From Sorangium aterium (lineage in GTDB: Bacteria > Myxococcota_A > Polyangia > Polyangiales > Polyangiaceae): a stretch of DNA of 64,000 bases. The translations under genes were made by a program, and so were the position numbers. The notes below the pieces were generated by a model. The model was given only the letters and a program-made list of their open reading frames with translations. It searched no databases and was not told where the DNA came from. The stretch spans positions 930,001 to 994,000 of the forward strand of contig NZ_JAQNDK010000002.1 of the NCBI RefSeq assembly GCF_028368935.1, written 5' to 3'. The number at the start of each line of letters is the position of its first letter. The stretch's first letter is position 1. Of this stretch, positions 1 through 64,000 are shown piece by piece.

Positions 1-567
1 CGGCGACGCCGAGATGTTGCAGACGATCTCGGCGCCGGCGTAGCAGCGGCGCCGCATCGGGCCGTCGGGCGACCAGATGTCCTCGCACACCTCGACGGCG
101 ATCGTCCCGAAATCGAAGGCGTAGACGCGATCGCCGCAGAGCACGCCGTCGGCGTCGAGCTCCATGAACGGCATGCCGCGCGAGAACGTCCGCGCCTCGT
201 AGAAGATGTTGTAGGTCGGCAGCTTCTCCTTGGGGGAGAAGGCGAGCACCCGGCCGGCGTGGACGATGGCGCCTGCGTTGAAGAGGTCGCCTCCCACGCC
301 GACGGTCACGCCGATGACGAACACGGTGCGGAGCTGCGCGGTCTCCTCGGCGAACCGGCGGAGCTCGCGCTGCTGGCTCGCGACGAACGCCGGCCACTGC
401 ACGAGGTCCTCGGCCGCGTAGCCGCCGATCACCTGCTCCGGGAAGACCGCCAGGGTGACGTCGTCGCGCGCCATCGCGCGGGCGAGCGAGAGGCACCGGT
501 CGGTGTTCGAGCGGACGGCGCCGACGGTCGCGTTGACGTTGGCGATTCCGATCTTGACGAGTCGCAT
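1..567 (-). CDS. nadE: Glutamine-dependent NAD+ synthetase, N-terminal (nitrilase) part, partial
   Basis: The reading frame starts at the ATG at 567 and runs off the window start, so only about 189 N-terminal residues are seen. They form a carbon-nitrogen hydrolase (nitrilase) domain with the expected Glu-Lys-Cys triad: E44 in VFPEQ, K113 in SPKEKLPTY and C161 in VEVCEDIW. In glutamine-dependent NAD+ synthetases this domain releases ammonia from glutamine for amidation of deaminated NAD+ by a C-terminal synthetase domain, which would lie outside the window. The KEKLPTY and CEDIW contexts resemble NadE more than stand-alone nitrilases, but without the synthetase half another amidohydrolase cannot be excluded. 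The gene follows a lipoprotein gene on the same strand by 11 bases and may be cotranscribed with it. Confidence 0.8.
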   Translation of the reverse strand, partial: MRLVKIGIANVNATVGAVRSNTDRCLSLARAMARDDVTLAVFPEQVIGGYAAEDLVQWPAFVASQQRELRRFAEETAQLRTVFVIGVTVGVGGDLFNAGAIVHAGRVLAFSPKEKLPTYNIFYEARTFSRGMPFMELDADGVLCGDRVYAFDFGTIAVEVCEDIWSPDGPMRRRCYAGAEIVCNISASP

Positions 568-578
568 CGGGCGGCAGC

Positions 579-1565
579 CTACCGCGGCAGCACGGCGCTG
601 AGCAGGCCGAAGAGCTTGTCGAGCTCACCGGGGGTCACGCGCCGGTTCGACTTCACGCGGTCCCCCTCGGCGAAGAAGACGATCGGGTCGACGACGCGGA
701 CCGTCACGATGGCGATGCGGAACGAGGTCGCGCGCTCGATCTCCTCGTTGAGGAAGGCCGCGTCGCGGGCGGCGAGCTCCGGGCTCTCGCTCGCGCCGTC
801 GAGCGCGACCGTGGCGCCGCCGTCCTTGGTCAGCGTCACCGTGGCCTCGAGCGATCTCAGGGTGGGCGGCACCCGGGGCGCCTCCCGCGGTCCCTTCAGC
901 GTCCGCGCCGGGTCGATCGCCGCGGCGATCGCGGCCTCGTCGCCCGTCGGATCGGGGAAGCCGCCCGTGCCCAGGAAGCGCCGCGCCTCGCGCGCCCGCG
1001 CGACCGGCAACACGACGAGGAAGTCGGGCTCCACGGTCGCCACGACGCGCGTGTGCCCCTTGATGGTCACGCGCACCGCCGGCACGCCGAGCTCGGTCTC
1101 CCGGGTCCCTGGCGGCTGGCTGCGCGAGAGGAGCGCGTCGAGGCCGGACGCCAGCTTGTCCGGCGGCACGCTGTGCTGGACGACGACCACCGCCTCGTGG
1201 GCCGCGTCCGCGCGCGGCGCGGTGACGAAGGCGCGCTCGACGTCCCGCTCCGGATCGAGCCCCGTGCCGGCGAGCACGGGGCCCCACAGATCGAGCGCCG
1301 CGAGCCGCGCCATGATGGGGTGTCCCCGGGTCCTGTCGCCGTAGACGAGCACAGAGACCTTCCCCCCGGCGATCGACTGCGCGATCGCGGCCGCGTTGCG
1401 CGGCTTCGGCGGCGGCGGCGCCTCCGCGCTGACCGGCGTTCCCGACGACGCGGAGCCGCACGAGGCGACGAGGAGGGCGAGGCCGATGACGACGAGCCGC
1501 AGCAGCGAGCGGCGCAGCGGCGAGACGCGCATCGCGGCGGGGAGCCCTTGGCGAACGGACGACAT
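579..1565 (-). CDS. Hypothetical lipoprotein
   Basis: A 328-residue protein from the ATG at 1565; a second ATG at 1532 would give a shorter signal peptide. The N-terminus has Arg residues, a hydrophobic stretch (LLRLVVIGLALLVASC) and a lipobox Cys at about residue 36, so it is predicted to be exported and lipidated. The mature part starts with a proline-rich linker and has no domain I recognise. It looks like an alternating alpha/beta soluble protein with no obvious catalytic motif. The open frame extends to 1886, but the extra part is Arg-rich and lies across a divergent intergenic region, so I reject that start. Function unknown. Confidence 0.75.
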   Translation of the reverse strand: MSSVRQGLPAAMRVSPLRRSLLRLVVIGLALLVASCGSASSGTPVSAEAPPPPKPRNAAAIAQSIAGGKVSVLVYGDRTRGHPIMARLAALDLWGPVLAGTGLDPERDVERAFVTAPRADAAHEAVVVVQHSVPPDKLASGLDALLSRSQPPGTRETELGVPAVRVTIKGHTRVVATVEPDFLVVLPVARAREARRFLGTGGFPDPTGDEAAIAAAIDPARTLKGPREAPRVPPTLRSLEATVTLTKDGGATVALDGASESPELAARDAAFLNEEIERATSFRIAIVTVRVVDPIVFFAEGDRVKSNRRVTPGELDKLFGLLSAVLPR

Positions 1566-1950
1566 CACCCGGGCGACGTTACCGGCACCTACCCGATCCT
1601 GCCAGCGGGGCAAACCTCCTCGGCGCCCGGGCGTGCGTCGGCGCCCGTCGACCGACCGGCTGTCCACCGGCTGTCCACCGACCGATTGCCCGATTGCTCG
1701 ATCGTCGTTCGCCGCTCGTCGACGCGCGACGCGACGACGCGCTGCACGGCGACGATGCGAGAAGGTGCGCGGGCTCGCGGTCCTGCGCACGCACCTCGCT
1801 GCGGCGAGGCCATCCCTCTTCCTCGGCTCGGGACCTGGAGTAGGATGCCGCTCCCGCGGTCCACGCAGAGCTCGTGCGCGCCGCAAGGCTCCGTGCCGCG
1901 CGACGCCGCGGACGCCGAGCCCGACCCATGTTGAAGAGGAGTGTCATCCC
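1566..1950. other. Divergent intergenic region with short tandem repeats
   Basis: This 385-base gap separates the lipoprotein gene (minus) from the cyclic-nucleotide-binding gene (plus) and should hold both promoters. Around 1650-1710 it carries short direct repeats: ccggctgtcca occurs twice in tandem, followed by related ccgattgc repeats. No convincing -35/-10 pair, hairpin or small gene is seen. Confidence 0.5.
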
Positions 1951-2814
1951 ATGGCGGTCCGCCCATCCGACCTGCACGCGATCCCCCTGTTCGAGAGAAT
2001 CACGGAGGATCACCTCGATGATCTGATGAAGGCGTTCCAGCGCCAGGAGGTCCCGTCCGGCCACGTGCTCTTCGAGGCCCGGAGCGCCCCGGCGCACCTG
2101 TTCCTCCTGGTCCGGGGCGAGGTCGCGCTGCTCGACGCGGGCGAGACGCGCTTCCGCCTGAGCCCCATCTCGCCCATCGGCGAGCTTGGCGCGCTGACCG
2201 GCTTCCGGCGGACGACGACGGCGGTGACGACGCAGCCCTCGGAGATCTGGCGCATCGGCGTCGCCGAGCTCCAGAACTTCTTCGAGGACCACGGGGACGT
2301 CGCGTACCCCTTCTACAACAACCTGCTCAACGTGGTGGCGGGCAAGATCCGGCGCGACGCGCGCCGCCTCGAGGAGACCCGCGCGAACCTGATCCGCACG
2401 CAGAAGGCGATGAAGCGGCTCCTCGATCTCGTGCTCGACAGCGAGGAGACGCCGCTGAGCAAGGTCATCTGCGCGACCCTGGAGGAGCTCATCGAGAAGA
2501 ACCGGCGCTCCCACTACATGGTCGAGCCGGCGCACACGCTGAAGAGCTCGGTCCGCCTGGACAGCGGCGCCCTCGTCACCGTCGTCGAGCTCTCGGACGG
2601 CTGGCTGCGCCTCGCCGGTCTGCGCGACGTCGCGAAGGACGCGCACTGGAGCGGCGTGCTCGTCCTGCCCGGGCGCGAGATCCCGGTGAGCGGGACCATC
2701 GACGCGGTCGACGATCACGGCGCGCTGGTGAAGCTCGATCTCCTGATCGACGAGTACGCCGCCGCGCTCCAGGACTACCTGACACGCCTCCAGATGCTGG
2801 ATTTCGTGGTGTGA
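1951..2814 (+). CDS. Cyclic-nucleotide-binding (CRP-like N-domain) protein with PilZ-like C-terminus
   Basis: A 287-residue protein. The ATG at 1951 is chosen because GAAGAGGA lies about ten bases upstream and the cNMP-binding fold begins right after it. Residues 10-125 match a cyclic-nucleotide-binding beta roll (HLFLLVRGEVALLDAG, PIGELGALTG, then a regulatory helix). The middle is helical (IRRDARRLEETRANLIRTQ). The C-terminal 110 residues look like a PilZ-type beta barrel, though the RxxxR motif needed for c-di-GMP binding is not clear. No helix-turn-helix is visible, so it is probably a sensor or scaffold rather than a CRP-type transcription factor. Ligand unknown. It stands alone on its strand. 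Confidence 0.8.
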   Translation: MAVRPSDLHAIPLFERITEDHLDDLMKAFQRQEVPSGHVLFEARSAPAHLFLLVRGEVALLDAGETRFRLSPISPIGELGALTGFRRTTTAVTTQPSEIWRIGVAELQNFFEDHGDVAYPFYNNLLNVVAGKIRRDARRLEETRANLIRTQKAMKRLLDLVLDSEETPLSKVICATLEELIEKNRRSHYMVEPAHTLKSSVRLDSGALVTVVELSDGWLRLAGLRDVAKDAHWSGVLVLPGREIPVSGTIDAVDDHGALVKLDLLIDEYAAALQDYLTRLQMLDFVV

Positions 2815-2893
2815 CCTCTCGCCGCGCTCGCGGGCCGCGCCTCGGTGCGCGGCGGCCGCGGCGCGGCGGCGCTGCTCCTTTCAGGCGCTCGGG

Positions 2894-2921
2894 CTTTCAG
2901 GCTTCAGCCTTCAGGCTTCAG
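2894..2921. repeat. Short tandem repeat upstream of tRNA-Leu
   Basis: Two adjacent near-identical copies of a 14-base unit (ttcaggcttcag plus two bases), preceded by a partial copy near 2879. It lies between the cyclic-nucleotide-binding gene and the tRNA. No function is evident. Confidence 0.4.
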
Positions 2922-2985
2922 ACGGTTGCCAGGATCGTGCCCGGTGATCTACGGTTCCAGGAGCTCGCTGACATCACAGCGCTGA

Positions 2986-3068
2986 GCCGAAGTGGCGGAA
3001 TGGCAAACGCGGCGGATTCAAAATCCGCTGTCCGCAAGGGCTTGTGGGTTCGAGTCCCACCTTCGGTA
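2986..3068 (+). tRNA. tRNA-Leu (anticodon CAA)
   Basis: An 83-base class II tRNA. The acceptor arms gccgaag and cttcggt pair over 7 bp (one G-U), followed by discriminator A. The anticodon stem gcgga/tccgc encloses the loop ttcaaaa, giving anticodon CAA, which reads UUG leucine codons. A variable arm and a T arm (gtggg-ttcgagt-cccac) are present. The genomic 3' end reads ACCG, so the CCA tail is only partly encoded and must be completed after transcription. Confidence 0.93.
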
Positions 3069-3249
3069 CCGAGAGCGCCTCTCACGATCGTTCGTCGCCA
3101 GGCAGTCGAGGACGGGTGGTCTGATCTGGCGGGCGACCGTCCTGGTCACCAGGCGGCGCCGTAGGGGCTGACCGTTCGTGATGCTGGGCGAGCCTGGACG
3201 GCGCGCTCTGCCGGAGCACGGCGCTGTCAGGCTGCTACGCTCGGCGCGC

Positions 3250-4029
3250 ATGTCGCGTCGGAGCGGAGGTGGGTTCGAACGGCTGGGCGCGCTGATCCAG
3301 CGCGAGTCCTCGCTCTCGGCGCCGGGGGAGGTCGACACCTCGCCGATGCCGTTCCGCGACTGGGAAGCGGCCGTGGGGTCCCGGATCGCCGCGCGCGCGC
3401 GGCCGCTCAAGCTGGAGCGCGGCGTGCTCCACGTCCGCGCGGCGAGCTCGATGTGGGCGCAGGAGCTCTCGCTGCTCGGCGACGCCATCACCGCGCAGCT
3501 CCGGTCGCGCGGCCTCCCGGTGCAGTCGCTCCGGTTCCGCGTCGGCAAGGTGGAGCCGGTCGCGCGGCCGCCGTGGCGCGAGGAGGTCCGCCCGACCCCG
3601 AAGGAGGCGCCGCTCCCGGTCGAGGTGCGCCGAGAGCTCGGGAAGGTCGCCGATACCGAGCTGCGCGAGGCGATAGCGAAGGCCGCCGCGAGGAACCTCG
3701 GCTGGCAGGAAGCCGAGGCGGGCGCGCGCCCCCGCAACGCACCGCCGCCGCACCAGTCCGCCGCCGCGCCGGCCCCACGTGTGCCGCCGCCTGCTCCACG
3801 CGCGGCGCAGCCGCCTGCCCCACACGGGGCCGCCCGCGCGGCGCAGCCGCCGGCTCCGCGCGCCTCGCGCTTGTCACCAGAGGCCGCCGCTCCCGCGACG
3901 CCCGGCGGCGACGCGGCGGCTACTTCGCCGCGACGAGGCGCTCGAGACCCTCGATCCGCTGCATCAGGAACCGCTCGGTCGGACCGAACGACGGAGCCAT
4001 CCGGCGCAGGTCGTCGAGGTAGATCCTGA
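3250..4029 (+). CDS. DUF721/DciA-like protein
   Basis: A 259-residue protein from the ATG at 3250. Residues 8-105 fit the DUF721/DciA family: a Trp-rich core around FRDWEAAVGSRIAARARP, then LKLERGVLHVRAASSMWAQEL and a helix. DciA-type proteins load or assist the replicative helicase DnaB in many bacteria; whether this one does is inferred from family only. The last 110 residues are Pro/Ala-rich and probably disordered. The 3' end overlaps the convergent FHA gene by 110 bp. There is no Shine-Dalgarno sequence; TACGCT lies 8 bases before the ATG, compatible with a leaderless mRNA. Confidence 0.75.
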   Translation: MSRRSGGGFERLGALIQRESSLSAPGEVDTSPMPFRDWEAAVGSRIAARARPLKLERGVLHVRAASSMWAQELSLLGDAITAQLRSRGLPVQSLRFRVGKVEPVARPPWREEVRPTPKEAPLPVEVRRELGKVADTELREAIAKAAARNLGWQEAEAGARPRNAPPPHQSAAAPAPRVPPPAPRAAQPPAPHGAARAAQPPAPRASRLSPEAAAPATPGGDAAATSPRRGARDPRSAASGTARSDRTTEPSGAGRRGRS

Positions 4030-4768
4030 GCGGCTGGATATCGAGCGTCTTGACGCGCCGGACGACGGTGTAGAGCTCGTCGACGACGGGGCCGGGCAGC
4101 GGGCGGCGCGCGATCGTGAAGAGCTCGAACGCGTAGTTGACCCACGTCCCCTTGGTCGTGGCGCCCGCGAGGCGAGCCGCGTAGCGCGCGGCGAGCTCCG
4201 CGGCCGGCATCTCGAGCGGCACGTTCGTCCGCGCGCGGCTCAGGATGTCGATAAGCACCGTCTGCAGGATGCGCTCGGCCTCCTCGCTGCGGCCCATCGC
4301 CAGCGCCTTGTCGGCGAGGCTCGCGAGCAGGCGCAGCGACTGGAAGCCCTTGGACCCGCCGTCTCCCGTCGGGCTCGTGAGCTCCGTCGGGTCGTCCGAC
4401 ATCTTGCGCATCTCGGTCAGCGCCATCGCGCCGAGCGTCGCCGTCGCGCGCCGGAACTCGACCCCGTAGGCGTCGTGGGGGCGCGACTCCTCCCCGCCGT
4501 AGAGCAGCATCTCCTGGCTGCCGATGATGATGCGATCGCCGTCGGTCAGCTCGCGCTGGCCGGAGATGCGCGTGCCGTTGACGTACACGCCGTTCCTGCT
4601 CTCGAGATCGTGCAGGGCCACGCCGTCGCTGCGCACCTGCAGCGTCGCGTGGCGCCGCGACACCAGCGGGTCGTCGAGCGAGAGCTGGCAGTCGCCGCTC
4701 CGGCCAATCACGAAGGGCCCTTCGGGGAGCTCGAAATCGTGCGCCAAGTACCGGAGGCGGAAAGGCAT
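3920..4768 (-). CDS. FHA-domain protein (paralogue 2)
   Basis: A 282-residue cytoplasmic protein. Residues 5-95 form a forkhead-associated domain with the phosphothreonine-binding hallmarks GRS (22-24), SRRH (37-40) and NGVYVNG (59-65). The rest is helical (LRLLASLADKALAMGRSEEAERIL) and ends GLERLVAAK. The protein upstream on the same strand shares this architecture and near-identical segments (YLAHD, LSLDDPLVSRRH, TERFLMQRIEGLERL), so the pair arose by tandem duplication. Three bases separate the two genes, implying one transcript. FHA proteins in myxobacteria commonly read out Ser/Thr kinase signalling; the partner kinase is unknown. Confidence 0.9.
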   Translation of the reverse strand: MPFRLRYLAHDFELPEGPFVIGRSGDCQLSLDDPLVSRRHATLQVRSDGVALHDLESRNGVYVNGTRISGQRELTDGDRIIIGSQEMLLYGGEESRPHDAYGVEFRRATATLGAMALTEMRKMSDDPTELTSPTGDGGSKGFQSLRLLASLADKALAMGRSEEAERILQTVLIDILSRARTNVPLEMPAAELAARYAARLAGATTKGTWVNYAFELFTIARRPLPGPVVDELYTVVRRVKTLDIQPLRIYLDDLRRMAPSFGPTERFLMQRIEGLERLVAAK

Positions 4769-4771
4769 GGT

Positions 4772-5650
4772 CTATTTCAGTGCGCCGAGGCGCTCGAGCC
4801 CTTCGATACGCTGGAGGATGAACCGCTCCGCCGGCGTACGCTCGCCTGCGCGCTCGCGGAGCCGCTTCGCATAGCCACGGAGAATGGACATGTCGACGGC
4901 CTTCACCTTGCGCAGGACACTATACAGCTCATCGACGAGGTAAGCGGGGAGGAGGAGCTCGAGCCGGGTATTCAGCTCGAAAATGTAGTTGATCCACGAG
5001 CCGCGACCCGTCGCCGAGGCGAGGCGGGCCGCATACATGCTTGCCTTCTCGACCAGCTCGGGCTGCACGGCGCCGACGCCCCCGTCCCGCGCCTTCGTGA
5101 GGATGTCGGTGAGCGAGCGCTGGAGGATGCGCTCGGCTTCATCCACGCGCCCCAGGGCGAGCGCCTTGTCGGCGACGCTGCCGATGAGGCTGAGCGCGTG
5201 CACGCGCTTGTCGGGGTGCTGCGGGACGAGCCCGGGGAGCGACCTCCGGGAGGCGATGGCCGTCGCGCCGTCGTCCTCGCCCCCGGGCATCTCGCTCATG
5301 TCGACCGTGCGCGCGTTCTGCTGCCTCGTCCAGAGCGGCGCGCTCCGCGGCGAGTGCGCCGAGCTCGGCTCGATGGCCCCGAGCAGGAACATCTCCTGCC
5401 CCCCGATCGCGATCTTGTCGCCGTCCGACAGGATCTGGCGCCCCGCGATCCGAGCCCCGTTGATGAGCACGCCGTTGCGGCTGCCGAGATCCTCGATCGC
5501 GACGCCGCCCTCACCGACGGTCAGCAGCGCGTGCCTGCGCGACACCAGCGGGTCGTCCAGCGACAGCTGGCAGTCCGCGCTCCGTCCGATGAAGAACTCG
5601 CCGAGCGGCACCTCGAGATCGTGGGCGAGGTAGCGCAATCGGATGCCCAT
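4772..5650 (-). CDS. FHA-domain protein (paralogue 1)
   Basis: A 292-residue protein from the ATG at 5650, chosen because MGIRLRYLAHD aligns with the N-terminus of the downstream paralogue MPFRLRYLAHD. The frame stays open to 5743 but that part has no counterpart. FHA hallmarks are IGRS, SRRH and SRNGVLING within residues 20-65. The linker at about 95-150 is acidic and variable; the C-terminal helical region matches its neighbour. There is no Shine-Dalgarno sequence. A TTGACG-17-TATGGC promoter ends six bases before the ATG, suggesting a leaderless transcript for both genes. Confidence 0.88.
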   Translation of the reverse strand: MGIRLRYLAHDLEVPLGEFFIGRSADCQLSLDDPLVSRRHALLTVGEGGVAIEDLGSRNGVLINGARIAGRQILSDGDKIAIGGQEMFLLGAIEPSSAHSPRSAPLWTRQQNARTVDMSEMPGGEDDGATAIASRRSLPGLVPQHPDKRVHALSLIGSVADKALALGRVDEAERILQRSLTDILTKARDGGVGAVQPELVEKASMYAARLASATGRGSWINYIFELNTRLELLLPAYLVDELYSVLRKVKAVDMSILRGYAKRLRERAGERTPAERFILQRIEGLERLGALK

Positions 5651-5656
5651 GATCGA

Positions 5657-5685
5657 GCCATACCAACAGCCCAACAGGCCGTCAA
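5657..5685 (-). promoter_or_regulatory. Sigma-70-type promoter of the FHA gene pair
   Basis: Read on the minus strand: -35 TTGACG (5685-5680), a 17-base spacer and -10 TATGGC (5662-5657). The expected start point falls at or next to the ATG at 5650, so the mRNA would have essentially no leader. The -35 matches consensus at 5 of 6 bases; the -10 matches at 3 of 6. Confidence 0.5.
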
Positions 5686-5790
5686 AAGACAGCTTTCGGG
5701 CCGCGTAGCATTGGTTTGCAAGCCCACAAGAAGGGCCGTGCACTACGGACGGGACGTCCGTTACCGTCTTACAGTATCACACCAGTTGTC

Positions 5791-5840
5791 ATGCCGCGTC
5801 ATGCCGCGTCATGCCGCGTCATGCCCCGTCGTGCCGCGTC
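5791..5840. repeat. Five tandem 10-bp repeats
   Basis: The unit atgccgcgtc occurs three times exactly (5791-5820), then with one change each as atgccccgtc and gtgccgcgtc. It is followed to about 5880 by degenerate gtcgtc-rich sequence. It lies in the gap between the SCP2-like gene and the FHA pair. No reading frame crosses it convincingly. It may be a slippage-prone repeat or a protein-binding array. Confidence 0.8.
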
Positions 5841-5902
5841 GTCGTCGCTGTCGTCGTCGCGTGGCGTGTCGTCGCGCGCCGTTGCGACCGGCTCGGGGAG
5901 GC

Positions 5903-6352
5903 TCAGGGGAGGCGAGAGAGGACCCGGAGCAGCCTAAGGAGGAGCCTTGGGTGCGCGACGAGGCCGTAGACCTTGAGCTCCCCTCTGGCCACGAGGCGCG
6001 CGAGGTCGCGCAGGGGGCCGCTCTGGCGGCGGTGCAGCACCCCCAGCTTCGGGAGGCGCAGCCAGCGGTGGAACGCGACGTCGGGGAGCCGGCGGAGCGC
6101 CGACTCGTCGCCGCAGAACGTGACGGACGGGATGCCGATGGCGCCGTCGTGGATGGTGAGGCGCCCGTGGTCGAAGCGCATCGTCATGGACGTGTCGGCG
6201 TCCTGGGCGACGACGAGCACCGACCCGCGCAGCGCCCGGAAATCGGCGGCGCGCTTCGGGTCGCGCGCGAGGTGCTCGCGGATGAGCTGGCCGAGGTAGG
6301 CGGCGAGCGGGTTCTCCTCAGCGCCTGGGGCGAGATCGACGATGGGCTCCAT
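5903..6352 (-). CDS. SCP2-like small protein
   Basis: A 149-residue protein starting at the ATG at 6352 after a GAGGGGG ribosome-binding site. It begins 9 bases after the purD stop, so it is probably cotranscribed with purD. The pattern of a long N-terminal helix, then VLVVAQDADTSMTMRF, GRLTIHDGA and PSVTFCGDESALRRL, resembles SCP2 sterol-transfer-type domains, which bind hydrophobic ligands. The match is by fold pattern only and the ligand is unknown. The C-terminus is a basic amphipathic helix (RLLLRLLRVLSRL). No catalytic motif is seen. Confidence 0.65.
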   Translation of the reverse strand: MEPIVDLAPGAEENPLAAYLGQLIREHLARDPKRAADFRALRGSVLVVAQDADTSMTMRFDHGRLTIHDGAIGIPSVTFCGDESALRRLPDVAFHRWLRLPKLGVLHRRQSGPLRDLARLVARGELKVYGLVAHPRLLLRLLRVLSRLP

Positions 6353-6361
6353 GGTGCCCCC

Positions 6362-7696
6362 TCACCCGGCCGCGCGCGCTCCGTCCACCCCGATGTCGCG
6401 GCGGAGCACCTTGCCGTCGAAGTCGATGGCGCCCGCGGCGCGGAAGGCGCGCTCCCGCGCTTCAGCGAGCGAGTCGCCCGCGGCGGTGACGGCGAGCACG
6501 CGGCCCCCCGCGGTCACGACCGCGCCGTCCCGCTCGGCCGTGCCCGCGTGGTTCACGAAGGCGCCCTCGACCGCGGCCGCGGCGTCGAGGCCGCGGATGA
6601 CGTCGCCGGTCACCGGCGCCGTGGGGTAGCCGCGCGCCGCGAGGACGACGGTGAGCGCGTGGCGGCCGGGGGCGACGCGCGCCGCCCCGGGAGCGAGCGC
6701 GCCCGCCGCGGCAGACGCGCAGAGCTCGGCGACGTCGCCCTCGATCAGCTCCATCAGCGCCTCGCACTCGGGATCGCCGAAGCGGACATTGTGCTCGAGC
6801 AGCATGGGGTCCCCGGCGGGCGTGATCATCAGGCCGGCGAACAGCACCCCGCGGAAGGGCCTCCCCTCCACCCGCATGCCGTCGATCGTCGGCCGGAGGA
6901 TCTCGCGCTCGACGCGCGCGGTCAGGGCCGGGGTGACGCGGGCGCTCGGCGCGAACGCGCCCATGCCGCCCGTGTTCGGCCCGGTGTCGCCCTCGCCGAC
7001 GCGTTTGTGATCGCGCGCCGCCGGCAGGACGAAGATCGCCTCACCGTCGCTGATGGCGTGCACGCTGGCCTCCTCGCCCTGGATCGCGTCCTCGAGGATC
7101 ACGGTCGCGCCGGCGTCGCCGAAGCGGCGATCCACGAGCATGTCCTTCGCGGCCGCGAGGGCCTCGTCGACGGTCGTCGCGACGACGACGCCCTTGCCGG
7201 CGCAGAGCCCGTCGGCCTTCACGACGATGGGCGCGCCGCGCTCGCGGATGACGCGGGCCGCCTCGTCGAAGGAGCGCACGATCCGGAACGGCGCGGTCGG
7301 GATCCCGTGGCGGGCGGCGAACTCCTTGAGGAACGCCTTCGACCCCTCGAGGCGCGCCGCCTCGCGGCTCGGTCCGAAGACGGCGACGCCCTCGGCGGCG
7401 AGCGCGTCGGCGACGCCGGCGCAGAGCGGCGCCTCGGGGCCGACGACGACCAGGTCGGCGCGCTCGCGGACGGCGAGCCGGGTCGCCTCGGCGGGCGACA
7501 GGGACGGGAGGTCGACGCGGCGGATCGGGGCGCGGCCGGCGCCTGCTGGCGCGTGGGTCCCGGCGTTCCCGGGCGCCACGATCACCTCGGCGACCGAGGG
7601 CGATCGGGCGAACGCACGCGCGAGGGCGTGCTCGCGCCCCCCGGAGCCGAGCACGAGGATGCGGCGATCTGACCTTCGGGGGGCGGCGGAGCTCAC
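6362..7696 (-). CDS. purD: Phosphoribosylamine-glycine ligase
   Basis: A 444-residue enzyme (typical GAR synthetases are about 420-430) that joins phosphoribosylamine and glycine using ATP, the second step of purine synthesis. Visible landmarks in order: ILVLGSGGREHALA (N-domain), VVVGPEAPLCAGVAD, FGPSREAARLEGSKAF, VVKADGLCAGKGV (ATP-grasp lysine), GDTGPNTGGMGAF, and LEHNVRFGDPECE (Mg/ATP binding). The start is a GTG at 7696; the first 10 residues are an extension before the conserved core. The frame is complete. The small SCP2-like gene follows in the same direction. Confidence 0.96.
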   Translation of the reverse strand: MSSAAPRRSDRRILVLGSGGREHALARAFARSPSVAEVIVAPGNAGTHAPAGAGRAPIRRVDLPSLSPAEATRLAVRERADLVVVGPEAPLCAGVADALAAEGVAVFGPSREAARLEGSKAFLKEFAARHGIPTAPFRIVRSFDEAARVIRERGAPIVVKADGLCAGKGVVVATTVDEALAAAKDMLVDRRFGDAGATVILEDAIQGEEASVHAISDGEAIFVLPAARDHKRVGEGDTGPNTGGMGAFAPSARVTPALTARVEREILRPTIDGMRVEGRPFRGVLFAGLMITPAGDPMLLEHNVRFGDPECEALMELIEGDVAELCASAAAGALAPGAARVAPGRHALTVVLAARGYPTAPVTGDVIRGLDAAAAVEGAFVNHAGTAERDGAVVTAGGRVLAVTAAGDSLAEARERAFRAAGAIDFDGKVLRRDIGVDGARAAG

Positions 7697-7974
7697 CCCC
7701 GCGCGCTACCACGCGCCGGGCCTCGCTGTCGAGGCGCCTCGCGCGGTCCCGTGCCCGCGGGGGGCTCCGCGGCGCCCGGCGTCGTGATAGAAGCGCCCGC
7801 GCGGCGCGGCGCGGCTCAGCCGGGGCCGCGGGCGCGCGCCGCCGGGCCCTTCGCGAGGGGGACCGGAGGGCGGATCCCTGAACATTCTGGAGGAATCGGC
7901 GAGCGCGGGTCGCTCGACGTCGAGGGGACGTCGAGGGGGCGGCGGGCGCGGATCCCCCGTCGTGGAGGTGAGCG

Positions 7975-8415
7975 ATGACGCATCGGGCTTCGTGGGATGA
8001 ATACTTCATGCGCATCGCCGAGGTCGTCGCGTCGCGGGCGACCTGCGATCGGAAGCACGTCGGCGCGGTGATCGTGCGCGACAAGAGCATCCTCGCGACC
8101 GGGTACAACGGCTCGATCCGGGGGCTGCCTCACTGCGACGAGGAGGGGCACCTGATCGAGGACGGCCACTGCGTGCGCACGATCCACGCGGAGGCCAACG
8201 CCATCATCCAGGCCGCGCGGAACGGGGTGCGGATCGACGGCGCGACGGTCTACGTCACGGCCTCGCCTTGCTGGGGGTGCTTCAAGATGATCGCGAACGC
8301 GGGGCTCTCGCGCGTCGTCTTCGGCGAGTTCTACCGCGACGAGCGCATCTTCCGGTTCGCCACGGAGCTCGGGATCGAGCTCGCCCCGCTGGAGCGGCGC
8401 GAGACGCCCGCCTGA
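7975..8415 (+). CDS. dCMP deaminase family protein
   Basis: A 146-residue cytidine/deoxycytidylate deaminase with a complete zinc site: H71 and E73 in HAEANAI, and C99 and C102 in PCWGC. TGYNGSIRGLPHC matches the substrate-binding loop of dCMP deaminases, which make dUMP for thymidylate synthesis; ComEB-type competence proteins share this fold. A GGAGG sequence lies 6 bases before the ATG. It is divergent from purD across 278 bp that contain a repeated cgacgtcgagggg motif near 7915-7935. It has no operon partner. Confidence 0.92.
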   Translation: MTHRASWDEYFMRIAEVVASRATCDRKHVGAVIVRDKSILATGYNGSIRGLPHCDEEGHLIEDGHCVRTIHAEANAIIQAARNGVRIDGATVYVTASPCWGCFKMIANAGLSRVVFGEFYRDERIFRFATELGIELAPLERRETPA

Positions 8416-8493
8416 GGCGTTGCGCGGGCGGGCGCTCGGTTGAGCGAGCCCTCGCGCAGTCGACGCCAGGTTGCGCGGCGACCTGCGCAACGC

Positions 8494-9975
8494 TCAGGCT
8501 TTGCGCGGCCGCGGCAGCCCGTACACGCGGATCCGCTCGACCAGCGTGCGCCGTGAGATCCCGAGCAGCGCCGCGGCGCGCGTCTGGTTCCCCATGCACT
8601 GCTCGAGCGCCTGGACGATGCGCTCGCGCTCGTGGGCCTCCATGGCGTCGCGCAGCCGCGTGGGGCCCGGGTCCACGCCGTCCGGCGCGCTCTTCGCGAC
8701 GTCGGGCACGCTCCTCGCATTCGTATTCGCCGCCGCCGCCGCCGCCGCACTCGCGTCCGAGGGCGCCTGCGGCGGGCGCACCGGAAGGGGCATGGCATGC
8801 GATGGACGGGTGGGATCGGCCAGAGGGGAGAGGAGCAGGTGCTCCGGCTCGATGGGCGCCCCGTTGGCGAGGATCACCGCGCGCTCGATCACGTTGCGCA
8901 GCTCCCGGATGTTGCCTGGCCAGCTGTGGCGCTGGAGTTCGGCCAGGGCCGCGGGCGAGATCGGAACGGCCAAGGCGCTCGTCTCGCCGGGGAAGAGCTC
9001 CTTCGCTGTGCGCTCCGCGAAGAGCTGCGCCAGCGCCGCGACCTCCCCGGGCCGCTCGCGCAGCGGCGGGATGACGAGGGTCACGCCGTTCAGCCGGAAA
9101 TACAGGTCCTGCCGGAACGCGCCGCGGCTCACCTCGGCCTCGAGGTCGCGGTGCGTGGCCGAGACGAAGCGGACGTCGATCTTGATCGGGGTCAGCCCGC
9201 CGACCCGCATCACCTTTCGCTCCTCGATGACCCGGAGGAGCTTGGCCTGGATCGAGGGCGGCAGCTCGCCGATCTCGTCGAGGAACACGGTGCCCCCTTC
9301 GGCCGTCTCGAGCAGCCCCGGCTTCGCCCGGACGGCGCCGGTGAAGGCGCCGCGCTCGTGGCCGAACAGCTCGCTCTCGAGCAGCGACTCGGACAGCGCG
9401 ACGCAGCTCAGGCGCAGGAGCGGGCGGCTCGCGCGCGGCGAGGCCCTGTGGATCGACTCGGCCAGCACCTCCTTGCCGGCGCCCGTCTCGCCGAGGAGGA
9501 GGATGTTGATCGGGCCCTTCGCGACGCGCTCGGCCAGCTCGTAGACGGCGCGCATCGCGTCGTCCTCGACGATGACGTCCTTGCCCGCGTCCCGCTCGCC
9601 GCCCTTCTGGCGGAGGACGACGCGCGCGGCGCCCAGGTAGATGACGTCGCCGGGCGAGAGCTCGACCGCAGCGCCCCGCGCGGACGCGCCCTTGCCGACG
9701 TCGATCAGGCGCTCGGTCGCCGCGCTGCAGTGCCGGGCGCGCACGCGGGTCCCGTTGCTGCTGCCGAGGTCCTCGATCCGGAGCGGCGGGCCGAGGTGCA
9801 GCACCGCGTGGCGGCGCGACACCGAGGAGTCGGGGACGCAGATGCCGGCGTCCTCGTCCCTGCCCAGGACGACGCTGCCCGAGCCCGGCAGCTGTCGGGT
9901 GCTCATCGAGCTCTGGGTGATGATCAGGAGCTCGAGCGAGCCATCCTCGCGGGAAAAAATCTCCGGCTCAGCCAC
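8494..9975 (-). CDS. FHA-domain sigma-54-dependent transcriptional activator
   Basis: A 493-residue enhancer-binding protein. An FHA domain (residues 33-95: LGRD, SRRHAVLH, SSNGTRV) replaces the usual receiver domain. The AAA+ sigma-54 interaction domain spans about 140-375, with Walker A GETGAGKE (162-169), the GAFTGA loop (209-214) that touches sigma-54, and Walker B FLDEIGE (231-237). A linker with an Ala run precedes a Fis-type helix-turn-helix (462-485). FHA-type activators are a myxobacterial speciality and are expected to respond to Ser/Thr phosphorylation. The divergent neighbour is a Ser/Thr kinase, a plausible but unproven partner. The start is a GTG at 9975. Confidence 0.95.
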   Translation of the reverse strand: MAEPEIFSREDGSLELLIITQSSMSTRQLPGSGSVVLGRDEDAGICVPDSSVSRRHAVLHLGPPLRIEDLGSSNGTRVRARHCSAATERLIDVGKGASARGAAVELSPGDVIYLGAARVVLRQKGGERDAGKDVIVEDDAMRAVYELAERVAKGPINILLLGETGAGKEVLAESIHRASPRASRPLLRLSCVALSESLLESELFGHERGAFTGAVRAKPGLLETAEGGTVFLDEIGELPPSIQAKLLRVIEERKVMRVGGLTPIKIDVRFVSATHRDLEAEVSRGAFRQDLYFRLNGVTLVIPPLRERPGEVAALAQLFAERTAKELFPGETSALAVPISPAALAELQRHSWPGNIRELRNVIERAVILANGAPIEPEHLLLSPLADPTRPSHAMPLPVRPPQAPSDASAAAAAAANTNARSVPDVAKSAPDGVDPGPTRLRDAMEAHERERIVQALEQCMGNQTRAAALLGISRRTLVERIRVYGLPRPRKA

Positions 9976-10275
9976 ATCGCACCCCAGAGTCGCGCCGGAC
10001 GACGAGCGGCGCCCCGCCGCTGCGCGTGTGCGATCCGCTCCGGGGACCGTTGCGGCAGCGTTCGCAGGACGGTCGCCAGGACCGAGGGCGCGCCCAGCAG
10101 CCGGCGGCGTAGCACGGACGCGCGCGCAGGGCGACTTCCGTCGCGCTCACCTCGCGCTCGCGGGGCTCCCCCGCCGTGGCGGTCGAGGTGGTCCAGCGCG
10201 CGCGGGGCGGCGATCGTCATCGCGGCGAGGCGGCGCGCTCCCGGCGCCGCGGCGCGGGCAGTAGAGTTTCCGCGG
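9976..10275. other. Divergent promoter region between activator and kinase
   Basis: A 300-base gap between the two divergent starts. TAGAGT at 10262 is a -10-like element 8 bases before the kinase ATG. No convincing sigma-54 site is seen on either strand; the best (minus strand near 10060-10075) keeps only the GG and GC dinucleotides. There is no small gene or repeat. Confidence 0.4.
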
Positions 10276-13200
10276 ATGATCGCGCGGGACCCGTTCGGCT
10301 GGGTGGGCAGCACCATCAGCGGCAAGCTGCTGGTGGACGCCGTGGCCGGCGAGGGGACGTTCGGCGTGGTCTACCGGGCGACCCACCTGGGATTCCAGGA
10401 GCAGGTGGCGGTCAAGTGCCTGAAAATCCCCGCAGATCTCCTGCCGGAAGAGCGACAGTCGCTGCTCGACACGTTCGAGCGCGAGGCCCGGCTGCTGCAC
10501 CGGCTCTCGCGCCGGACGACGGGCATCGTCCAGGCGCTCGACGTCTCTGCCGCGACCTCGCCGGAGGGCTGCTGGACGCCGTACATCGTCATGGAGTGGC
10601 TCGAGGGCGAGACGCTCGCGCAGCACATCGAGGCGCGGCGCGCGTCCGGGCGCGCGCCGTACTCCGTCGACGAGGCGATCGAGCTCCTGGCGCCGGCGGT
10701 GGGGGCGCTCGCGATGGCGCACGACGAGCGGGTCTCTCACCGCGACGTCAAGCCGGCGAACCTGTTCCTCGTCGAGACGCCCGGCGCGACGACCATCAAG
10801 GTCGTCGATTTCGGCATCGCCAAGGTGATCGACGCGTCGATGCCGCTGTCGAAGGCGCTCGCGGAGACGAGGCGAGCCGTGGCCGCGCCGCAGGGCGTGA
10901 GCGCCAGCGACACGACGCAGGTGCTCGTGACGTCGTCGAGGTTGCACGTGTTCACGCCGCTCTACGGCGCTCCGGAGCAGTTCGAGCCGAAGCTCGGCGC
11001 GACGGGGCCCTGGACGGACGTGTTCGCGCTCGGGCTCGTCCTGCTGCAGCTGGCCTCGGGGAAGCCGCCGATCGACGGGCGTGATTGGGCCGAGCTCTAC
11101 CTCGCCGCCGTGGACCCGCGCAGGCGGCCGTCGTTCGCGGGGCTGGGCGTCGAGGCGAGCCCCGCGCTCGAGGCGGTCGTCGCGCGGGCCGTCGCGGTCG
11201 ATCCCGCGGCGCGCTTCCGGGACGCGCGCGAGCTCGGAGAAGCGCTCGCGTCCGCGCGCGCCGGCTCCTCGCACAGGCCGCCGGCTGCCCCGCTCTCCAC
11301 GATCTCGCCGAGGGCCGACCAGGCGTCTCCGCGGGGTCCGAGCGCGGCGCTCCCGGCCGCCCCGTCGCCCGCCGACGCCACGAAGGTCACGGCGCCCGCG
11401 GGCGCGGCGCAGGTCGTGGCGCCCGCGGGTGAGTACCGTGTCTGCACCGTGCTCTCCGCGGAGATCGTCGCCGGCGACGAGGGGCAGGAGCCGCTCGATC
11501 CCGAGCAGGAGCTCGAGCTCCGCGAGGCGTGCCGCGAGCTCGTCCGCGAGCGCGTCGAGGCGCTCGGGGGCGTCGTGAAGGGCAGGAGCGACGGCGTCGT
11601 CACCGCGCTGTTCGGCGCGCCGCGCGCGAGCGACAACGACGCCGAGCGCGCCGTCCGCGCCGGGCTGGAGCTCGCGTCGCTCGACGCCGCGTCGCTCCCT
11701 GTCCAGCTGCCGCGGCGCTCCCGGCCGATGTTGCGCGTGGGCATCAGCACGGGGAGGCTGTTCGTGAGCGGCGCGACCGGGCGGGGCGCCCCGGTCGACG
11801 CCTCGGGCGAGGCCTTGAAGGCGGCCGCCCAGCTCCAGCAGGCCGCCGCGCCCGGCGCGGTGCTGATCGCTCAGCCGACGTTCCGGCAGGTGGCCGGGCT
11901 CTTCCAGGTCGAGCCGCAGGGCGACGGCGCGCCGGGCTTCCGTGTGCTGAAGCTCGCGAGCGGATCGGGCGCGGGATCCGATTTCCTCGGCCTCGACACC
12001 CGCTTCGTCGGGCGTGCGGGCGAGGTGCAGCGGCTCTCGGAGGCGCTGGAGACGGTCATCGCGGAGCGGCGCGCGATGTTCGTCTCGGTGATCGGCGCGG
12101 GAGGCATCGGCCGCAGCCGCCTCCTCGCCGAGGTCCGGACGAGGGCGCTGTCGCAGCCGGAGCCGTGCATCGTGCTCGGCGCGGCGTGCTCGTCGCTGTC
12201 GATGGATGCGAGCTACCACCTCGCCGCGTCGCTCCTTCGCGCGCATTTCCGCGTCCAGGACGGCGACGCGCACGACGTCGTGCTGCGCAAGCTCGCGAGC
12301 GGCGTCGCAGGCGCAGACGCCGGAGGCGAGGCAGGCGGCGCGCCGCACCCGATCGCCCTGGAGGACGCGCTGGCGGAGGTCGCGGCCGTGCTCTGCCCGC
12401 GCCCGGCGGCGCGAGCCGCGCCCGCGACGGCGATCGTCCCCGACGAGGGCGGCGCCGAGGTGGCGAAGCGGGTGGCCGCGGCCGTCGCGATGCCGCTGCG
12501 GGCGATGGCCGCGCGCGGAGCCGTCGTCGTGCTGCTCGACGACATCCACTGGGCGGACGACGCCAGCCTCGACCTCTTCGACGACCTCGCCGTGCGCCTG
12601 TCGGACGCGCCCCTGCTCATCGTCGGCGCGGCGCGGCCCGAGCTCTACGAGCGGCGGCCGCACTGGGGCGAAGGGAAAGCGAGCCACGCGCGCCTCGATC
12701 TCGGCCCGCTGCCGCGGCGGCACATCGAGGACATGGCGCGCGAGCGCCTCCGCCTCGTCGCGGGCTGCTCCGCCGAGGCGCTCCGCGCCCTGGCGGAGCG
12801 CGCCGAGGGCAACCCGCTCACGCTGACCGAGACGCTGTACCTGCTCATCGACGCGGGCGCGCTCGAGCGGCGCCTCGGCGAGCCCTGGGTCCTGCACGAG
12901 GAGCAGCTCGCCCGGCTCTCGTTGCCGGCGACGATCCAGGGCATCGTCCAGGCGCGGCTCGATCGGCTCGACGGCGAGGCGCGGGCGGTCCTGGCGCAGG
13001 CGGCCGTGGTCGGCAGGACGTTCTGGAAGGGCGCGATCGACCACCTCCGCGGCGCCGCGCCGCTCCACGGCGGCGGATCGAGCACCGCGGACGTGCTGCG
13101 GCGGCTCCGGGATCAGCAGCTCATCCAGGCGCGCGACGCGTCGACCTTCCCCGAGGACTGCGAGTACGTCTTCGCCGAGGCGGCGACCCAGGAGATCGCC

Positions 13201-14631
13201 TACGAGACGCTCAGCCTCAAGGTGCGCCGGGCCATGCACCGCGCGGTCGCCGCCTGGGTCGACGGCGTCTCGGCGGGGCGCTCGCCTGCGCGCGCGCCGC
13301 GGGGGCTCGGGGAGGCGCTCGCGGCGCTCCACCATGATCGCGGCGACGACGCGGCGAGCGCGGCGCGCGCCTACACGCGCGCGGCGGCGAGCGCGTCGTC
13401 GCTCGGGCAGAACGCCGAGGCGCTGCGGCACTTCGAGCGGGCCCGGGAGATCCACGCGAGCGCGGCGGACGGCGCCCCGGGGAAGGGCTCCGCGGCGCGC
13501 GCCCCGTCGGCCGCCGCGCCGGGGGGAGACGAGCGCCGGCTGTTCGCCTGGCACGAGCGCGCGGCGCTGTTGCTCGACGTCGGCGACGCCCTCCGCAGGG
13601 CGGGCCGCCTCGACGAGGCAGAGCGCGCGTACATCGAGGCGCGGACGCGGATCCTCCGCGTAGAGCGGCGCGCCTCCGCGCCGCCCGCGGAAGGCCCGGA
13701 GGCCGCGCTGTTCTGGGATGCGCGCGTGGATTTCCGCCTCGCCCTCGCGCTCAAGGTGCGCGGCGCGACGGACGACGCGCGCGCGTTGGTCGAGCGCGCG
13801 ATCGCGCTCGCGGAGCGCGGCGGCGCCGCCCCGGAGACGCTCCCCATGTACGGGCTGCTCGCGGCGCTCCACCGGCGCGCGGGCGATCTCGACGCCTGTC
13901 GCGCGGTCGCGCTCCGGAGCCTGCGCATCTGCCGGACGCTGCCTCGAGGCGACGACCGCCGTCGCGCGGCGGCGTCGCAGCTGCTCCTCGCGCTCGGGAC
14001 CGTGTTCTACTCGCGGGGTCGGCTGGTGCAGGCCGAGCGCTGCTACCGCCAGGCTGCGCGGGCCGTCGACGAGCGCGCGTACCCCGAGGCGCTGAGCTTC
14101 GCGCTGAACGGCGTCGCGGCCGTGCTGTTCGCGAAGGGCGATCTCGGCGGCGCGCGGGAGGTGTTCGCCCGAGCGCTCGCGCTGAAGGAGCGGCTCGGCG
14201 ATCTCCAGGCGATCGCGTCGGGGCACAACAACCTCGCGGAGGTCGAGCTCCGCCTCGCGCGCCCGCACGCCGCGCTGGAGCACGCGCGGCGCGCCGTGAG
14301 GCTGGGCGAGCAGGCCGGCGCCGGCGCCGATCTCCCGGACGCGCACCGCAACCTCGCCGCCGCGCTCCTCGCGGCCGGCCACGTCGGCGAGGCGCTCGAG
14401 TCCGGGTGCGCGGCGCTGCGCCTCGCCGAGGTGGGCGGCGGGCGCGTGTACCTCGCGGACGTGGCGCTCGGCCTCGCGCGGATCTGCCGCGCGGCCCTCC
14501 GCGATGCCTCGACCCGCCCCCGCGCCGAGGCAGCCGTGGTGCAGCTCTCCGCCTCGCTGGGGGCGCATTTCCGGGACGGTGAGCTCGCGGCGCGGGCGGG
14601 CGAGTGCCGCACGCTGCTCTCGGATCCCTGA
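10276..14631 (+). CDS. Ser/Thr protein kinase fused to cyclase-like, AAA/STAND-type ATPase and TPR domains
   Basis: A 1451-residue multidomain signalling protein. The kinase domain covers about residues 15-325: glycine loop GEGTFG, VAVK lysine K47, HRDVKPAN at 155-162 and DFG at 178, so it should be active. After a Pro/Ala linker (about 330-390) comes a class III nucleotide-cyclase-like region (about 390-560); its metal-binding aspartates are not evident, so it may be a degenerate regulator. An ATPase module follows, with Walker-A-like GAGGIGRSR at about 607 (Arg where Lys is usual) and Walker B VVLLDDIHWADD at about 750. The last 450 residues are TPR-like helices. Kinase-cyclase-ATPase-TPR fusions are known in large myxobacterial genomes. 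The ATG at 10276 has no Shine-Dalgarno sequence. Confidence 0.9.
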   Translation: MIARDPFGWVGSTISGKLLVDAVAGEGTFGVVYRATHLGFQEQVAVKCLKIPADLLPEERQSLLDTFEREARLLHRLSRRTTGIVQALDVSAATSPEGCWTPYIVMEWLEGETLAQHIEARRASGRAPYSVDEAIELLAPAVGALAMAHDERVSHRDVKPANLFLVETPGATTIKVVDFGIAKVIDASMPLSKALAETRRAVAAPQGVSASDTTQVLVTSSRLHVFTPLYGAPEQFEPKLGATGPWTDVFALGLVLLQLASGKPPIDGRDWAELYLAAVDPRRRPSFAGLGVEASPALEAVVARAVAVDPAARFRDARELGEALASARAGSSHRPPAAPLSTISPRADQASPRGPSAALPAAPSPADATKVTAPAGAAQVVAPAGEYRVCTVLSAEIVAGDEGQEPLDPEQELELREACRELVRERVEALGGVVKGRSDGVVTALFGAPRASDNDAERAVRAGLELASLDAASLPVQLPRRSRPMLRVGISTGRLFVSGATGRGAPVDASGEALKAAAQLQQAAAPGAVLIAQPTFRQVAGLFQVEPQGDGAPGFRVLKLASGSGAGSDFLGLDTRFVGRAGEVQRLSEALETVIAERRAMFVSVIGAGGIGRSRLLAEVRTRALSQPEPCIVLGAACSSLSMDASYHLAASLLRAHFRVQDGDAHDVVLRKLASGVAGADAGGEAGGAPHPIALEDALAEVAAVLCPRPAARAAPATAIVPDEGGAEVAKRVAAAVAMPLRAMAARGAVVVLLDDIHWADDASLDLFDDLAVRLSDAPLLIVGAARPELYERRPHWGEGKASHARLDLGPLPRRHIEDMARERLRLVAGCSAEALRALAERAEGNPLTLTETLYLLIDAGALERRLGEPWVLHEEQLARLSLPATIQGIVQARLDRLDGEARAVLAQAAVVGRTFWKGAIDHLRGAAPLHGGGSSTADVLRRLRDQQLIQARDASTFPEDCEYVFAEAATQEIAYETLSLKVRRAMHRAVAAWVDGVSAGRSPARAPRGLGEALAALHHDRGDDAASAARAYTRAAASASSLGQNAEALRHFERAREIHASAADGAPGKGSAARAPSAAAPGGDERRLFAWHERAALLLDVGDALRRAGRLDEAERAYIEARTRILRVERRASAPPAEGPEAALFWDARVDFRLALALKVRGATDDARALVERAIALAERGGAAPETLPMYGLLAALHRRAGDLDACRAVALRSLRICRTLPRGDDRRRAAASQLLLALGTVFYSRGRLVQAERCYRQAARAVDERAYPEALSFALNGVAAVLFAKGDLGGAREVFARALALKERLGDLQAIASGHNNLAEVELRLARPHAALEHARRAVRLGEQAGAGADLPDAHRNLAAALLAAGHVGEALESGCAALRLAEVGGGRVYLADVALGLARICRAALRDASTRPRAEAAVVQLSASLGAHFRDGELAARAGECRTLLSDP

Positions 14632-14686
14632 GGGGCTGACCCTTTCTCGTCAGGTAGCGCGACGTGTCGCGCGGGAGACGTTCGTC

Positions 14687-16156
14687 ATGACCAAGGCTTG
14701 GAATCAGGCAGCTCTCGTTCTGATCGCCGCGGCCGCGCTCGGCTCGGCGGCGCTCGGGTGCGCGTCGGATCCCGCGTCGCCGGGCGGATGCCCTGGCGCG
14801 CGCGCGGCGTCTGGCGCGTGCATCGGCGTCCCCGCGGGAGCGCTCTGCGACAGCGACTTCTGCGCCGCTTCGGTCGATTGCGCCGAGGTCGTCGAGGTCT
14901 CGAGCGCCGCCGCGCTCTCGCAGGCCACCGAGGCCGCGCGACCTGGGGCGTGCATCGCGCTCGGCCCTGGCGCCTACGGCCCGATCGATCTGCCCCCCGG
15001 CGTGAGCCTCCTCGGCCGGGGCGCTGGCTCCGTGAGCGTCGCGGCGGTCTCGCTCGCGGCCGGCGAGGGCGCCGTCCTCCGGGGGTTGACGGTGGGCGAG
15101 GGCGGCGTGCGGATCGCGGCCGGCGCGCGGGCGCGGATCGAGGCGGTGCGCGTCGTCGGCAGCGCGTCCGACGGCGTGACGCTCGGCCTCGGCGCGTCGC
15201 TCGACCTCGTCGCGTCGGCGATCGAGGGCTCCGCGCGGTACGGCCTGAGCGCGTTCGACGCTGGCCGCGTCGCCGTCGTGCGGTCCGTCGTCTCGGGCTC
15301 GCAGGGGCCAGGGCTGTGGGCGCAGTGCACCGGCGGCTGTGACTGCGAGGCGCCGGTGGAGCTCCACGTCGAGGACGCTCTCGTCCGCGACAGCAAGGTG
15401 ATCGGCGTGTCCCTCGTCGGAGCGCGCGCGACGATGTCTCGCGTCGAGGTCAGCGGCAATGGCCTGAGCGGGTTCGATCCGAGCGGCGGCATCTCCGCGT
15501 CCGGCTGCTCGACCCTCGACGCGGCGGCCCTCACGATCGCCGACAACACCGGGTTCGGTCTCCTGATCGATCGAGCGAACGCAGCCCTGGGCGAGAGCGG
15601 CGAGGGCTTCGAGGTGAGCGGCAACCAGCCTGGCATCTGGATCCAGAACACGACGCCGGAGCAGACGGTCCAGCTCACGGGAGGCCTCCTCGAGAAGAAC
15701 CGGGCCATCGGCCTGGGGATGAGCGGCGACGCGCACGGCATCATCATCGACGGCATGCGCATCGCCGGGACCTTCGCCGACTCGGCGGTGGTGAGCGCGG
15801 ACGGCGGGCTCGCCCAGGAGGTCGTGGGCGACGGCGTGAGCTGGCAGGAGCGCGCGCAGGCCGCGATCTTCGGGCTCGTCCTGAGCGGCAACGGGCTCGA
15901 GTCCCTCAACCCCTCCATCAGCCCGTCCCGCCGCGCGAGCGTGCTCATCGACGGCGGCGTCGGCCCGGACAGCCGCCTCTCCGCCGTGACGCTGGAGGGC
16001 GGCGACGAAGCGGCGGGCATCGTGCAGCAGCGTCTGCCCGCTGGCGGCGTCAGCCCGCTGCGCGGCGCGGATGTCCCGCGCATCGTGACGAGCCCTGACG
16101 CGCTGTTCTCCGTGCCCGTCGCGCCCATCGCGCCCGCGGCGCTCGACGCCCCTTGA
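14687..16156 (+). CDS. Lipoprotein with predicted parallel beta-helix repeats
   Basis: A 489-residue secreted lipoprotein. The signal peptide ends ALGSAALGC with C25 as the lipidated Cys. The mature part begins with a Cys-rich stretch, then repeated short beta segments typical of right-handed parallel beta-helix proteins (pectin lyase-like fold), for example GVSLLGRGAG, AVLRGLTVGEGGVRI and GLWAQCTGGCDC. These proteins usually bind or cleave polysaccharide, but no catalytic residues can be assigned. The ATG at 14687 follows a GGGAGA element and the hydrophobic signal begins there. It starts 55 bases after the kinase gene and could be cotranscribed. Confidence 0.8.
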   Translation: MTKAWNQAALVLIAAAALGSAALGCASDPASPGGCPGARAASGACIGVPAGALCDSDFCAASVDCAEVVEVSSAAALSQATEAARPGACIALGPGAYGPIDLPPGVSLLGRGAGSVSVAAVSLAAGEGAVLRGLTVGEGGVRIAAGARARIEAVRVVGSASDGVTLGLGASLDLVASAIEGSARYGLSAFDAGRVAVVRSVVSGSQGPGLWAQCTGGCDCEAPVELHVEDALVRDSKVIGVSLVGARATMSRVEVSGNGLSGFDPSGGISASGCSTLDAAALTIADNTGFGLLIDRANAALGESGEGFEVSGNQPGIWIQNTTPEQTVQLTGGLLEKNRAIGLGMSGDAHGIIIDGMRIAGTFADSAVVSADGGLAQEVVGDGVSWQERAQAAIFGLVLSGNGLESLNPSISPSRRASVLIDGGVGPDSRLSAVTLEGGDEAAGIVQQRLPAGGVSPLRGADVPRIVTSPDALFSVPVAPIAPAALDAP

Positions 16157-16669
<513 letters not shown>

Positions 16670-17458
16670 GTGGATCCGTTCGATTCCGAGGACGAGGGAC
16701 GGGGCAGCCGGCTGACTCCGGTGCTTCTCTTCATCGGCTCCGCAGCGCTGGCAGCGGCCGCGCTCCGGTTCGCCTGGCAGCAGCCGGTGATCATGGGGGC
16801 GGTGCTCAGCGTCGTTCTCGCGTTCGGCGCGGCCCGCTGGCTCGCTCGCCGCAAGCTGCGCCGGCTGCTGCGCTCGGGCGATGTGGGCTCGGTGCTGCGG
16901 CGCTGGTCGTCGTCGCTTCACCGCGTCCCGCACCCCGCCACGATGGCTCCGCTCATGACGGCGACCGCGTTCGCGGCCTATGGTTGGGTCGAGAAGGCGC
17001 GCGCGGCGATGGCCGCCGCCGAGCGGGGGCCCGCGTGGGAAGCGGCCCTCGAGCACCGCCTCTTCCTCGACACGCTCCTCTGCACCTTCGAGGGCGATCG
17101 CGATACGGCGCTCGCGCAGGCGGGTCGCCTGGCGCGCCTCCCTCTCCCGGACATCAGCTCGCCTTTCCGCAGCCGGGTGGTCACTTTGCGGTCGGCGGCC
17201 GGCGCGCTCGCCCGCGCCTTCGCCCACACGAGCGTGCCGGGCGACCGCGCGCTGCTGGAGCGCGCGAGCGAGGCCAGCCCGCTCGTCTTCTGGGCCATGC
17301 GCTACGCCGCGGCCGTCGTCGCCATCGACGAGGGCGAGCTCACCCGCGTCGAGGAGCTCCTCGCCGACGCGCCCTCCTGGCCCCAGGAGTCGACGTTCCG
17401 CGCCTTCCACGACGAGATCGCCGATCGCGCCGGCCTTCCCCGCCCGGCGAGCGCGTAG
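16670..17458 (+). CDS. Hypothetical membrane protein
   Basis: A 262-residue protein if it starts at the GTG at 16670, just after an AGAGG element (short 4-base spacing). The upstream open frame overlaps the SRP RNA locus and is rejected. Two membrane segments lie near the N-terminus (LTPVLLFIGSAALAAAALRF and VIMGAVLSVVLAFGAARWLA), then a basic stretch and a long helical cytoplasmic part resembling TPR/SEL-type helical hairpins (TATAFAAYGWVEKARAAM). No known domain is recognised. It is convergent with the hotdog-fold gene. Confidence 0.7.
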   Translation: MDPFDSEDEGRGSRLTPVLLFIGSAALAAAALRFAWQQPVIMGAVLSVVLAFGAARWLARRKLRRLLRSGDVGSVLRRWSSSLHRVPHPATMAPLMTATAFAAYGWVEKARAAMAAAERGPAWEAALEHRLFLDTLLCTFEGDRDTALAQAGRLARLPLPDISSPFRSRVVTLRSAAGALARAFAHTSVPGDRALLERASEASPLVFWAMRYAAAVVAIDEGELTRVEELLADAPSWPQESTFRAFHDEIADRAGLPRPASA

Positions 17459-17475
17459 CGGGCTGGTCATCGCGC

Positions 17476-17494
17476 GCGCCGCTTCGCGCGGCGC
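17476..17494. terminator. Possible bidirectional terminator hairpin
   Basis: GCGCCGC, loop ttcgc, GCGGCGC: a 7-bp perfect stem in the 91-base gap between two convergent genes. There is no T run, and GC-rich stems are common by chance in this DNA. Confidence 0.3.
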
Positions 17495-17549
17495 CGACGG
17501 GGAACGCCGGTCCTTCCAGAGGGCGCGCCGGCTTCGCGTTCGCGCTGGC

Positions 17550-18473
17550 TTAGCCCTGGAACAGCGTGCGGATGTAGCAGTACGCGCGCGCGCCGGGGGC
17601 TGCGCTGGCGGGGTCTTCCGGCGAGTCCGGCACGAACGCGCCGAGCGCGCCGAGCGCGCCGCCGAGGGTGAACGTGCGCAGCAGGATCCTCGCCTGCGTG
17701 CCGGCGAAGCACGGCTTGCGGTAGGCGATCTCCACCCTCCGGGCGAGCACCGCCGTGCTGTGGCCTTGCGCCGAGAGACGCCGCAGCGCGGCCTCCGCGA
17801 AGAGCCGCGGGTACACGAGCGAGTTCACGTGCTGGTTCCCGTCCGTGTGATCCAGGCCGAACGCCACCGGGATCGGATCCAGGGTCGGCTCCGCGTCGAG
17901 CGGCTCCGCGCCCTCGGGCAGGCCCATCAACGCCTCCGGCGAGCGAAAGTCGTAGCGCTCGGGCGGCACCGCCGGCAGATCCGGGGACTCGAAGCGCAGC
18001 ACCTTGCGCGCTTCGGGCGCCGCGAAGGGCCGCGTGAAGACGTGCTCCGCGAACACGCGACCGACCTGGATCGGCTCGCCCGCGCCGGGCGGCGGCGGGC
18101 CGTAGGTCCGGCTGCGGCGCCCACTGGCCGAGAGCCACATGGCGAGGATCAGCCGGTTCACCTGGGAGGTGGCGTCCTCCGTGTGCGCCAGCTGGTAGCG
18201 GCCCTGCAGCTGCAGCGGCTCCCGCGTCGCGATCGGCCCCTCTCCGCCCTCGATGATGAGGCGGGTGAGGATCGGGACGATCCCTTGCGTGACCATGAGC
18301 GCCTCGACGGGGCTCGCCTGCAGCAGCTTCACCCAGACCGCGGGCCCGAGGCCGTGCGGCAGCGCGTCCAGCATCACCCGTCCGGTCTGGCTGACATCCT
18401 CGAAGCGGAGGTGCATGACGGCGGTCGCCTGTTGCCGTTCGGGGACGCAAGGCTCGTCAGGGAAGTAATGCAT
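17550..18473 (-). CDS. Hotdog-fold (thioesterase-like) protein
   Basis: A 307-residue protein. The C-terminal half contains DHTDGNQHVNSLVYPRLFAE at about residues 208-227, which matches the central helix motif of hotdog-fold acyl-thioesterases of the acyl-ACP/4HBT type (Asp and His before Asn). The N-terminal half may be a second, diverged hotdog domain. Such enzymes act on acyl-ACP or acyl-CoA thioesters; the substrate is unknown. The start at 18473 follows GGAG at about 10 bases; an internal ATG (MHLRFEDVSQ) would shorten it by 19 residues. It is divergent from def. Confidence 0.7.
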   Translation of the reverse strand: MHYFPDEPCVPERQQATAVMHLRFEDVSQTGRVMLDALPHGLGPAVWVKLLQASPVEALMVTQGIVPILTRLIIEGGEGPIATREPLQLQGRYQLAHTEDATSQVNRLILAMWLSASGRRSRTYGPPPPGAGEPIQVGRVFAEHVFTRPFAAPEARKVLRFESPDLPAVPPERYDFRSPEALMGLPEGAEPLDAEPTLDPIPVAFGLDHTDGNQHVNSLVYPRLFAEAALRRLSAQGHSTAVLARRVEIAYRKPCFAGTQARILLRTFTLGGALGALGAFVPDSPEDPASAAPGARAYCYIRTLFQG

Positions 18474-18577
18474 GCCCCGTCTCCATAGCTGACGCCGCCG
18501 CGCGCCGCATGGGCCAGCGCCTGGGCGCCGTCATGGCCGGCCAGGCCGACGGCGCGCGTCCATGGTACGATCGCCGC

Positions 18578-19153
18578 GTGACGCTCCTGAAAATCGCCCA
18601 CATCGGCAACCCCGTCCTCAGGCAGCGAGCGCGTGAGGTCACGCCAGAAGAACTCTCCTCCCCTGCGATGCAGGCGTTCATCGACGACCTGGTGGAGACG
18701 ATGCGCGACGCGAACGGCGCGGGCATCGCCGCCACTCAGGTCCATGCGCCGGTGCGCATCTTCGCGGTCGAGGTGCAGAACAACCCTCGTTACCCGTACA
18801 AGCCGAACATCCCGCTCACCGTCGTGGTCAATCCGGTGATCGAGCCGCTCACGCAGGAGACGTTCGAGAACTACGAAGGGTGCCTGAGCGTCCCCAACCT
18901 GAGGGGTGTTGTCGACCGCTATACGGAGATCCGGCTCACCGGCCTCGATCGCGACGGGAGGCCGATCGACCGCATCGTACGCGGGCTGTCGGCGGGCACC
19001 TTCCAGCACGAGAAGGATCACGTCGACGGCGTGCTCTTCGTCGATCGCGTGAAGGATCCGCGGACGCTCTGCACCTGGGCGGAGTTCGACCGCTATCACA
19101 AGCAGCCCTTCGTCGAGCGCATCGTCCCGTTCATCCAGCGGATGGGCGGCTGA
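18578..19153 (+). CDS. def: Peptide deformylase
   Basis: A 191-residue metalloenzyme that removes the formyl group from nascent protein N-termini. All three motifs are present: GAGIAATQV (48-56), EGCLSVP with metal ligand C102, and QHEKDHVDG with ligands H144 and H148 and catalytic E145. The start is the GTG at 18578, which gives the usual short N-terminus VTLLKIAHIGNPVL; the frame is open further upstream without similarity. TACGAT sits six bases before the GTG and no Shine-Dalgarno sequence is present. It is usually neighboured by fmt, which is absent here. Confidence 0.95.
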   Translation: MTLLKIAHIGNPVLRQRAREVTPEELSSPAMQAFIDDLVETMRDANGAGIAATQVHAPVRIFAVEVQNNPRYPYKPNIPLTVVVNPVIEPLTQETFENYEGCLSVPNLRGVVDRYTEIRLTGLDRDGRPIDRIVRGLSAGTFQHEKDHVDGVLFVDRVKDPRTLCTWAEFDRYHKQPFVERIVPFIQRMGG

Positions 19154-19319
19154 GGTGCCTCGTCGCGCGCGCCGTGCGCGGTGCGTGTGATCGCGTGGAC
19201 CAGAGCGCTCGGCACGAGCTCGAGCGCCCTCGTGGACATGTGCTTCCGCTAGCGCCGGCCGCACGTCTCTCGCCCGCGCTGGCGGGGAGGGACGTGCGGT
19301 GTCTGCCGGCGCAGAGCGA

Positions 19320-19823
19320 TCAGGAGCCGCCGCCGGTTCTTTCTTCGCGCTCGATCTGCTCCTGGTAGGCGACGCTGTAGCGCGCCCATGGACGCAGCTT
19401 GAGGCGGCGGTAACCGATGGGCTCGCCGGTGCCCTCGCACATCCCGTAGCTCCCCTCCTTCATCTTGGCGAGAGCACGATCGATCTCGGCGAGCACGCGG
19501 ACATCGCGCTCCAGGAGCTTCGATGTCAGCGACGTCGCGCCCTCGGCGTTGGCCTCGTCCATCTCGTCGCCCACCTCGCGCGAGATGTCGCGCTCTGCGT
19601 GCTGCCGCTCATCGATGTTGGCGACGAGGCTCGCCCGGCGCTCCTCGAGCGCCTGCCGGAGCTCGTCAAGCTGCTCCTGCGTGAGATCGGGCAGATCGGA
19701 GTCGTCCGTTTCGGGCGCCGGGCGGCGTACGGGCGGCCTCGGCATGGCGGCTGCCGTCGTGGCGGACGTCTCCGGCCGCGCCGGGTTCATTCCGTCGCGA
19801 CTCGCACCTTCACGGTTGTTCAT
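19320..19823 (-). CDS. DksA/TraR-family protein lacking zinc-finger cysteines
   Basis: A 167-residue protein. A disordered, Pro-rich N-terminus (1-45) is followed by a coiled coil (about 48-125: LTQEQLDELRQALEERRASL and DRALAKMKEGSYG) and the remnant of the DksA C4 zinc finger, YGMCEGTGEPIGYRRLKLRP. Only C129 remains of the four cysteines; the second pair is replaced by Ser/Tyr-containing sequence. DksA-like proteins bind the RNA polymerase secondary channel, and cysteine-poor versions that fold without zinc exist. AGAGGA lies five bases before the ATG, fixing the start. It is a single gene. Confidence 0.82.
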   Translation of the reverse strand: MNNREGASRDGMNPARPETSATTAAAMPRPPVRRPAPETDDSDLPDLTQEQLDELRQALEERRASLVANIDERQHAERDISREVGDEMDEANAEGATSLTSKLLERDVRVLAEIDRALAKMKEGSYGMCEGTGEPIGYRRLKLRPWARYSVAYQEQIEREERTGGGS

Positions 19824-19972
19824 TGTTTCCTCTCATCTTTTCGGTGGCAATTCGCGTACCGATCTTGAACGTGGGCGGACGAAGCACGCGCGTGGCGTGG
19901 TGACCAGGGAACACGACCGAGCAGGAGCAGCCGCGCCAGGTTACTGGCTGTGGTGATAGCGCATCCACGAGC

Positions 19973-22000
19973 CTATGGCTTCGTGATGCCGGCCATTCGA
20001 AGCCCTGCCGCGACGAGCGCGCCGATGTCCTCGAGCACGGGCTTCGACACGTTGATCGAGATCTCGGCCCGCGGCGCGGCGCCGCCCTGCTGCTGGGTCG
20101 TGACGAACATCAGCCCTTCCCCTTTGTGGGGGAGCTTTGCCAGCGCTTCGCCGAAGATTCGGGCTTCCTGAGGCAGCGCCACCGGCGCCGCGCCGGGCTG
20201 ATCCAGCGTCGAGAGCACGCTCTGAAACGTGCGGGTGATCGGGGCGAGCGTCGAGAATCCACCCCAGGCGAACTTCCCGGTCTTCAGCTTCTCGAGCCCC
20301 GGACGTGACGCGAGCGTCGCGGCGGTGGGCGCGCCCGCCTTCACCGTGGCGAGCCGCCTCAGCAGGTCGCCCTTGTCGTGTCCGAAGGCGACCCACGTCG
20401 TCTTCTCCTCACCCATGACGAGGAGGTGGAGCGTCATCGTCAGCTTGGGCCTCTGCTTGCCCTTGGCGGCGGGGGTCGAGCCCGCGTCGCCGTCGAGCGG
20501 CGGGAGATCGCGGACGATCTGGATCTCGACGGCGAGCGACGTCTTCCCGAGCTCCTTCGGCGCCTGAACCGTCTTGACCGTCGGCAGCTCCTTCGGATCG
20601 ACGTCGATCTCCGGGAGCCGCTTGCGCAGCCCGGGCGTGTTGTAGGCGGTGACGGCGTTCTTCACGTACTTGATGAGCGCGTCGGGGGCCTCCTCGAACC
20701 CGAACAGGTTCCAGCCGACGAAGCCCCCCATCATCTTGTCGAGCGCCTCGTTCGGCGTCGGCTTCCCGGCCTGGGTAGCGGCAGGAGGTGCGTCGGCATA
20801 CCCGTGGGCGGACACGCTCGGCCCCTGGTTGATCGGCAGCGAGAGGAGGTCCGCGAGCGCCTTGCGATCGGCGGGCTTGCCGATCTTCTCCTTCTCCAGC
20901 CACCCTTCGAGCATCTCGCGCAGCGTCTTCAGGATGCCGCCGTAGTGCGCCGGGTCGTAGCCGTGGTCGAAGAACGCGCCGGCGCTGTCCTTCGGCGCGC
21001 GCCAGTAGAGCTCCGGCGCGGCCCCGGCGCGCTTCGCCCTGTCGGCCATCGTCTTGGCGAGCCACGACGACTGGCCCCGGAGCTCCAGGGCCGCCGTGAG
21101 GTTCACGCAGGACTGGTTGTCGACCTGGAGATCGACGACCGCCTTGCTCGCGTCGTTGATGAGCGCCTCGAGCTCCTGCTGGACGCCGGTCGCCGCGTCG
21201 GTGAGCGCCCGGTCGAACTGGGGCTGCCCGATCGAGAGCTGGCTCTGCGCGAGGATCGGGAGCCCGCCGAGCTGCTGCTTCGCCATGCCGCCGAACTTCG
21301 CGCTGAGCGGGACGAAGCGGACCTCGCCGTGGAGATCGCGCGCCTCGGGCGCGAGCGTCGGCAGCGTGCGCGCGAGGTACGGCCCGAGCGTCGTCACGTC
21401 CCGGTCCCGATCGCCGCAGAGGAGCCGCGCGGGCGCCGAGCCGGCGGACGCGGCGAGGAAGCAGCTCGACGCCGAGGGCTCCTTGCCGCCGATCTTCCAC
21501 ATGCCGGGCTTCACCTCGGTGAGGGACGCGCCCGCCTCGAGCGCGCCCTTCGCCCGCTCGAGCGACGTGAGCCCGAGCGACACGGCCGCCACGGGCTTGC
21601 CCCGCTTCGAGCTGTCATCGAGCGCGACGATCAGGTGCACCGGCGCGTCGAGCGCGAGCACCGCGGCGAGCTGGTCCGTGTCGATGGAAGGGCTCACGAG
21701 CTCGCTCAGCACACCCGAGGAGACCGCCTGCGCGCCCGTCTCCGCGAGCGCCGGAGGCAGCCCCGCGCACGTCGCGATGCTCGACAGCGTGGCCGCGGGG
21801 TTGCTCCAGCGGAGCACGCCCACGATGTCGGCCGGCTCGGCGACGGGGGATAGATCGAACGCCGGGCTGACGGCGACCTGGGCAGGCCCGGCCTTGACCT
21901 CGCCTTGTCCTGCTGTCGGCGCGACAGGCGCGGGGGACGGCCCGCAGGCGAGGGAACCGGCCATCAGGACCAGGGGGGCGATCGGCAGGAGAGTTCGCAT
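19973..22000 (-). CDS. Large hypothetical lipoprotein
   Basis: A 675-residue lipoprotein with signal peptide MRTLLPIAPLVLMAGSLAC (lipobox Cys 19). The mature protein has no domain I recognise. It has repeated alpha/beta segments and conserved-looking patches such as YGGILKTLREMLEGWL, GWNLFGFEEAPDALIKYVK and LVMGEEKTTWVAFGHDKGD, and may consist of DUF3352-like repeats. A strong promoter (TCGACT-17-TATAAC) ends 8 bases before the ATG and there is no Shine-Dalgarno sequence, so the mRNA is probably nearly leaderless. It lies downstream of dnaK but is separated from it by three hairpins. Confidence 0.78.
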   Translation of the reverse strand: MRTLLPIAPLVLMAGSLACGPSPAPVAPTAGQGEVKAGPAQVAVSPAFDLSPVAEPADIVGVLRWSNPAATLSSIATCAGLPPALAETGAQAVSSGVLSELVSPSIDTDQLAAVLALDAPVHLIVALDDSSKRGKPVAAVSLGLTSLERAKGALEAGASLTEVKPGMWKIGGKEPSASSCFLAASAGSAPARLLCGDRDRDVTTLGPYLARTLPTLAPEARDLHGEVRFVPLSAKFGGMAKQQLGGLPILAQSQLSIGQPQFDRALTDAATGVQQELEALINDASKAVVDLQVDNQSCVNLTAALELRGQSSWLAKTMADRAKRAGAAPELYWRAPKDSAGAFFDHGYDPAHYGGILKTLREMLEGWLEKEKIGKPADRKALADLLSLPINQGPSVSAHGYADAPPAATQAGKPTPNEALDKMMGGFVGWNLFGFEEAPDALIKYVKNAVTAYNTPGLRKRLPEIDVDPKELPTVKTVQAPKELGKTSLAVEIQIVRDLPPLDGDAGSTPAAKGKQRPKLTMTLHLLVMGEEKTTWVAFGHDKGDLLRRLATVKAGAPTAATLASRPGLEKLKTGKFAWGGFSTLAPITRTFQSVLSTLDQPGAAPVALPQEARIFGEALAKLPHKGEGLMFVTTQQQGGAAPRAEISINVSKPVLEDIGALVAAGLRMAGITKP

Positions 22001-22008
22001 GAGCGCCG

Positions 22009-22037
22009 GTTATACGGCTCCCGGACATCCGAGTCGA
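22009..22037 (-). promoter_or_regulatory. Sigma-70-type promoter of the large lipoprotein gene
   Basis: Minus strand: -35 TCGACT (22037-22032; 4 of 6 consensus), a 17-base spacer and -10 TATAAC (22014-22009; 5 of 6). The start codon at 22000 lies 8 bases after the -10, so transcription should begin at or just before the ATG. Confidence 0.6.
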
Positions 22038-22104
22038 CGCCCAAGGAGCGCGCTGCGCAGGCGACGGCTGCATGCCCGCGTCCTGCGCGGAGGTCGACGT
22101 AAAT

Positions 22105-22134
22105 GCGAACGAGCGCGGAGGAATCCGCGCTCGT
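22105..22134 (-). terminator. Palindromic hairpin, copy 2 (GGAA loop)
   Basis: Contains the perfect inverted repeat acgagcgcgga-ggaa-tccgcgctcgt (22109-22134): 11-bp arms around a GGAA loop, with the same preceding gcga as in copy 1. It has no T run. It lies downstream of dnaK in dnaK's direction of transcription and may terminate or protect its mRNA. Confidence 0.6.
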
Positions 22135-22165
22135 TGCGCTTGGCGTTTGCCGTTTGTACCGCTTG

Positions 22166-22195
22166 GCGAACGAGCGCGGAGGAATCCGCGCTCGT
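22166..22195 (-). terminator. Palindromic hairpin, copy 1 (GGAA loop)
   Basis: Identical to the element at 22105-22134 over 30 bases; palindrome at 22170-22195. The two copies are 61 bases apart in direct orientation. The exact repetition suggests either duplication or a dispersed genomic palindrome family. Confidence 0.6.
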
Positions 22196-22205
22196 CGCCC
22201 ACCGT

Positions 22206-22223
22206 CGAGGAGCGGGCTCCTCG
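22206..22223 (-). terminator. dnaK 3' stem-loop
   Basis: cgaggag-cggg-ctcctcg, a perfect 7-bp stem starting 7 bases after the dnaK stop codon. It is the first of three hairpins in a row and probably part of the dnaK terminator region. No T run follows. Confidence 0.5.
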
Positions 22224-22229
22224 CGGCGA

Positions 22230-24149
<1,920 letters not shown>

Positions 24150-24710
24150 GACGTTGAACCCTCCGAGAACTGTTTGCGCGACGGCCTGATGACCACGGGG
24201 GGCGAGAAGACCCGACCGGCCAGCAGGGCTCAGCTGACAGCTGCCGCGAGCCACCGCTCCAGAGCCGTCAAAAACCGCTGGGAATCCGGATACTTTCGCC
24301 GAGTTTTCGCGAGCTCGCTGGCTCGCGACCGCGAAGCTAACCATGTGCGCCCGAGCGTCAACGCCGCCCCTAGCAATTGCCGTGCGCGCGGGCTGGGGCT
24401 GCCCGGACCTTGACCGGAGCCAGGTCACGCCGCACCTAAGGTGTCCGCGCTTCGCACCGCCAGCGTCTCGATCCGGGGGCCTCGCTCCCGGGGGAAGCGC
24501 GACGGGCTCGGCCGGCAGCGCCAGGGCCGCCTCGCTGCGCGGCCTCGCGAAAATCGGCGAAACCTCGCGAAACCTCGCTAAAACGACGGCGAGCGGGCCG
24601 GACGAGAACCGGACGAGAGACAGAAGAGCGGGCGCGTCTGAGGGGCTTCTTGCGGTCCAAGACGCGCTGAGCTATAGGCGCCCTCCCTCGCAACACCCGA
24701 AGGACTCACC
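24150..24710. other. Divergent dnaK-rpmE intergenic region
   Basis: A 561-base gap with the rpmE promoter at 24650-24678. A short tandem repeat, gcgaaacctc twice plus a partial copy, lies near 24557-24580 in a run rich in gaaaa. No CIRCE element, clear heat-shock promoter or additional gene is visible; the open frames here are Arg-rich shadows. Confidence 0.5.
24650..24678 (+). promoter_or_regulatory. Sigma-70-type promoter of rpmE
   Basis: -35 TTGCGG (24650-24655), a 17-base spacer and -10 TATAGG (24673-24678), predicting a start near 24685 and a leader of about 26 bases that contains the rpmE ribosome-binding site AAGGA. Confidence 0.65.
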
Positions 24711-24917
24711 ATGAAGCCCGGCATCCACCCCGAGTACAAGGCCTCCACGATCACCTGCGCGTGCGGCGCCGTCGTCGAGACCCGCTCCACCCGCGGCAGC
24801 TTCACCACCGACGTCTGCTCCGCCTGCCACCCGTTCTACACGGGCAAGCACAAGATCATGGACGTCGCCGGCCGCGTCGACCGCTTCCGCAAGAAGTACG
24901 CGACCGCAGGCAAGTAG
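24711..24917 (+). CDS. rpmE: 50S ribosomal protein L31
   Basis: A 68-residue L31 of the zinc-binding type: C16 and C18 (ITCACGA) and C36 and C39 (VCSACHPFYTGK). MKPGIHPEY is the family's typical N-terminus. The AAGGA site lies 6 bases before the ATG, and a good promoter is 33 bases upstream. L31 bridges the large and small ribosomal subunits. The presence of the cysteines implies the zinc-replete paralogue. Confidence 0.97.
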   Translation: MKPGIHPEYKASTITCACGAVVETRSTRGSFTTDVCSACHPFYTGKHKIMDVAGRVDRFRKKYATAGK

Positions 24918-24975
24918 CCGAGCCGATCGTCCCTCTCGCCCCGATATCCCTTCTTTTGCCGGATTCGCCCGTCAC

Positions 24976-24998
24976 GCCACGCCCGCCCGGGGCGTGGC
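24976..24998 (+). terminator. Probable rpmE terminator hairpin
   Basis: GCCACGCCC, loop gcccg, GGGCGTGGC: a perfect 9-bp stem 58 bases after the rpmE stop. It is not followed by a T run, as is common for terminators in very GC-rich genomes. Confidence 0.45.
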
Positions 24999-25191
24999 GG
25001 ATGGATGGGCTCGCCCCGAGCTCGCTCCCTGCGGAGCGTGAGCGGCCGAGACGTCGCGCGCCGCGGACGCGGGCGGACACGGCTCGGACGCAGATCGGAC
25101 GCGGATCGAACGACGTCGGCACGTTCCTCTGTGCGGCGTTGGTCGGTCGGGCCGATGCGCTGGCCGTGTTATGCGCTAGATTGGAACGCGT

Positions 25192-26367
25192 ATGAGCGAT
25201 CAGCCTGCACGTCCGTATATCGGCGGCCAAGCGGTCATCGAAGGGGTCATGATGCGGTCGCCGAGCTCGGTCGCGATCGTCTGCCGGCGCCGCTCGGGAG
25301 AGCTGGTCGTGCGCGAGCAGCCGATGACCGCCGTCTCGAAGGGGGCGCGCACCTGGCCGTTCGTGCGGGGGATCGCGACCCTCGTCGAGTCGCTCCGCCT
25401 GGGATCCCAGGCGCTCCGCTGGTCCACGGACCTCTACGAGCAAGACCTCTCGGCCGAGGAGGCGGGCTCGGCCAAGGGGCCGGAGTCCAAGCGCTCGAGC
25501 GCCGGGCAGGCGGGCGGGGTGAACCTCACCTCCCTGGCGCTCAGCATGGCGGCGATCGCGGCGCAGGACGTGGAGCCCGCGCAGATCACGGGCAGCCCCG
25601 CGCCGGGCGGTCACGGCGAGGGGAAGAAGCGGGGGGGAGGGATGGGCATGATCCCGATCCTCTTCGCGGTCCTGCTCTTCGTGGCGGCGCCCCAGGCCGG
25701 CGCCGAGCTGGTCAACAAGCTCCTGGGCCTCGGGCTCGAGGTCACGTCGCCGGCGTTCCAGGCGATCACCGGCGTGGCGAAGCTCGCCATCGTCGTCGGC
25801 TACCTCCTCCTGATCCGCCAGATCCCCGAGGTTCGACGCGTTTTCCAGTACCACGGGGCCGAGCACAAGGCGATTTCCACCTACGAGGCGCGCGAGGTCC
25901 TCGAGGTCGAGAACGCGCGCCGGAAGACGGCCATGCACCCCCGCTGCGGGACGACGTTCCTCGTCATGGTGGCGCTCGTGTCGATCGTGGTGTTCTCGGT
26001 GGCCGGGGCGTCCCTCGGGGCGCTCCTGCCCAAGCTGCCCGGCGGCCGGCTCGTCGAGAGCGTCACCTTCTTCTTGATGAAGCTGCCGTTCCTCCCGCTG
26101 ATCGCCGCGGTTACCTTCGAGATCCAGCGGATCTTCGCGCGTTATTGCACCACCGGCCCGCTCCGCGTGCTGCTCTGGCCGGGGTTCCTGGTCCAGAAGA
26201 TCACGACGGCGGAGCCCGACGATGCGCAGCTGGAGATCGCCCTCGCGTCGCTCCGTGCGACGCTCTGGCGCGAGGCCTCGGTGGCCGCTCCAGTCCAGCC
26301 CGATCGGGTGTTCGCCGACTACTCCAAGCTGCTGGCCGACCCCGGCTACGCAGGCGCCCACGGCTAG
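25192..26367 (+). CDS. DUF1385 (YqhQ-like) membrane protein
   Basis: A 391-residue integral membrane protein. IGGQAVIEGVMMRSP at the N-terminus and YHGAEHKAISTYE and HPRCGTTF in the centre are signatures of the DUF1385 family, which often sits next to prfA and rpmE, as it does here. Four hydrophobic segments are seen, around residues 150-175, 198-215, 258-285 and 295-320. The invariant His, Glu and Cys residues suggest a metal site, but no function is established for the family. It begins shortly after TAGATT (9 bases upstream), with no strong Shine-Dalgarno sequence. The gene order rpmE-DUF1385-prfA suggests a link to translation. Confidence 0.92.
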   Translation: MSDQPARPYIGGQAVIEGVMMRSPSSVAIVCRRRSGELVVREQPMTAVSKGARTWPFVRGIATLVESLRLGSQALRWSTDLYEQDLSAEEAGSAKGPESKRSSAGQAGGVNLTSLALSMAAIAAQDVEPAQITGSPAPGGHGEGKKRGGGMGMIPILFAVLLFVAAPQAGAELVNKLLGLGLEVTSPAFQAITGVAKLAIVVGYLLLIRQIPEVRRVFQYHGAEHKAISTYEAREVLEVENARRKTAMHPRCGTTFLVMVALVSIVVFSVAGASLGALLPKLPGGRLVESVTFFLMKLPFLPLIAAVTFEIQRIFARYCTTGPLRVLLWPGFLVQKITTAEPDDAQLEIALASLRATLWREASVAAPVQPDRVFADYSKLLADPGYAGAHG

Positions 26368-26429
26368 CGCGCGCCGGCTCCGCCGGGCCCCTCGCCGCCG
26401 TCCAACCCCGCGTCGTCTTCGGATTGCAG

Positions 26430-27527
26430 ATGCTACCTATCGCGAAACTCGAGGCGGTTCAGCGCCGCTTTCAGGAACTCGAGCACCTCATGTGCAGCCC
26501 GGCGGTGCTCTCCGCGCCGGCCGAGCTCCAGCGGCTCAACCGCGAGCGGACCGAGATCGAGCCCGTGGTCGTCGCCTTCGCCCGGCTGCGGGACGTCGAG
26601 CGGCGCATCGCCGAGGATCGCGAGGCGCTGAGCGATCCCGACCTGTCCGAGCTCGCCCAGGCGGAGCTGCCCGAGCTCGAGCTCGAGCGCGAGCGGCTCG
26701 CCGCCGAGCTCGAGGTGCTCCTCCTGCCGAAGGACCCCAACGACACGCGAAACACCGTCATCGAGATCCGCAGCGGTGAGGGCGGCGAGGAGGCGGCGCT
26801 CTTCGCGGCCGATCTCTTCCGCATGCTCTGCCGCTACGCGGAGACGAAGCGGTGGAAGGTCGAGGTGCTCAACCTGAGCGAGGCCTCCGCCGGCGGCTAC
26901 AAGGAGGTCGCGGCGCTGATCACGGGGCAGGACGTCTACTCTCACCTCCGGTACGAGGGCGGCGTCCACCGCGTTCAACGGGTCCCCTCGACGGAGACGC
27001 AGGGGCGGATCCACACCTCGACCGCGACGGTCGCCGTGCTGCCCGAGGCCGACGAGGTCGACGTGCACATCGACGACAAGGACCTGGAGATCTCGATCGC
27101 CGCGTCGGGCGGCCCCGGCGGCCAGGGCGTCAACACGACGAACAGCGCCGTGCAGATCAAGCACCTGCCGACGGGCATGATCGTGAAGTGCCAGGACGAG
27201 CGCTCCCAGCTGAAGAACAAGGCGAAGGCGATGAAGGTGCTCCGGAGCCGGCTGCTCGAGCTCGAGCAGCGCCGGCAGGAGGAGGCCCAGAGCGCCGAGC
27301 GAAGGACCATGGTCGGCACGGGGGAGCGGGCGCAGAAGGTGCGGACCTACAACTTCCCGCAGAACCGCGTGACGGATCACCGGATCGGCCTGACGCTGCA
27401 CAAGCTCGACAAGATCATCGAAGGGGATCTCGACGAGCTCATCGGCGCGCTGCGCACGCACCGCCAGGCGGAGCTCCTGCGGCGCGGCGGGCTCTCTGGG
27501 CCCGGCGCGCTGGAGCCCGTCACGTGA
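26430..27527 (+). CDS. prfA: Peptide chain release factor 1
   Basis: A 365-residue class I release factor. The GGQ motif is at 230-232 within SGGPGGQGVN. The stop-codon-reading tripeptide is PST (186-188) in VQRVPSTETQGRIH, the PxT type of RF1 (UAA/UAG) and not the SPF of RF2. The start ATG at 26430 gives the standard N-terminus MLPIAKLEAVQRRF; the frame is open far upstream inside the DUF1385 gene, without similarity. It normally needs methylation of the GGQ glutamine by PrmC, which is not adjacent. Its stop overlaps the next ATG by one base. Confidence 0.97.
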   Translation: MLPIAKLEAVQRRFQELEHLMCSPAVLSAPAELQRLNRERTEIEPVVVAFARLRDVERRIAEDREALSDPDLSELAQAELPELELERERLAAELEVLLLPKDPNDTRNTVIEIRSGEGGEEAALFAADLFRMLCRYAETKRWKVEVLNLSEASAGGYKEVAALITGQDVYSHLRYEGGVHRVQRVPSTETQGRIHTSTATVAVLPEADEVDVHIDDKDLEISIAASGGPGGQGVNTTNSAVQIKHLPTGMIVKCQDERSQLKNKAKAMKVLRSRLLELEQRRQEEAQSAERRTMVGTGERAQKVRTYNFPQNRVTDHRIGLTLHKLDKIIEGDLDELIGALRTHRQAELLRRGGLSGPGALEPVT

Positions 27528-28123
27528 TGGGGGCGCCGCCCATCGGCGCGCCGCCCATCGACGCGCCGTCCGTCGATCCGGAGGCGCTGCTCGTCGCGCT
27601 CGTGCTGGCGCCGTCGACCTTCTCGCGAAACCGCTTCTTCTCGCTGTACGCCGACCCGGAGGCGCGCCGGGTGCGGCGGCGGGCGGCGCTGCTCAGGAGC
27701 ATCGTGCGGCAGCTGGTCGCGGGCGCGGACCGCGCCGGGCTCGCGCCCGCCGCGAGCGGCGGCGCGCTGCTCACCTACGACGTGCCGTCGCTCGGGTTGA
27801 AGCGCACCGCCGCGCTCGACGCCCTGGAGCTCGCGGTGCTCCGCATCGCGGTCGCGCGCGGAGCGGTCCCTCGGGCCGAGCAGCCAGCAGGCGGGGACGC
27901 CGCGCCGAGCTCGGCGACAGGCGCCGCCTTGCCGCACGATCTCCTCCCTGAGCCGGCAGATTCGTCGCGGATCGAGCGCGTGCTCGCCCGGCTGCTGCCC
28001 GAGGGGAAGCACGGCGGAGCGCTGGAGTCTCCCGGCGAGGGGGCGCCGGGAGAGTCGGACCCCGGGACCAGGGCGCTGCCCCGTGACCGGGCGCTGCGTG
28101 ACTCGCAAGCACCCTGGGAGTAG
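27527..28123 (+). CDS. Hypothetical protein coupled to prfA
   Basis: A 198-residue protein whose ATG overlaps the prfA stop (TGATG), implying translational coupling. The N-terminus is repetitive (GAPPIGAPPIDAPSVDP). Residues 20-120 are predicted helical, with a conserved-looking AST-FSRNRFFSLYADPEARRVRRRAALL segment. The C-terminal third is low-complexity and acidic. No known domain is recognised and no signal peptide or membrane segment is present. The RNRFFSLY and basic helix pattern might suit RNA or ribosome contact, but that is speculation from context. Confidence 0.72.
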   Translation: MGAPPIGAPPIDAPSVDPEALLVALVLAPSTFSRNRFFSLYADPEARRVRRRAALLRSIVRQLVAGADRAGLAPAASGGALLTYDVPSLGLKRTAALDALELAVLRIAVARGAVPRAEQPAGGDAAPSSATGAALPHDLLPEPADSSRIERVLARLLPEGKHGGALESPGEGAPGESDPGTRALPRDRALRDSQAPWE

Positions 28124-28132
28124 GAGGCGGCC

Positions 28133-28471
28133 ATGTGCATCTTCTGCAAGATCGCGAACAAGGAGATCCCGTCGAAGGTCGTGTTCGAGGACGAGCACGT
28201 CATCGCCTTCCACGACGTGAACCCGCAGGCGCCCACGCACGCGCTCGTCATCCCGAAGCGCCACATCGCGGGCATCGCCCAGGCCACGCCCGAGGACGAG
28301 GCCGTCCTCGGCCGGCTGCTCCTCGCAGCGCGCCGAGTGGCAGAGCTGACCGGCATCGCGGAGAGCGGCTTCAGGACCGTGGTGAACAGCGGCGCGAATG
28401 CCGGCCAGACGGTCTTCCACATCCACGTCCACGTGATGGGCGGAAGGCCGATGGCCTGGCCTCCCGGCTGA
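28133..28471 (+). CDS. HIT-family (histidine triad) protein
   Basis: A 112-residue HINT-type nucleotide phosphoramidase. The triad is H96-H98-H100 in FHIHVHVMGG, with H98 as the expected nucleophile. CIFCKIANKEIPSKVV at the N-terminus, with C2 and C5, is typical of the HINT branch. The GGAGG site lies 7 bases before the ATG. It follows the prfA operon by 9 bases and is probably its last gene. The cellular substrate of bacterial HINT proteins is mostly undefined; hydrolysis of AMP-lysine-type phosphoramidates is known in the family. Confidence 0.95.
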   Translation: MCIFCKIANKEIPSKVVFEDEHVIAFHDVNPQAPTHALVIPKRHIAGIAQATPEDEAVLGRLLLAARRVAELTGIAESGFRTVVNSGANAGQTVFHIHVHVMGGRPMAWPPG

Positions 28472-28511
28472 ACGCCGCCCGCGCTCCGAGCGAGCGCCGC
28501 GCCGACCGCGC

Positions 28512-30566
28512 TCAGCGGACGTCGCGGGCGGCGCTCACCACCGCGTCGAGCCACGCCGCCTCGTCGTCGCGGAGCGACGGCTGCCGCGGCAGCGCGGTCG
28601 GCAGGGCGCGGGGCCGCGACGCGCCGTGGGCACGGAGGTGCGCGGACGTGACGGCGCCGACGCGCCCACCCACGCCGAGGAACAGCGCGAAGAGATCCGG
28701 GCCCACCGCGCGCCGCGGAGCGGGCCGCACCGCGAGCTCGGCGCCGGACGCGAGCCGCGCGGTGAACCCGGCGACGAGGTGATCGACCGGATCGCTCCAC
28801 GGATCCGGCGCGCCGGGGGCGCCCGCGGCGATCCACGCGTCGACCGTCAGCTCGGGCGAGGTCGCGCCGAAGTCGATCGCCAGCGTGAGGCCGCGCTGCT
28901 CGAGGGCGCGCTCGATCTCGCCGAGGCGAGCGGCGCCGGCGGCGTGCACGAGCATGGAGTCGCCGTCGAGCACCGGCGCAGCGGGCGGCGGCGGCAGCGG
29001 GCGGCGCGCGGCAGAGGAGCCCTCGCGCGGGAGCAGGTTGCCAGGGTTCATGACGCCCGCGGGGTCGAAGACGCCGCGGAGCGCATGGATGACGTCGGCG
29101 CCGAGGCCGAGCTCGGCGCCGAGCCGCGGCGCCTTGCTCCGGCCGACCCCGTGGTGATGCGAGAGCGTCCCGCCGGCGTCGATCGCGGCGTCGAGGGCCG
29201 CCCGCCAGGCCGCGTCGTACTTCGCCTCGGCCGCCGCGACGCTCGGCGCGCTGCCAGCGAAGGTGAAGTAGATGCTGCAGCCGTCCGGGTACGCGTGGGA
29301 CAGGTGAGCCATCACGAACACGTGGCGCCCGAGCGCGCCGCGCACCGCGCGGTAGAGCCCGTCCAGGCGCGACCAGGGCGCGGCGACCTCCATGGTGTCG
29401 CTGAAGGCGCCGGCCATGAACACGGGCGCCTGGCGGTAGCTCACGCTGTAGCGGTGCGCGAGCCAGTGGCGCGCGGGCTCCTCGCCGAGCGGCCTGGCCC
29501 CGCCGCGCTCCGCGATCGCCGCGGCGCGGGCGAGGTCGTCCGCGCTCGCGCGCGCCGTGCCCTCGAAGATGAGGATGAGCGTCGCGCCGCGGAGCACGCG
29601 CGACCCGACGCCGTCGACGATCTGGTTGAGGAGCCCCGGCGCGCGCAGCAGGCCGCGAAGCACCGCGGCGCCGGCCCCGGGGCCGCGCGCGCCGTGCCCC
29701 CGCGCGGCCGCCCCCTCGGAGGAGTCATCGGCTGCGCCGGCGTGGGCGCGCTGCCGGCGCACGGCGCCGAGCCGGGCCATGAAGGAGTCGAACGGGTCGT
29801 AGAGCCGCGAGACCGCCGGGCGGAGGCCGGCCTGGAACATCGCCCGCATCGCGTCCCATCCGGCCTCGACGCTGGGGAACGAGAACGCGGCGAAGGCGCG
29901 CGCCGGCGGCGCCGGGTGCAGCCGGAGCGTCGCGGCGGTGACCACGCCGAGCACGCCCTCGCTGCCGATGAGGAGCGGCGTGAGATCCGGGCCTCGCGCG
30001 CGCCGATCGAAGCGGACGATCTCGCCGCGGCCGACGACGCACTCGAGCGAGGCGACCATGTCCTCGATCTTGCCGTAGAGCCCGGAGCACTGGCCGGCGC
30101 TGCGCGCCGCGACCCAGCCCCCCACGGTCGAGCAGAGGATGGACGACGGGAAATGGCCGAGCGTGAAGCCCTCGGCGTTGAGCTCCTCCTCGAAGCGGAT
30201 GCCGAGCGCGCCGGCCTCGACCTCGACCGACGGGGCCTCACGATCGAGCGAGCGGCGGCGGGAGAGCCGCTTGAGATCGAGCACGACCGTGCGCTCGTCC
30301 GGCAAGACGCCGCCGCACACGCCCGAGCCCGCCCCGAAGGGCACCAGCGGGAGCCCCTCGTCCGCGCAGAAGCGCACCACCTGGGCGACCTCCTCTGTGG
30401 AGGACGGCCAGACGATCATCCCGGGCCGGTGCTCGGCGATGCGGCCCTCCGTCACCGCGAGGTGGTGCCGCGGCCAGAGATCGCGGGCGTAGGCGATCTG
30501 ATCGACGGGGGATGCGCTGCGCGGGATCCCCGGCAACGCGCGCGCGATCGCGGCCTCGAAGCTCAT
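28512..30566 (-). CDS. FAD-binding oxidase, alkyl-DHAP synthase-like, with extra C-terminal half-domain
   Basis: A 684-residue flavoprotein. Residues 45-225 form a VAO/PCMH-type FAD-binding domain (VPFGAGSGVCGG, STVGGWVAARSAGQCSG, GPDLTPLLIGSEGVLG), followed to about 510 by an FAD-oxidase C-terminal domain with HHHGVGRSKAP and a closing GVMNPGNLLP. This arrangement is that of alkyl-dihydroxyacetonephosphate synthases, which make ether lipids important in myxobacterial development; glycolate oxidase-type enzymes are the alternative. Residues 530-684 look like a second copy of the FAD-binding domain's later half (GPDLFALFLGVGGRVGAVTS at 622), which is unusual. The start codon lacks a clear Shine-Dalgarno sequence. 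Confidence 0.85.
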   Translation of the reverse strand: MSFEAAIARALPGIPRSASPVDQIAYARDLWPRHHLAVTEGRIAEHRPGMIVWPSSTEEVAQVVRFCADEGLPLVPFGAGSGVCGGVLPDERTVVLDLKRLSRRRSLDREAPSVEVEAGALGIRFEEELNAEGFTLGHFPSSILCSTVGGWVAARSAGQCSGLYGKIEDMVASLECVVGRGEIVRFDRRARGPDLTPLLIGSEGVLGVVTAATLRLHPAPPARAFAAFSFPSVEAGWDAMRAMFQAGLRPAVSRLYDPFDSFMARLGAVRRQRAHAGAADDSSEGAAARGHGARGPGAGAAVLRGLLRAPGLLNQIVDGVGSRVLRGATLILIFEGTARASADDLARAAAIAERGGARPLGEEPARHWLAHRYSVSYRQAPVFMAGAFSDTMEVAAPWSRLDGLYRAVRGALGRHVFVMAHLSHAYPDGCSIYFTFAGSAPSVAAAEAKYDAAWRAALDAAIDAGGTLSHHHGVGRSKAPRLGAELGLGADVIHALRGVFDPAGVMNPGNLLPREGSSAARRPLPPPPAAPVLDGDSMLVHAAGAARLGEIERALEQRGLTLAIDFGATSPELTVDAWIAAGAPGAPDPWSDPVDHLVAGFTARLASGAELAVRPAPRRAVGPDLFALFLGVGGRVGAVTSAHLRAHGASRPRALPTALPRQPSLRDDEAAWLDAVVSAARDVR

Positions 30567-30586
30567 GCGCGGGGAGCCCTAGCGCC

Positions 30587-32977
30587 TCAGCTCCGCTCGG
30601 CAAGGACGATGAGCCGCGGCGACTCGGAGCCGAAGAAGACGCCGGGGTGCGCAGGGTGCCCGGTCACCTCGGTGACCTTGAAGCCCGCTTCGTGGAGCAC
30701 CTTGCCGAGCTCGTGCAGCCCGTAGATGCGGAGCGAGTAGTCGAGCTCGCGCGAGCGGCCGTCCTCGAACATGACGGTGCGCTTCACCTTGAGCCTGCTC
30801 GTGAAGAAATCCACGTGCATCTCATCCATGCAGACGCAGCCGTCCCCCTCGAACCAGACGAGGCTCGGCTGGCGGGACGCCACATAGTCGCGGTTGACGA
30901 TGTCGAGCAGGAGCATTCCGCCGGGGCGGAGGGCGCGGCGGATGCGGGCGAGGACATCCGCGTTCTTCTCGTCGTCGAAGTAGCCGAAGCTCGTCGACCA
31001 GCAGTAGACGCCGTCGAAGGTCTCCTCGAACGTCATCTCGCGCATGTCGCCCTGGAGGAAGTTCAGCTTCTGGCCGCGATCCTGCGCTTCGTCGGCGGCG
31101 CGGGCGAGCATGGCGAGCGACAGGTCGTAGCCGACCACGCTGTAGCCGCGGCTGGCGATCTCGATCGCGTGGCCGCCTGCGCCGCACGCGAGATCGAGGA
31201 TCACCGCGCCCTTCTCGACGCCGAGCCGCTCCTCGATGAAATCGACCTCGCGGCGAACCACCTTGCTGTCGATCTTGTCGAGCGTGCGGAGGAAGTCGTC
31301 GCCGAAGAGCTCTTCCCACCACGGGCGCTTCCGGCGCGCGGCGGGCTCGGTCGAGGGCCCGGAATCGTGCTCGACCTGCTTCGCCGCGGGCGCCGCCGCG
31401 GGAGCGGCAGGCCGCGCGGCCGCGGACGGCTCGCTGGGAGATGGCGGCGCCGACACGGGCGGCGCCGATACGGGCGGCGGCGGCACCGAGCTCGTGAACG
31501 TCGCGAGATCCGGCGACGCCAGCGCCTGCGCGCGCGGGCGCCGCGGCGGCAAGGGAGGCGGCGGCGGCTTCTTGGGTTGCGCGGCGTGCGGGTCGGTCTG
31601 CGCGGCCGAGCTCGCGTCGGCCAGCTCGGCCTCGCGCTCGGGCTCGACCTCCTCCAGCTCGACCTCGGTGCTCTTCGGCGGCACGGTGATGCGCGTCGGA
31701 TCGCCCTGCCCCTGCTGGCGTTCGCCTCCTCCGGGAGGAGCGTCCGATAGCAGGGCCTTCGCCTCGTTGACGGACCCGGACTCGAGCTCGACCTCCGCGA
31801 CCTCGTCCGCGCCCGCTCCCAGCGGCCAGTCCAAGGGGCGCGCGTCGATCTCCGGCGCCGAGGCCTGCCTCCTTGGCCGCCTTCGAGGCTCCGGCTGGAG
31901 GGCGTCGAAGGCGGCGTCGCGCGCCGTCGGCGGGCCCTCGGAGAGGCCTTCCTGGAACGACTCGAGGCCCATCCCGGTCGGGGCCTCGTCCGGCTGGATC
32001 CTGAACTGGAGCGGCGGCCACTCGTGCTCCGCCGGATCGGTCAAGAGCGGCGGTCTGGCGGGCTCGGCGACCGAGGTGATCGGCGGCACCGGCGGCAGGT
32101 CCGACTCGATGCTGACGATCTGCAGCGGGCGGATCACCGCCACCGAATCGGGATCGATGATGAGCCCACTCGGCGCCGGCATCGGCGGCAGGCTCGAGGA
32201 TTTCGGGGACGGGCGCGGGACCGCACGGGGGGCGACCAGCTCCGCCAGGTTCGTCGCCGTCGCCGTCGCCGTCGCAGCCGCCGGCTTGCTGGCGGGCCTG
32301 GATCCATCGAGCGCGGGCTCGCTGGGATGCCTGGGCGCCTCGAGCGTCGGGTAGCTGGGCCGCCTCTCGGAGGCGCTCGGCCACCCGTCGTCGTCCGCGT
32401 CGTCGAGCGCGTGCGAGCGCGGCGTCGCGGAATCCTCCGGCACGGTGGCGCGGTCCTGCGTGGCGGCCTGATCGTCGGCCTGCTGCGCCGCGTCTCCCGA
32501 CACGTTCACGAGCCGCCGCGAGCGCCGCCGCCCGGTCTTCGCGCCCTCACCGCGCTCCACTTCCGCGGCCCGCTCCACCTCCGCAGCCAGCGATTGCCAG
32601 GACCGCCTGGAGCTCGGGTTCGCCGGTAGGGGAGCGCCGTGCCGCGAGCGCTCCGTGGGGGGGCCGGCGATCCGCGGGTCGAGATCGAGATCCGGGATCT
32701 CCGCGATCTGCCCGCCGGAGCTCCCGTCCGCGATGCCCGTGATGACGTCGAGGCGCGGCAGCGGCAGCGGGGTCGTCGTCGCGAGCTGCGGGCGCACGCT
32801 GGGGGCGCGCTCGGGCCGCGGAGCGGACGATCGCGCGGGGAGCGAGCCCTGCTCGCCCTGCGGCGGCGATGCGGCCGCGTTCCCTGCCTCGCCCGGCAGC
32901 GGCGCGCCGGGCTCTCCGGAGGCGCCGCCTTCCTGGGCGGGCGTAGCCAGGGGGTTGCGCGGCCGCTCGCTCGTCAT
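30587..32977 (-). CDS. Class I SAM-dependent methyltransferase with long disordered N-terminus
   Basis: A 796-residue protein. The C-terminal 240 residues form a Rossmann methyltransferase: motif I ILDLACGAGGHA near residue 593, an acidic loop VVGYDLS, GDMREMTF, and the post-core RRALRPGGMLLLDIV. The N-terminal 555 residues are Pro/Ala/Ser/Glu-rich without predicted structure and may be a tether or interaction scaffold. The ATG overlaps the psd stop by four bases (ATGA), so the two are translationally coupled. Phospholipid methylation after phosphatidylserine decarboxylation would suit that neighbour, but the substrate is unproven. Confidence 0.85.
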   Translation of the reverse strand: MTSERPRNPLATPAQEGGASGEPGAPLPGEAGNAAASPPQGEQGSLPARSSAPRPERAPSVRPQLATTTPLPLPRLDVITGIADGSSGGQIAEIPDLDLDPRIAGPPTERSRHGAPLPANPSSRRSWQSLAAEVERAAEVERGEGAKTGRRRSRRLVNVSGDAAQQADDQAATQDRATVPEDSATPRSHALDDADDDGWPSASERRPSYPTLEAPRHPSEPALDGSRPASKPAAATATATATNLAELVAPRAVPRPSPKSSSLPPMPAPSGLIIDPDSVAVIRPLQIVSIESDLPPVPPITSVAEPARPPLLTDPAEHEWPPLQFRIQPDEAPTGMGLESFQEGLSEGPPTARDAAFDALQPEPRRRPRRQASAPEIDARPLDWPLGAGADEVAEVELESGSVNEAKALLSDAPPGGGERQQGQGDPTRITVPPKSTEVELEEVEPEREAELADASSAAQTDPHAAQPKKPPPPPLPPRRPRAQALASPDLATFTSSVPPPPVSAPPVSAPPSPSEPSAAARPAAPAAAPAAKQVEHDSGPSTEPAARRKRPWWEELFGDDFLRTLDKIDSKVVRREVDFIEERLGVEKGAVILDLACGAGGHAIEIASRGYSVVGYDLSLAMLARAADEAQDRGQKLNFLQGDMREMTFEETFDGVYCWSTSFGYFDDEKNADVLARIRRALRPGGMLLLDIVNRDYVASRQPSLVWFEGDGCVCMDEMHVDFFTSRLKVKRTVMFEDGRSRELDYSLRIYGLHELGKVLHEAGFKVTEVTGHPAHPGVFFGSESPRLIVLAERS

Positions 32978-33816
32978 CGCTGGTCCCCTCCGCCCAGCGG
33001 CTCGCCGTAGAGGATCGGCCCAGGAGCCCTGCTCCAGGGGGGCGCTACCCCTCGCTCCACGAACATGACCGCGGTGGATCCGAGGTGGAACTTGCCGATC
33101 TCCTCGCCGGCCGCGACCGGGAGGGCCGGCGAGATCGTGTGCAGGCCGAGCGGCACGTCGCGCGCGTCGACGGCGCTCACCGTGATCCGTCCGACGATCA
33201 TCGCGCCCACCATCACCACCGTAACGCGGCCCTGGCGCTCCGTGTCGATCACGATCGCGACGCGCCGGTTGCGCGCGAAGAGGCCCGGGACGTGGCGCTC
33301 GCCGATCGCGTTCACCGGGAACAGCTCCCCCGGCATCGAGCGGATGAGGCTCACCTGCCCGGCGACGGGCGAATGGACCCGGTGGTAGTCGCGGGGCGAC
33401 AGGTAGACGATCGCGAACTGCCCGCCGTCATAACGCGTGGCTTCCGCGGGGTCGCCCACGAGGTCTTCCACGCGGTAGGGCTGCCCCTTGATGGTCAGCC
33501 GACCGCCGTCGGTCACGGGGCCGAGCGCTTCGACCCGTCCGTCGGCAGGGCTGGTGATGGCTCCGGGATCGGAGCAGACAGGGCGCATCCCCTCGCGGAG
33601 CTTGCGCGTGAAGAACGCGTCGAAGCTCTCGTAAGGGCTCGTCAGCACCTCGGCGGCGTCCATGTCGACGCGGTACGCGCGCGCGTAGAGCTTCACCACC
33701 GTGTTCAAGACGGCGGCGGGTGCCCTGGCGTCGCAGAGGCGGCCAACGGCCCGGGTAATGCGCTCTCGCGGAAGCACCCGCAACAGCTGTGCGGCGGCGT
33801 AGGTGGCAACGGTCAT
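32974..33816 (-). CDS. psd: Phosphatidylserine decarboxylase proenzyme
   Basis: A 280-residue proenzyme that makes phosphatidylethanolamine. It carries the self-cleavage motif LGST at 245-248, where Ser becomes the pyruvoyl group of the small alpha chain. Conserved SPADGRV (89-95) and the catalytic-histidine region YHRVHSPVAG (144-153) are present. The length matches the bacterial class I enzyme. It overlaps the downstream methyltransferase by four bases. No Shine-Dalgarno sequence is obvious before the ATG at 33816. Confidence 0.96.
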   Translation of the reverse strand: MTVATYAAAQLLRVLPRERITRAVGRLCDARAPAAVLNTVVKLYARAYRVDMDAAEVLTSPYESFDAFFTRKLREGMRPVCSDPGAITSPADGRVEALGPVTDGGRLTIKGQPYRVEDLVGDPAEATRYDGGQFAIVYLSPRDYHRVHSPVAGQVSLIRSMPGELFPVNAIGERHVPGLFARNRRVAIVIDTERQGRVTVVMVGAMIVGRITVSAVDARDVPLGLHTISPALPVAAGEEIGKFHLGSTAVMFVERGVAPPWSRAPGPILYGEPLGGGDQR

Positions 33817-34245
33817 TGTGCGGAGCAGCGGTAACGATGCGGGAAAGAGAGCGGTGCAGGAATGCTAGGCCTCAGGAAGGACCTTGGTCAACGCTCGGGT
33901 CAGACGAACCTTCCAGCGTCGGCGCGATCCCCATCCAGCGAGAGAGCTCAGCCTTGACGCGACGCACAGCGCGATCCGAGGCGCGACGCCAGGCCCGTCC
34001 CCCGCGCCCCACGTTTCTCCACGTCGCTGCGAGCGCGTCAATCGCGAAGCGCCGCTCCGCGCAAATGGGGGCGCGAGAGCCCGCCGCCCGCCCCGTCGGC
34101 GCGCTCCATTCTGAAGCGGCGATCCGGACCTCGCGCTGCAACTTCGATCGACCTCCGCGGGCGCAGCAGAAAAGCAGAGCGTTTTCAAGGGCCTGCGTCC
34201 TGGCACGCCGCTCGCTGAAGAGGGCCGAGGAGGCTCGCAACAACG
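33817..34245. other. Divergent region with a sigma-54 promoter
   Basis: A 429-base gap between psd (minus) and the MBL gene (plus). The right end carries a near-consensus sigma-54 promoter at 34201-34216. A 123-codon minus-strand open frame fills part of the gap, but its third-position GC (about 66% over the 50 codons I read) is far below that of real genes here, so I do not call it. No terminator is seen. Confidence 0.5.
34201..34216 (+). promoter_or_regulatory. Sigma-54 promoter of the MBL/activator operon
   Basis: TGGCACGCCGCTCGCT: the -24 GG at 34202-34203 and the -12 GC at 34214-34215 are exactly 10 bases apart. It matches the consensus TGGCACGNNNNTTGCW except for one T to C change. The start point would be near 34227, about 19 bases before the ATG at 34246, and the GGAGG at 34229-34233 would be at the very 5' end of the mRNA. 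Confidence 0.65.
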
Positions 34246-35087
<842 letters not shown>

Positions 35088-35088
<1 letters not shown>

Positions 35089-36623
35089 TGACGCGGATGA
35101 CGACAAGCGCGGCGCCCTCTATGCTGGACACTGCTCCGCTATCCATGTCGCGCCTCTCGCTGCTCGTCGATCTCGCCTCCCTCCTCGCCCGGGAGGTCGA
35201 CTTCGACGCCCTCCTCGGCACGGCGTGCGAGCGGCTCGCGAAGGCGCTCCGCGCCGACCGGGCGACGATTTGGCTCGTCGACGCCGAGCGCGGCGACCTC
35301 GTGACGCGCGTCGCCCTGCTGCCCGAGCTCCCCTCGCTCAGGCAGCCGCTCGAGCGCGGCATCGCGGGGCACGTGGCCACGACCGGACAGGTCGTGCGCG
35401 TCGACGACGCCTCGCGCGATCCGCGCTTCGATCCGTCGGCGGACCGGGCGACGGGCTACACGACGCGCTCGATGCTCGTCGCGCCCATCCGCGAGGACGG
35501 CGCCGCGCCGGTCCGCGGCGTCGTCCAGCTGCTGAACCGCGCAGGCGCGCCCTTCGACGACGAGGACCAGCGCTACCTCGTCGCGCTCGCGACGCAGCTC
35601 GCCCGCGCCCTCTCGCTGACGACGCTCCGCGCTGCCGAGGGCGGCGGTCCGGGGGTCGTGCTGCAGGGGCCGTTCAACCGGATCGTCGGCCGGAGCGAGC
35701 GGCTGGCCGCCGTGTACGAGAAGGTCCAGCTCGCGGCCCAGACCGACGCGACCGTGCTCCTCCGCGGGGAGACGGGCACCGGCAAGAGCCTGTTCGCCCG
35801 GGCGATCCACGTCAACTCGCGGCGCCAGACGAAGCCGTTCGTCACCGTCGACTGCACGACGCTGCCAGCGCAGCTCGTCGAGAGCGAGCTCTTCGGCCAC
35901 GAGCGGGGGGCGTTCACCGGCGCGGACCGGCGCGTGCCGGGCAAGGTGGAGCTCGCCGAGGGCGGCACGCTGTTCCTCGACGAGCTCGGGGACCTGCCGC
36001 TCGACATCCAGGGCAAGCTCCTCCGCTTCCTGCAGGACCGCTCGTTCGAGCGCGTCGGCGGTCGCCAGTCGCTCCGCGCCGACGTGCGCGTCGTGTGCGC
36101 CACGCACTGCGACCTCGAGAGCGCGGTCGCCGAGGGGCGCTTCCGGAAGGACCTCTACTACCGCGCGCGCGTCGTCGAGATCGATCTGCCGGCCCTGCGC
36201 GAGCGCGGCCCCGAGGACGTCGAGACGCTGGCCCGGCACTTCGCGGACGTCTACGCGACGAGGTACGGCAGGCCGTCGCCGCGCTTCGATCCGGACGCGC
36301 TCCGCCACATCCGCGCTCATACGTGGCCAGGCAACGTGCGCGAGCTCGAGCACTGGGTCGAGAGCGCCATCGCCCTCGCGCCGGACGGCCGCATCTCCGC
36401 GGGGCACCTCCCGACGCGGCGGGGCGAAGGCGCCCCGCCGCACGCCGCCGCGCCCGAGGGCGACGCGCGGGTGGCGCTGCCGCTCGGGCTCACCCTCGAC
36501 GAGGTGACGCGGCGCTACGTCGAGGCGATGGTCCGGGCGTGCGAGGGGAACAAGACGGAAGCGGCGAAGCGGCTCGGCGTCGGCAGGAACACCCTGGCGC
36601 GCGCGCTCCGCGCGAAGCACTGA
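35088..36623 (+). CDS. GAF-domain sigma-54-dependent transcriptional activator
   Basis: A 511-residue enhancer-binding protein. A GAF domain covers about residues 30-180 (LGTACERLAKALRADRATIW, GIAGHVATTG, PIREDG). The AAA+ domain (about 195-425) has Walker A GETGTGKS (227-234), GAFTGA (274-279) and Walker B FLDELGD (296-302), so it should contact and open sigma-54 promoters. The Fis-type helix-turn-helix is at the end (ACEGNKTEAAKRLGVGRNTL). The start at 35088 gives a one-base overlap with the MBL gene; ATGs at 35097 or 35121 are possible. The sigma-54 promoter upstream of the pair suggests autoregulation. Confidence 0.94.
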
Positions 36624-36726
36624 GGCCGCGCGGGGCGCGCGACCTCCTCCGGCGCGGCGCCTGAGCCGCGCGAGGCCCGCGGAGGCGCGCGCCGCGGGGC
36701 GCAGGAGCGACGCGCTTCACCTCGGG

Positions 36727-37332
36727 TCACCCCGGGTCCACCGGGAACGTCAGGCCGATCCCGGCGATCGCCGCGACGGCCGAGGTCTTCCACCTCGCGG
36801 CCGGGCCGGCCGAGAGCTGAGGGCGCGCCATGACGATGTGCAGCTCGAGGAAGCTGCGCAGCTGGAGGTACCGCGCGACGCGCCACTCGGCGCCGCCGCG
36901 CGCGCCGGAGGTGAGCAGCCAGAGGACGCCGTCTTCCGCCTGGGTGATGCTCTCTGCGGTGGGCGCGCGGACAGCGCCGAGCTGGAAGACGTTGCACAGG
37001 AAGACGCCGTCCCGGTGCCTGCAGAGCGACATGACCCCCAGCCCGGCGCCGATGCGCCGCGGCCCGGCGCTCGGCAGATCGCTCGGAGCGCTGCCCAGCG
37101 CGACGATCGCCCGCGCCTCGAGCGACACGGACAGGTCGGACCAGCGAAGAGCGACGGCGGGCGAGAGGCCGACGCCTGCCGTGGGTGTCAGGCCAAACGC
37201 CAGCACGGAGGACGCGCTGAGCTCGCCGTGCATACGCGGCTGCGGCGCGCGCTGCGCGCCGTGGGCGTAGGCCGGGGCCGGCAGGGCGAGGCCCAGCGCG
37301 ATCATCAAGGGGATGCGACCAGGGTTCGGCAT
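36727..37332 (-). CDS. Hypothetical exported protein
   Basis: A 201-residue protein from the ATG at 37332 with a signal peptide (IPLMIALGLALPAPAYA) and probable cleavage after AYA-HG. The mature part is rich in alternating hydrophobic residues (LSVSLEARAIVALG, YLQLRSFLELHIVMA, AVAAIAGIGLTF), resembling an outer-membrane beta-barrel of about eight strands. The upstream in-frame start at 37395 is rejected because the signal peptide begins at 37332. TACGGT lies 7 bases before the ATG, without a Shine-Dalgarno sequence. Confidence 0.7.
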   Translation of the reverse strand: MPNPGRIPLMIALGLALPAPAYAHGAQRAPQPRMHGELSASSVLAFGLTPTAGVGLSPAVALRWSDLSVSLEARAIVALGSAPSDLPSAGPRRIGAGLGVMSLCRHRDGVFLCNVFQLGAVRAPTAESITQAEDGVLWLLTSGARGGAEWRVARYLQLRSFLELHIVMARPQLSAGPAARWKTSAVAAIAGIGLTFPVDPG

Positions 37333-37475
37333 CCCGCGCACCGTAGGAGCGCGCTCCGGCGCGACGGAATCCGGAGCGGGCGCGCTCACGCACAAACCGC
37401 CGCTCGCGCGCCATTGCGTTGAGCGGCGCTATTTCCTCGTCTCGCCGTCTTTTTTTGGATCTCGGATGCGGCGGG

Positions 37476-39041
37476 CTAGCGCGCCCTGCGGCGCGCGGCC
37501 TCGCAGAGGGCCGAACGGAGGGGATCGCCGGGCAGATCGGGCGGCAGCTTCTCCTCGCAGGCCACGTCGGGGTTCAGCGGGTCGAGCGCCGTGCCCGCCG
37601 AGAAGGAGCGGTCTCCGTCGGGGCCCCCGTGGAGCAGCCCGTGCAGCGACCACCACCGGCCGTAGCGGCTGTTCACGTCCTCCACCCGCTCGACGAGCGG
37701 CGAGGCGCTCGCGCGCTCGCCCGACGCCAGCAGGGCGGCGGCGAGGAAGCAGCGCACCGCCGGCTCGTGCGGCGCGAGCGCCTGCGCGCGCGCGTGCTGG
37801 ACCGCGGCGGCGGCGTGGTGGCCGCGGTCGTGGAGCAGCTGGCCGAGCCGCACCCGCTTGCTCACCTCCTGCCGGTGCGGCATGTCCGCGCCGGGCGCGA
37901 GGTCGGGCGGCACGTCGGCCGGCACGCTGGCGAGGTAGGCGCGCCAGCGCTTGTCCCACGCCGCGAGATCCGCGCCGGAGATCTCGGCGATCGCCCGCTC
38001 GAGGTCCGCGTCGCTGCTCGCGTCCTTGAGCCGGCGCAAGAGCTGCGGCAGCGCCGTGTCGCCCGCCTCCCTCGTCCAGTAGCGGATGAAGCTCGCGACC
38101 TCGGCGAACACGACCGCCGCCTCCTCCGCGCTCGGGAGCATCGCGATCGAGGGGCCGATCTTGTCGAGCGGCCGCCCGAGGCCCTTCTGGATGCCCAGGA
38201 AGGCGATCGCGTCGGCGGACGGCACGTCGTCCAGCGGGTCGGGCTCGCGCCAGCGGACCTCCTCGCGCTTGGCCACGCCCTCCTGCAGCCACAGCGGGGC
38301 GTTGTCGCGCGTCCCGCGCGACAGGGCGAGGTGCGTTATCTCGTGCGCGAGCGTGTCCAGCCAGGGATAGCCGTTCGGCGTGGCGCGCGGCGAGAGCATC
38401 GTCACCCGCCCCCACTTGGCGATGGCGACCGTGCCCGTCGTCCGCGCCGCGTCCTCGGGCAGCCCCGTCATCGCCGAGAGCGTGAACTGATCGCGGACGA
38501 GATCGATCCGCAGCGGCCGGAGGAGCTCGACGCCGAGGTCCTTCGCGAGCACGTCGCGCGTCCTCGCCGCGACGTCGACGAGGAGCGGCACGAGCGCGCG
38601 ATCGTCGTCGTCCTGGAGCCGCACCCAGACGCCGCGCTCCTCGTCGTTCACGACGACCGTCGCCGCGGTGGCCCGGGCGCAGCCGCGCGCGATGTCCCCG
38701 AGCGCCGCGCCCTCGGCCGTCGCCGCGAGATCGGGGCGCGCGAGGATCGCCGAGGCGGCGTCGCAGTCGCCCTCGTAGATGGCGAGGCGGCCGCGCTCGA
38801 GCGCGAGCGCGAGGTCCGCCGGATCCGCGTCCTTCAGGGCGTCTCGCGCCGCGGGGACGTCGATCTCCAGGATCGCGGCCCGCGCCCGGGCCGCGCGATC
38901 GAGATCGCCGACCGTGAGGCGGCCGGACGCGGTCGCCGACGCCGTCGCGAGCCCGGCGAGGATCGCCGCCCGGAGGCCGCGCCTCGCGATCGCCGTCGCC
39001 CCGCGCCGAGCCGGGGCTGCCCCGCCGCCGGTGCGCGTCAT
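37476..39041 (-). CDS. Zinc metallopeptidase-like protein (gluzincin type) with helical repeats
   Basis: A 521-residue protein. The zinc motif HEITH is at 233-237 in DTLAHEITHLALSRG, with a likely third ligand Glu in LWLQEGVAKREE about 20 residues on, as in peptidase MA-like gluzincins. The N-terminus is basic with a hydrophobic stretch and may be a weak signal or anchor. Residues 40-130 and 400-470 are helical and TPR-like (RLGQLLHDRGHHAAAAVQHARAQAL). It is translationally coupled to the upstream DUF4175 gene by an ATGA overlap, suggesting joint action at the envelope. The substrate is unknown. Confidence 0.8.
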   Translation of the reverse strand: MTRTGGGAAPARRGATAIARRGLRAAILAGLATASATASGRLTVGDLDRAARARAAILEIDVPAARDALKDADPADLALALERGRLAIYEGDCDAASAILARPDLAATAEGAALGDIARGCARATAATVVVNDEERGVWVRLQDDDDRALVPLLVDVAARTRDVLAKDLGVELLRPLRIDLVRDQFTLSAMTGLPEDAARTTGTVAIAKWGRVTMLSPRATPNGYPWLDTLAHEITHLALSRGTRDNAPLWLQEGVAKREEVRWREPDPLDDVPSADAIAFLGIQKGLGRPLDKIGPSIAMLPSAEEAAVVFAEVASFIRYWTREAGDTALPQLLRRLKDASSDADLERAIAEISGADLAAWDKRWRAYLASVPADVPPDLAPGADMPHRQEVSKRVRLGQLLHDRGHHAAAAVQHARAQALAPHEPAVRCFLAAALLASGERASASPLVERVEDVNSRYGRWWSLHGLLHGGPDGDRSFSAGTALDPLNPDVACEEKLPPDLPGDPLRSALCEAARRRAR

Positions 39042-41893
39042 TTCAGGAGCCCCTCCGCGTAACGCTTGACCGCCTCTCGCAGCCGCGGCTCCGAGGTCCC
39101 CCCGAGCCCCTCGAGCACGCGACGGCGGAACTCCTCGGGGCCCTTGTGCTTGTCCTTGTCCGGGATGTCGGCCTTCCTCGCCATGTTCCGCTCCCCTTCC
39201 GACTCGGCGTCGCCCTCCTGACCCTGGTCCTCGCTGCTCGACATCTCGAGCAGCCGCTGCGCGTCGCGCTGGCGCTCGTTGCCGCCCTCGCCGTCCCCCT
39301 CGGCGAGGGCGCGCTGGGCGTCGCGCATCGCCTGCTCGGCCTCGTCGAGGCGATCGAGCGTCTCCTCCGGCATGCGGCCGTCGCCGCGCTCGCCCCGCTT
39401 GCGGAGATCGCGCGCGCGGTCGGCGAGCGAGCCCTCGCGCTGGCTCGACTTCCCGAGGCCGTCCCGCGCCCGCTCCGCCGCCGCCTGCCGCAGCTTGCGC
39501 AGCGCCTCCTCGGCCCAGGCGAGCTCCTCGGCGAGCGGCTGCTGCGCCTCGGCGGCCTCGCGAGCGGCGCGCTCCTCGGGGAAGAAGCCGCCGGCTTGCG
39601 CGCCGAGCCGCTTGGCGTCGCCCAGCGAGCGCATCGCGCCACGGCCGCTCGTCACCGCTTCCCCGGGCCGGCCCTGCTCCAGCGCGCCGGCCATCGCCTC
39701 GGCCTGCTCCCTGCCAGCCGCCGCGGCGGACTCGGCCGAGCCCGGCGCCGCGCCCGGCTGCGGCAGGTCCCGCACGGCCTCGCGGATCGCCTCCGCGTGC
39801 TTCTTCGCCTCCTCCCGGAGCGCCGCGATGTCCTCGGGCCGCGACGCGCGCGAGAGCTCCTCGGCGACAGCGTTCGTCTCGGCGGCGTGATCGCGCGCGA
39901 GCTCCTCGAGATCCCGCTCGCTCTGGGCGACGCTCTCGTCGGCGTTCGACGCGTCCCCGGGGTCGGGCCCGCGCGGCGCGCCCGACTCCACCCCGCCGCG
40001 GCCGCCGCCGCCGAACGAAGGCTCCGGCCGCCTGAGCCGCGCCGCGAGGTCGCGCGCCGAAAGCTCGGTGTGCAGCCAGTCGCCGACGCCGCGGGCGCGT
40101 GCGATCCTGCGCAGATCGTTCGCGACGATCTCGCCGAGGTCGAGGCCGAGCTCGCCGAGCTTGCCGAGCTCGACCCCCCCGCCGCCCAGCACCGTGACGG
40201 CCGCCTCCAGGCGGACCTCGCCGCCCTCGCGGTCGCCGCTGCCCAGCAGCTCGGCCGCAGCCGCCGCCTCGTCCGCGACGTCGGCGAGCCGCTGGGCGAC
40301 GGCCCGGGCGTCGCGGTGGCCCAGGCCGCGCAGGCCGGCGTCGAACGCGAGCAGCGCGCCCTCGGTCTCGTCGAGCAGCCCCTGGTGCGCCGCGCGGGTC
40401 GTCGACTTCCGCTCGGCGGCGAGCGCCGCGTCGAGCCGGGCCAGCTGACCTCGGGCGAGCGACGCGATGCGCCCCCGCACCCGCAGCCCGCCGTGATCCG
40501 CGGAGAGCGCCGCCTCGACCACCGCCCTGGCGGTCGCCTGCACCTCGGCCTCGTGCGCCGCGTGAGCCGCCGCGCCGCCCGCCTCCGGCGTCCTCTGGCC
40601 GATGCGGTCGGCGAGCAGATCCGTGAGGGCGTCGCGCGCCTTCACGAGCGCGGCGTAGCGCCGCGCCTCGGGCTCGCCCACCTGCGGCGGGACGACCAGG
40701 ATCGCCTCGCTCCTGCCCCACTTCGGGCCCTCGATCGGATCGTTGTCCCGCGCCTCGATCCGCACCTCGACGGGCACGTACGTCCTGCGGAAGAAGGGAT
40801 CGCGCGCCCGGAGCTCGTAGCCTCCGCGATCGACCTTCGCGTCCGCCGCCGGCCGCGAGAGCACCCGCCGCTCCTCCTTCGCTCCGGCGCGCAGGACGAG
40901 ATTGACCTCGCGCAGGCCGTGATCGTCGGTGATCTCGTAGCGGAGCGGGATGCTGGGCTCGTCGAGGAGCTTCACCGTGCGCGGCGCGCCCTCGAGCGTG
41001 ACGCGCGGCGCGTCGTCCGGGATCGACACGACGCGCTGCGCGTCGGCCTGCCGGACGCGCACCCGCCCGAAGCGCGCGGCCGCCTGGAGGGTCGTCGACT
41101 CGCCGAGCGTCCAGCGGGCGACCACGGCGCCCTTGCCGTCGTCGACGAACGGCACCTCGGCGCCGCCGTCCGTCAGCACGAGCGCGCGCCCCGCGCGGAC
41201 GGGGCGGCCGCGCACCGTGATCACGGTCCCTCGCGGCTGCATCGTCGGCGCGAACGGCAGGAGCTCCTCCGCGCCCTGGTGCAGGTACTCGGGGGGCGCC
41301 GCCGTCATCTCGACCTCCTCGATCCACGGCAGATCGAGGGGAGCCTCGCCGCCGCGGGCGGCGAGGACGTCGAGCCCCTCGACGACGCGCGACGGCTCGA
41401 TCGCCGCCGCCGCGAGCGCCGCCGCGCCGAGGGCGAGGCCCGCGCCCGCCCACCGCGTCGCCGCCTGTCGCGCGCGCGCGATGATGCGCGCCTGCGAGGC
41501 GCGGCCGAGCAGCCGCCGGAGGTGCAGGCCGGCGAGCTCCGGCGAGCCGACGCGATCGTCGGCCGCGGCGCGATCCGCGAGCGTGAGCGCCCGCAGGGTC
41601 GCAGCGCCGAGCGCCTCGTCCGTGCGGCCGATGATCTCGCGCACCGTGCGCCGGGCGTCGCCGCGCCGCCGCCGCACGAGGACGGCCCGCGCGGCGATCG
41701 CCGCGAGCAGCAGCGCGAGCCCGGCGCCGGCGAGCCCGCGGGCGAGAGGGGACCCCACGCGCGCCACGTGCGCCGCGCCGAACAGCCCTGCGCAGGCCGC
41801 CGCGGTGAGCGCGCGCCGCGCGGAGGGGCCTACCTCCGCATCCCAGACGGAGCGCAGCCGCGCGATGGACAGGGCCGGCGCCTCGTTATCCAT
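39038..41893 (-). CDS. DUF4175-family membrane protein
   Basis: A 951-residue protein. Hydrophobic segments lie at about 25-75 (AAACAGLFGAAHV and AGLALLLAAIAARAVLV) and 148-166 (GAGLALGAAALAAAAI), then a large region with beta domains (residues 190-430) and a long coiled-coil, Gln/Glu/Arg-rich C-terminal half. This matches DUF4175-type proteins found in delta- and alphaproteobacteria; their function is unknown. It is followed without a gap by the metallopeptidase gene (ATGA overlap). No catalytic motif is seen. TACCCT lies 9 bases before the ATG and there is no Shine-Dalgarno sequence. Confidence 0.82.
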   Translation of the reverse strand: MDNEAPALSIARLRSVWDAEVGPSARRALTAAACAGLFGAAHVARVGSPLARGLAGAGLALLLAAIAARAVLVRRRRGDARRTVREIIGRTDEALGAATLRALTLADRAAADDRVGSPELAGLHLRRLLGRASQARIIARARQAATRWAGAGLALGAAALAAAAIEPSRVVEGLDVLAARGGEAPLDLPWIEEVEMTAAPPEYLHQGAEELLPFAPTMQPRGTVITVRGRPVRAGRALVLTDGGAEVPFVDDGKGAVVARWTLGESTTLQAAARFGRVRVRQADAQRVVSIPDDAPRVTLEGAPRTVKLLDEPSIPLRYEITDDHGLREVNLVLRAGAKEERRVLSRPAADAKVDRGGYELRARDPFFRRTYVPVEVRIEARDNDPIEGPKWGRSEAILVVPPQVGEPEARRYAALVKARDALTDLLADRIGQRTPEAGGAAAHAAHEAEVQATARAVVEAALSADHGGLRVRGRIASLARGQLARLDAALAAERKSTTRAAHQGLLDETEGALLAFDAGLRGLGHRDARAVAQRLADVADEAAAAAELLGSGDREGGEVRLEAAVTVLGGGGVELGKLGELGLDLGEIVANDLRRIARARGVGDWLHTELSARDLAARLRRPEPSFGGGGRGGVESGAPRGPDPGDASNADESVAQSERDLEELARDHAAETNAVAEELSRASRPEDIAALREEAKKHAEAIREAVRDLPQPGAAPGSAESAAAAGREQAEAMAGALEQGRPGEAVTSGRGAMRSLGDAKRLGAQAGGFFPEERAAREAAEAQQPLAEELAWAEEALRKLRQAAAERARDGLGKSSQREGSLADRARDLRKRGERGDGRMPEETLDRLDEAEQAMRDAQRALAEGDGEGGNERQRDAQRLLEMSSSEDQGQEGDAESEGERNMARKADIPDKDKHKGPEEFRRRVLEGLGGTSEPRLREAVKRYAEGLLK

Positions 41894-41956
41894 GGAGAGG
41901 CAAGGGTAACCGGCGGCGGGAAGTGGTCCAGCGGATCGGGTTGAGCACCCGGTGGG

Positions 41957-43243
41957 TCAGACGTCGAGCTCGCCGTCGGTCATGAACCAGCTCTCCGCGT
42001 CGAGCAGCACGCGCCGCAGCTCGTCGGGGAAGGCGGGATCGAGGTGTACGATGAGCCACCGCGAGCCGACGTTCGGCGGGTGGGGCCGGGAGAAGAACCC
42101 GAGCGCCCGCAGGCGGGCGCTGAACGAAGGGGGCGTCACGAGGAGCATGCCCACAGAGACATGCCCCTCTCGCCGCATCGCCTGGCAGAACTCGAGCAGC
42201 AGGGCGTCGAACGTGGGGCCGTTGTCCTCGCAGAACAGGTCGCTGACCTCGACCTTGTTGTTCCGCACCGAGTAGACGGCGTAGCCGAGCAGCCGCCCGT
42301 CGTGCCTGTCGAGCATGCAGAAGAAGCGGTATCGGGCGTTGCCGAGCTGCGCATAGCGCCAGTTCAGGAACTGGGCGCTCCGCTCGCCGACGATCGGCCA
42401 GGGCTTCGCCCGCGACCAGAGGGCGTCGAAGCGGTGATCGGCGGCGTCCACCAGCTCGGTGCGCACGCGGCTCCCCTTCGCGAGCAGCGCGGCGGTGTCC
42501 CGGAGCGCCATCGAGGCGTCGATGGCGCTCCCCGCGGCCCGGACCAGGAGGTTGTCCGGCTTCACGGTCGCCCGCTGGACGACGCGCTCCGCCGCGGTCG
42601 ATAGCGCCTGCGCGAGCGGGGCGGGCGCGGCGCCCGGCTCCGCCGCCTCCCAGAGCGCGCGCCAGCGAGGGTGGGGGACCGCCGACGCGGCCCGCTCGGC
42701 GACCCGCTGCACCACCGTGCTCACGGTGCTCCGCTGCTCGCCGGCCGACGAGGCCGCGAGCTCGTTCAGCTTGTACGCCGCCATGAGGGGCCGGACCCAG
42801 ATGATGGAATCGGCGATCTTCTTGTAGCCGGCGCGCTGGAAGATCGGGAATGAGGCCTTGTTGGGGAAGCCGAACACGAAATCGACCCCGGCGTCGCGGC
42901 AACCCCTCGCGAGCTCTCGCTGGATGCTCATGGCGGCCCCCGCGATGCGGTGCGCCTTGGTCACGCCGAAATCGCCGAGGACGCCGGCCTTGAGCTTGCG
43001 CCCGTCGACGTACAGATCGCGCGGGTAGAACGAGCCGCTCCCGATGATCTCCCGCTCCGGTCCGTGAAAGCCCATCCAGGTCCGCGGGGGGCCGGCCGGG
43101 TTCTGCTCCTGGAACCAGCGCATCCGCCGCTCCACGAGCTCCTGCGATACCTCGCCGTGGGCGAGGTTCTCTTTCCAGAGCTGCGCGAGGACGTCCCTGT
43201 GCTCTTCCGGCTGGATGCGGGCGGCGCTGTAGACCTTCTCCAT
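41957..43243 (-). CDS. GNAT-like acyltransferase
   Basis: A 428-residue protein from the ATG at 43243, preceded by GGAAAG. The N-terminal 150 residues resemble a GNAT fold (EIIGSGSFYPRD, GVLGDFGVTKAHRIAGAAMSI, FVFGFPNKASFPIFQRAGYKKI), including the typical 'friend-or-foe' helix ending RAGYKK. The C-terminal half (YRFFCMLDRHDGRLLGYAVYS, HPPNVGSRWLIVHLD) looks like a second GNAT-type domain, as in peptidoglycan or polysaccharide biosynthesis acyltransferases. Substrate unknown. The frame is open to 43360 but that part lacks similarity to the fold. Confidence 0.78.
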   Translation of the reverse strand: MEKVYSAARIQPEEHRDVLAQLWKENLAHGEVSQELVERRMRWFQEQNPAGPPRTWMGFHGPEREIIGSGSFYPRDLYVDGRKLKAGVLGDFGVTKAHRIAGAAMSIQRELARGCRDAGVDFVFGFPNKASFPIFQRAGYKKIADSIIWVRPLMAAYKLNELAASSAGEQRSTVSTVVQRVAERAASAVPHPRWRALWEAAEPGAAPAPLAQALSTAAERVVQRATVKPDNLLVRAAGSAIDASMALRDTAALLAKGSRVRTELVDAADHRFDALWSRAKPWPIVGERSAQFLNWRYAQLGNARYRFFCMLDRHDGRLLGYAVYSVRNNKVEVSDLFCEDNGPTFDALLLEFCQAMRREGHVSVGMLLVTPPSFSARLRALGFFSRPHPPNVGSRWLIVHLDPAFPDELRRVLLDAESWFMTDGELDV

Positions 43244-43413
43244 GGCTTTCCGGTGCGCTCTCCTGGCGCGGCAGAGCGGCGCGCCGCGCCCGTCATGGCC
43301 GAAGGCGGCGAGGGCGTCAATCGCGCCTGGCGACGCGGCGAGGCGTTCCGCGCTGGGCACAGCGACGCCCGCGCGGCGAAGGCGTCATCACGGAACCGGA
43401 GTACACTCGCGCG

Positions 43414-45405
43414 ATGTCCCGCCGCGCCATCGCCGCCGTCGCCTGGCTCTCATTGCTGTTCGCCCTGGCTTGCAGCTCCGCGCTGCCGCCGCCCTCTCCG
43501 GACGCCTCGCAGGCGAAGACCAGCGGCGCCCCTGCGCGGCAGCCGGGCCCAGCCGCAGATCCGGGAGCCGCGCTCGATGATGTGATGGTCGCGGACGGCG
43601 ACCCCGGTCCGGTGCCTGTGACCCGCGCGGATCCGGCGCGCGGCAGCCGGCTCGCGCCCGTGACGATCGTCGTGTTCTCCGATTTCGAGTGCCCCTTCTG
43701 CAAGCATCTGGGCCGCACGCTCGGGCAGATCGAGCAGCGGTACGGCTCGGAGCGGCTGCGGATCGTGTGGAAGAACTTCCCGCTCGCCTTCCACAAACAG
43801 GCCCGGCCGACGGCCGAGGCCGCGATGGCGGTGTTCGCGCACGCTGGTCCCAAGGCCTTCTGGGCGTTCCATGACGCCATCTTCACGGCCGACGAGCGGC
43901 TCTCGGCGGAGCTCGAGGCCACCGCGCTCCGGCGGGCCGGGGTGACCCCCGGCCAGATCCAGCAGCTCGTCCAGCAGAGCGGGGCGGCGCAGAAGGTCGA
44001 CGCCGACATGGCGCTCGCCGGGCGGCTCGGCGTGAACGGCACGCCGGCGTCGTTCATCAACGGCGTCCTCCTCGTCGGCGCGCAGCCGGCGGAGCGGTTC
44101 GCCGAGATCATCGACGCGCAGCTCGCCGCGGCGCAGGCGCTCCGCGCCGAGGGGACGCCGCCGGAGCGGATCTACGCGGCGCTCGCGAAGAAGAACTTCG
44201 CCCCTCCTGCGGAGGAGCCCGACGACGCCGAAGAGGAAGGCGACGGCGGCGTTGTGCACCTCGTGCCCATCGGGGACTCGCCCGTGCGCGGCGCGGATAC
44301 GGCGCTCGTCACGATGGTGCTGTTCAGCGACTATCAGTGTCCGTTCTGCAGGCGGGTCACGCCGACGGTCGAGAAGCTCAGGGCGCAGTACGGCGACAAG
44401 CTGCGCGTCGTCTGGAAGGACAACCCGCTCCCGTTCCACCCCCGGGCCGAGCCCGCTGCAGAGCTCGCGCGCGAGGCCCGCGCCCAGAAGGGAAACGACG
44501 CCTTCTGGCAGGCCAACGATCGCCTGCTCGCCGGCGAGGCCGCCCTCGACGACGCCGCCCTCGAGGCCGTCGCCGCGGACCTCCGGCTGAACGTCACCGC
44601 GGTGAAGCGCGCCGTCGCCTCGCACAAGCACGCCGCCAAGATCGAGGCCGACGTGGATCTCGCCGACGATCTCGGCGCCCAGGGGACCCCGTACTTCTTC
44701 ATCAACGGCCGAAGCCTCGTCGGCGCGCAGCCGATCGAGAAGTTCCAGGCGATCATCGACGAGGAGATCGCCAAGGCGGAGGCGATGGTCGTGGCGGGGA
44801 CGCCGCGCGCGAAGGTCTACGAGGCCATCCAGAAGCAGGCGGTCCCGCCGGCGCCGCCGCCGAAGGTGTCCCTGCCGCCGGTGCCCAAGGGCCACCCCAG
44901 CAAGGGCGCGGCCGCGGGCAAGGTGGTCATCCAGGAGTTCTCCGATTTCCAGTGCCCTTTTTGCGCGCGCGCCGCCGCCACGATGGATGAGCTCATCAAG
45001 GCGTTCCCGGGCAAGGTCCGCGTGGTCTACCGCCACCTGCCGCTCCCCTTCCACCCGGAGGCGCAGCTGGCCGCCGAGGCGGCCATGGAAGCGCTCGCGC
45101 AGAAGGGGCCGGCCGGCTTCTGGAAGATGCACGACCTGCTCTTCAAGGCCCACGACGCCTCGAACCTCGACCGCGCGGCCCTGGAGCAGCACGCCGCGAG
45201 CCTCGGGCTCGACGCGGCGCGCTTCGCGAAGGCGCTCGACGAGCACACCCATCGCGCCGCCGTCGAGGCCGACGCGCAGGCCGCGCGGAGCGCCGGCATC
45301 ACCGGGACTCCCGGGTTCGTGATCAACGGTTACCTGGTCAGCGGAGCCCAGCCGCTCGCGAAATTCAAGAAGGTAGTTCGGCGCGCCCTCGGCGAAGCGA
45401 ACTGA
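43414..45405 (+). CDS. Lipoprotein with three tandem DsbA-like thioredoxin domains
   Basis: A 663-residue lipoprotein (signal MSRRAIAAVAWLSLLFALAC, lipidated C20). Three DsbA-family thioredoxin domains follow, each with an active-site CPFC: residue 93 (FSDFECPFC), 309 (FSDYQCPFC) and 514 (FSDFQCPFC). Each ends with the cis-Pro loop GTP (GVNGTPASFING, GAQGTPYFFING, GITGTPGFVING). The domains are about 205 residues apart and are joined by Pro-rich linkers. It is expected to act in the periplasm as a disulfide oxidase, isomerase or reductase. Triple fusions are unusual; most DsbA relatives have one domain. TACACT sits six bases before the ATG. Confidence 0.93.
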   Translation: MSRRAIAAVAWLSLLFALACSSALPPPSPDASQAKTSGAPARQPGPAADPGAALDDVMVADGDPGPVPVTRADPARGSRLAPVTIVVFSDFECPFCKHLGRTLGQIEQRYGSERLRIVWKNFPLAFHKQARPTAEAAMAVFAHAGPKAFWAFHDAIFTADERLSAELEATALRRAGVTPGQIQQLVQQSGAAQKVDADMALAGRLGVNGTPASFINGVLLVGAQPAERFAEIIDAQLAAAQALRAEGTPPERIYAALAKKNFAPPAEEPDDAEEEGDGGVVHLVPIGDSPVRGADTALVTMVLFSDYQCPFCRRVTPTVEKLRAQYGDKLRVVWKDNPLPFHPRAEPAAELAREARAQKGNDAFWQANDRLLAGEAALDDAALEAVAADLRLNVTAVKRAVASHKHAAKIEADVDLADDLGAQGTPYFFINGRSLVGAQPIEKFQAIIDEEIAKAEAMVVAGTPRAKVYEAIQKQAVPPAPPPKVSLPPVPKGHPSKGAAAGKVVIQEFSDFQCPFCARAAATMDELIKAFPGKVRVVYRHLPLPFHPEAQLAAEAAMEALAQKGPAGFWKMHDLLFKAHDASNLDRAALEQHAASLGLDAARFAKALDEHTHRAAVEADAQAARSAGITGTPGFVINGYLVSGAQPLAKFKKVVRRALGEAN

Positions 45406-45587
45406 ACACGACCGAACACGACCTGAACATGCGCGACACGCGCGACACGCGCGTCGCCGCCTGCCGCTCGCGCTCCGGGCTCCCGGCCCTGCGCTCCGAG
45501 TGAGCTGGCGCTCGGAGCGCCATGTTCGCTTCTCGGGCGCCTCGCCTCCATCGATATTGCGCTTCGAGCTCGTGATAGCCTGTCGCA

Positions 45588-46793
45588 ATGCCCAAACCGC
45601 GCGGTCGAGGGACATCGGCCGAACCCAGGCGCACCGTCAAGGCATCGAGCGGATCCGCGCGCGCGCGGCGTCAGGGCAAGGCGGGCGAGCGCGCGGGCGC
45701 GAAGGCGGGCCCGCCGGCCGCGCTGCGCGACAGGCAGGAGCGGGCGCCCGCGAGCTCGCGAGCCAGGCCCAGGAAGGCGAAGGCCGCGACCTCGCTCGCG
45801 GAGACCGCCGTCGTGAAGCGACCGGCGGCGCCGGAGAAGCGCGCCGCGGCCGAGCGACCGGCGGCGCCGAAGGGGCGGCCCCCGAGAGCGCGCGCCGGCG
45901 ATCAGGCCAGCGCCGCGCCTCCGAAGCGGCGGCCCCGGAACGCGAAGGCGAAGAGCGGAGCGGACGACGCGGAGCTCTCGCCGCCCCGGCCGCCTGAGCT
46001 CGACTGGGACGACACGCCGTCCGAGAGCGCCGAGGAGGTCCTCGCCCAGCGCTGGGCGGCGCGGGGTGAGGAGCTCTTCCAGCAGCTCGAGGGCCACGGC
46101 GCCGCGCTCCACGAGTACCGCGCCGATCTCAAGGAGGGGCGCTTCGTCTGGATCGCGCCGAACGGGCGCGTGTCCGCCGAGGCGAGCGCGCGCCTCCTGT
46201 GCAGCTGGTCGTGCGCGACCTCGGTCCTGGTCATGGCGTGGGCCGACCCGCTCGTCAGCGGCGCCGAGATCGAGCGCATCGACGGGATGCCCGCGGAGCA
46301 GGACGGCGTCGACGAGCAAGGCGCCTGGCAGATCGCGATGAGGGCGGCCGACGCCTGCAACGCCGCATACCTCTATCGCGTGTCCTCGCCGCAGGCCTGG
46401 TACTTCCTCGCGCTCGACGGGCTGACGTTCTCACCGAAGCGCACCTCGTTCCATCCCGGCGCGCCGGTCGGCCTCGTGCTGCGCGCCATCGGCGAGGTGC
46501 GCGAGGCGATCGCGTCCCGCGCCGAGCCCGCCGACGTCGTCCGCGACAGGATCTCGGCGCTCAGCGACTCGCTGTTCCACCAGGCCAGATATGCCTATCG
46601 CGACACCGACTGGGTCGCGCGCCTCGATCGGACCGGCTCGTGCCTCTCGCACCTCGCGAAGCGCATCCCGCGCGCGGGCTTCAGCGCGATCGCCGCGGGC
46701 CAGCGCATCGACGAGTGGCTCGAGCGCGAGCTCGCGCTCGAGCTGATCAACGCGCTCTCGCTCATCGAGGACGAGTGGAGCCTGTTCGGTTGA
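45588..46793 (+). CDS. Hypothetical protein with basic, histone-like N-terminus
   Basis: A 401-residue protein. The first 130 residues are Lys/Arg/Ala/Pro-rich and resemble eukaryotic-like histone H1 tails or AlgP-type DNA-binding tails (KAKAATSLAE, PKRRPRNAKAKSG). The remaining 270 residues form a compact alpha/beta domain that I do not recognise (DIDGMPAEQD-like loop, PQAWYFLALDGLTF, RLDRTGSCLSHLAKRIPRAGF). No signal peptide is present. TAGCCT lies six bases before the ATG without a Shine-Dalgarno sequence. Nucleoid association is an inference from the tail. Confidence 0.72.
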   Translation: MPKPRGRGTSAEPRRTVKASSGSARARRQGKAGERAGAKAGPPAALRDRQERAPASSRARPRKAKAATSLAETAVVKRPAAPEKRAAAERPAAPKGRPPRARAGDQASAAPPKRRPRNAKAKSGADDAELSPPRPPELDWDDTPSESAEEVLAQRWAARGEELFQQLEGHGAALHEYRADLKEGRFVWIAPNGRVSAEASARLLCSWSCATSVLVMAWADPLVSGAEIERIDGMPAEQDGVDEQGAWQIAMRAADACNAAYLYRVSSPQAWYFLALDGLTFSPKRTSFHPGAPVGLVLRAIGEVREAIASRAEPADVVRDRISALSDSLFHQARYAYRDTDWVARLDRTGSCLSHLAKRIPRAGFSAIAAGQRIDEWLERELALELINALSLIEDEWSLFG

Positions 46794-46819
46794 TGGAGCG
46801 CTGACGGGCGCGGCCGAGC

Positions 46820-46858
46820 CCGCGCCGCGGTCGACCCCCACCCCTCGCCGCGGCGCGG
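46820..46858 (+). terminator. Inverted repeat between 46793 and 46933 genes
   Basis: Arms ccgcgccgcgg (46820-46830) and ccgcggcgcgg (46848-46858) pair over 11 bp around a 17-base loop. It lies 27 bases after a stop codon. There is no T run. It may be a terminator; chance stems are frequent in such GC-rich sequence. Confidence 0.35.
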
Positions 46859-46932
46859 CCAAGCCCGCGCTGCGCGCGCCTGCGGCACCGGTCTTGAAGG
46901 GGTCGCAGGAGCGGACGTGAGGGGAGGGGGCG

Positions 46933-48264
46933 ATGGGGCGAGCGAAGCTGTTCGAGGATCGCAGGGACGCCGGGCGCCGGCTCGCGCAGCTGCTCTCGGG
47001 GTACAGGAGCGAGGCGCCGCTCGTGCTCGCCCTGCCGCGCGGCGGCGTCGAGGTGGGCTACGAGGTGGCGCGCGCGCTGGGCGCGCCGCTCGATGTGTGG
47101 ATCGTGCGCAAGCTCGGCGCGCCCGGGCAGCCGGAGCTCGGCGTGGGCGCGATCGCCGAGGGGGGCGAGGTGTACATCGATCGGGGCCTCGTCGCGGTGC
47201 TGGGGATCTCCGAGGCGGAGCTCGCCGAGATCGCGGAGCAGCAGGCCGCCGAGGTGGAGCGCGGGGTGCGCCGGTACCGGGGCGACAGGCCGATGCCCCG
47301 CGTCGAGGGGCGGACGGTGATCGTCGTGGACGACGGCATCGCGACCGGCGGCACCGTGCGGGCCGCGCTGCGCGATCTGCGCAAGCGCTCGCCGAGGCGG
47401 CTCGTGCTCGCCGCGCCCGTCGCCGCGCCGTCGAGCCTGTCGTCGCTCCGCCGCGAGGTCGACGCCATCGCTTGCATCGAGGAGGACCCGGGCCTCCAGG
47501 CGATCGGCGCCTACTACGAGGACTTCTCGCAGACGTCGGACGACGCCGTCTCCGCGCTGCTCGCCGAGGCGCAGCGCGAGGTCCCGAGGACAGAAGGGGC
47601 GGAGCGGCCCCTCTTCGTCGAGGCGGGGGCGGCGGCGCTGCCCGGGGATCTCGCGATCCCGGAGAGGGCGGGCGGCCTCGTGATCTTCGCGCACGGCAGC
47701 GGCAGCAGCCGGAGGAGCCCTCGCAACCGCTCGGTCGCGGAGGCGCTCTGGCGGTGGAGGCTGGCCACGCTGCTCTTCGACCTGCTCACCGACGAGGAGG
47801 AGGCGGAAGATCGCCGGAGCGCCCGCCTCCGCTTCGACGTCGACCTGCTCGCGCGGCGGCTGATCGGGGTGACGGACTGGGCGCTCGCGCGCCCCGAGCT
47901 CCGTCACCTCGCCGTCGGCTACTTCGGCGCGAGCACCGGCGCGGCGGCCGCGCTCATCGCCGCGGCGGCGCGGCCGCGCGTCGTGGGCGCCGTTGTGTCG
48001 CGCGGCGGCAGGCCCGACCTCGCGGGCCCGGCCCTGGCGATGGTGCGCGCGCCGACGCTGCTCATCGTGGGCAGCGCGGACACCCAGGTGCTGGCGCTGA
48101 ACCAGGCCGCCCTCGACGACCTCGCGGGCCCGCGCCGCCTCGCCGTCGTGCCTTCCGCGACGCACCTGTTCGAGGAGCCGGGCGCGCTCGCGGCGGTCGC
48201 CCGGCTCGCCGGCGAGTGGTTCGCGCGGCACCTGATCGCCAAAGGAGACGAGGCGAGGGCGTGA
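46933..48264 (+). CDS. Phosphoribosyltransferase-alpha/beta hydrolase fusion
   Basis: A 443-residue two-domain protein. Residues 1-215 are a type I phosphoribosyltransferase with the PRPP loop VIVVDDGIATGGT (129-141) and PRGGVEV (35-41). Residues 225-440 are an alpha/beta hydrolase of the dienelactone hydrolase type: FAHGSGSSRRSPRN (oxyanion region), nucleophile S334 in GASTG, D383 in VGSADTQV and H411 in SATHLFEEPG. The same fusion is widespread in bacteria but its substrates are not established. A GAGGGGAGGGGG Shine-Dalgarno region precedes the ATG. It is convergent with the next gene. Confidence 0.92.
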   Translation: MGRAKLFEDRRDAGRRLAQLLSGYRSEAPLVLALPRGGVEVGYEVARALGAPLDVWIVRKLGAPGQPELGVGAIAEGGEVYIDRGLVAVLGISEAELAEIAEQQAAEVERGVRRYRGDRPMPRVEGRTVIVVDDGIATGGTVRAALRDLRKRSPRRLVLAAPVAAPSSLSSLRREVDAIACIEEDPGLQAIGAYYEDFSQTSDDAVSALLAEAQREVPRTEGAERPLFVEAGAAALPGDLAIPERAGGLVIFAHGSGSSRRSPRNRSVAEALWRWRLATLLFDLLTDEEEAEDRRSARLRFDVDLLARRLIGVTDWALARPELRHLAVGYFGASTGAAAALIAAAARPRVVGAVVSRGGRPDLAGPALAMVRAPTLLIVGSADTQVLALNQAALDDLAGPRRLAVVPSATHLFEEPGALAAVARLAGEWFARHLIAKGDEARA

Positions 48265-48304
48265 CGCGTCGGGCGGCCGCCCTCGCAGGCTGCGGCGAGC
48301 GCGC

Positions 48305-48351
48305 CGCCGGCCGGCGCCCGGCGGGAGCGCTGGCGGGAGCGCCGGCCGGCG
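48305..48351. terminator. Bidirectional terminator candidate
   Basis: A perfect 13-bp inverted repeat, cgccggccggcgc (48305-48317) and gcgccggccggcg (48339-48351), with a 21-base loop that itself holds the direct repeat ggcgggagcgc. It fills the 93-base gap between two convergent genes, the position expected for a shared terminator. Confidence 0.5.
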
Positions 48352-48357
48352 CGGCGC

Positions 48358-49863
48358 CTACCTGGAGAGCCAGACGGTGTACGCGTGCGGCATGAACGGC
48401 GCGTCGTCGGGATCGAACGGGAGGCTCCGGATCATGCTCCCCGCGTTGACGCCCACGATGAGCAGCCCGGAGAGCCCGTCGAGCCCCACCACCGTGCGCT
48501 GCGCGCGGCTACTTCCGAAGACGCCGGCCACGTCGACGCGGCCGGCCTCGGCGCCCTGCTTGTCGACCTTCACGATCGCCCAGCGGAACAGCGCGGGCAG
48601 CTCCCAGTCGGCCACGAAGGTGATCTCCGCCGTCTTGAGGTCCGGCCGAGCGGCCGCGTTCTCGGCCGAGAGATCGAGCCAGAGATAGGTCGCGCCGGTC
48701 GGCTCGATCGGGCGCAGGGGCGCGACCCGCCGCGGGAGCGTGGCGTAAGGCAGCGACCACTCGAAGCGAACCCGGCCGAAATCGCCGAAGCGCTCGGCGT
48801 CGGAGAGGTGCGCGCCGTCGCTGCGGCTGCCGAGGAACGCTCGCGCGACGGCGAACTCGAGGAGCAGGTCGTCGAGGTCCTCGCCGCGGGATCGGAGGGA
48901 CGCCCGGAGCGCATCGAAGGTGTCGGGCTCGGCGTCGAAGCGCGCCGCCCCCGCGGGCGTGGCCTGCGCCGCGATGGCGAGCAGCGACGTGGCGATCTGC
49001 GCGGGCGCCCCGGTGCCGTACGCGTCGTCGAGGTACCACGGAAAGAGCAGGCCGCCGTCGAGCGCGCCGAGCGCCGCGCCGGTGAGCGCCCGCTCGGGCG
49101 CGCGCTGGAAGGCGTCGACCGCGGCGAGCTCCTCGGCCGCGCAGGGCGCCGCGATGGCGGCGAGGTAGCTCGCCGTCATCGCGATCGCGCCCTGCTCCGC
49201 CCCTGCGTCGAGGCGCATGGCGATGGCGTGCGCGAGCGCGTAGGCCGCGTCGGACGCGCTCGCGCACCCGCCGCCCTCTGGCGCTGCGATGATGGCGAAC
49301 GCGCTCGCGGCGTCGAACCGCTCCCCGAGCGCCCGCGGGTCGTACCCCACGCGCATCGGGCCGCGGCGCGGGCCGCGCTCCAGGTAGAGATCGTACGATG
49401 GGCCGCCGCCCCACGCGCCATCGGGGAGCGGGCGCGGCAGACCGAGCGCGTCGTAGGCCCGCATCGCGGCCTCCAGGTGGGTGAGGCTCTCGAGGAGGGC
49501 GGCGCCGGGGACGTCCGCGGGCGCGTGCACGCAGACCGGCAGCGTGAAGGAGCAAGCGCGCTGCGAGGCCTCGCGGGCGTCGCGCTCGTCCGGGCGCTTC
49601 ACCGGCGAGACCACGGGTCGGCCCGCGGCCGGCGGGGCGGCGGCCGCGGAGGCGCTGTCGTCGGGGGGCGCCCCGGCCTGCGCGCTCGTGATGGGCGAGG
49701 GCGGAGCGGGCGAAGGCGCGTCCGGCGCGCGCGCTGCTGCCGCGGGGGGGCCGCCGAGGGCCGCGGCCAGCGCGAGGACCGCCAGCGCACAGGGAGCCTT
49801 GCGTCGCAGCGCGGGCGCTCGCTCCGGTCGCGTGGCTGGGGCGTGTGTGGGGAACGGTCTCAT
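48358..49863 (-). CDS. Hypothetical exported protein
   Basis: A 501-residue protein with an N-terminal signal sequence (APCALAVLALAAALGGPPAAAA) after a basic, Pro-rich start. A low-complexity Ala/Pro linker (residues 45-105) is followed by a folded part with Cys residues (ACSFTLPVCVHAP) and a repeating alpha pattern (AYALAHAIAMRLDAGAEQGAI). The C-terminal 150 residues are beta-rich. No catalytic motif is recognised. It may be an extracytoplasmic surface or periplasmic protein. Confidence 0.68.
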   Translation of the reverse strand: MRPFPTHAPATRPERAPALRRKAPCALAVLALAAALGGPPAAAARAPDAPSPAPPSPITSAQAGAPPDDSASAAAAPPAAGRPVVSPVKRPDERDAREASQRACSFTLPVCVHAPADVPGAALLESLTHLEAAMRAYDALGLPRPLPDGAWGGGPSYDLYLERGPRRGPMRVGYDPRALGERFDAASAFAIIAAPEGGGCASASDAAYALAHAIAMRLDAGAEQGAIAMTASYLAAIAAPCAAEELAAVDAFQRAPERALTGAALGALDGGLLFPWYLDDAYGTGAPAQIATSLLAIAAQATPAGAARFDAEPDTFDALRASLRSRGEDLDDLLLEFAVARAFLGSRSDGAHLSDAERFGDFGRVRFEWSLPYATLPRRVAPLRPIEPTGATYLWLDLSAENAAARPDLKTAEITFVADWELPALFRWAIVKVDKQGAEAGRVDVAGVFGSSRAQRTVVGLDGLSGLLIVGVNAGSMIRSLPFDPDDAPFMPHAYTVWLSR

Positions 49864-50150
49864 GGGGAGCGCAACAGGGTTCCGGAGGCCCGCTGGCGAG
49901 TCTGCCGCCGGCGGCTCCGCGCTAGCTCATCGCACGAGCGACCGCCCTTGCCCATGCTCGCCAACGTCGGTCTTGCGCCCCCCCGCCCCGCTGGCCCGCG
50001 CCTGCAGGGCCCCGGCGGCGGCGTGGCTCCCCTCGTTCCAGCGCGGGAATGCGGGGGTGTCTTGACCCCGGTCTCACCGAATCGAACTCCTGGTATCCTT
50101 TGCGCCCCTCGCCCGCCTCCCGGGCGGGGGCGAAAGCCCAGGACGGTTCA

Positions 50151-50693
50151 ATGACCCATCCGCTCCACGACATCTTGCTCCCCGACAGCCGACACGACTT
50201 CTTCCCCGTGGTGATCGAGATCCCGAAAGGATCGAAGTGCAAGTATGAGCTCGACAAGAAGACCGGGCTCTTGATGCTCGATCGCGTGCTCTACTCGTCC
50301 GTGCACTACCCGGCCAATTACGGCTTCATCCCCCAGACACACGCCGGCGACGGCGACCCGCTCGACGTCCTCGTCATCATGCAGGAGCCGGTCGTGCCGC
50401 TCACGATCGTGAGGGCGCGCGCCATCGGCGGCTTCTTCATGCGCGACGACAAGGGCGTCGACGACAAGATCATCGCGGTTGCCGTCGACGACCCCTCCGT
50501 GGCCCATTACCTGACCCACGAGGAGCTCCCGCCGCACGTGACCAAGGAGCTCATGCGGTTCTTCATCGACTACAAGACGCTCGAGAACAAGCTCGCAGAG
50601 GTAGATACGATGTACGACAGGAACCGCGCCCTGGAGGTCATCGAGGAGTCCGTCGCGAGCTATCGCTCGATCAGCGCCTGGTCCAAGGGCTGA
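50151..50693 (+). CDS. ppa: Inorganic pyrophosphatase
   Basis: A 180-residue soluble family I pyrophosphatase. The signature [10 protein letters not shown], with the metal-binding aspartates, is at about 63-72. [17 protein letters not shown] and [11 protein letters not shown] are also present. It hydrolyses pyrophosphate to drive biosynthetic reactions. The ATG at 50151 has AGGA about 10 bases upstream; the frame is open to 50049, but [10 protein letters not shown] is the expected start. A TATCCT element at 50095 may be the -10. The gene is followed by 589 bases without a clear gene. Confidence 0.96.
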
Positions 50694-50851
50694 CGCGGCT
50701 GGCCCTGGGGGGGGCCGGTTGCAGCGGCGCATGGATGGATCGCGGAAGCGGTGGATCGCCCTTCCTGGACCCCTCGGCGTCCACCCCTCGCAACCTTCGA
50801 AAAAATCCAGAAACCGGGCACAGCGGCGCCAGGTAACCCCGCGAGAACACT

Positions 50852-50867
50852 CGGCACGAGGGTTGCT
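50852..50867 (+). promoter_or_regulatory. Sigma-54 promoter of the DUF1592/DUF1552 cluster
   Basis: CGGCACGAGGGTTGCT: the -24 GG at 50853-50854 and the -12 GC at 50865-50866 are spaced by exactly 10 bases. It matches TGGCACGNNNNTTGCW at every position but the first. Predicted start near 50878, giving a leader of about 405 bases before the ATG at 51283. Confidence 0.75.
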
Positions 50868-51128
50868 TAACCGCTTCTTGTGGATCGCTTCTCGACGCTC
50901 ATGGACGACGAAGGCCTTGCCCAGCGGCTCGCCCAGAGCCCTGAGGTCGAAACGCGCCTGGCGATCCAGCGGCTCCGGTTCGACCTCGGATCCGGTGGGA
51001 GGTCGAGCTCCCTGGCGTGGCGGGTGACACCGTGAATCGGCTCGACGCGGAGCGTCGAACTCGACTTCGCTCCGAGGAGAGCCACCAAGGGCCCACCATG
51101 ACGCATGCAGGCGAGCGGGCAGGGCAAA

Positions 51129-51152
51129 GACGCTGAAAACGACGCTGAAAAC
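51129..51152. repeat. Tandem 12-bp repeat
   Basis: gacgctgaaaac occurs twice without a gap, followed by gattcg. It lies 131 bases before the DUF1592 start, inside the predicted leader. Confidence 0.7.
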
Positions 51153-51282
51153 GATTCGAACGCGGCGACGCAATCAACTCAAACAACGCACATGACGCGG
51201 ACGATTCGGTGACAGGCCATTGAAGCGCGCGGGTATGCGCATGGATTATCGGGGCGACACCGCTTGATCGGGGCTTGACAAC

Positions 51283-53100
51283 ATGAGAGACATCAGCTTT
51301 TCTCAAGCAATGATGAGCACGCTTAATAGCTTAGTTTCGGCGAAAGCGTGTCGCCGCTACTCCGCAGTGGCGCTTCTCCTCGCCGGCCCGCTCGGTTGCT
51401 TGGGCAACCTCGGCAATCCCGACGGGACGCCCTCCGAGACCAGTAGCAGCGGCAACGGCAGCGGCAGCGGCAGCAGCAGCAGCGGCGGCGACGCCGGCGG
51501 CCCGCCGATCGGCGATCCGCCGGACATGCCCACGGAGATCCCGGATGTGTCGCACTGCGAGGTCGCGGACAAGAGCACCCCGGGCCCGCGCGTGGTGCGT
51601 CGCCTGACGGTGGATCAATTCGAGGCCACTGTCCGCGATCTCTTCAAGGACCAGAGCGTCGCCCTCCCGAGCATCTTCAATGATCCGCAGGTGCTCGGGT
51701 TCACGGCCGACGCGAACGCGCTGGTGATTCGCGACCTGACGGCCCAGCAGATCATGGATTGGGCCGAGACGACCGCCGACTGGGCGGTGACGAACAAGCT
51801 CTCCAGCATCACCACGGCCTCGTGCAGGACCATGGATGCGAGCTGCCGGACCGAGTTCATCCGCGACTTCGGCCGCCGCGCGTTCCGCGACAAGCTCACG
51901 GACGAGCGCGTCGCGTCCTACGACGCGCTGTTCGGGGCGGAGAAGTCGTTCGAGGACGGCGCCAAGGTGGTCGTGGGCGCCATGCTCCAGTCGCCGTACT
52001 TCCTCTACCGCCACGAGATCGGGACCGATGCGAACGGGTCGGGCATCTACGAGCTCACCCCGCACGAGATCGCGAGCAACCTCTCGTACTTGCTGACCGG
52101 GACCATGCCGGACGAGGCCCTGCTGCAGGCCGCCGACGCGGCCGCCGCCCAGGGCGCCAACCTGACCAGCGAGCAGATCGCGCAGCACGCGCTGCGCCTG
52201 CTGGAGGACTCGGCGACCAGGCCGCTCGCCGAGAAGGAGATGATGCGGTTCATGCGCGGCTGGCTCCAGCTGAACCGCCTCGTCACCGCGGTGAAGGACA
52301 ACACGATCTTCGATCTCACGGACGCCCTGCGCAAGGACATGATGGCCGAGACGCAGGCGCTCGTCGTGGACACCGCGTTCAACCAGAACGGCACGTTCGC
52401 CAACCTCCTGCAGGCGGACTACACGTTCATCAACGCCAGCCTGGGTACGCACTACGGCATCAGCGGCGCCGGGGGCACCGAGCTGACGAAGGTGACGCTC
52501 ACCCCAGGGCAGCGCGACGGGGGCATCCTGGCCCACGGCAGCTTCCTGACGGGGCATGGCAGCGCGAAGCTGTCCTCGCCGACCCAGCGCGGCAAGATGG
52601 TCCGCACGCGCCTCCTCTGCCAGCCGCTCGATCCCCCGCCGCCCGGCGTGGATCCGAACGTCAAGCCCCTGGGGACCCCGGCGACCACGCGCGAGATGGT
52701 CGAGCAGCACACGAAGGCCGAGTATTGCGCGGGCTGCCACAAGTTCACCGACAAGATCGGCGTCGGCTTCGAGCACTACGACACGTTCGGTCGGTGGCGG
52801 AATGACGAGAGCGGGATCCCCGTCGACGTGACCGGTACGGTCGTCGAGCCGCCCAGCGGCGAAGATTTCAATTTCAACGGCGTGGCCGAGCTGGCCGACT
52901 ACCTCGCGGCGAGCGAGGACGTCAAGGCGTGCATGGTCCGTTACTGGTCGTACTACGCGTTCGGCGGCACCTGGGAGCAGGACGGATGCACGTACGAGGA
53001 GGTCCAGGAGGACGCCGCGAAGGACGAGTTCCGTCTCAAGAGCGTGTGGCTCGCGCTGACCCGCGCGCCGCACTTCACCCGCAGAGTTCAAGGTCCGTGA
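51283..53100 (+). CDS. DUF1592-family lipoprotein with c-type heme motif
   Basis: A 605-residue lipoprotein (lipobox AGPLGC, C39), followed by a Ser/Gly-rich linker. The rest matches the DUF1595-1592-1588-1585 architecture shared by myxobacteria and planctomycetes (RRLTVDQFEATVRDLF, QSPYFLYRHEIG, LTPHEIASNLSYLL, GSFLTGHGSAKLSSPTQRG). It includes a CxxCH heme-binding motif, CAGCH at 482-486. Such proteins pair with DUF1552 proteins and are thought to be surface redox or degradative systems; no activity is established. A start at 51310 or 51313 (MMSTLNSL) is also possible, as no clear Shine-Dalgarno sequence exists at 51283. Confidence 0.88.
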   Translation: MRDISFSQAMMSTLNSLVSAKACRRYSAVALLLAGPLGCLGNLGNPDGTPSETSSSGNGSGSGSSSSGGDAGGPPIGDPPDMPTEIPDVSHCEVADKSTPGPRVVRRLTVDQFEATVRDLFKDQSVALPSIFNDPQVLGFTADANALVIRDLTAQQIMDWAETTADWAVTNKLSSITTASCRTMDASCRTEFIRDFGRRAFRDKLTDERVASYDALFGAEKSFEDGAKVVVGAMLQSPYFLYRHEIGTDANGSGIYELTPHEIASNLSYLLTGTMPDEALLQAADAAAAQGANLTSEQIAQHALRLLEDSATRPLAEKEMMRFMRGWLQLNRLVTAVKDNTIFDLTDALRKDMMAETQALVVDTAFNQNGTFANLLQADYTFINASLGTHYGISGAGGTELTKVTLTPGQRDGGILAHGSFLTGHGSAKLSSPTQRGKMVRTRLLCQPLDPPPPGVDPNVKPLGTPATTREMVEQHTKAEYCAGCHKFTDKIGVGFEHYDTFGRWRNDESGIPVDVTGTVVEPPSGEDFNFNGVAELADYLAASEDVKACMVRYWSYYAFGGTWEQDGCTYEEVQEDAAKDEFRLKSVWLALTRAPHFTRRVQGP

Positions 53101-53151
53101 CCCCACGGCTGCAACCCAAGAACAGATCGGTAGCGAGTGAAAGGATCGGTC

Positions 53152-54477
53152 ATGCGCAGCCACAGTCGTAGGAAGTTTCTCAAGGGTGTCGGGGCCAGCC
53201 TGGGGGCCAGCCTTCTGTTCTCTCCCTTCTATGATTCCATCGCCAACGCGGCTCCCGGGAAGAAGCCGAAGCGGCTCCTGATCTTCTTCACGATGGGGAC
53301 GGCCCCCTCGATCTGGAAGCCCAAGAGCGTCTCCGGCGAGACCCCCACGTTCAGCGAGTCCACCTCGCCGCTCGAGGAGGTGAAGGAGCACATCGTGATG
53401 CTGGACGGCCTCCCCAGCGGGAGCCCCAGCAACAACCACGGGTCCGCCGACGGCCTCACCGGGATGGGCTATTACAGCAACGGCCCCTACGGGTTGATCT
53501 CGGTCGACCAGTACATCGTCGAGAAGCTGAAGGGCAGCGGGCTGTCGACGCCCATCCCCTCGCTCCTGCTCGGCGCCGCCGTCGAGGGCGGCAAGACGGG
53601 GTTCTACAAGGGGACCAACCTGTCGCCGATCGCCTCCCCCACGTCCGCCTACTCGACCGTGTTCACGGGCTTCACGCCGTCCAACAACCAAGGCAGCAAC
53701 GACAACGGCGCCGCCGAGGCCCTGCTGAAGCGGCGCAAGAGCGTCCTCGACAACCTCACGAAAGAGCTCACGTCGCTCAAGGGAAACCTGGGGAAGGAGC
53801 AGCAGTACAAGCTGGATCTGCACCTCGAGTCGATCCGCCAGCTCGAGCAGCGGCTCTCGAACACGATGACCCCGGGAGGCGGAGGAGGAGGGACGGGCGC
53901 CTGCTCCGTCCCGGCATCGCCGAACGGCGACATGACCAATGGCTTGAAGGCCAACCAGCTTCATCTGGATATCATCGTCGGCGCGTTCGCGTGCGATATC
54001 ACCCGCGTCGCGGCGATCCAGTGGGGCTCGGATCAGATGATGAACGCGAACCTGAGCGAGATCGGCCTCGCCGGTGAGGAGCATAACGGTATGATCCACA
54101 CCGGCGCCCCCGCGCACCTCGACCTGATCAAGCTCGAGAAGTGGCTGCACCAGCAGTTCGTCGGCGTCATCAAGAAGCTGAAGGCGACGCCCGAGGCCGA
54201 CGGCTCCGGGACGCTCCTCGACAACACGCTGGTCGCCTGGTGCCGCGACATGGGCGACGCGCCGAACCACACCCAGAACGAGATGAAGTTCGTCCTGGCG
54301 AGCGGCAACGGCGGCTATCTGAAGACGGCCCCTGGCGGCCGTTTCATCAAGAGCGGCGAGCGGCACGAGCGCGTGCTGCTCAGCCTGTGCGACGCGATGG
54401 GCGTCACGGACTTCTCCGGCTTCGGGGATCCGGCTCTGGGCAGCAAGACGCCGCTCCCCGGCATCGCCGCGACCTGA
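53152..54477 (+). CDS. DUF1552-family Tat-exported protein (first paralogue)
   Basis: A 441-residue protein beginning MRSHSRRKFLKGVGASLGAS, a twin-arginine (Tat) signal with SRRKFLK. This implies export in folded form, usually with a bound cofactor. The mature part matches DUF1552 (RLLIFFTMGTAPSIW, SETPTFSESTSPL-like, VLLDGLPSG, GTLLDNTLVAWCRDMGD, HNENEMKFVLA-like), which belongs to the alkaline-phosphatase/sulfatase-like superfamily but lacks an obvious nucleophile. AAAGGA lies 6 bases before the ATG at 53152; a GTG at 53137 is also in frame. It follows the DUF1592 gene by 51 bases. Confidence 0.9.
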   Translation: MRSHSRRKFLKGVGASLGASLLFSPFYDSIANAAPGKKPKRLLIFFTMGTAPSIWKPKSVSGETPTFSESTSPLEEVKEHIVMLDGLPSGSPSNNHGSADGLTGMGYYSNGPYGLISVDQYIVEKLKGSGLSTPIPSLLLGAAVEGGKTGFYKGTNLSPIASPTSAYSTVFTGFTPSNNQGSNDNGAAEALLKRRKSVLDNLTKELTSLKGNLGKEQQYKLDLHLESIRQLEQRLSNTMTPGGGGGGTGACSVPASPNGDMTNGLKANQLHLDIIVGAFACDITRVAAIQWGSDQMMNANLSEIGLAGEEHNGMIHTGAPAHLDLIKLEKWLHQQFVGVIKKLKATPEADGSGTLLDNTLVAWCRDMGDAPNHTQNEMKFVLASGNGGYLKTAPGGRFIKSGERHERVLLSLCDAMGVTDFSGFGDPALGSKTPLPGIAAT

Positions 54478-54495
54478 CACCGAGGGCGCGAGGCC

Positions 54496-54539
54496 GCTCG
54501 CCGCGACAGGTGCGCCCCCACGCACCTGTCGCGGCGAGC
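54496..54539. terminator. Perfect 19-bp stem-loop between the DUF1552 paralogues
   Basis: Arms gctcgccgcgacaggtgcg (54496-54514) and its exact complement (54521-54539) enclose the 6-base loop ccccca. It is by far the longest perfect stem I found in the window, and it starts 18 bases after the first paralogue's stop codon. There is no T run. It could attenuate, terminate or stabilise the mRNA between the two genes. Confidence 0.75.
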
Positions 54540-54577
54540 TCCGTTGGCGCGAGATCGGTAGCGTGAAAGGGTCGTTC

Positions 54578-55867
54578 ATGCGCAGTCATCGTCGTAGAGA
54601 TTTCCTCAAGGGGCTGGGGGCCAGCGTCGGGGCCGGCTTCTTGTTCACCCCCTTCCTCGACTCCATCGCCGAGGCGGCGCCCGGGCGGAAGCCCAAGCGG
54701 CTCCTTTTGTTCTGTACGATGGGGACCGCGCCATCGATCTGGAAGCCCACGAGCGTCTCCGGCGAGACCCCCACGTTCAGCGAGTCGACGTCGCCGCTCG
54801 CCGACGTGAAGCAGCACGTCGTGCTCGTGGACGGCCTCCCCAGCGGGAATCCGGGGAACAACCACGGCGCGCCCGACGCCCTGACGGGGCTCGGCTTCAG
54901 CGACCCCGCCAAGCTGATCTCCGTCGACCAGTTCATCGCGGACAAGCTGATCGCCGCCGGCACGAAGACGCAGATCCCCTCGCTCTTGCTCGGGGCCGAG
55001 AGCACGGTGAACGGCGGGAGATCGCCGTATTATCGCAAGGACAACCTGCCGGGCATCGCCTCTCCGACGTCCGCCTATTCCACCCTGTTCGGCTCGGCGA
55101 TCCCGTCGAACACCTCCTCCGACGACCTCTTGCGCCGTCGCAAGAGCGTCCTCGATCACCTCAAGAACGAGATCAAGGCGCTCGAGGGGAACCTCGGCTC
55201 CGAGCAGAAGTACAAGCTGGAGCTGCACATCGATTCGATCCGGCAGATCGAGGAGCGGCTGTCCAACACCTCGTCCGGCCAGACCGGCGGCTGCAGCGTG
55301 CCGACGAAGCCCGCCACCGATCCGGCCAACCCGCTCCAGGCCAACCTGCTCCACATGGATCTCCTCGTCGGCGCGTTCGCGTGCGACATCACCCGGGTCG
55401 GCGCGATCCAGTGGGGCTCGGATCAGGCCATGAACGTCGATCTCCAGGACATCGGGCTGAAGGGCGACGAGCACGGCGCCATGATCCACACCGGGGCGCC
55501 GGCGCACCTCGACCTGATCAAGCTCGAGAAGTGGCTGTCGCAGCGGTTCGTCGACCTCATCAACAAGCTGAAGGCGATCCCGGAGGCCGACGGCTCCGGG
55601 ACGCTCTTCGACAACACGCTGATCGCGTGGTGCCGCGACATGGGCGACTCGCCGAACCACAACCAGAACGAGATGAAGTTCGTCCTGGCAAGCGGCGAAG
55701 GCGGCTATCTGAAGACGGCCCCTGGCGGCCGCTACATCAAGAGCGGCGAGCGGCACGAGCGCGTGCTGCTCAGCCTGTGTGACGCGATGGGCGTCACGGA
55801 CTTCGCGGGCTTCGGCGATCCGAACCTGCGGTCCAAGTCGCCGCTCCCGGGCCTCTCGGCCAGCTGA
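54578..55867 (+). CDS. DUF1552-family Tat-exported protein (second paralogue)
   Basis: A 429-residue protein, beginning MRSHRRRDFLKGLGASVGAG (Tat signal RRRDFLK). It is closely related to the preceding gene along its whole length, with shared blocks such as VSGETPTFSESTSPL, IASPTSAYST, GAFACDITRV and SGERHERVLLSLCDAMGVTD. The differences are mainly a shorter middle region. The leader gatcggtagcg..gtgaaagg is also duplicated, so the gene arose by a tandem duplication including its ribosome-binding site (AAAGGG). The N-terminal GTG at 54563 is an in-frame alternative start. Confidence 0.9.
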   Translation: MRSHRRRDFLKGLGASVGAGFLFTPFLDSIAEAAPGRKPKRLLLFCTMGTAPSIWKPTSVSGETPTFSESTSPLADVKQHVVLVDGLPSGNPGNNHGAPDALTGLGFSDPAKLISVDQFIADKLIAAGTKTQIPSLLLGAESTVNGGRSPYYRKDNLPGIASPTSAYSTLFGSAIPSNTSSDDLLRRRKSVLDHLKNEIKALEGNLGSEQKYKLELHIDSIRQIEERLSNTSSGQTGGCSVPTKPATDPANPLQANLLHMDLLVGAFACDITRVGAIQWGSDQAMNVDLQDIGLKGDEHGAMIHTGAPAHLDLIKLEKWLSQRFVDLINKLKAIPEADGSGTLFDNTLIAWCRDMGDSPNHNQNEMKFVLASGEGGYLKTAPGGRYIKSGERHERVLLSLCDAMGVTDFAGFGDPNLRSKSPLPGLSAS

Positions 55868-56005
55868 GGCGGCGCACGCGCCGCTCCCCGGCGCGCGCGC
55901 TCCGGTTTTCCCCGCGACTCCCGCGTCGCGCGCGCCCGGGCGCGCGCTGCCTCGGGCGCACGCCGCCGTCGACCCTCGTCCCGCGCCCGGCGTACACTGG
56001 TCACC

Positions 56006-58375
56006 ATGACGACGCGCGCGCCGGCGGGGTACGAGGCAGATCAACGGCGAGACGACCTGTCCGCGTACGCGCGGTACCTGTCCGCGATGGACGCGTCGAT
56101 GCGCCAGAAGGTCGCGCTCACGGCGGCGCACCTCCTGTGCGAGGGCCGCGTCGCCGACATGGGCATGGGCTCGGGGCAGGGCAGCGCCGCGCTGGCCCAG
56201 CTCTACCCGCGCCTCGAGGTGATCGGCGTCGACATCGATCCGACGGTCGTCGAGCTCGCGCGCCGCGCTCATCAGCAGCCGAACCTGGGCTTTCAGCTGG
56301 GCGACATCGCCAGGACGGTATTCCCGCCCGAGAGCCTCGACGGGATCTTCGACTCGTCGGTGCTCCACCACGTCACCTCGTACGGCGGTTACCGCCACGC
56401 GAACGCCGCCGATGCGCTGGCAGCGCAGGTGGAGCAGCTCGCGCCGGGCGGGGTGCTCGTGGTGAGGGACTTCGTCGATCCCGGGCCGGGGACGGTGTTT
56501 CTGGACGTGCCTGCCGAGGACGGCGATGACGGCCGTGACCCCCGCAGCGCCTCGACGGCGGCGCTGCTCGAGCGGTTCGCGGGCGAGTTTCGCTCGCTCT
56601 CGCCGGAGCCGGGGTTCCCGCTGGCGCGCGTCGCGCCCGAGCCCTCCGGCGAGCTCCCAGCGCCGCGCATGGGGTGGCGTCGGTACCGGCTCGCCCACAA
56701 GCACGCTGTCGAGTTCGTGTTGAGGAAGGATTACCGCGCCGACTGGGAAGCCGAGGTCAAGGAGGAGTACACCTATTTCTCACAAGCGCAGTTCGAGGCG
56801 CTCTTCGCCCGCCTCGGCCTGCGCGTGCTGTCGTCGACGCCGCTGCGCAACCCCTGGATCGTGCGGAACCGGTTCGTCGGTCGCTTCGAGCTCCGGGACG
56901 CCACGGGCGCCCGACTGCCTTATCCGCCCACCAACTACCTGATCGTCGGAGAGAAGGTGAAGGCCGGTCAAGGCGTCGCGTTCCGGCTCGCGCCCGCGGA
57001 GAGCTCTCAGCAGTTCTTGCGGATCGAGCACCACCAGGATCGGGCGACAGGGCAGGTGTTCGACCTGGCGGCGCGGCCGCACCCCACGCTGGACATCGTG
57101 CCGTTCTTCTTCGCGGGCGAGACGGCGTATGTGCTCGCGCGGACGAGCTATCCGCGGCCGATCGCGCGCGCCTGCCGCGAGGAGACGCCTCCGCTCGACG
57201 GCAGCGGGCCGGCCGACTATCTGGCCGAGCCGATCGCGGTCGTGCAGACCGAGTTCCCTGTCGGGCACACGGTCGAGCATGCGCTGGAGCGGGCGGCCGG
57301 GGTGCGCGCGGCGGCGATCCAGCGCATGATCCCTGGCACGACGTACTACCCGTCGCCGGGCGGCATCCTCGAAGAGGTGCGCTCGATGCTGGTGGAGGTC
57401 GAGCCCACGTTCGTGAACGCGCCCTCGGAGAACGTGTCGGGGTTCGGCACCTCAGGACGCATCCGCGCCGTCGAGGCGCGCCAGCTCCTCCGCGCCGCGC
57501 AGGTCGGCGGCCTGCCCGACGCGCGGCTCGAGCTGAACGTCTACGACCTCCTGGCGCGCTTCGGCCTGCCGTTCGGGCCGTGGATCGGCGACGAGATCCC
57601 GCTCCCGGCGGCCGGCGCGGGTCGGCGCGGCGCGGGCGATGCTGGCGGTGCCGGGGCCGGCGACGACGGCGGGGTGGCCGCCGTGCAGCCGACGTCGCTC
57701 GCCGCGCTGCTCGGGCGCCCGAGCCGCCGGCGGTTCTCGCGGGTGGACGCGGGCGCCAGCGCGGGGTTCCTCGAGGTGCGGCGGGCGCGCTTCGAGGAGC
57801 TGACCGCGGACGGCGGCGTGGTGGCCGCGCGAGAGCTGGAGTACGTGGTGCCTCGGCCGCTCGGGGTGCTCACGGTCTCGACGGCGCTGCTCGCGCGGGC
57901 GCCGTCGGGGGAGGTCGTGCTCGGCGTGGACGATCACGATCTGCCGGCCGCCCAGAGCTTCTCTGGCAACAGCGGCATCCTGGTCGCGCCGGCGTGGCGG
58001 CTGCCGCGGAGCGTGAGCGCGCTGGCGGCCGCCGAGGCGTTCGTACGCGAGCGGCTGCAGGTCGAGTACGGCGTTCGGGTGGAGGCGGCCGTCGAGCTCG
58101 GAGGCGCCTACCGCCCGTCGGCAGGGCTAACCCCGGAGCTCGTGCAGCCGCTCGCCTTCGTCGTCACCGCGGCGCCTGCCTCGGCCGGCACGCCCGCCTC
58201 TGCCGCCGCGCCCGACCTCGCGCCGGGGTCCGGTGCCGCTCGGCGGCTCTCGTGGGTGCCGCTGATCGAGCTCGTCGCGGGGCGAGAGCGCCTGCCGGAC
58301 GGCCACCTCCGCGTCGCGGCGCTGCGCGCGGCGCACGCGCTCGGCCTGGCGATCTCGCCGCCCCACCCGCGGTGA
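56006..58375 (+). CDS. SAM-dependent methyltransferase fused to Nudix-like regions
   Basis: A 789-residue protein. Residues 15-190 are a class I methyltransferase (motif I VADMGMGSGQGS at 49-60, VIGVDIDPTVVELA, SSVLHHVT, GGVLVVRDF). Residues 200-300 are a helical insertion, common in methyltransferases of this kind. Residues 305-480 and 610-770 are two related-looking beta-rich regions that resemble Nudix folds (YYPSPGGILEEVRSML near 446; NSGILVAPAW and FVRERLQVEYGV near 655-690), but neither keeps the full Nudix box, so catalysis is doubtful. TACACT lies 7 bases before the ATG. Confidence 0.78.
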   Translation: MTTRAPAGYEADQRRDDLSAYARYLSAMDASMRQKVALTAAHLLCEGRVADMGMGSGQGSAALAQLYPRLEVIGVDIDPTVVELARRAHQQPNLGFQLGDIARTVFPPESLDGIFDSSVLHHVTSYGGYRHANAADALAAQVEQLAPGGVLVVRDFVDPGPGTVFLDVPAEDGDDGRDPRSASTAALLERFAGEFRSLSPEPGFPLARVAPEPSGELPAPRMGWRRYRLAHKHAVEFVLRKDYRADWEAEVKEEYTYFSQAQFEALFARLGLRVLSSTPLRNPWIVRNRFVGRFELRDATGARLPYPPTNYLIVGEKVKAGQGVAFRLAPAESSQQFLRIEHHQDRATGQVFDLAARPHPTLDIVPFFFAGETAYVLARTSYPRPIARACREETPPLDGSGPADYLAEPIAVVQTEFPVGHTVEHALERAAGVRAAAIQRMIPGTTYYPSPGGILEEVRSMLVEVEPTFVNAPSENVSGFGTSGRIRAVEARQLLRAAQVGGLPDARLELNVYDLLARFGLPFGPWIGDEIPLPAAGAGRRGAGDAGGAGAGDDGGVAAVQPTSLAALLGRPSRRRFSRVDAGASAGFLEVRRARFEELTADGGVVAARELEYVVPRPLGVLTVSTALLARAPSGEVVLGVDDHDLPAAQSFSGNSGILVAPAWRLPRSVSALAAAEAFVRERLQVEYGVRVEAAVELGGAYRPSAGLTPELVQPLAFVVTAAPASAGTPASAAAPDLAPGSGAARRLSWVPLIELVAGRERLPDGHLRVAALRAAHALGLAISPPHPR

Positions 58376-58387
58376 CACGCGGCGGCT

Positions 58388-58840
58388 TTACCTGAGCGCT
58401 TCCTCGAACATGTTCGTGTTGCCGGTCTGGTACGATATCTCGAACCTGACCCTGGAGACCTTCCAGCCGCCCGCGTGCCTGGCGAGCTCATAGCGGTAGT
58501 GGCCCGCGACGAGCCAGTCCTCGCCGCCCGGCGCGCGCGCGAACCGATGGTGGGCGCGGACATGGCACTCCACGGAGGCGTGGTCTCCCTTCACCTCGAT
58601 ATCGAGGGGGCCGAGGAAATGTTGTGACGCGTCGATGGCGTCGTGAAACTTGCTCCAGCCCGCCAGAAGATCGTCCGTCTTCTGCTCCTGCGGCTCGCCC
58701 CCGAAGATGGACGTGAAATCGGCCACAACGACGTCGGCATAGAGGCCGCGGAGCTCGGTCCAGCGCCGCTTGTCGATGTGGTGGGCAATCCGGACGACCA
58801 CATTCTGGATCGCCTGCACGTCACTCGACTCTCGCGTCAT
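58388..58840 (-). CDS. NTF2-like (SnoaL-type) protein
   Basis: A 150-residue protein from the ATG at 58840 with AAAGGA upstream (AAAGGACGACC). It has the NTF2/SnoaL fold: a first helix (AIQNVVVRIAHHIDKRRWTELRG), YADVVVADFTSIFGG, then a curved sheet (ASVECHVRAHHRFARA, LVAGHYRYELARHAGGWKVSRV). Some members are cyclases or dehydratases, others merely bind a small ligand; the catalytic residues here are not clear. The frame is open to 58933, but the extension has no fold similarity. It ends 12 bases from the convergent methyltransferase gene. Confidence 0.85.
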   Translation of the reverse strand: MTRESSDVQAIQNVVVRIAHHIDKRRWTELRGLYADVVVADFTSIFGGEPQEQKTDDLLAGWSKFHDAIDASQHFLGPLDIEVKGDHASVECHVRAHHRFARAPGGEDWLVAGHYRYELARHAGGWKVSRVRFEISYQTGNTNMFEEALR

Positions 58841-59310
58841 GGTCGTCCTTTCGTCGTGTGGAGCAGGCGGCGCCGTGCTCCGTGGTGAGCCCTCTCGAAC
58901 CGTTCCTGGTCGAAGGAGAGATGCGGTTAGCATGGACGTAAAAAGGCGAGAAGGGCTCCGCCCTTTCGCCCTCTGGGGTTCGACGTCGTTCGAGCGAGGC
59001 TGTCAGCCCGGAGCGGCGCGCCCGCGCACGCGCCTTTGGGGTGAGCCCGTGAAGCGCCGCGAGCGGCGGTGTCGATGACGGGCTGGCGGCCCACTGAGGC
59101 TTGGACCCCGCAACCGCGCTCGCCGGGCGGCGGTTTCGAGGCCTCAGCGGCGCCGCCGGCGCGCGCGAACATGCCGTATCTGCGCGCGCCGCCCGCGCGC
59201 GCGGTGAGATCCAGGCCTCCGCGGCGGCTGGCACGCCGGGCGCTTACCGCGCCGCACATCGCCGGTTCGCCGGCCGCTCCCCGCGGCGCGCTGCGGGGCG
59301 GAAGACCCCC
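58841..59310. other. Divergent intergenic region with a weak sigma-54-like site
   Basis: A 470-base gap. It holds the leader of the NTF2-like gene and, at 59229-59244, a candidate sigma-54 site. Open frames across it are Arg/Ala-rich and not believable. GC-rich inverted repeats such as gcgcgcg runs at 59155-59220 are too simple to interpret. Confidence 0.4.
59229..59244 (+). promoter_or_regulatory. Candidate sigma-54 promoter (weak)
   Basis: TGGCACGCCGGGCGCT keeps the complete -24 element and the GG/GC spacing (59230 and 59242) but has GC for the TT of the -12 element. It would start transcription about 56 bases before the zinc-ribbon gene at 59311. Confidence 0.35.
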
Positions 59311-60051
59311 ATGGAACTCATGAGCAATTCCCTGAAGATCCCAATGGCCGGCGCCGCGCCGACGGACCTCGCGAGCCGGAGCAGGAGGCTCGGGTGGAGC
59401 GCGCGCGCCGATGCCGGGAGGGCCCGATCGTTCGTCGCCCTGCGCGGGCGCATGCTCGCGAGCCCGAGCCTGGCCGGGGCGCTCCTGTTCATGCAGGTGA
59501 CGACCCGCCCCTGGGAGCCCCACGAGCTCAGGGCGTGGCTCGACGAGCACGTGATCGCTCCGGGGTGGATGATGCCCCCGCGCGCTGTGCGCGAGCCGGG
59601 CGTGGAGACCGTGGCGCTCCGCGAGCTGGACGAGCGGCCCGAGGCGGTCGCTGCGCTCACCGCGCGCGCGCGCCGGCGCGTGGGGAGCACGCTTGTCGAC
59701 TTCGTGGCGCCGGACCCCGAGGGCAAGTTTCTCCGCGCAGCGCTGTACAGCGCGCGCGTCCGCTGGGCCGTGGTGGGCGATCGATCAGGCTGGCTGCCGG
59801 CGCCGCGCGAGGGCGACTTCCTGAGCGACGTCGTGCTCAGCCTCTTCGCCGCGGCGATCCTCTCGAGCCCGGACCTCTACCAGCGCCACATGACCGTCTG
59901 CTCGCACTGCGGGCGCGTCGCGTTCGCCCAGGAGGCGCGGCCGTCCACCGCGGCCTGCCCGCGCTGCGACGGCGAGGTCCGGTGGCGCATTCCCATGGCT
60001 GGAGCGGGCCGGCGCCGTGGGAGCGGCGGGACCGGCGAAGAGCGCGCATGA
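59311..60051 (+). CDS. Hypothetical protein with C-terminal zinc ribbon
   Basis: A 246-residue protein from the ATG at 59311. The C-terminus has a four-Cys zinc ribbon (CSHCGRVAF at about 195, then CPRCDGEVRW about 24 residues later). The body is helical with two modest hydrophobic segments (ASLAGALLFMQV-like; FLSDVVLSLFAAAILSS), too polar for certain membrane insertion. MPPRAVREPGVETVAL and GKFLRAALYSARVRWAVVG give no family match. GGAAG lies 9 bases before the ATG. Function unknown. Confidence 0.7.
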   Translation: MELMSNSLKIPMAGAAPTDLASRSRRLGWSARADAGRARSFVALRGRMLASPSLAGALLFMQVTTRPWEPHELRAWLDEHVIAPGWMMPPRAVREPGVETVALRELDERPEAVAALTARARRRVGSTLVDFVAPDPEGKFLRAALYSARVRWAVVGDRSGWLPAPREGDFLSDVVLSLFAAAILSSPDLYQRHMTVCSHCGRVAFAQEARPSTAACPRCDGEVRWRIPMAGAGRRRGSGGTGEERA

Positions 60052-60120
60052 GCGGCGCCTGCGGCGCCTCGCCGGCGGTTGGTTCTGGTGTAAATTATTG
60101 TAATTGTTCTGGTTTATGGA

Positions 60121-61068
60121 TCATGGCAGCGCGACGTGCGCGACCGCCTCGTCCCTCAACCACGTGCGCTGCCGGCGCACGAAGGTGCGTGTGGCGCGCA
60201 CGATGGCCGGCGCGAGCTCGTCGGCCGGCAGGCGCCCCTCCAGGTGCTCCCGCACCTGCCGGTAGCCGACGGAGCCCATCGCCCGCGCGTCGCCGTAGCC
60301 GCGGGCGAGGAGCGAGCGGACCTCCTCCACCCAGCCCTGCTCCAGCCACGCGGCGACGCGGGCCTCGATGCGGCGGTCGAGCTCGGCGCGGTCGCGATGC
60401 ACCGCGAGCAGGCGCGCGGCGTGCCGGCGCTCCCGGAAGCCGTGGTCCGCGTGCCACGCGCTCTGCGTCCTGCCCGAGCGCTCGTAGATCTCCAGCGCCC
60501 GGCTGACGCGCACGAGGTCGTTGGGCGCGAGGCGGGCCGCGCTCTCCGGATCCACGGCGGCGAGGCGCGCGTGGAGCGCGGCGCGCCCCTCGGCGTCGGC
60601 GATCGCGCGGTGCCGCGCGCGCACCTCGGGATCGGCGGGCGGCGCGGGCGAGAGGCCGAGGACGAGCGCCTTCACCCAGAGGAACGTGCCGCCGCAGACG
60701 ACAGGGACCCGGCCGCGGCCGCGGATGTCGTCGAGCGCCGCGTCCGCGAGCTCCGCGAAGCGCTGGGCGTCGATCGCCTGCAACGGATCGACCGCGTCGA
60801 CCAGGTGGTGCGCCGCGCGCGCCCGCTCGGCGGGCGTCGGCTTCCCGGAGCCGAGGTCGAACTCCCGGTAGATCTGCACGCTGTCGGCGCTCACCACCTC
60901 GCCGCCGAACCGCTCCGCGAGCCGGATGGCGAGCTCGGTCTTGCCGCTCGCCGTCGGGCCGACCACGACGAGCAGCTCACCCGGCGCGGGCGGCGCGATC
61001 GTCTCCCACGACGGCGGCGCGGCGGCCGCGCCTGCGTCCGGGGCGAGCTCGAGCGCCGCCTCGCTCAC
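60121..61068 (-). CDS. miaA: tRNA dimethylallyltransferase
   Basis: A 315-residue enzyme that adds a dimethylallyl group to A37 of tRNAs reading UNN codons. The P-loop GPTASGKT is at 37-44, followed by the substrate motif DSVQIYREFDLGSGKPT. The C-terminal RRQRTWLR is typical. The start is a GTG at 61068 that overlaps the mutL stop by four bases (GTGA), implying coupling; mutL-miaA is a conserved gene pair. The N-terminal 30 residues are an Ala/Pro extension before the usual MiaA start. Confidence 0.95.
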   Translation of the reverse strand: MSEAALELAPDAGAAAAPPSWETIAPPAPGELLVVVGPTASGKTELAIRLAERFGGEVVSADSVQIYREFDLGSGKPTPAERARAAHHLVDAVDPLQAIDAQRFAELADAALDDIRGRGRVPVVCGGTFLWVKALVLGLSPAPPADPEVRARHRAIADAEGRAALHARLAAVDPESAARLAPNDLVRVSRALEIYERSGRTQSAWHADHGFRERRHAARLLAVHRDRAELDRRIEARVAAWLEQGWVEEVRSLLARGYGDARAMGSVGYRQVREHLEGRLPADELAPAIVRATRTFVRRQRTWLRDEAVAHVALP

Positions 61069-63104
61069 CGCCGCCCCACGCGGTGCTCCAGCTCCGGCCA
61101 GCCGACGCGCATCACGATGGGCCGACCGTGCGGGCAGTGGCCGGCGAAGTCGACCTCGTCGAGCGCCGCGAGCAGGGCCCGCGCCTCCTCCGGCGCCACC
61201 GGGTCGCCCGCGCGCAGCGAGCCGTGGCAGGCCATCGTCGCGAGCGCGAGATCCACCGCGCCCGAGAAGGCGCGCTCGCCCGAGTGGCTCAGCTCGTCCA
61301 CGAGGTCGCGCACGAGGCGCTCGGGCGCGGCGCGGCGGAGCAGCGTTGGCACCGCGTGCACCGCGAGCTGCGCCGATCCCGCCGGGCGCACGTCGAGCCC
61401 GAGCCGCGCGATCGCCTCCTGCGCCTCCTCGATGAGCGACACCTCCGCGGGCGCCGCCTGGACGATCACCGGGAAGAGCAGCTTCTGCGTGGCGACGTCG
61501 CGCCCGTCGTACGACGCGCGCAGGCGGTGGAACGTCACGCGCTCCGCCGCCGCGTGCTGATCGAGGAAGTAGATGCCGTCCGGCCCCTCGCACACGAAGA
61601 AGGTGTTGCGCACCTGGGCGAGGAAGCGCAGCGACCGCCAGGCGACCACGCGCTCGGCCGCGGCGAGCACCGGCGCGCCGCCGGTCGGATAGGGGACGGG
61701 CGGCGACCCCGGCGCGGGCGCGGGCGGCTCCCCCGGTCCGCCGTGCGCCGGTGCCGGTAGATCGAGCGCCGCGATGTCGGCCCACGCCCCGAGCTGCGTC
61801 GGCGCTGGCCCGGCCGGCGCAGCGTGAGGACGTGCCGGCGGGACCCCGCCGAGGTCGCCGCCGAGGCCCCACGGATCGTCCGGCGGCCCCTGCCGCTCGC
61901 CCGACGTACCCGCCGCGGGCGTCGACGGGCCTGCCGCGGGCGCCTCCGCCGCGGGGCCGCCCGACCAGACCCAGGCGTCTCCGGGCGGCGCCGCCGCGTC
62001 CTCGAAGAGCTTGCCCTTGCGGCCCTGGAAGCCGCCGGGGGCCGGCGCGGGCAGGCCGAACGCCGCGGCCACCTGCGCGGCGACGATCTTGTAGAGCGCG
62101 TCGGCGACGGCGCGGCCGTCGGCGAAGCGGACCTCGGCCTTCTGGGGGTGGACGTTCACGTCCACGAGCTCGGCGGGCAGGTCGATGAACACAGCGCCGA
62201 TGGGGTACCGGCCCGGCTCGAGGACGCTGCCGTAGGCGAGCGCGATCGAGCGGGCCAGCGAGCGGTCGCGCACGTGCCGGCCGTTCACGAACATCCACAG
62301 CCAGCTGGCGCCCGAGCGGGCGCGCTCCGGCCGCGACACGAACGCCTCGACCGTGAGCGGCCCCCGCTGGCCAGCGCACGTCGCGAGCTCCTCGCCCGCG
62401 AGCATCATGCGCGCCCGCTCCGCGCGGCTCGAGGTGCGCAGCCACTCCCGCGCGACGCGCCCGTCGCGCGAGAGGACCAGCGTCACGCCCGGCTCGCCGA
62501 GCGCGACCGCCTGCGCGATCTCGGACACGTGCGCCGACTCGGTGCCGACGGCGCGCAGGAACTTGCGGCGCGCGGGGACGTTGTAGAAGAGATCGCGCAC
62601 CTCGACGACGGTGCCGGCGGCGCACCCGCAGGGGATGGCCTGCGCCGCGCCGCCGCCCTCGATCCGGATCTCCGTCCCCTCGGCCTCGCCGTCGCGCCGC
62701 GTCCGCAGCGAGAAGCGGCTCACCGAGGCGATGCTCGGGAGCGCCTCGCCGCGGAAGCCGAAGCTCTGGATGCTGCGCAGGTCGTCGAGCCGGGCGATCT
62801 TGCTCGTGGCGTGGCGGAGCACCGCCAGCGAGGCGTCCTCGCGGCTCATCCCGCGCCCGTCGTCCGCGACGCGCACCAGGCCGACGCCGCCCCCCTCGAT
62901 GTCGACCCGGATGCGGCGCGCGCCCGCGTCGAGCGCGTTCTCGACGAGCTCCTTCACGACGCTCGCCGGCCGCTCGACCACCTCGCCCGCCGCGATCTGG
63001 TTGGCGAGATCGTCCGGGAGGATGGCGACCCTCCGCTCTTCGGCCTGCGCCTGCGTGAGCGTCGATCGAGGATCCGCGCCGGCGATCCTCTCCGCGGTGC
63101 TCAT
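61065..63104 (-). CDS. mutL: DNA mismatch repair protein MutL
   Basis: A 679-residue MutL from the ATG at 63104. The GHKL ATPase N-domain has GEVVERPASVVKELVENALDAGA, DDGRGM and RGEALPSI. A Pro/Gly-rich linker covers about 330-470. The C-domain carries endonuclease-type motifs LDQHAAAER, ACHGS and CPHGRP. The expected second Glu of DQHA(X)2E(X)4E appears to be missing, so endonuclease activity is uncertain. It works with MutS in mismatch repair; mutS is not nearby. Its ATG overlaps the upstream membrane-protein stop (ATGA), and its stop overlaps miaA. Confidence 0.95.
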   Translation of the reverse strand: MSTAERIAGADPRSTLTQAQAEERRVAILPDDLANQIAAGEVVERPASVVKELVENALDAGARRIRVDIEGGGVGLVRVADDGRGMSREDASLAVLRHATSKIARLDDLRSIQSFGFRGEALPSIASVSRFSLRTRRDGEAEGTEIRIEGGGAAQAIPCGCAAGTVVEVRDLFYNVPARRKFLRAVGTESAHVSEIAQAVALGEPGVTLVLSRDGRVAREWLRTSSRAERARMMLAGEELATCAGQRGPLTVEAFVSRPERARSGASWLWMFVNGRHVRDRSLARSIALAYGSVLEPGRYPIGAVFIDLPAELVDVNVHPQKAEVRFADGRAVADALYKIVAAQVAAAFGLPAPAPGGFQGRKGKLFEDAAAPPGDAWVWSGGPAAEAPAAGPSTPAAGTSGERQGPPDDPWGLGGDLGGVPPARPHAAPAGPAPTQLGAWADIAALDLPAPAHGGPGEPPAPAPGSPPVPYPTGGAPVLAAAERVVAWRSLRFLAQVRNTFFVCEGPDGIYFLDQHAAAERVTFHRLRASYDGRDVATQKLLFPVIVQAAPAEVSLIEEAQEAIARLGLDVRPAGSAQLAVHAVPTLLRRAAPERLVRDLVDELSHSGERAFSGAVDLALATMACHGSLRAGDPVAPEEARALLAALDEVDFAGHCPHGRPIVMRVGWPELEHRVGRR

Positions 63105-63772
63105 GGCTCGTCGCTGGGGTCGACCGTCCGGGCGACCGCCTGGAAGTACATCTTGGTGCGCTCCCGCGTCAGGGCCAGCGCGGCGGCGCCGAGGACGGCC
63201 AGCTCGAAGAACACGAAGCGCACCCGCTCGGCGGTCCACCAGAGGCCGGCGTTCGTGAGGCCCGCGCGCTCGGGGATTTCCGGCGGGAGGAGCGCCCCCG
63301 CCTGCCCCACCATGTCGATCCAGGCGCCGCGGACGCCCCGGGTGAGGGCGTACTCGACCGCGGCGAAGGCCAGGTTGGCGGCGAGGACCTGGAGGACGAA
63401 GCCGCGCGTGCCGGGCCGCCCGCCGAGCGCCAGGCCGCTCGCGACGACGAGCAGCCCGCCGAGGAGCAGCTTCGCGATGCTGAGGGGGAAGGAGACGTCC
63501 TGGTACAGGCTCAGCGCGCGCGCCTGCGCGGCTTCGAGCACGAGGAACGTGAACTGGAACGGATCCCCCTGGTCGCGCGCTTGCTCGGCCACGGCCATGA
63601 CGTCGGGGGCCATGCCGGCGCGCAGGTACATGGCCGTCCCGCACCCGGCCATGAAGCCGCGCACGCCGATGAGCCAGGTGAGCAGCATGGTGGCCACCAG
63701 GTACCAGGGGCGCAGCGAGCGCGGGCGCGGCGGGCGGTGCGAGTCCACGTGGAGGAGGCTGGCGTGTAGCAC
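63101..63772 (-). CDS. Hypothetical integral membrane protein
   Basis: A 223-residue protein from a GTG at 63772 preceded by GGAG at 5 bases. Four hydrophobic segments are seen (YLVATMLLTWLIGVRGFMAG; AKLLLGGLLVVASGLAL; VLQVLAANLAFAAVEYAL; FVFFELAVLGAAALAL). The loop between the first two is acidic/helical (VAEQARDQGDPFQF). The topology suggests a small four-helix protein. It is the first gene of a coupled operon with mutL and miaA (4-base ATGA overlap with mutL), but no link to repair is known. No family recognised. Confidence 0.78.
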   Translation of the reverse strand: MLHASLLHVDSHRPPRPRSLRPWYLVATMLLTWLIGVRGFMAGCGTAMYLRAGMAPDVMAVAEQARDQGDPFQFTFLVLEAAQARALSLYQDVSFPLSIAKLLLGGLLVVASGLALGGRPGTRGFVLQVLAANLAFAAVEYALTRGVRGAWIDMVGQAGALLPPEIPERAGLTNAGLWWTAERVRFVFFELAVLGAAALALTRERTKMYFQAVARTVDPSDEP

Positions 63773-63909
63773 GTTCTCCGATCCCGCGCGCTGTCTTCCT
63801 TACCTGCGGATCTCGGAGCGGGTAGCCTCCGGATCGCGAAGCGCCTGCGCGCCGGCGCAGGTGGCGCGGTGCGGCGGGCCTGTACTAGAACTTCGAGGAC
63901 GAGGTCCTG

Positions 63910-64000
63910 GTGGCGAAGAGCAAGAGCGAGCCGCGAACGAAGCGAACGAAGGGGACCGGAGCGCCCCAGCCCGACGGAGTGGCGAAGGCGGGGCTCCAGG
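63910..64000 (+). CDS. Start of a possible gene, cut by the window end
   Basis: A GTG at 63910 preceded by GGACGAGG opens a frame without stops to the window end. The 30 visible residues are basic and low-complexity (VAKSKSEPRTKRTKG), so no domain can be named. It is divergent from the membrane protein-mutL-miaA operon. Only the continuing sequence can settle whether this is a gene. Confidence 0.35.
   Translation, partial: MAKSKSEPRTKRTKGTGAPQPDGVAKAGLQ

Follow-up and report, generated by a model that had tools for sequence, protein, structure and literature searches.

Cbp2D of Cellvibrio japonicus has the layout CBM2-X158-FN3-X183-DUF1587-X132, and lytic polysaccharide monooxygenases (LPMOs) can be reduced by its X183 domain (PMC8981238, available sections). 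Cbp2D and Cbp2E are both required for growth on insoluble cellulose, as described in the available sections of PMC12542752. In Teredinibacter, X183 domains gave no electrons to its LPMO according to the corresponding sections of PMC10916295, which weighs against the reading that we prefer below. The PSCyt3/PSD families of Verrucomicrobia have the same domains and an adjoining family of unknown genes, and in some of these bacteria PSCyt genes are often neighboured by sulfatase genes (PMC5615132, sections available). The same sections report that PSCyt gene density drops as glycoside hydrolase density climbs (r = -0.62) and that the products are predicted to be periplasmic or cytoplasmic, both of which count against our preferred reading. 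The main text of that study names no neighbour families, though DUF1552 was counted three times in its text.

Here, we analysed a 64,000-nucleotide stretch of the Sorangium aterium genome (the window), in which a DUF1592 gene is followed by two DUF1552 genes, copy a and copy b. By architecture, the lipoprotein of the window corresponds to the C-terminal DUF1587-X132 region of Cbp2D with its CxxCH motif, whereas it consists of the array only, is lipoprotein-like and has no CBM2, YceI (X158) or X183. In contrast to the verrucomicrobial families, the cluster lies in a myxobacterium and has two DUF1552 copies per DUF1592. The features are as follows.

51283..53100, + strand: DUF1592-type putative lipoprotein, 605 aa, with signal, Ser/Gly-rich linker and array (Pfam)
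51397..51399, + strand: putative lipidated cysteine, Cys39, in an imperfect lipobox GPLGC (sequence and relatives)
52726..52740, + strand: CAGCH c-type heme attachment motif within PSCyt3/DUF1588 (sequence)
53124..53144, + strand: copy a leader, agatcggtagcg at 53124-53135 and Shine-Dalgarno-like gaaagg at 53139-53144
53152..54477, + strand: DUF1552 copy a, twin-arginine leader MRSHSRRKFLKG (HXXSHH, 202 bits; start by comparison)
54082..54099, + strand: copy a HNGMIH, corresponding to the HHxxSH histidine cluster in the rest of DUF1552 (alignment and sequence)
54552..54570, + strand: copy b leader, agatcggtagcg at 54552-54563 and gaaagg at 54565-54570
54578..55867, + strand: DUF1552 copy b, twin-arginine leader MRSHRRRDFLKG (HXXSHH, 195 bits)
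55472..55489, + strand: copy b HGAMIH, counterpart of HHxxSH (alignment and sequence)

The product of 51283-53100 carries the X132-like array PSD3-PSD5-PSD4-PSCyt3-PSD2, with all five domains above the Pfam cut-off (paired names: PSD3, DUF1587; PSD5, DUF1595; PSD4, DUF1592; PSCyt3, DUF1588; PSD2, DUF1585). The first-pass annotation had described a lipoprotein with a CAGCH motif, and its coordinates held on rechecking. The lipobox is imperfect, but among 16 relatives with inspected N-termini, 15 have a cysteine at about the place of Cys39; the protein is likely a lipoprotein. CxxCH was found at the aligned position in 70/70 rows of the DUF1592 alignment, which covers 69 of 73 loci after a length filter and in which one row (L081) is the second DUF1592 gene of its locus, not the one adjoining DUF1552. 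Before the filter the motif occurred in 72 of the 73 loci, the exception (L096) being truncated by a contig end. Judging from the motif, the protein would carry a covalent c-type heme. Three of the 25 DUF1592 paralogues in the same genome have no plain CxxCH, which weighs against our preferred reading. Apart from this motif, no Met or His is present in at least 85% of the alignment rows, His476 occurring in 58 of 70. The structure model of the DUF1592 protein (pLDDT 92.5) had no convincing PDB match over its whole 523 residues (best Foldseek E 0.96), which is not proof of a new fold; VIA gave at best Z 4.9, to phycobilisome chains over about 115-119 residues, and the PDB returned zero matches by sequence and by profile. 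No carbohydrate-binding module was found by Pfam in the window proteins, which weighs against a role on polymers, and the genes directly flanking the cluster encode a pyrophosphatase and a methyltransferase-domain protein, again counting against the preferred reading.

Both downstream genes pass the 30-bit gathering cut-off of Pfam DUF1552 (PF07586, HXXSHH), with 202 and 195 bits. As noted earlier, they share their leaders, agatcggtagcg and gaaagg preceding each copy. The 'gtgaaagg' that had been reported before each start is present in both, but its GTG is probably not the start. The leaders are similar in genus relatives, where this GTG is GTG in some copies and GCG, GGG or AGC in others. 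Because this codon varies while AAAGG or AGAGG and the ATG after it are conserved, translation probably begins at ATG 53152 in copy a and ATG 54578 in copy b; GTG starts at 53137 (copy a) and 54563 (copy b) were set aside on the same comparison, and 'gtgaaagg' is probably a ribosome-binding site, not a start codon. For the proposed Tat export of both proteins the scores are mixed: twin-arginine leaders can be read in both, and copy b exceeds the NCBIfam cut-off (19.7 vs 16.7), but it falls below that of Pfam (16.5 vs 22.7) and copy a, which reads SRRKFLKG, stays under the NCBIfam cut-off (14.6 vs 16.7).

The tandem duplication had been called recent, and this did not hold. Copies a and b are 69% identical over 443 columns, and both are present in 4/6 same-genus genomes among the matches listed. 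A tree with the duplication after the split from two single-copy genomes was rejected by the AU test (p-AU 7.4e-5), for a group that was named after the tree had been inspected and with single-copy rows that are long-branched. A recent duplication was rejected on the tree and this test, read with those two limits, and the split between the copies seems to predate the sampled Sorangium species. As an old paralogue retained in 4/6 genus genomes, the second copy is probably a specialised alternative partner.

Association of DUF1592 with DUF1552 across genomes, the point on which the first-pass annotation had staked its reading, is strongly present. In the same genome, 24 of the 25 full DUF1592 genes (25 of 28 PSD4 matches; the short ones at C4:300316, C5:713745 and C1:620752 were excluded) are followed by a same-strand DUF1552 gene. 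Among related loci, DUF1592 adjoins DUF1552 in 73/78, and four of the other five have DUF1552 at a contig edge. Across 235 genomes of the phylum, both families occur in 119, DUF1552 alone in 4, DUF1592 alone in 10 and neither in 102, in a test that treats these non-independent genomes as independent; the best 9 or 17 candidates per genome were scored, which affects per-genome counts and not presence. In the 10 DUF1592-only genomes the PSD4 matches are weak (E 3.7e-8 to 3.2e-5) but still over the cut-off. Similarly, among 369 genomes of Gammaproteobacteria DUF1552 was found in 6 and PSD4 in 8, with all 6 shared and the other 2 weak, and among 109 genomes of the order of G532 the numbers were 9 and 12, with all 9 shared; the three others were G846 and G861, on contigs of 3.4 and 4.2 kb, and G838, with a weak PSD4 match. 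The partners also diversified together (r = 0.90 over 23 of 24 pairs, vs 0.447 for the best of 9,999 permutations), the pair at C4:768691 being left out with its DUF1552 split over two frames. H271 is present in 25/25 DUF1552 genes of DUF1592 clusters vs 1/5 outside such clusters, a result that depends on related paralogues, as one group accounts for three of the four losses.

About 24 pairs in one genome are many for a single substrate, which weighs against our preferred reading, and HXXSHH copy number is high in several myxobacteria (31 matches here, 33 in So0157-2 and 19 in Nannocystis exedens). These copy numbers, together with a window protein that has no carbohydrate-binding module, would fit a pair that builds or remodels the cell's own surface polymer (matrix, slime or spore coat) and not an outside substrate. 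We regard this as improbable, given one or two DUF1552 genes per gammaproteobacterial genome in the sets searched, and CBM2 or CBM26 in 8/10 of the gammaproteobacterial DUF1592 proteins that were scanned.

The model of copy b (54677-55864; pLDDT 89.5) predicts an alkaline-phosphatase/sulfatase fold for DUF1552. VIA matched it with Z 16.9 (rmsd 3.2 over 238 residues) to the NPP-type 5gz5, 16.8 to PafA 5too and 16.2 to choline sulfatase 6g5z, and all 13 Foldseek matches with E <= 0.001 were sulfatases, sulfamidases or YejM. DUF1552 differs from the members of this superfamily in its invariant histidines, with no Ser/Thr/Cys conserved in the presumed nucleophile stretch, and has no detected sequence relation to them. 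The PDB sequence search gave one chance-level lipoprotein match (E 0.41) and the profile search five matches, of which the best (E 0.0035) aligned ~75 residues with an unrelated oxidoreductase; hhalign of DUF1552 against one Phosphodiest protein of the same genome found no sequence relation, and a link between these two was dropped. In the stretch presumed, by motif, to hold the Ser/Thr/Cys nucleophile of the superfamily, no such residue is conserved in 80 DUF1552 sequences and His63 is invariant instead; most of the candidate metal ligands are also His. The histidine-rich site of the model probably binds a metal.

As judged by alignment, the window copies are a separate DUF1552 subfamily, apart from the HHxxSH type. 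Where that type has His267 and Ser/Ala270, the two copies have G/N at 267 and I at 270. Position 267 is His in 54/54 other rows vs 0/26 rows of the window subgroup, in which Arg320 is present in 26/26 (one row of this alignment, L078, is copy a of its locus).

The predicted fold is also compatible with a hydrolase, which weighs against our preferred reading. DUF1552 might be a metal-dependent sulfatase- or phosphatase-type enzyme acting on polymer substituents, with the DUF1592 heme protein anchoring it or sensing redox and no electron feed. Its best fold matches, namely sulfatases, nucleotide phosphodiesterases and alkaline phosphatases, speak for this, as do the sulfatase genes often found beside PSCyt genes in some Verrucomicrobia (PMC5615132, available sections). 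It is possible, but we consider it rather unlikely, since the presumed nucleophile stretch has an invariant His63 and no conserved Ser/Thr/Cys, the candidate metal ligands are mainly His, and the variety of redox modules fused in relatives would be left unexplained.

The array forms the C-terminal region of proteins with the Cbp2D architecture (CBM2-YceI-cytochrome-array), and the window profile matched the array of one of them (G760, not Cbp2D itself) with E 4.9e-72 over 505 columns. In two gammaproteobacteria, DUF1552 lies directly 3' of a CBM2-YceI-cytochrome-array gene. We scanned 10 gammaproteobacterial DUF1592 proteins, mostly chosen by length; CBM2 was found in 6 and CBM26 in 2, and DUF1552 adjoins 10/10. 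The remaining two (L199 and L200) have no CBM and carry a membrane-type DUF2231 domain, which weighs against the polymer reading. Redox parts of relatives include cytochrome c, YceI, FccA-like or GSDH domains, or an adjoining FCSD flavoprotein gene, and in other relatives dehydrogenases and CBM2 or CBM26 are added to the pair. No DUF1552 partner of Cbp2D is mentioned in the sections of the Cbp2D literature examined, and searches of an open-access library turned up neither a functional study on DUF1552 nor one tying it to Cbp2D.

The leaders, the CxxCH motif and the redox parts of relatives support the earlier view of an exported redox-type cluster. The degradative role proposed with it gains indirect support from the fusions of relatives to cellulose- or starch-binding modules, but the window proteins have no such module. 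The pair might instead be a respiratory or extracellular electron-transfer module with no polymer substrate, in which DUF1552 shields or docks the heme. CxxCH in 70/70 rows, the multiple cytochrome domains and the FCSD-type flavoprotein of relatives, and DUF2231 in place of a CBM in two of them would agree with this. We consider it distinctly unlikely, as cellulose- or starch-binding modules are fused in 8/10 of the scanned proteins and growth on insoluble cellulose needs Cbp2D with Cbp2E (PMC12542752, as above).

The explanation that we prefer, which in our judgement has an even chance of being right, is that the cluster encodes, in a minimal form of two components, the working end of redox systems like that of Cbp2D, which are extracellular and probably act on polymers. 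The DUF1592 protein, with its leader and heme motif, would be exported, anchored as a lipoprotein and loaded with one covalent c-type heme in the X132-like module. The two DUF1552 proteins would be exported folded via the Tat route and hold, in the predicted alkaline-phosphatase/sulfatase-type fold, a histidine-rich and probably metal-binding site. Given their pairing and co-diversification, DUF1592 and DUF1552 would work together, possibly as a physical complex. Electrons would reach the X132 heme and pass to the DUF1552 metal site, which may act by redox chemistry on a polymer outside the cell.

LPMOs may be a functional analogue only, as exported, reductively activated metalloenzymes beside polysaccharide-binding parts; the predicted DUF1552 fold differs, and no LPMO domain is present in the window proteins. 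A bolder version of the preferred reading, which we offer as speculation and think unlikely, is that X132 and DUF1552 form a conserved catalytic core, and that this core defines a new class of reductively activated extracellular metalloenzymes on the alkaline-phosphatase fold, a bacterial counterpart of LPMOs attacking polymers such as cellulose. The fused YceI, cytochrome, GSDH and FCSD-type parts would then serve as exchangeable sources of electrons and the CBMs as exchangeable targeting parts, and an unrecognised DUF1552 partner would stand behind the direct cutting proposed for Cbp2D/Cbp2E.

Some environmental bacteria have many planctomycete-type cytochrome genes, to which no function has been assigned (PMC5615132), and the role of X132 within Cbp2D and the bacterial protein partners of LPMOs are open questions (PMC12542752, PMC10916295, PMC10154616), as stated in the available sections of these papers. 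X132-type arrays are here tied to a near-constant DUF1552 partner, for which a fold is predicted and invariant residues are named, and both questions therefore become a defined two-protein experiment, with the DUF1592/DUF1552 pair of the window as a compact version that occurs naturally.

The cluster lies at the following positions in the window (C2:930001-994000 of the 13.47 Mb genome):

51283-53100 (+), DUF1592 putative lipoprotein
53152-54477 (+), DUF1552 copy a
54578-55867 (+), DUF1552 copy b

On recheck of the sequence and with Pfam, the reading frames, domains and CAGCH motif were as the first-pass annotation had described them. Of the two directly flanking genes, one encodes an inorganic pyrophosphatase and the other a methyltransferase-domain protein; the nearest named relatives of the cluster belong to Sorangium (86-87% identity to copy b in one genome-collection scan). 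DUF1552 copies a and b share 69% identity and have common leaders, which we read as ribosome-binding sites ahead of ATG codons. Residues 476-486 of the window DUF1592 protein hold no conserved methionine as a sixth heme ligand, and 58 of the 70 aligned rows have His476. The plain form of CxxCH is missing from 3 of the 25 own-genome DUF1592 paralogues (L049, L021 and L039), wider spacings being CAKGCH and CGASCH, for example.

DUF1592 and DUF1552 are already known as annotated families, and PMC5615132 reports that PSCyt3 genes habitually adjoin an unknown family. The first-pass annotation had placed both families in one putative redox system, and their association was indeed present within and across genomes. 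A same-strand DUF1552 comes after 24 of the 25 full DUF1592 genes in the S. aterium genome, where these 25 are among 28 PSD4 matches. The genome has 31 DUF1552 matches, of which 30 pass the cut-off. One DUF1552 gene, at locus L027 (C4:768691-769742) behind a DUF1592 gene, is split across two frames by a frameshift or sequencing error. Distances among DUF1592 proteins correlated with those among their DUF1552 partners (r = 0.90, 23 pairs; best permuted value 0.447 in 9,999), showing that the two have diversified together. Because all 23 pairs are in one genome, species history is no explanation for this correlation; joint duplication of both genes can account for it. DUF1592 also adjoins DUF1552 in 73 of 78 related loci (as read from coordinates, DUF1592 precedes DUF1552 in 65 of them and comes after it in the other 8); DUF1552 lies at a contig edge in four of the other five, L109 being the one real exception. 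Among 235 genomes of the phylum, 119 carried both families, 4 DUF1552 only, 10 a weak PSD4 match only and 102 neither.

The DUF1552 duplication had been called recent, which was not borne out. Close relatives (E <= 1e-60) were found in 23 of 183 genomes of the order, with a DUF1592 match at the same locus in all 23. Four genomes of the genus carry both copies, a and b (G000, G163, G166 and G167) and two carry a single copy (G164 and G165), which groups with copy a in the tree. A tree with the duplication later than the divergence of the single-copy genomes was rejected (p-AU 7.4e-5), the group having been named only once the first tree was seen and the single-copy rows being long branches. Therefore, the duplication appears to predate these Sorangium species, and copy b was presumably lost in G164 and G165. 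These two genomes also seem to keep the gene 3′ of the cluster, as the translated tails of loci L055 and L054 resemble, judged by eye, the product of window 56006-58375.

The DUF1592 model was confident (pLDDT 92.5) and found no convincing match among solved structures in structure searches; its predicted fold is possibly new. For the DUF1552 model (pLDDT 89.5), Foldseek matches were to sulfatases (1p49, E 3.7e-7) and VIA matches to nucleotide phosphodiesterases and alkaline phosphatases (Z 16.9; rmsd 3.2, 238 residues). His63, Thr239, Arg240, His271, Asp312 and His328 are among the residues invariant in 80 aligned DUF1552 sequences, and Cys206 and Cys236 each occur in 78. Both window copies fall in a 26-row subgroup that lacks His267 of HHxxSH and carries Arg320, so that the two-copy cluster is a variant with an altered motif. 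In the S. aterium genome, His271 is kept in 25/25 DUF1552 genes inside a DUF1592 cluster vs 1/5 outside, three of the four losses being one related group; this ties the histidine site to the presence of the partner. His63 and His360 showed no significant link to the partner among the same genome's DUF1552 genes. Three DUF1552 paralogues of ~550 aa with no adjoining DUF1592 (L024, C3:957130; L028, C2:1499873; L048, C7:474088) have lost His271 and His328, and are possibly pseudoenzymes.

The DUF1592 array is C-terminal in open frames of 1246-1658 residues from Thiothrix, Methylococcus and one unclassified gammaproteobacterium (L124, L125, L140 and L127). These frames have 3 or 4 CBM2 domains as well as cytochrome domains, and DUF1552 comes next. 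In G772 and G760, the array lies within CBM2-YceI-cytochrome-array open frames (1108 and 1084 residues) that match solved X158 and Cbp2D X183 domains (2x34, 7b21). These frames have the Cbp2D layout given in PMC8981238, except that neither FN3 nor a PSD2 match was reported. DUF1552 is directly 3′ of the Cbp2D-type gene in both genomes, and a Cbp2E-like CBM2-PKD-YceI gene is on its opposite side in G760. The window profiles matched the G760 array (E 4.9e-72, 505 columns) and its DUF1552 (E 5.9e-35, 379 columns). This tie of DUF1552 to Cbp2D-type loci is the part absent from the open-access papers searched. Cbp2D and Cbp2E are required for C. japonicus to grow on insoluble cellulose, and direct cutting through a novel mechanism is proposed for them (PMC12542752). 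As far as the 2024 authors of PMC10916295 knew, no homologue of X132 had been characterised in structure or function.

By inference, the window proteins may bind heme and metal, form a complex, pass electrons in the proposed direction and act on a polymer. Several points count against this redox and polymer reading: a single genome has many such pairs, and the domain scan showed neither a carbohydrate-binding module within the window cluster nor a directly adjoining carbohydrate-active gene. So do the inverse relation of PSCyt genes to glycoside hydrolases in Verrucomicrobia (PMC5615132) and the X183 domains of Teredinibacter, which did not serve its LPMO (PMC10916295).

The fused and neighbouring parts vary among the relatives. 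Besides YceI, an FccA-like heme region occurs on the same DUF1592 core (match to 3vrd, E 4e-27), accompanied in Thiothrix by a downstream FCSD-type flavoprotein gene. Such a gene (L174:10176-11486, L172:4238-5542) comes after DUF1552 both there and in G530, whose DUF1592 protein was outside the domain scan. G532 and G770 have a GSDH sugar-dehydrogenase domain and four CBM26, while L199 (the other pair of G770) and L200 (G771) lack a CBM and instead have a PSCyt1 match and a DUF2231 membrane-type domain, N-terminal in the DUF1592 protein. The gene upstream of the L199 DUF1592 gene carries an agarase-type CBM. In Methylococcus, the next genes encode an unrelated aminotransferase and succinyltransferase. 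The array and DUF1552 are constant across these relatives; therefore, the architecture suggests that this pair is the working end, while the other parts would bring electrons or bind substrate.
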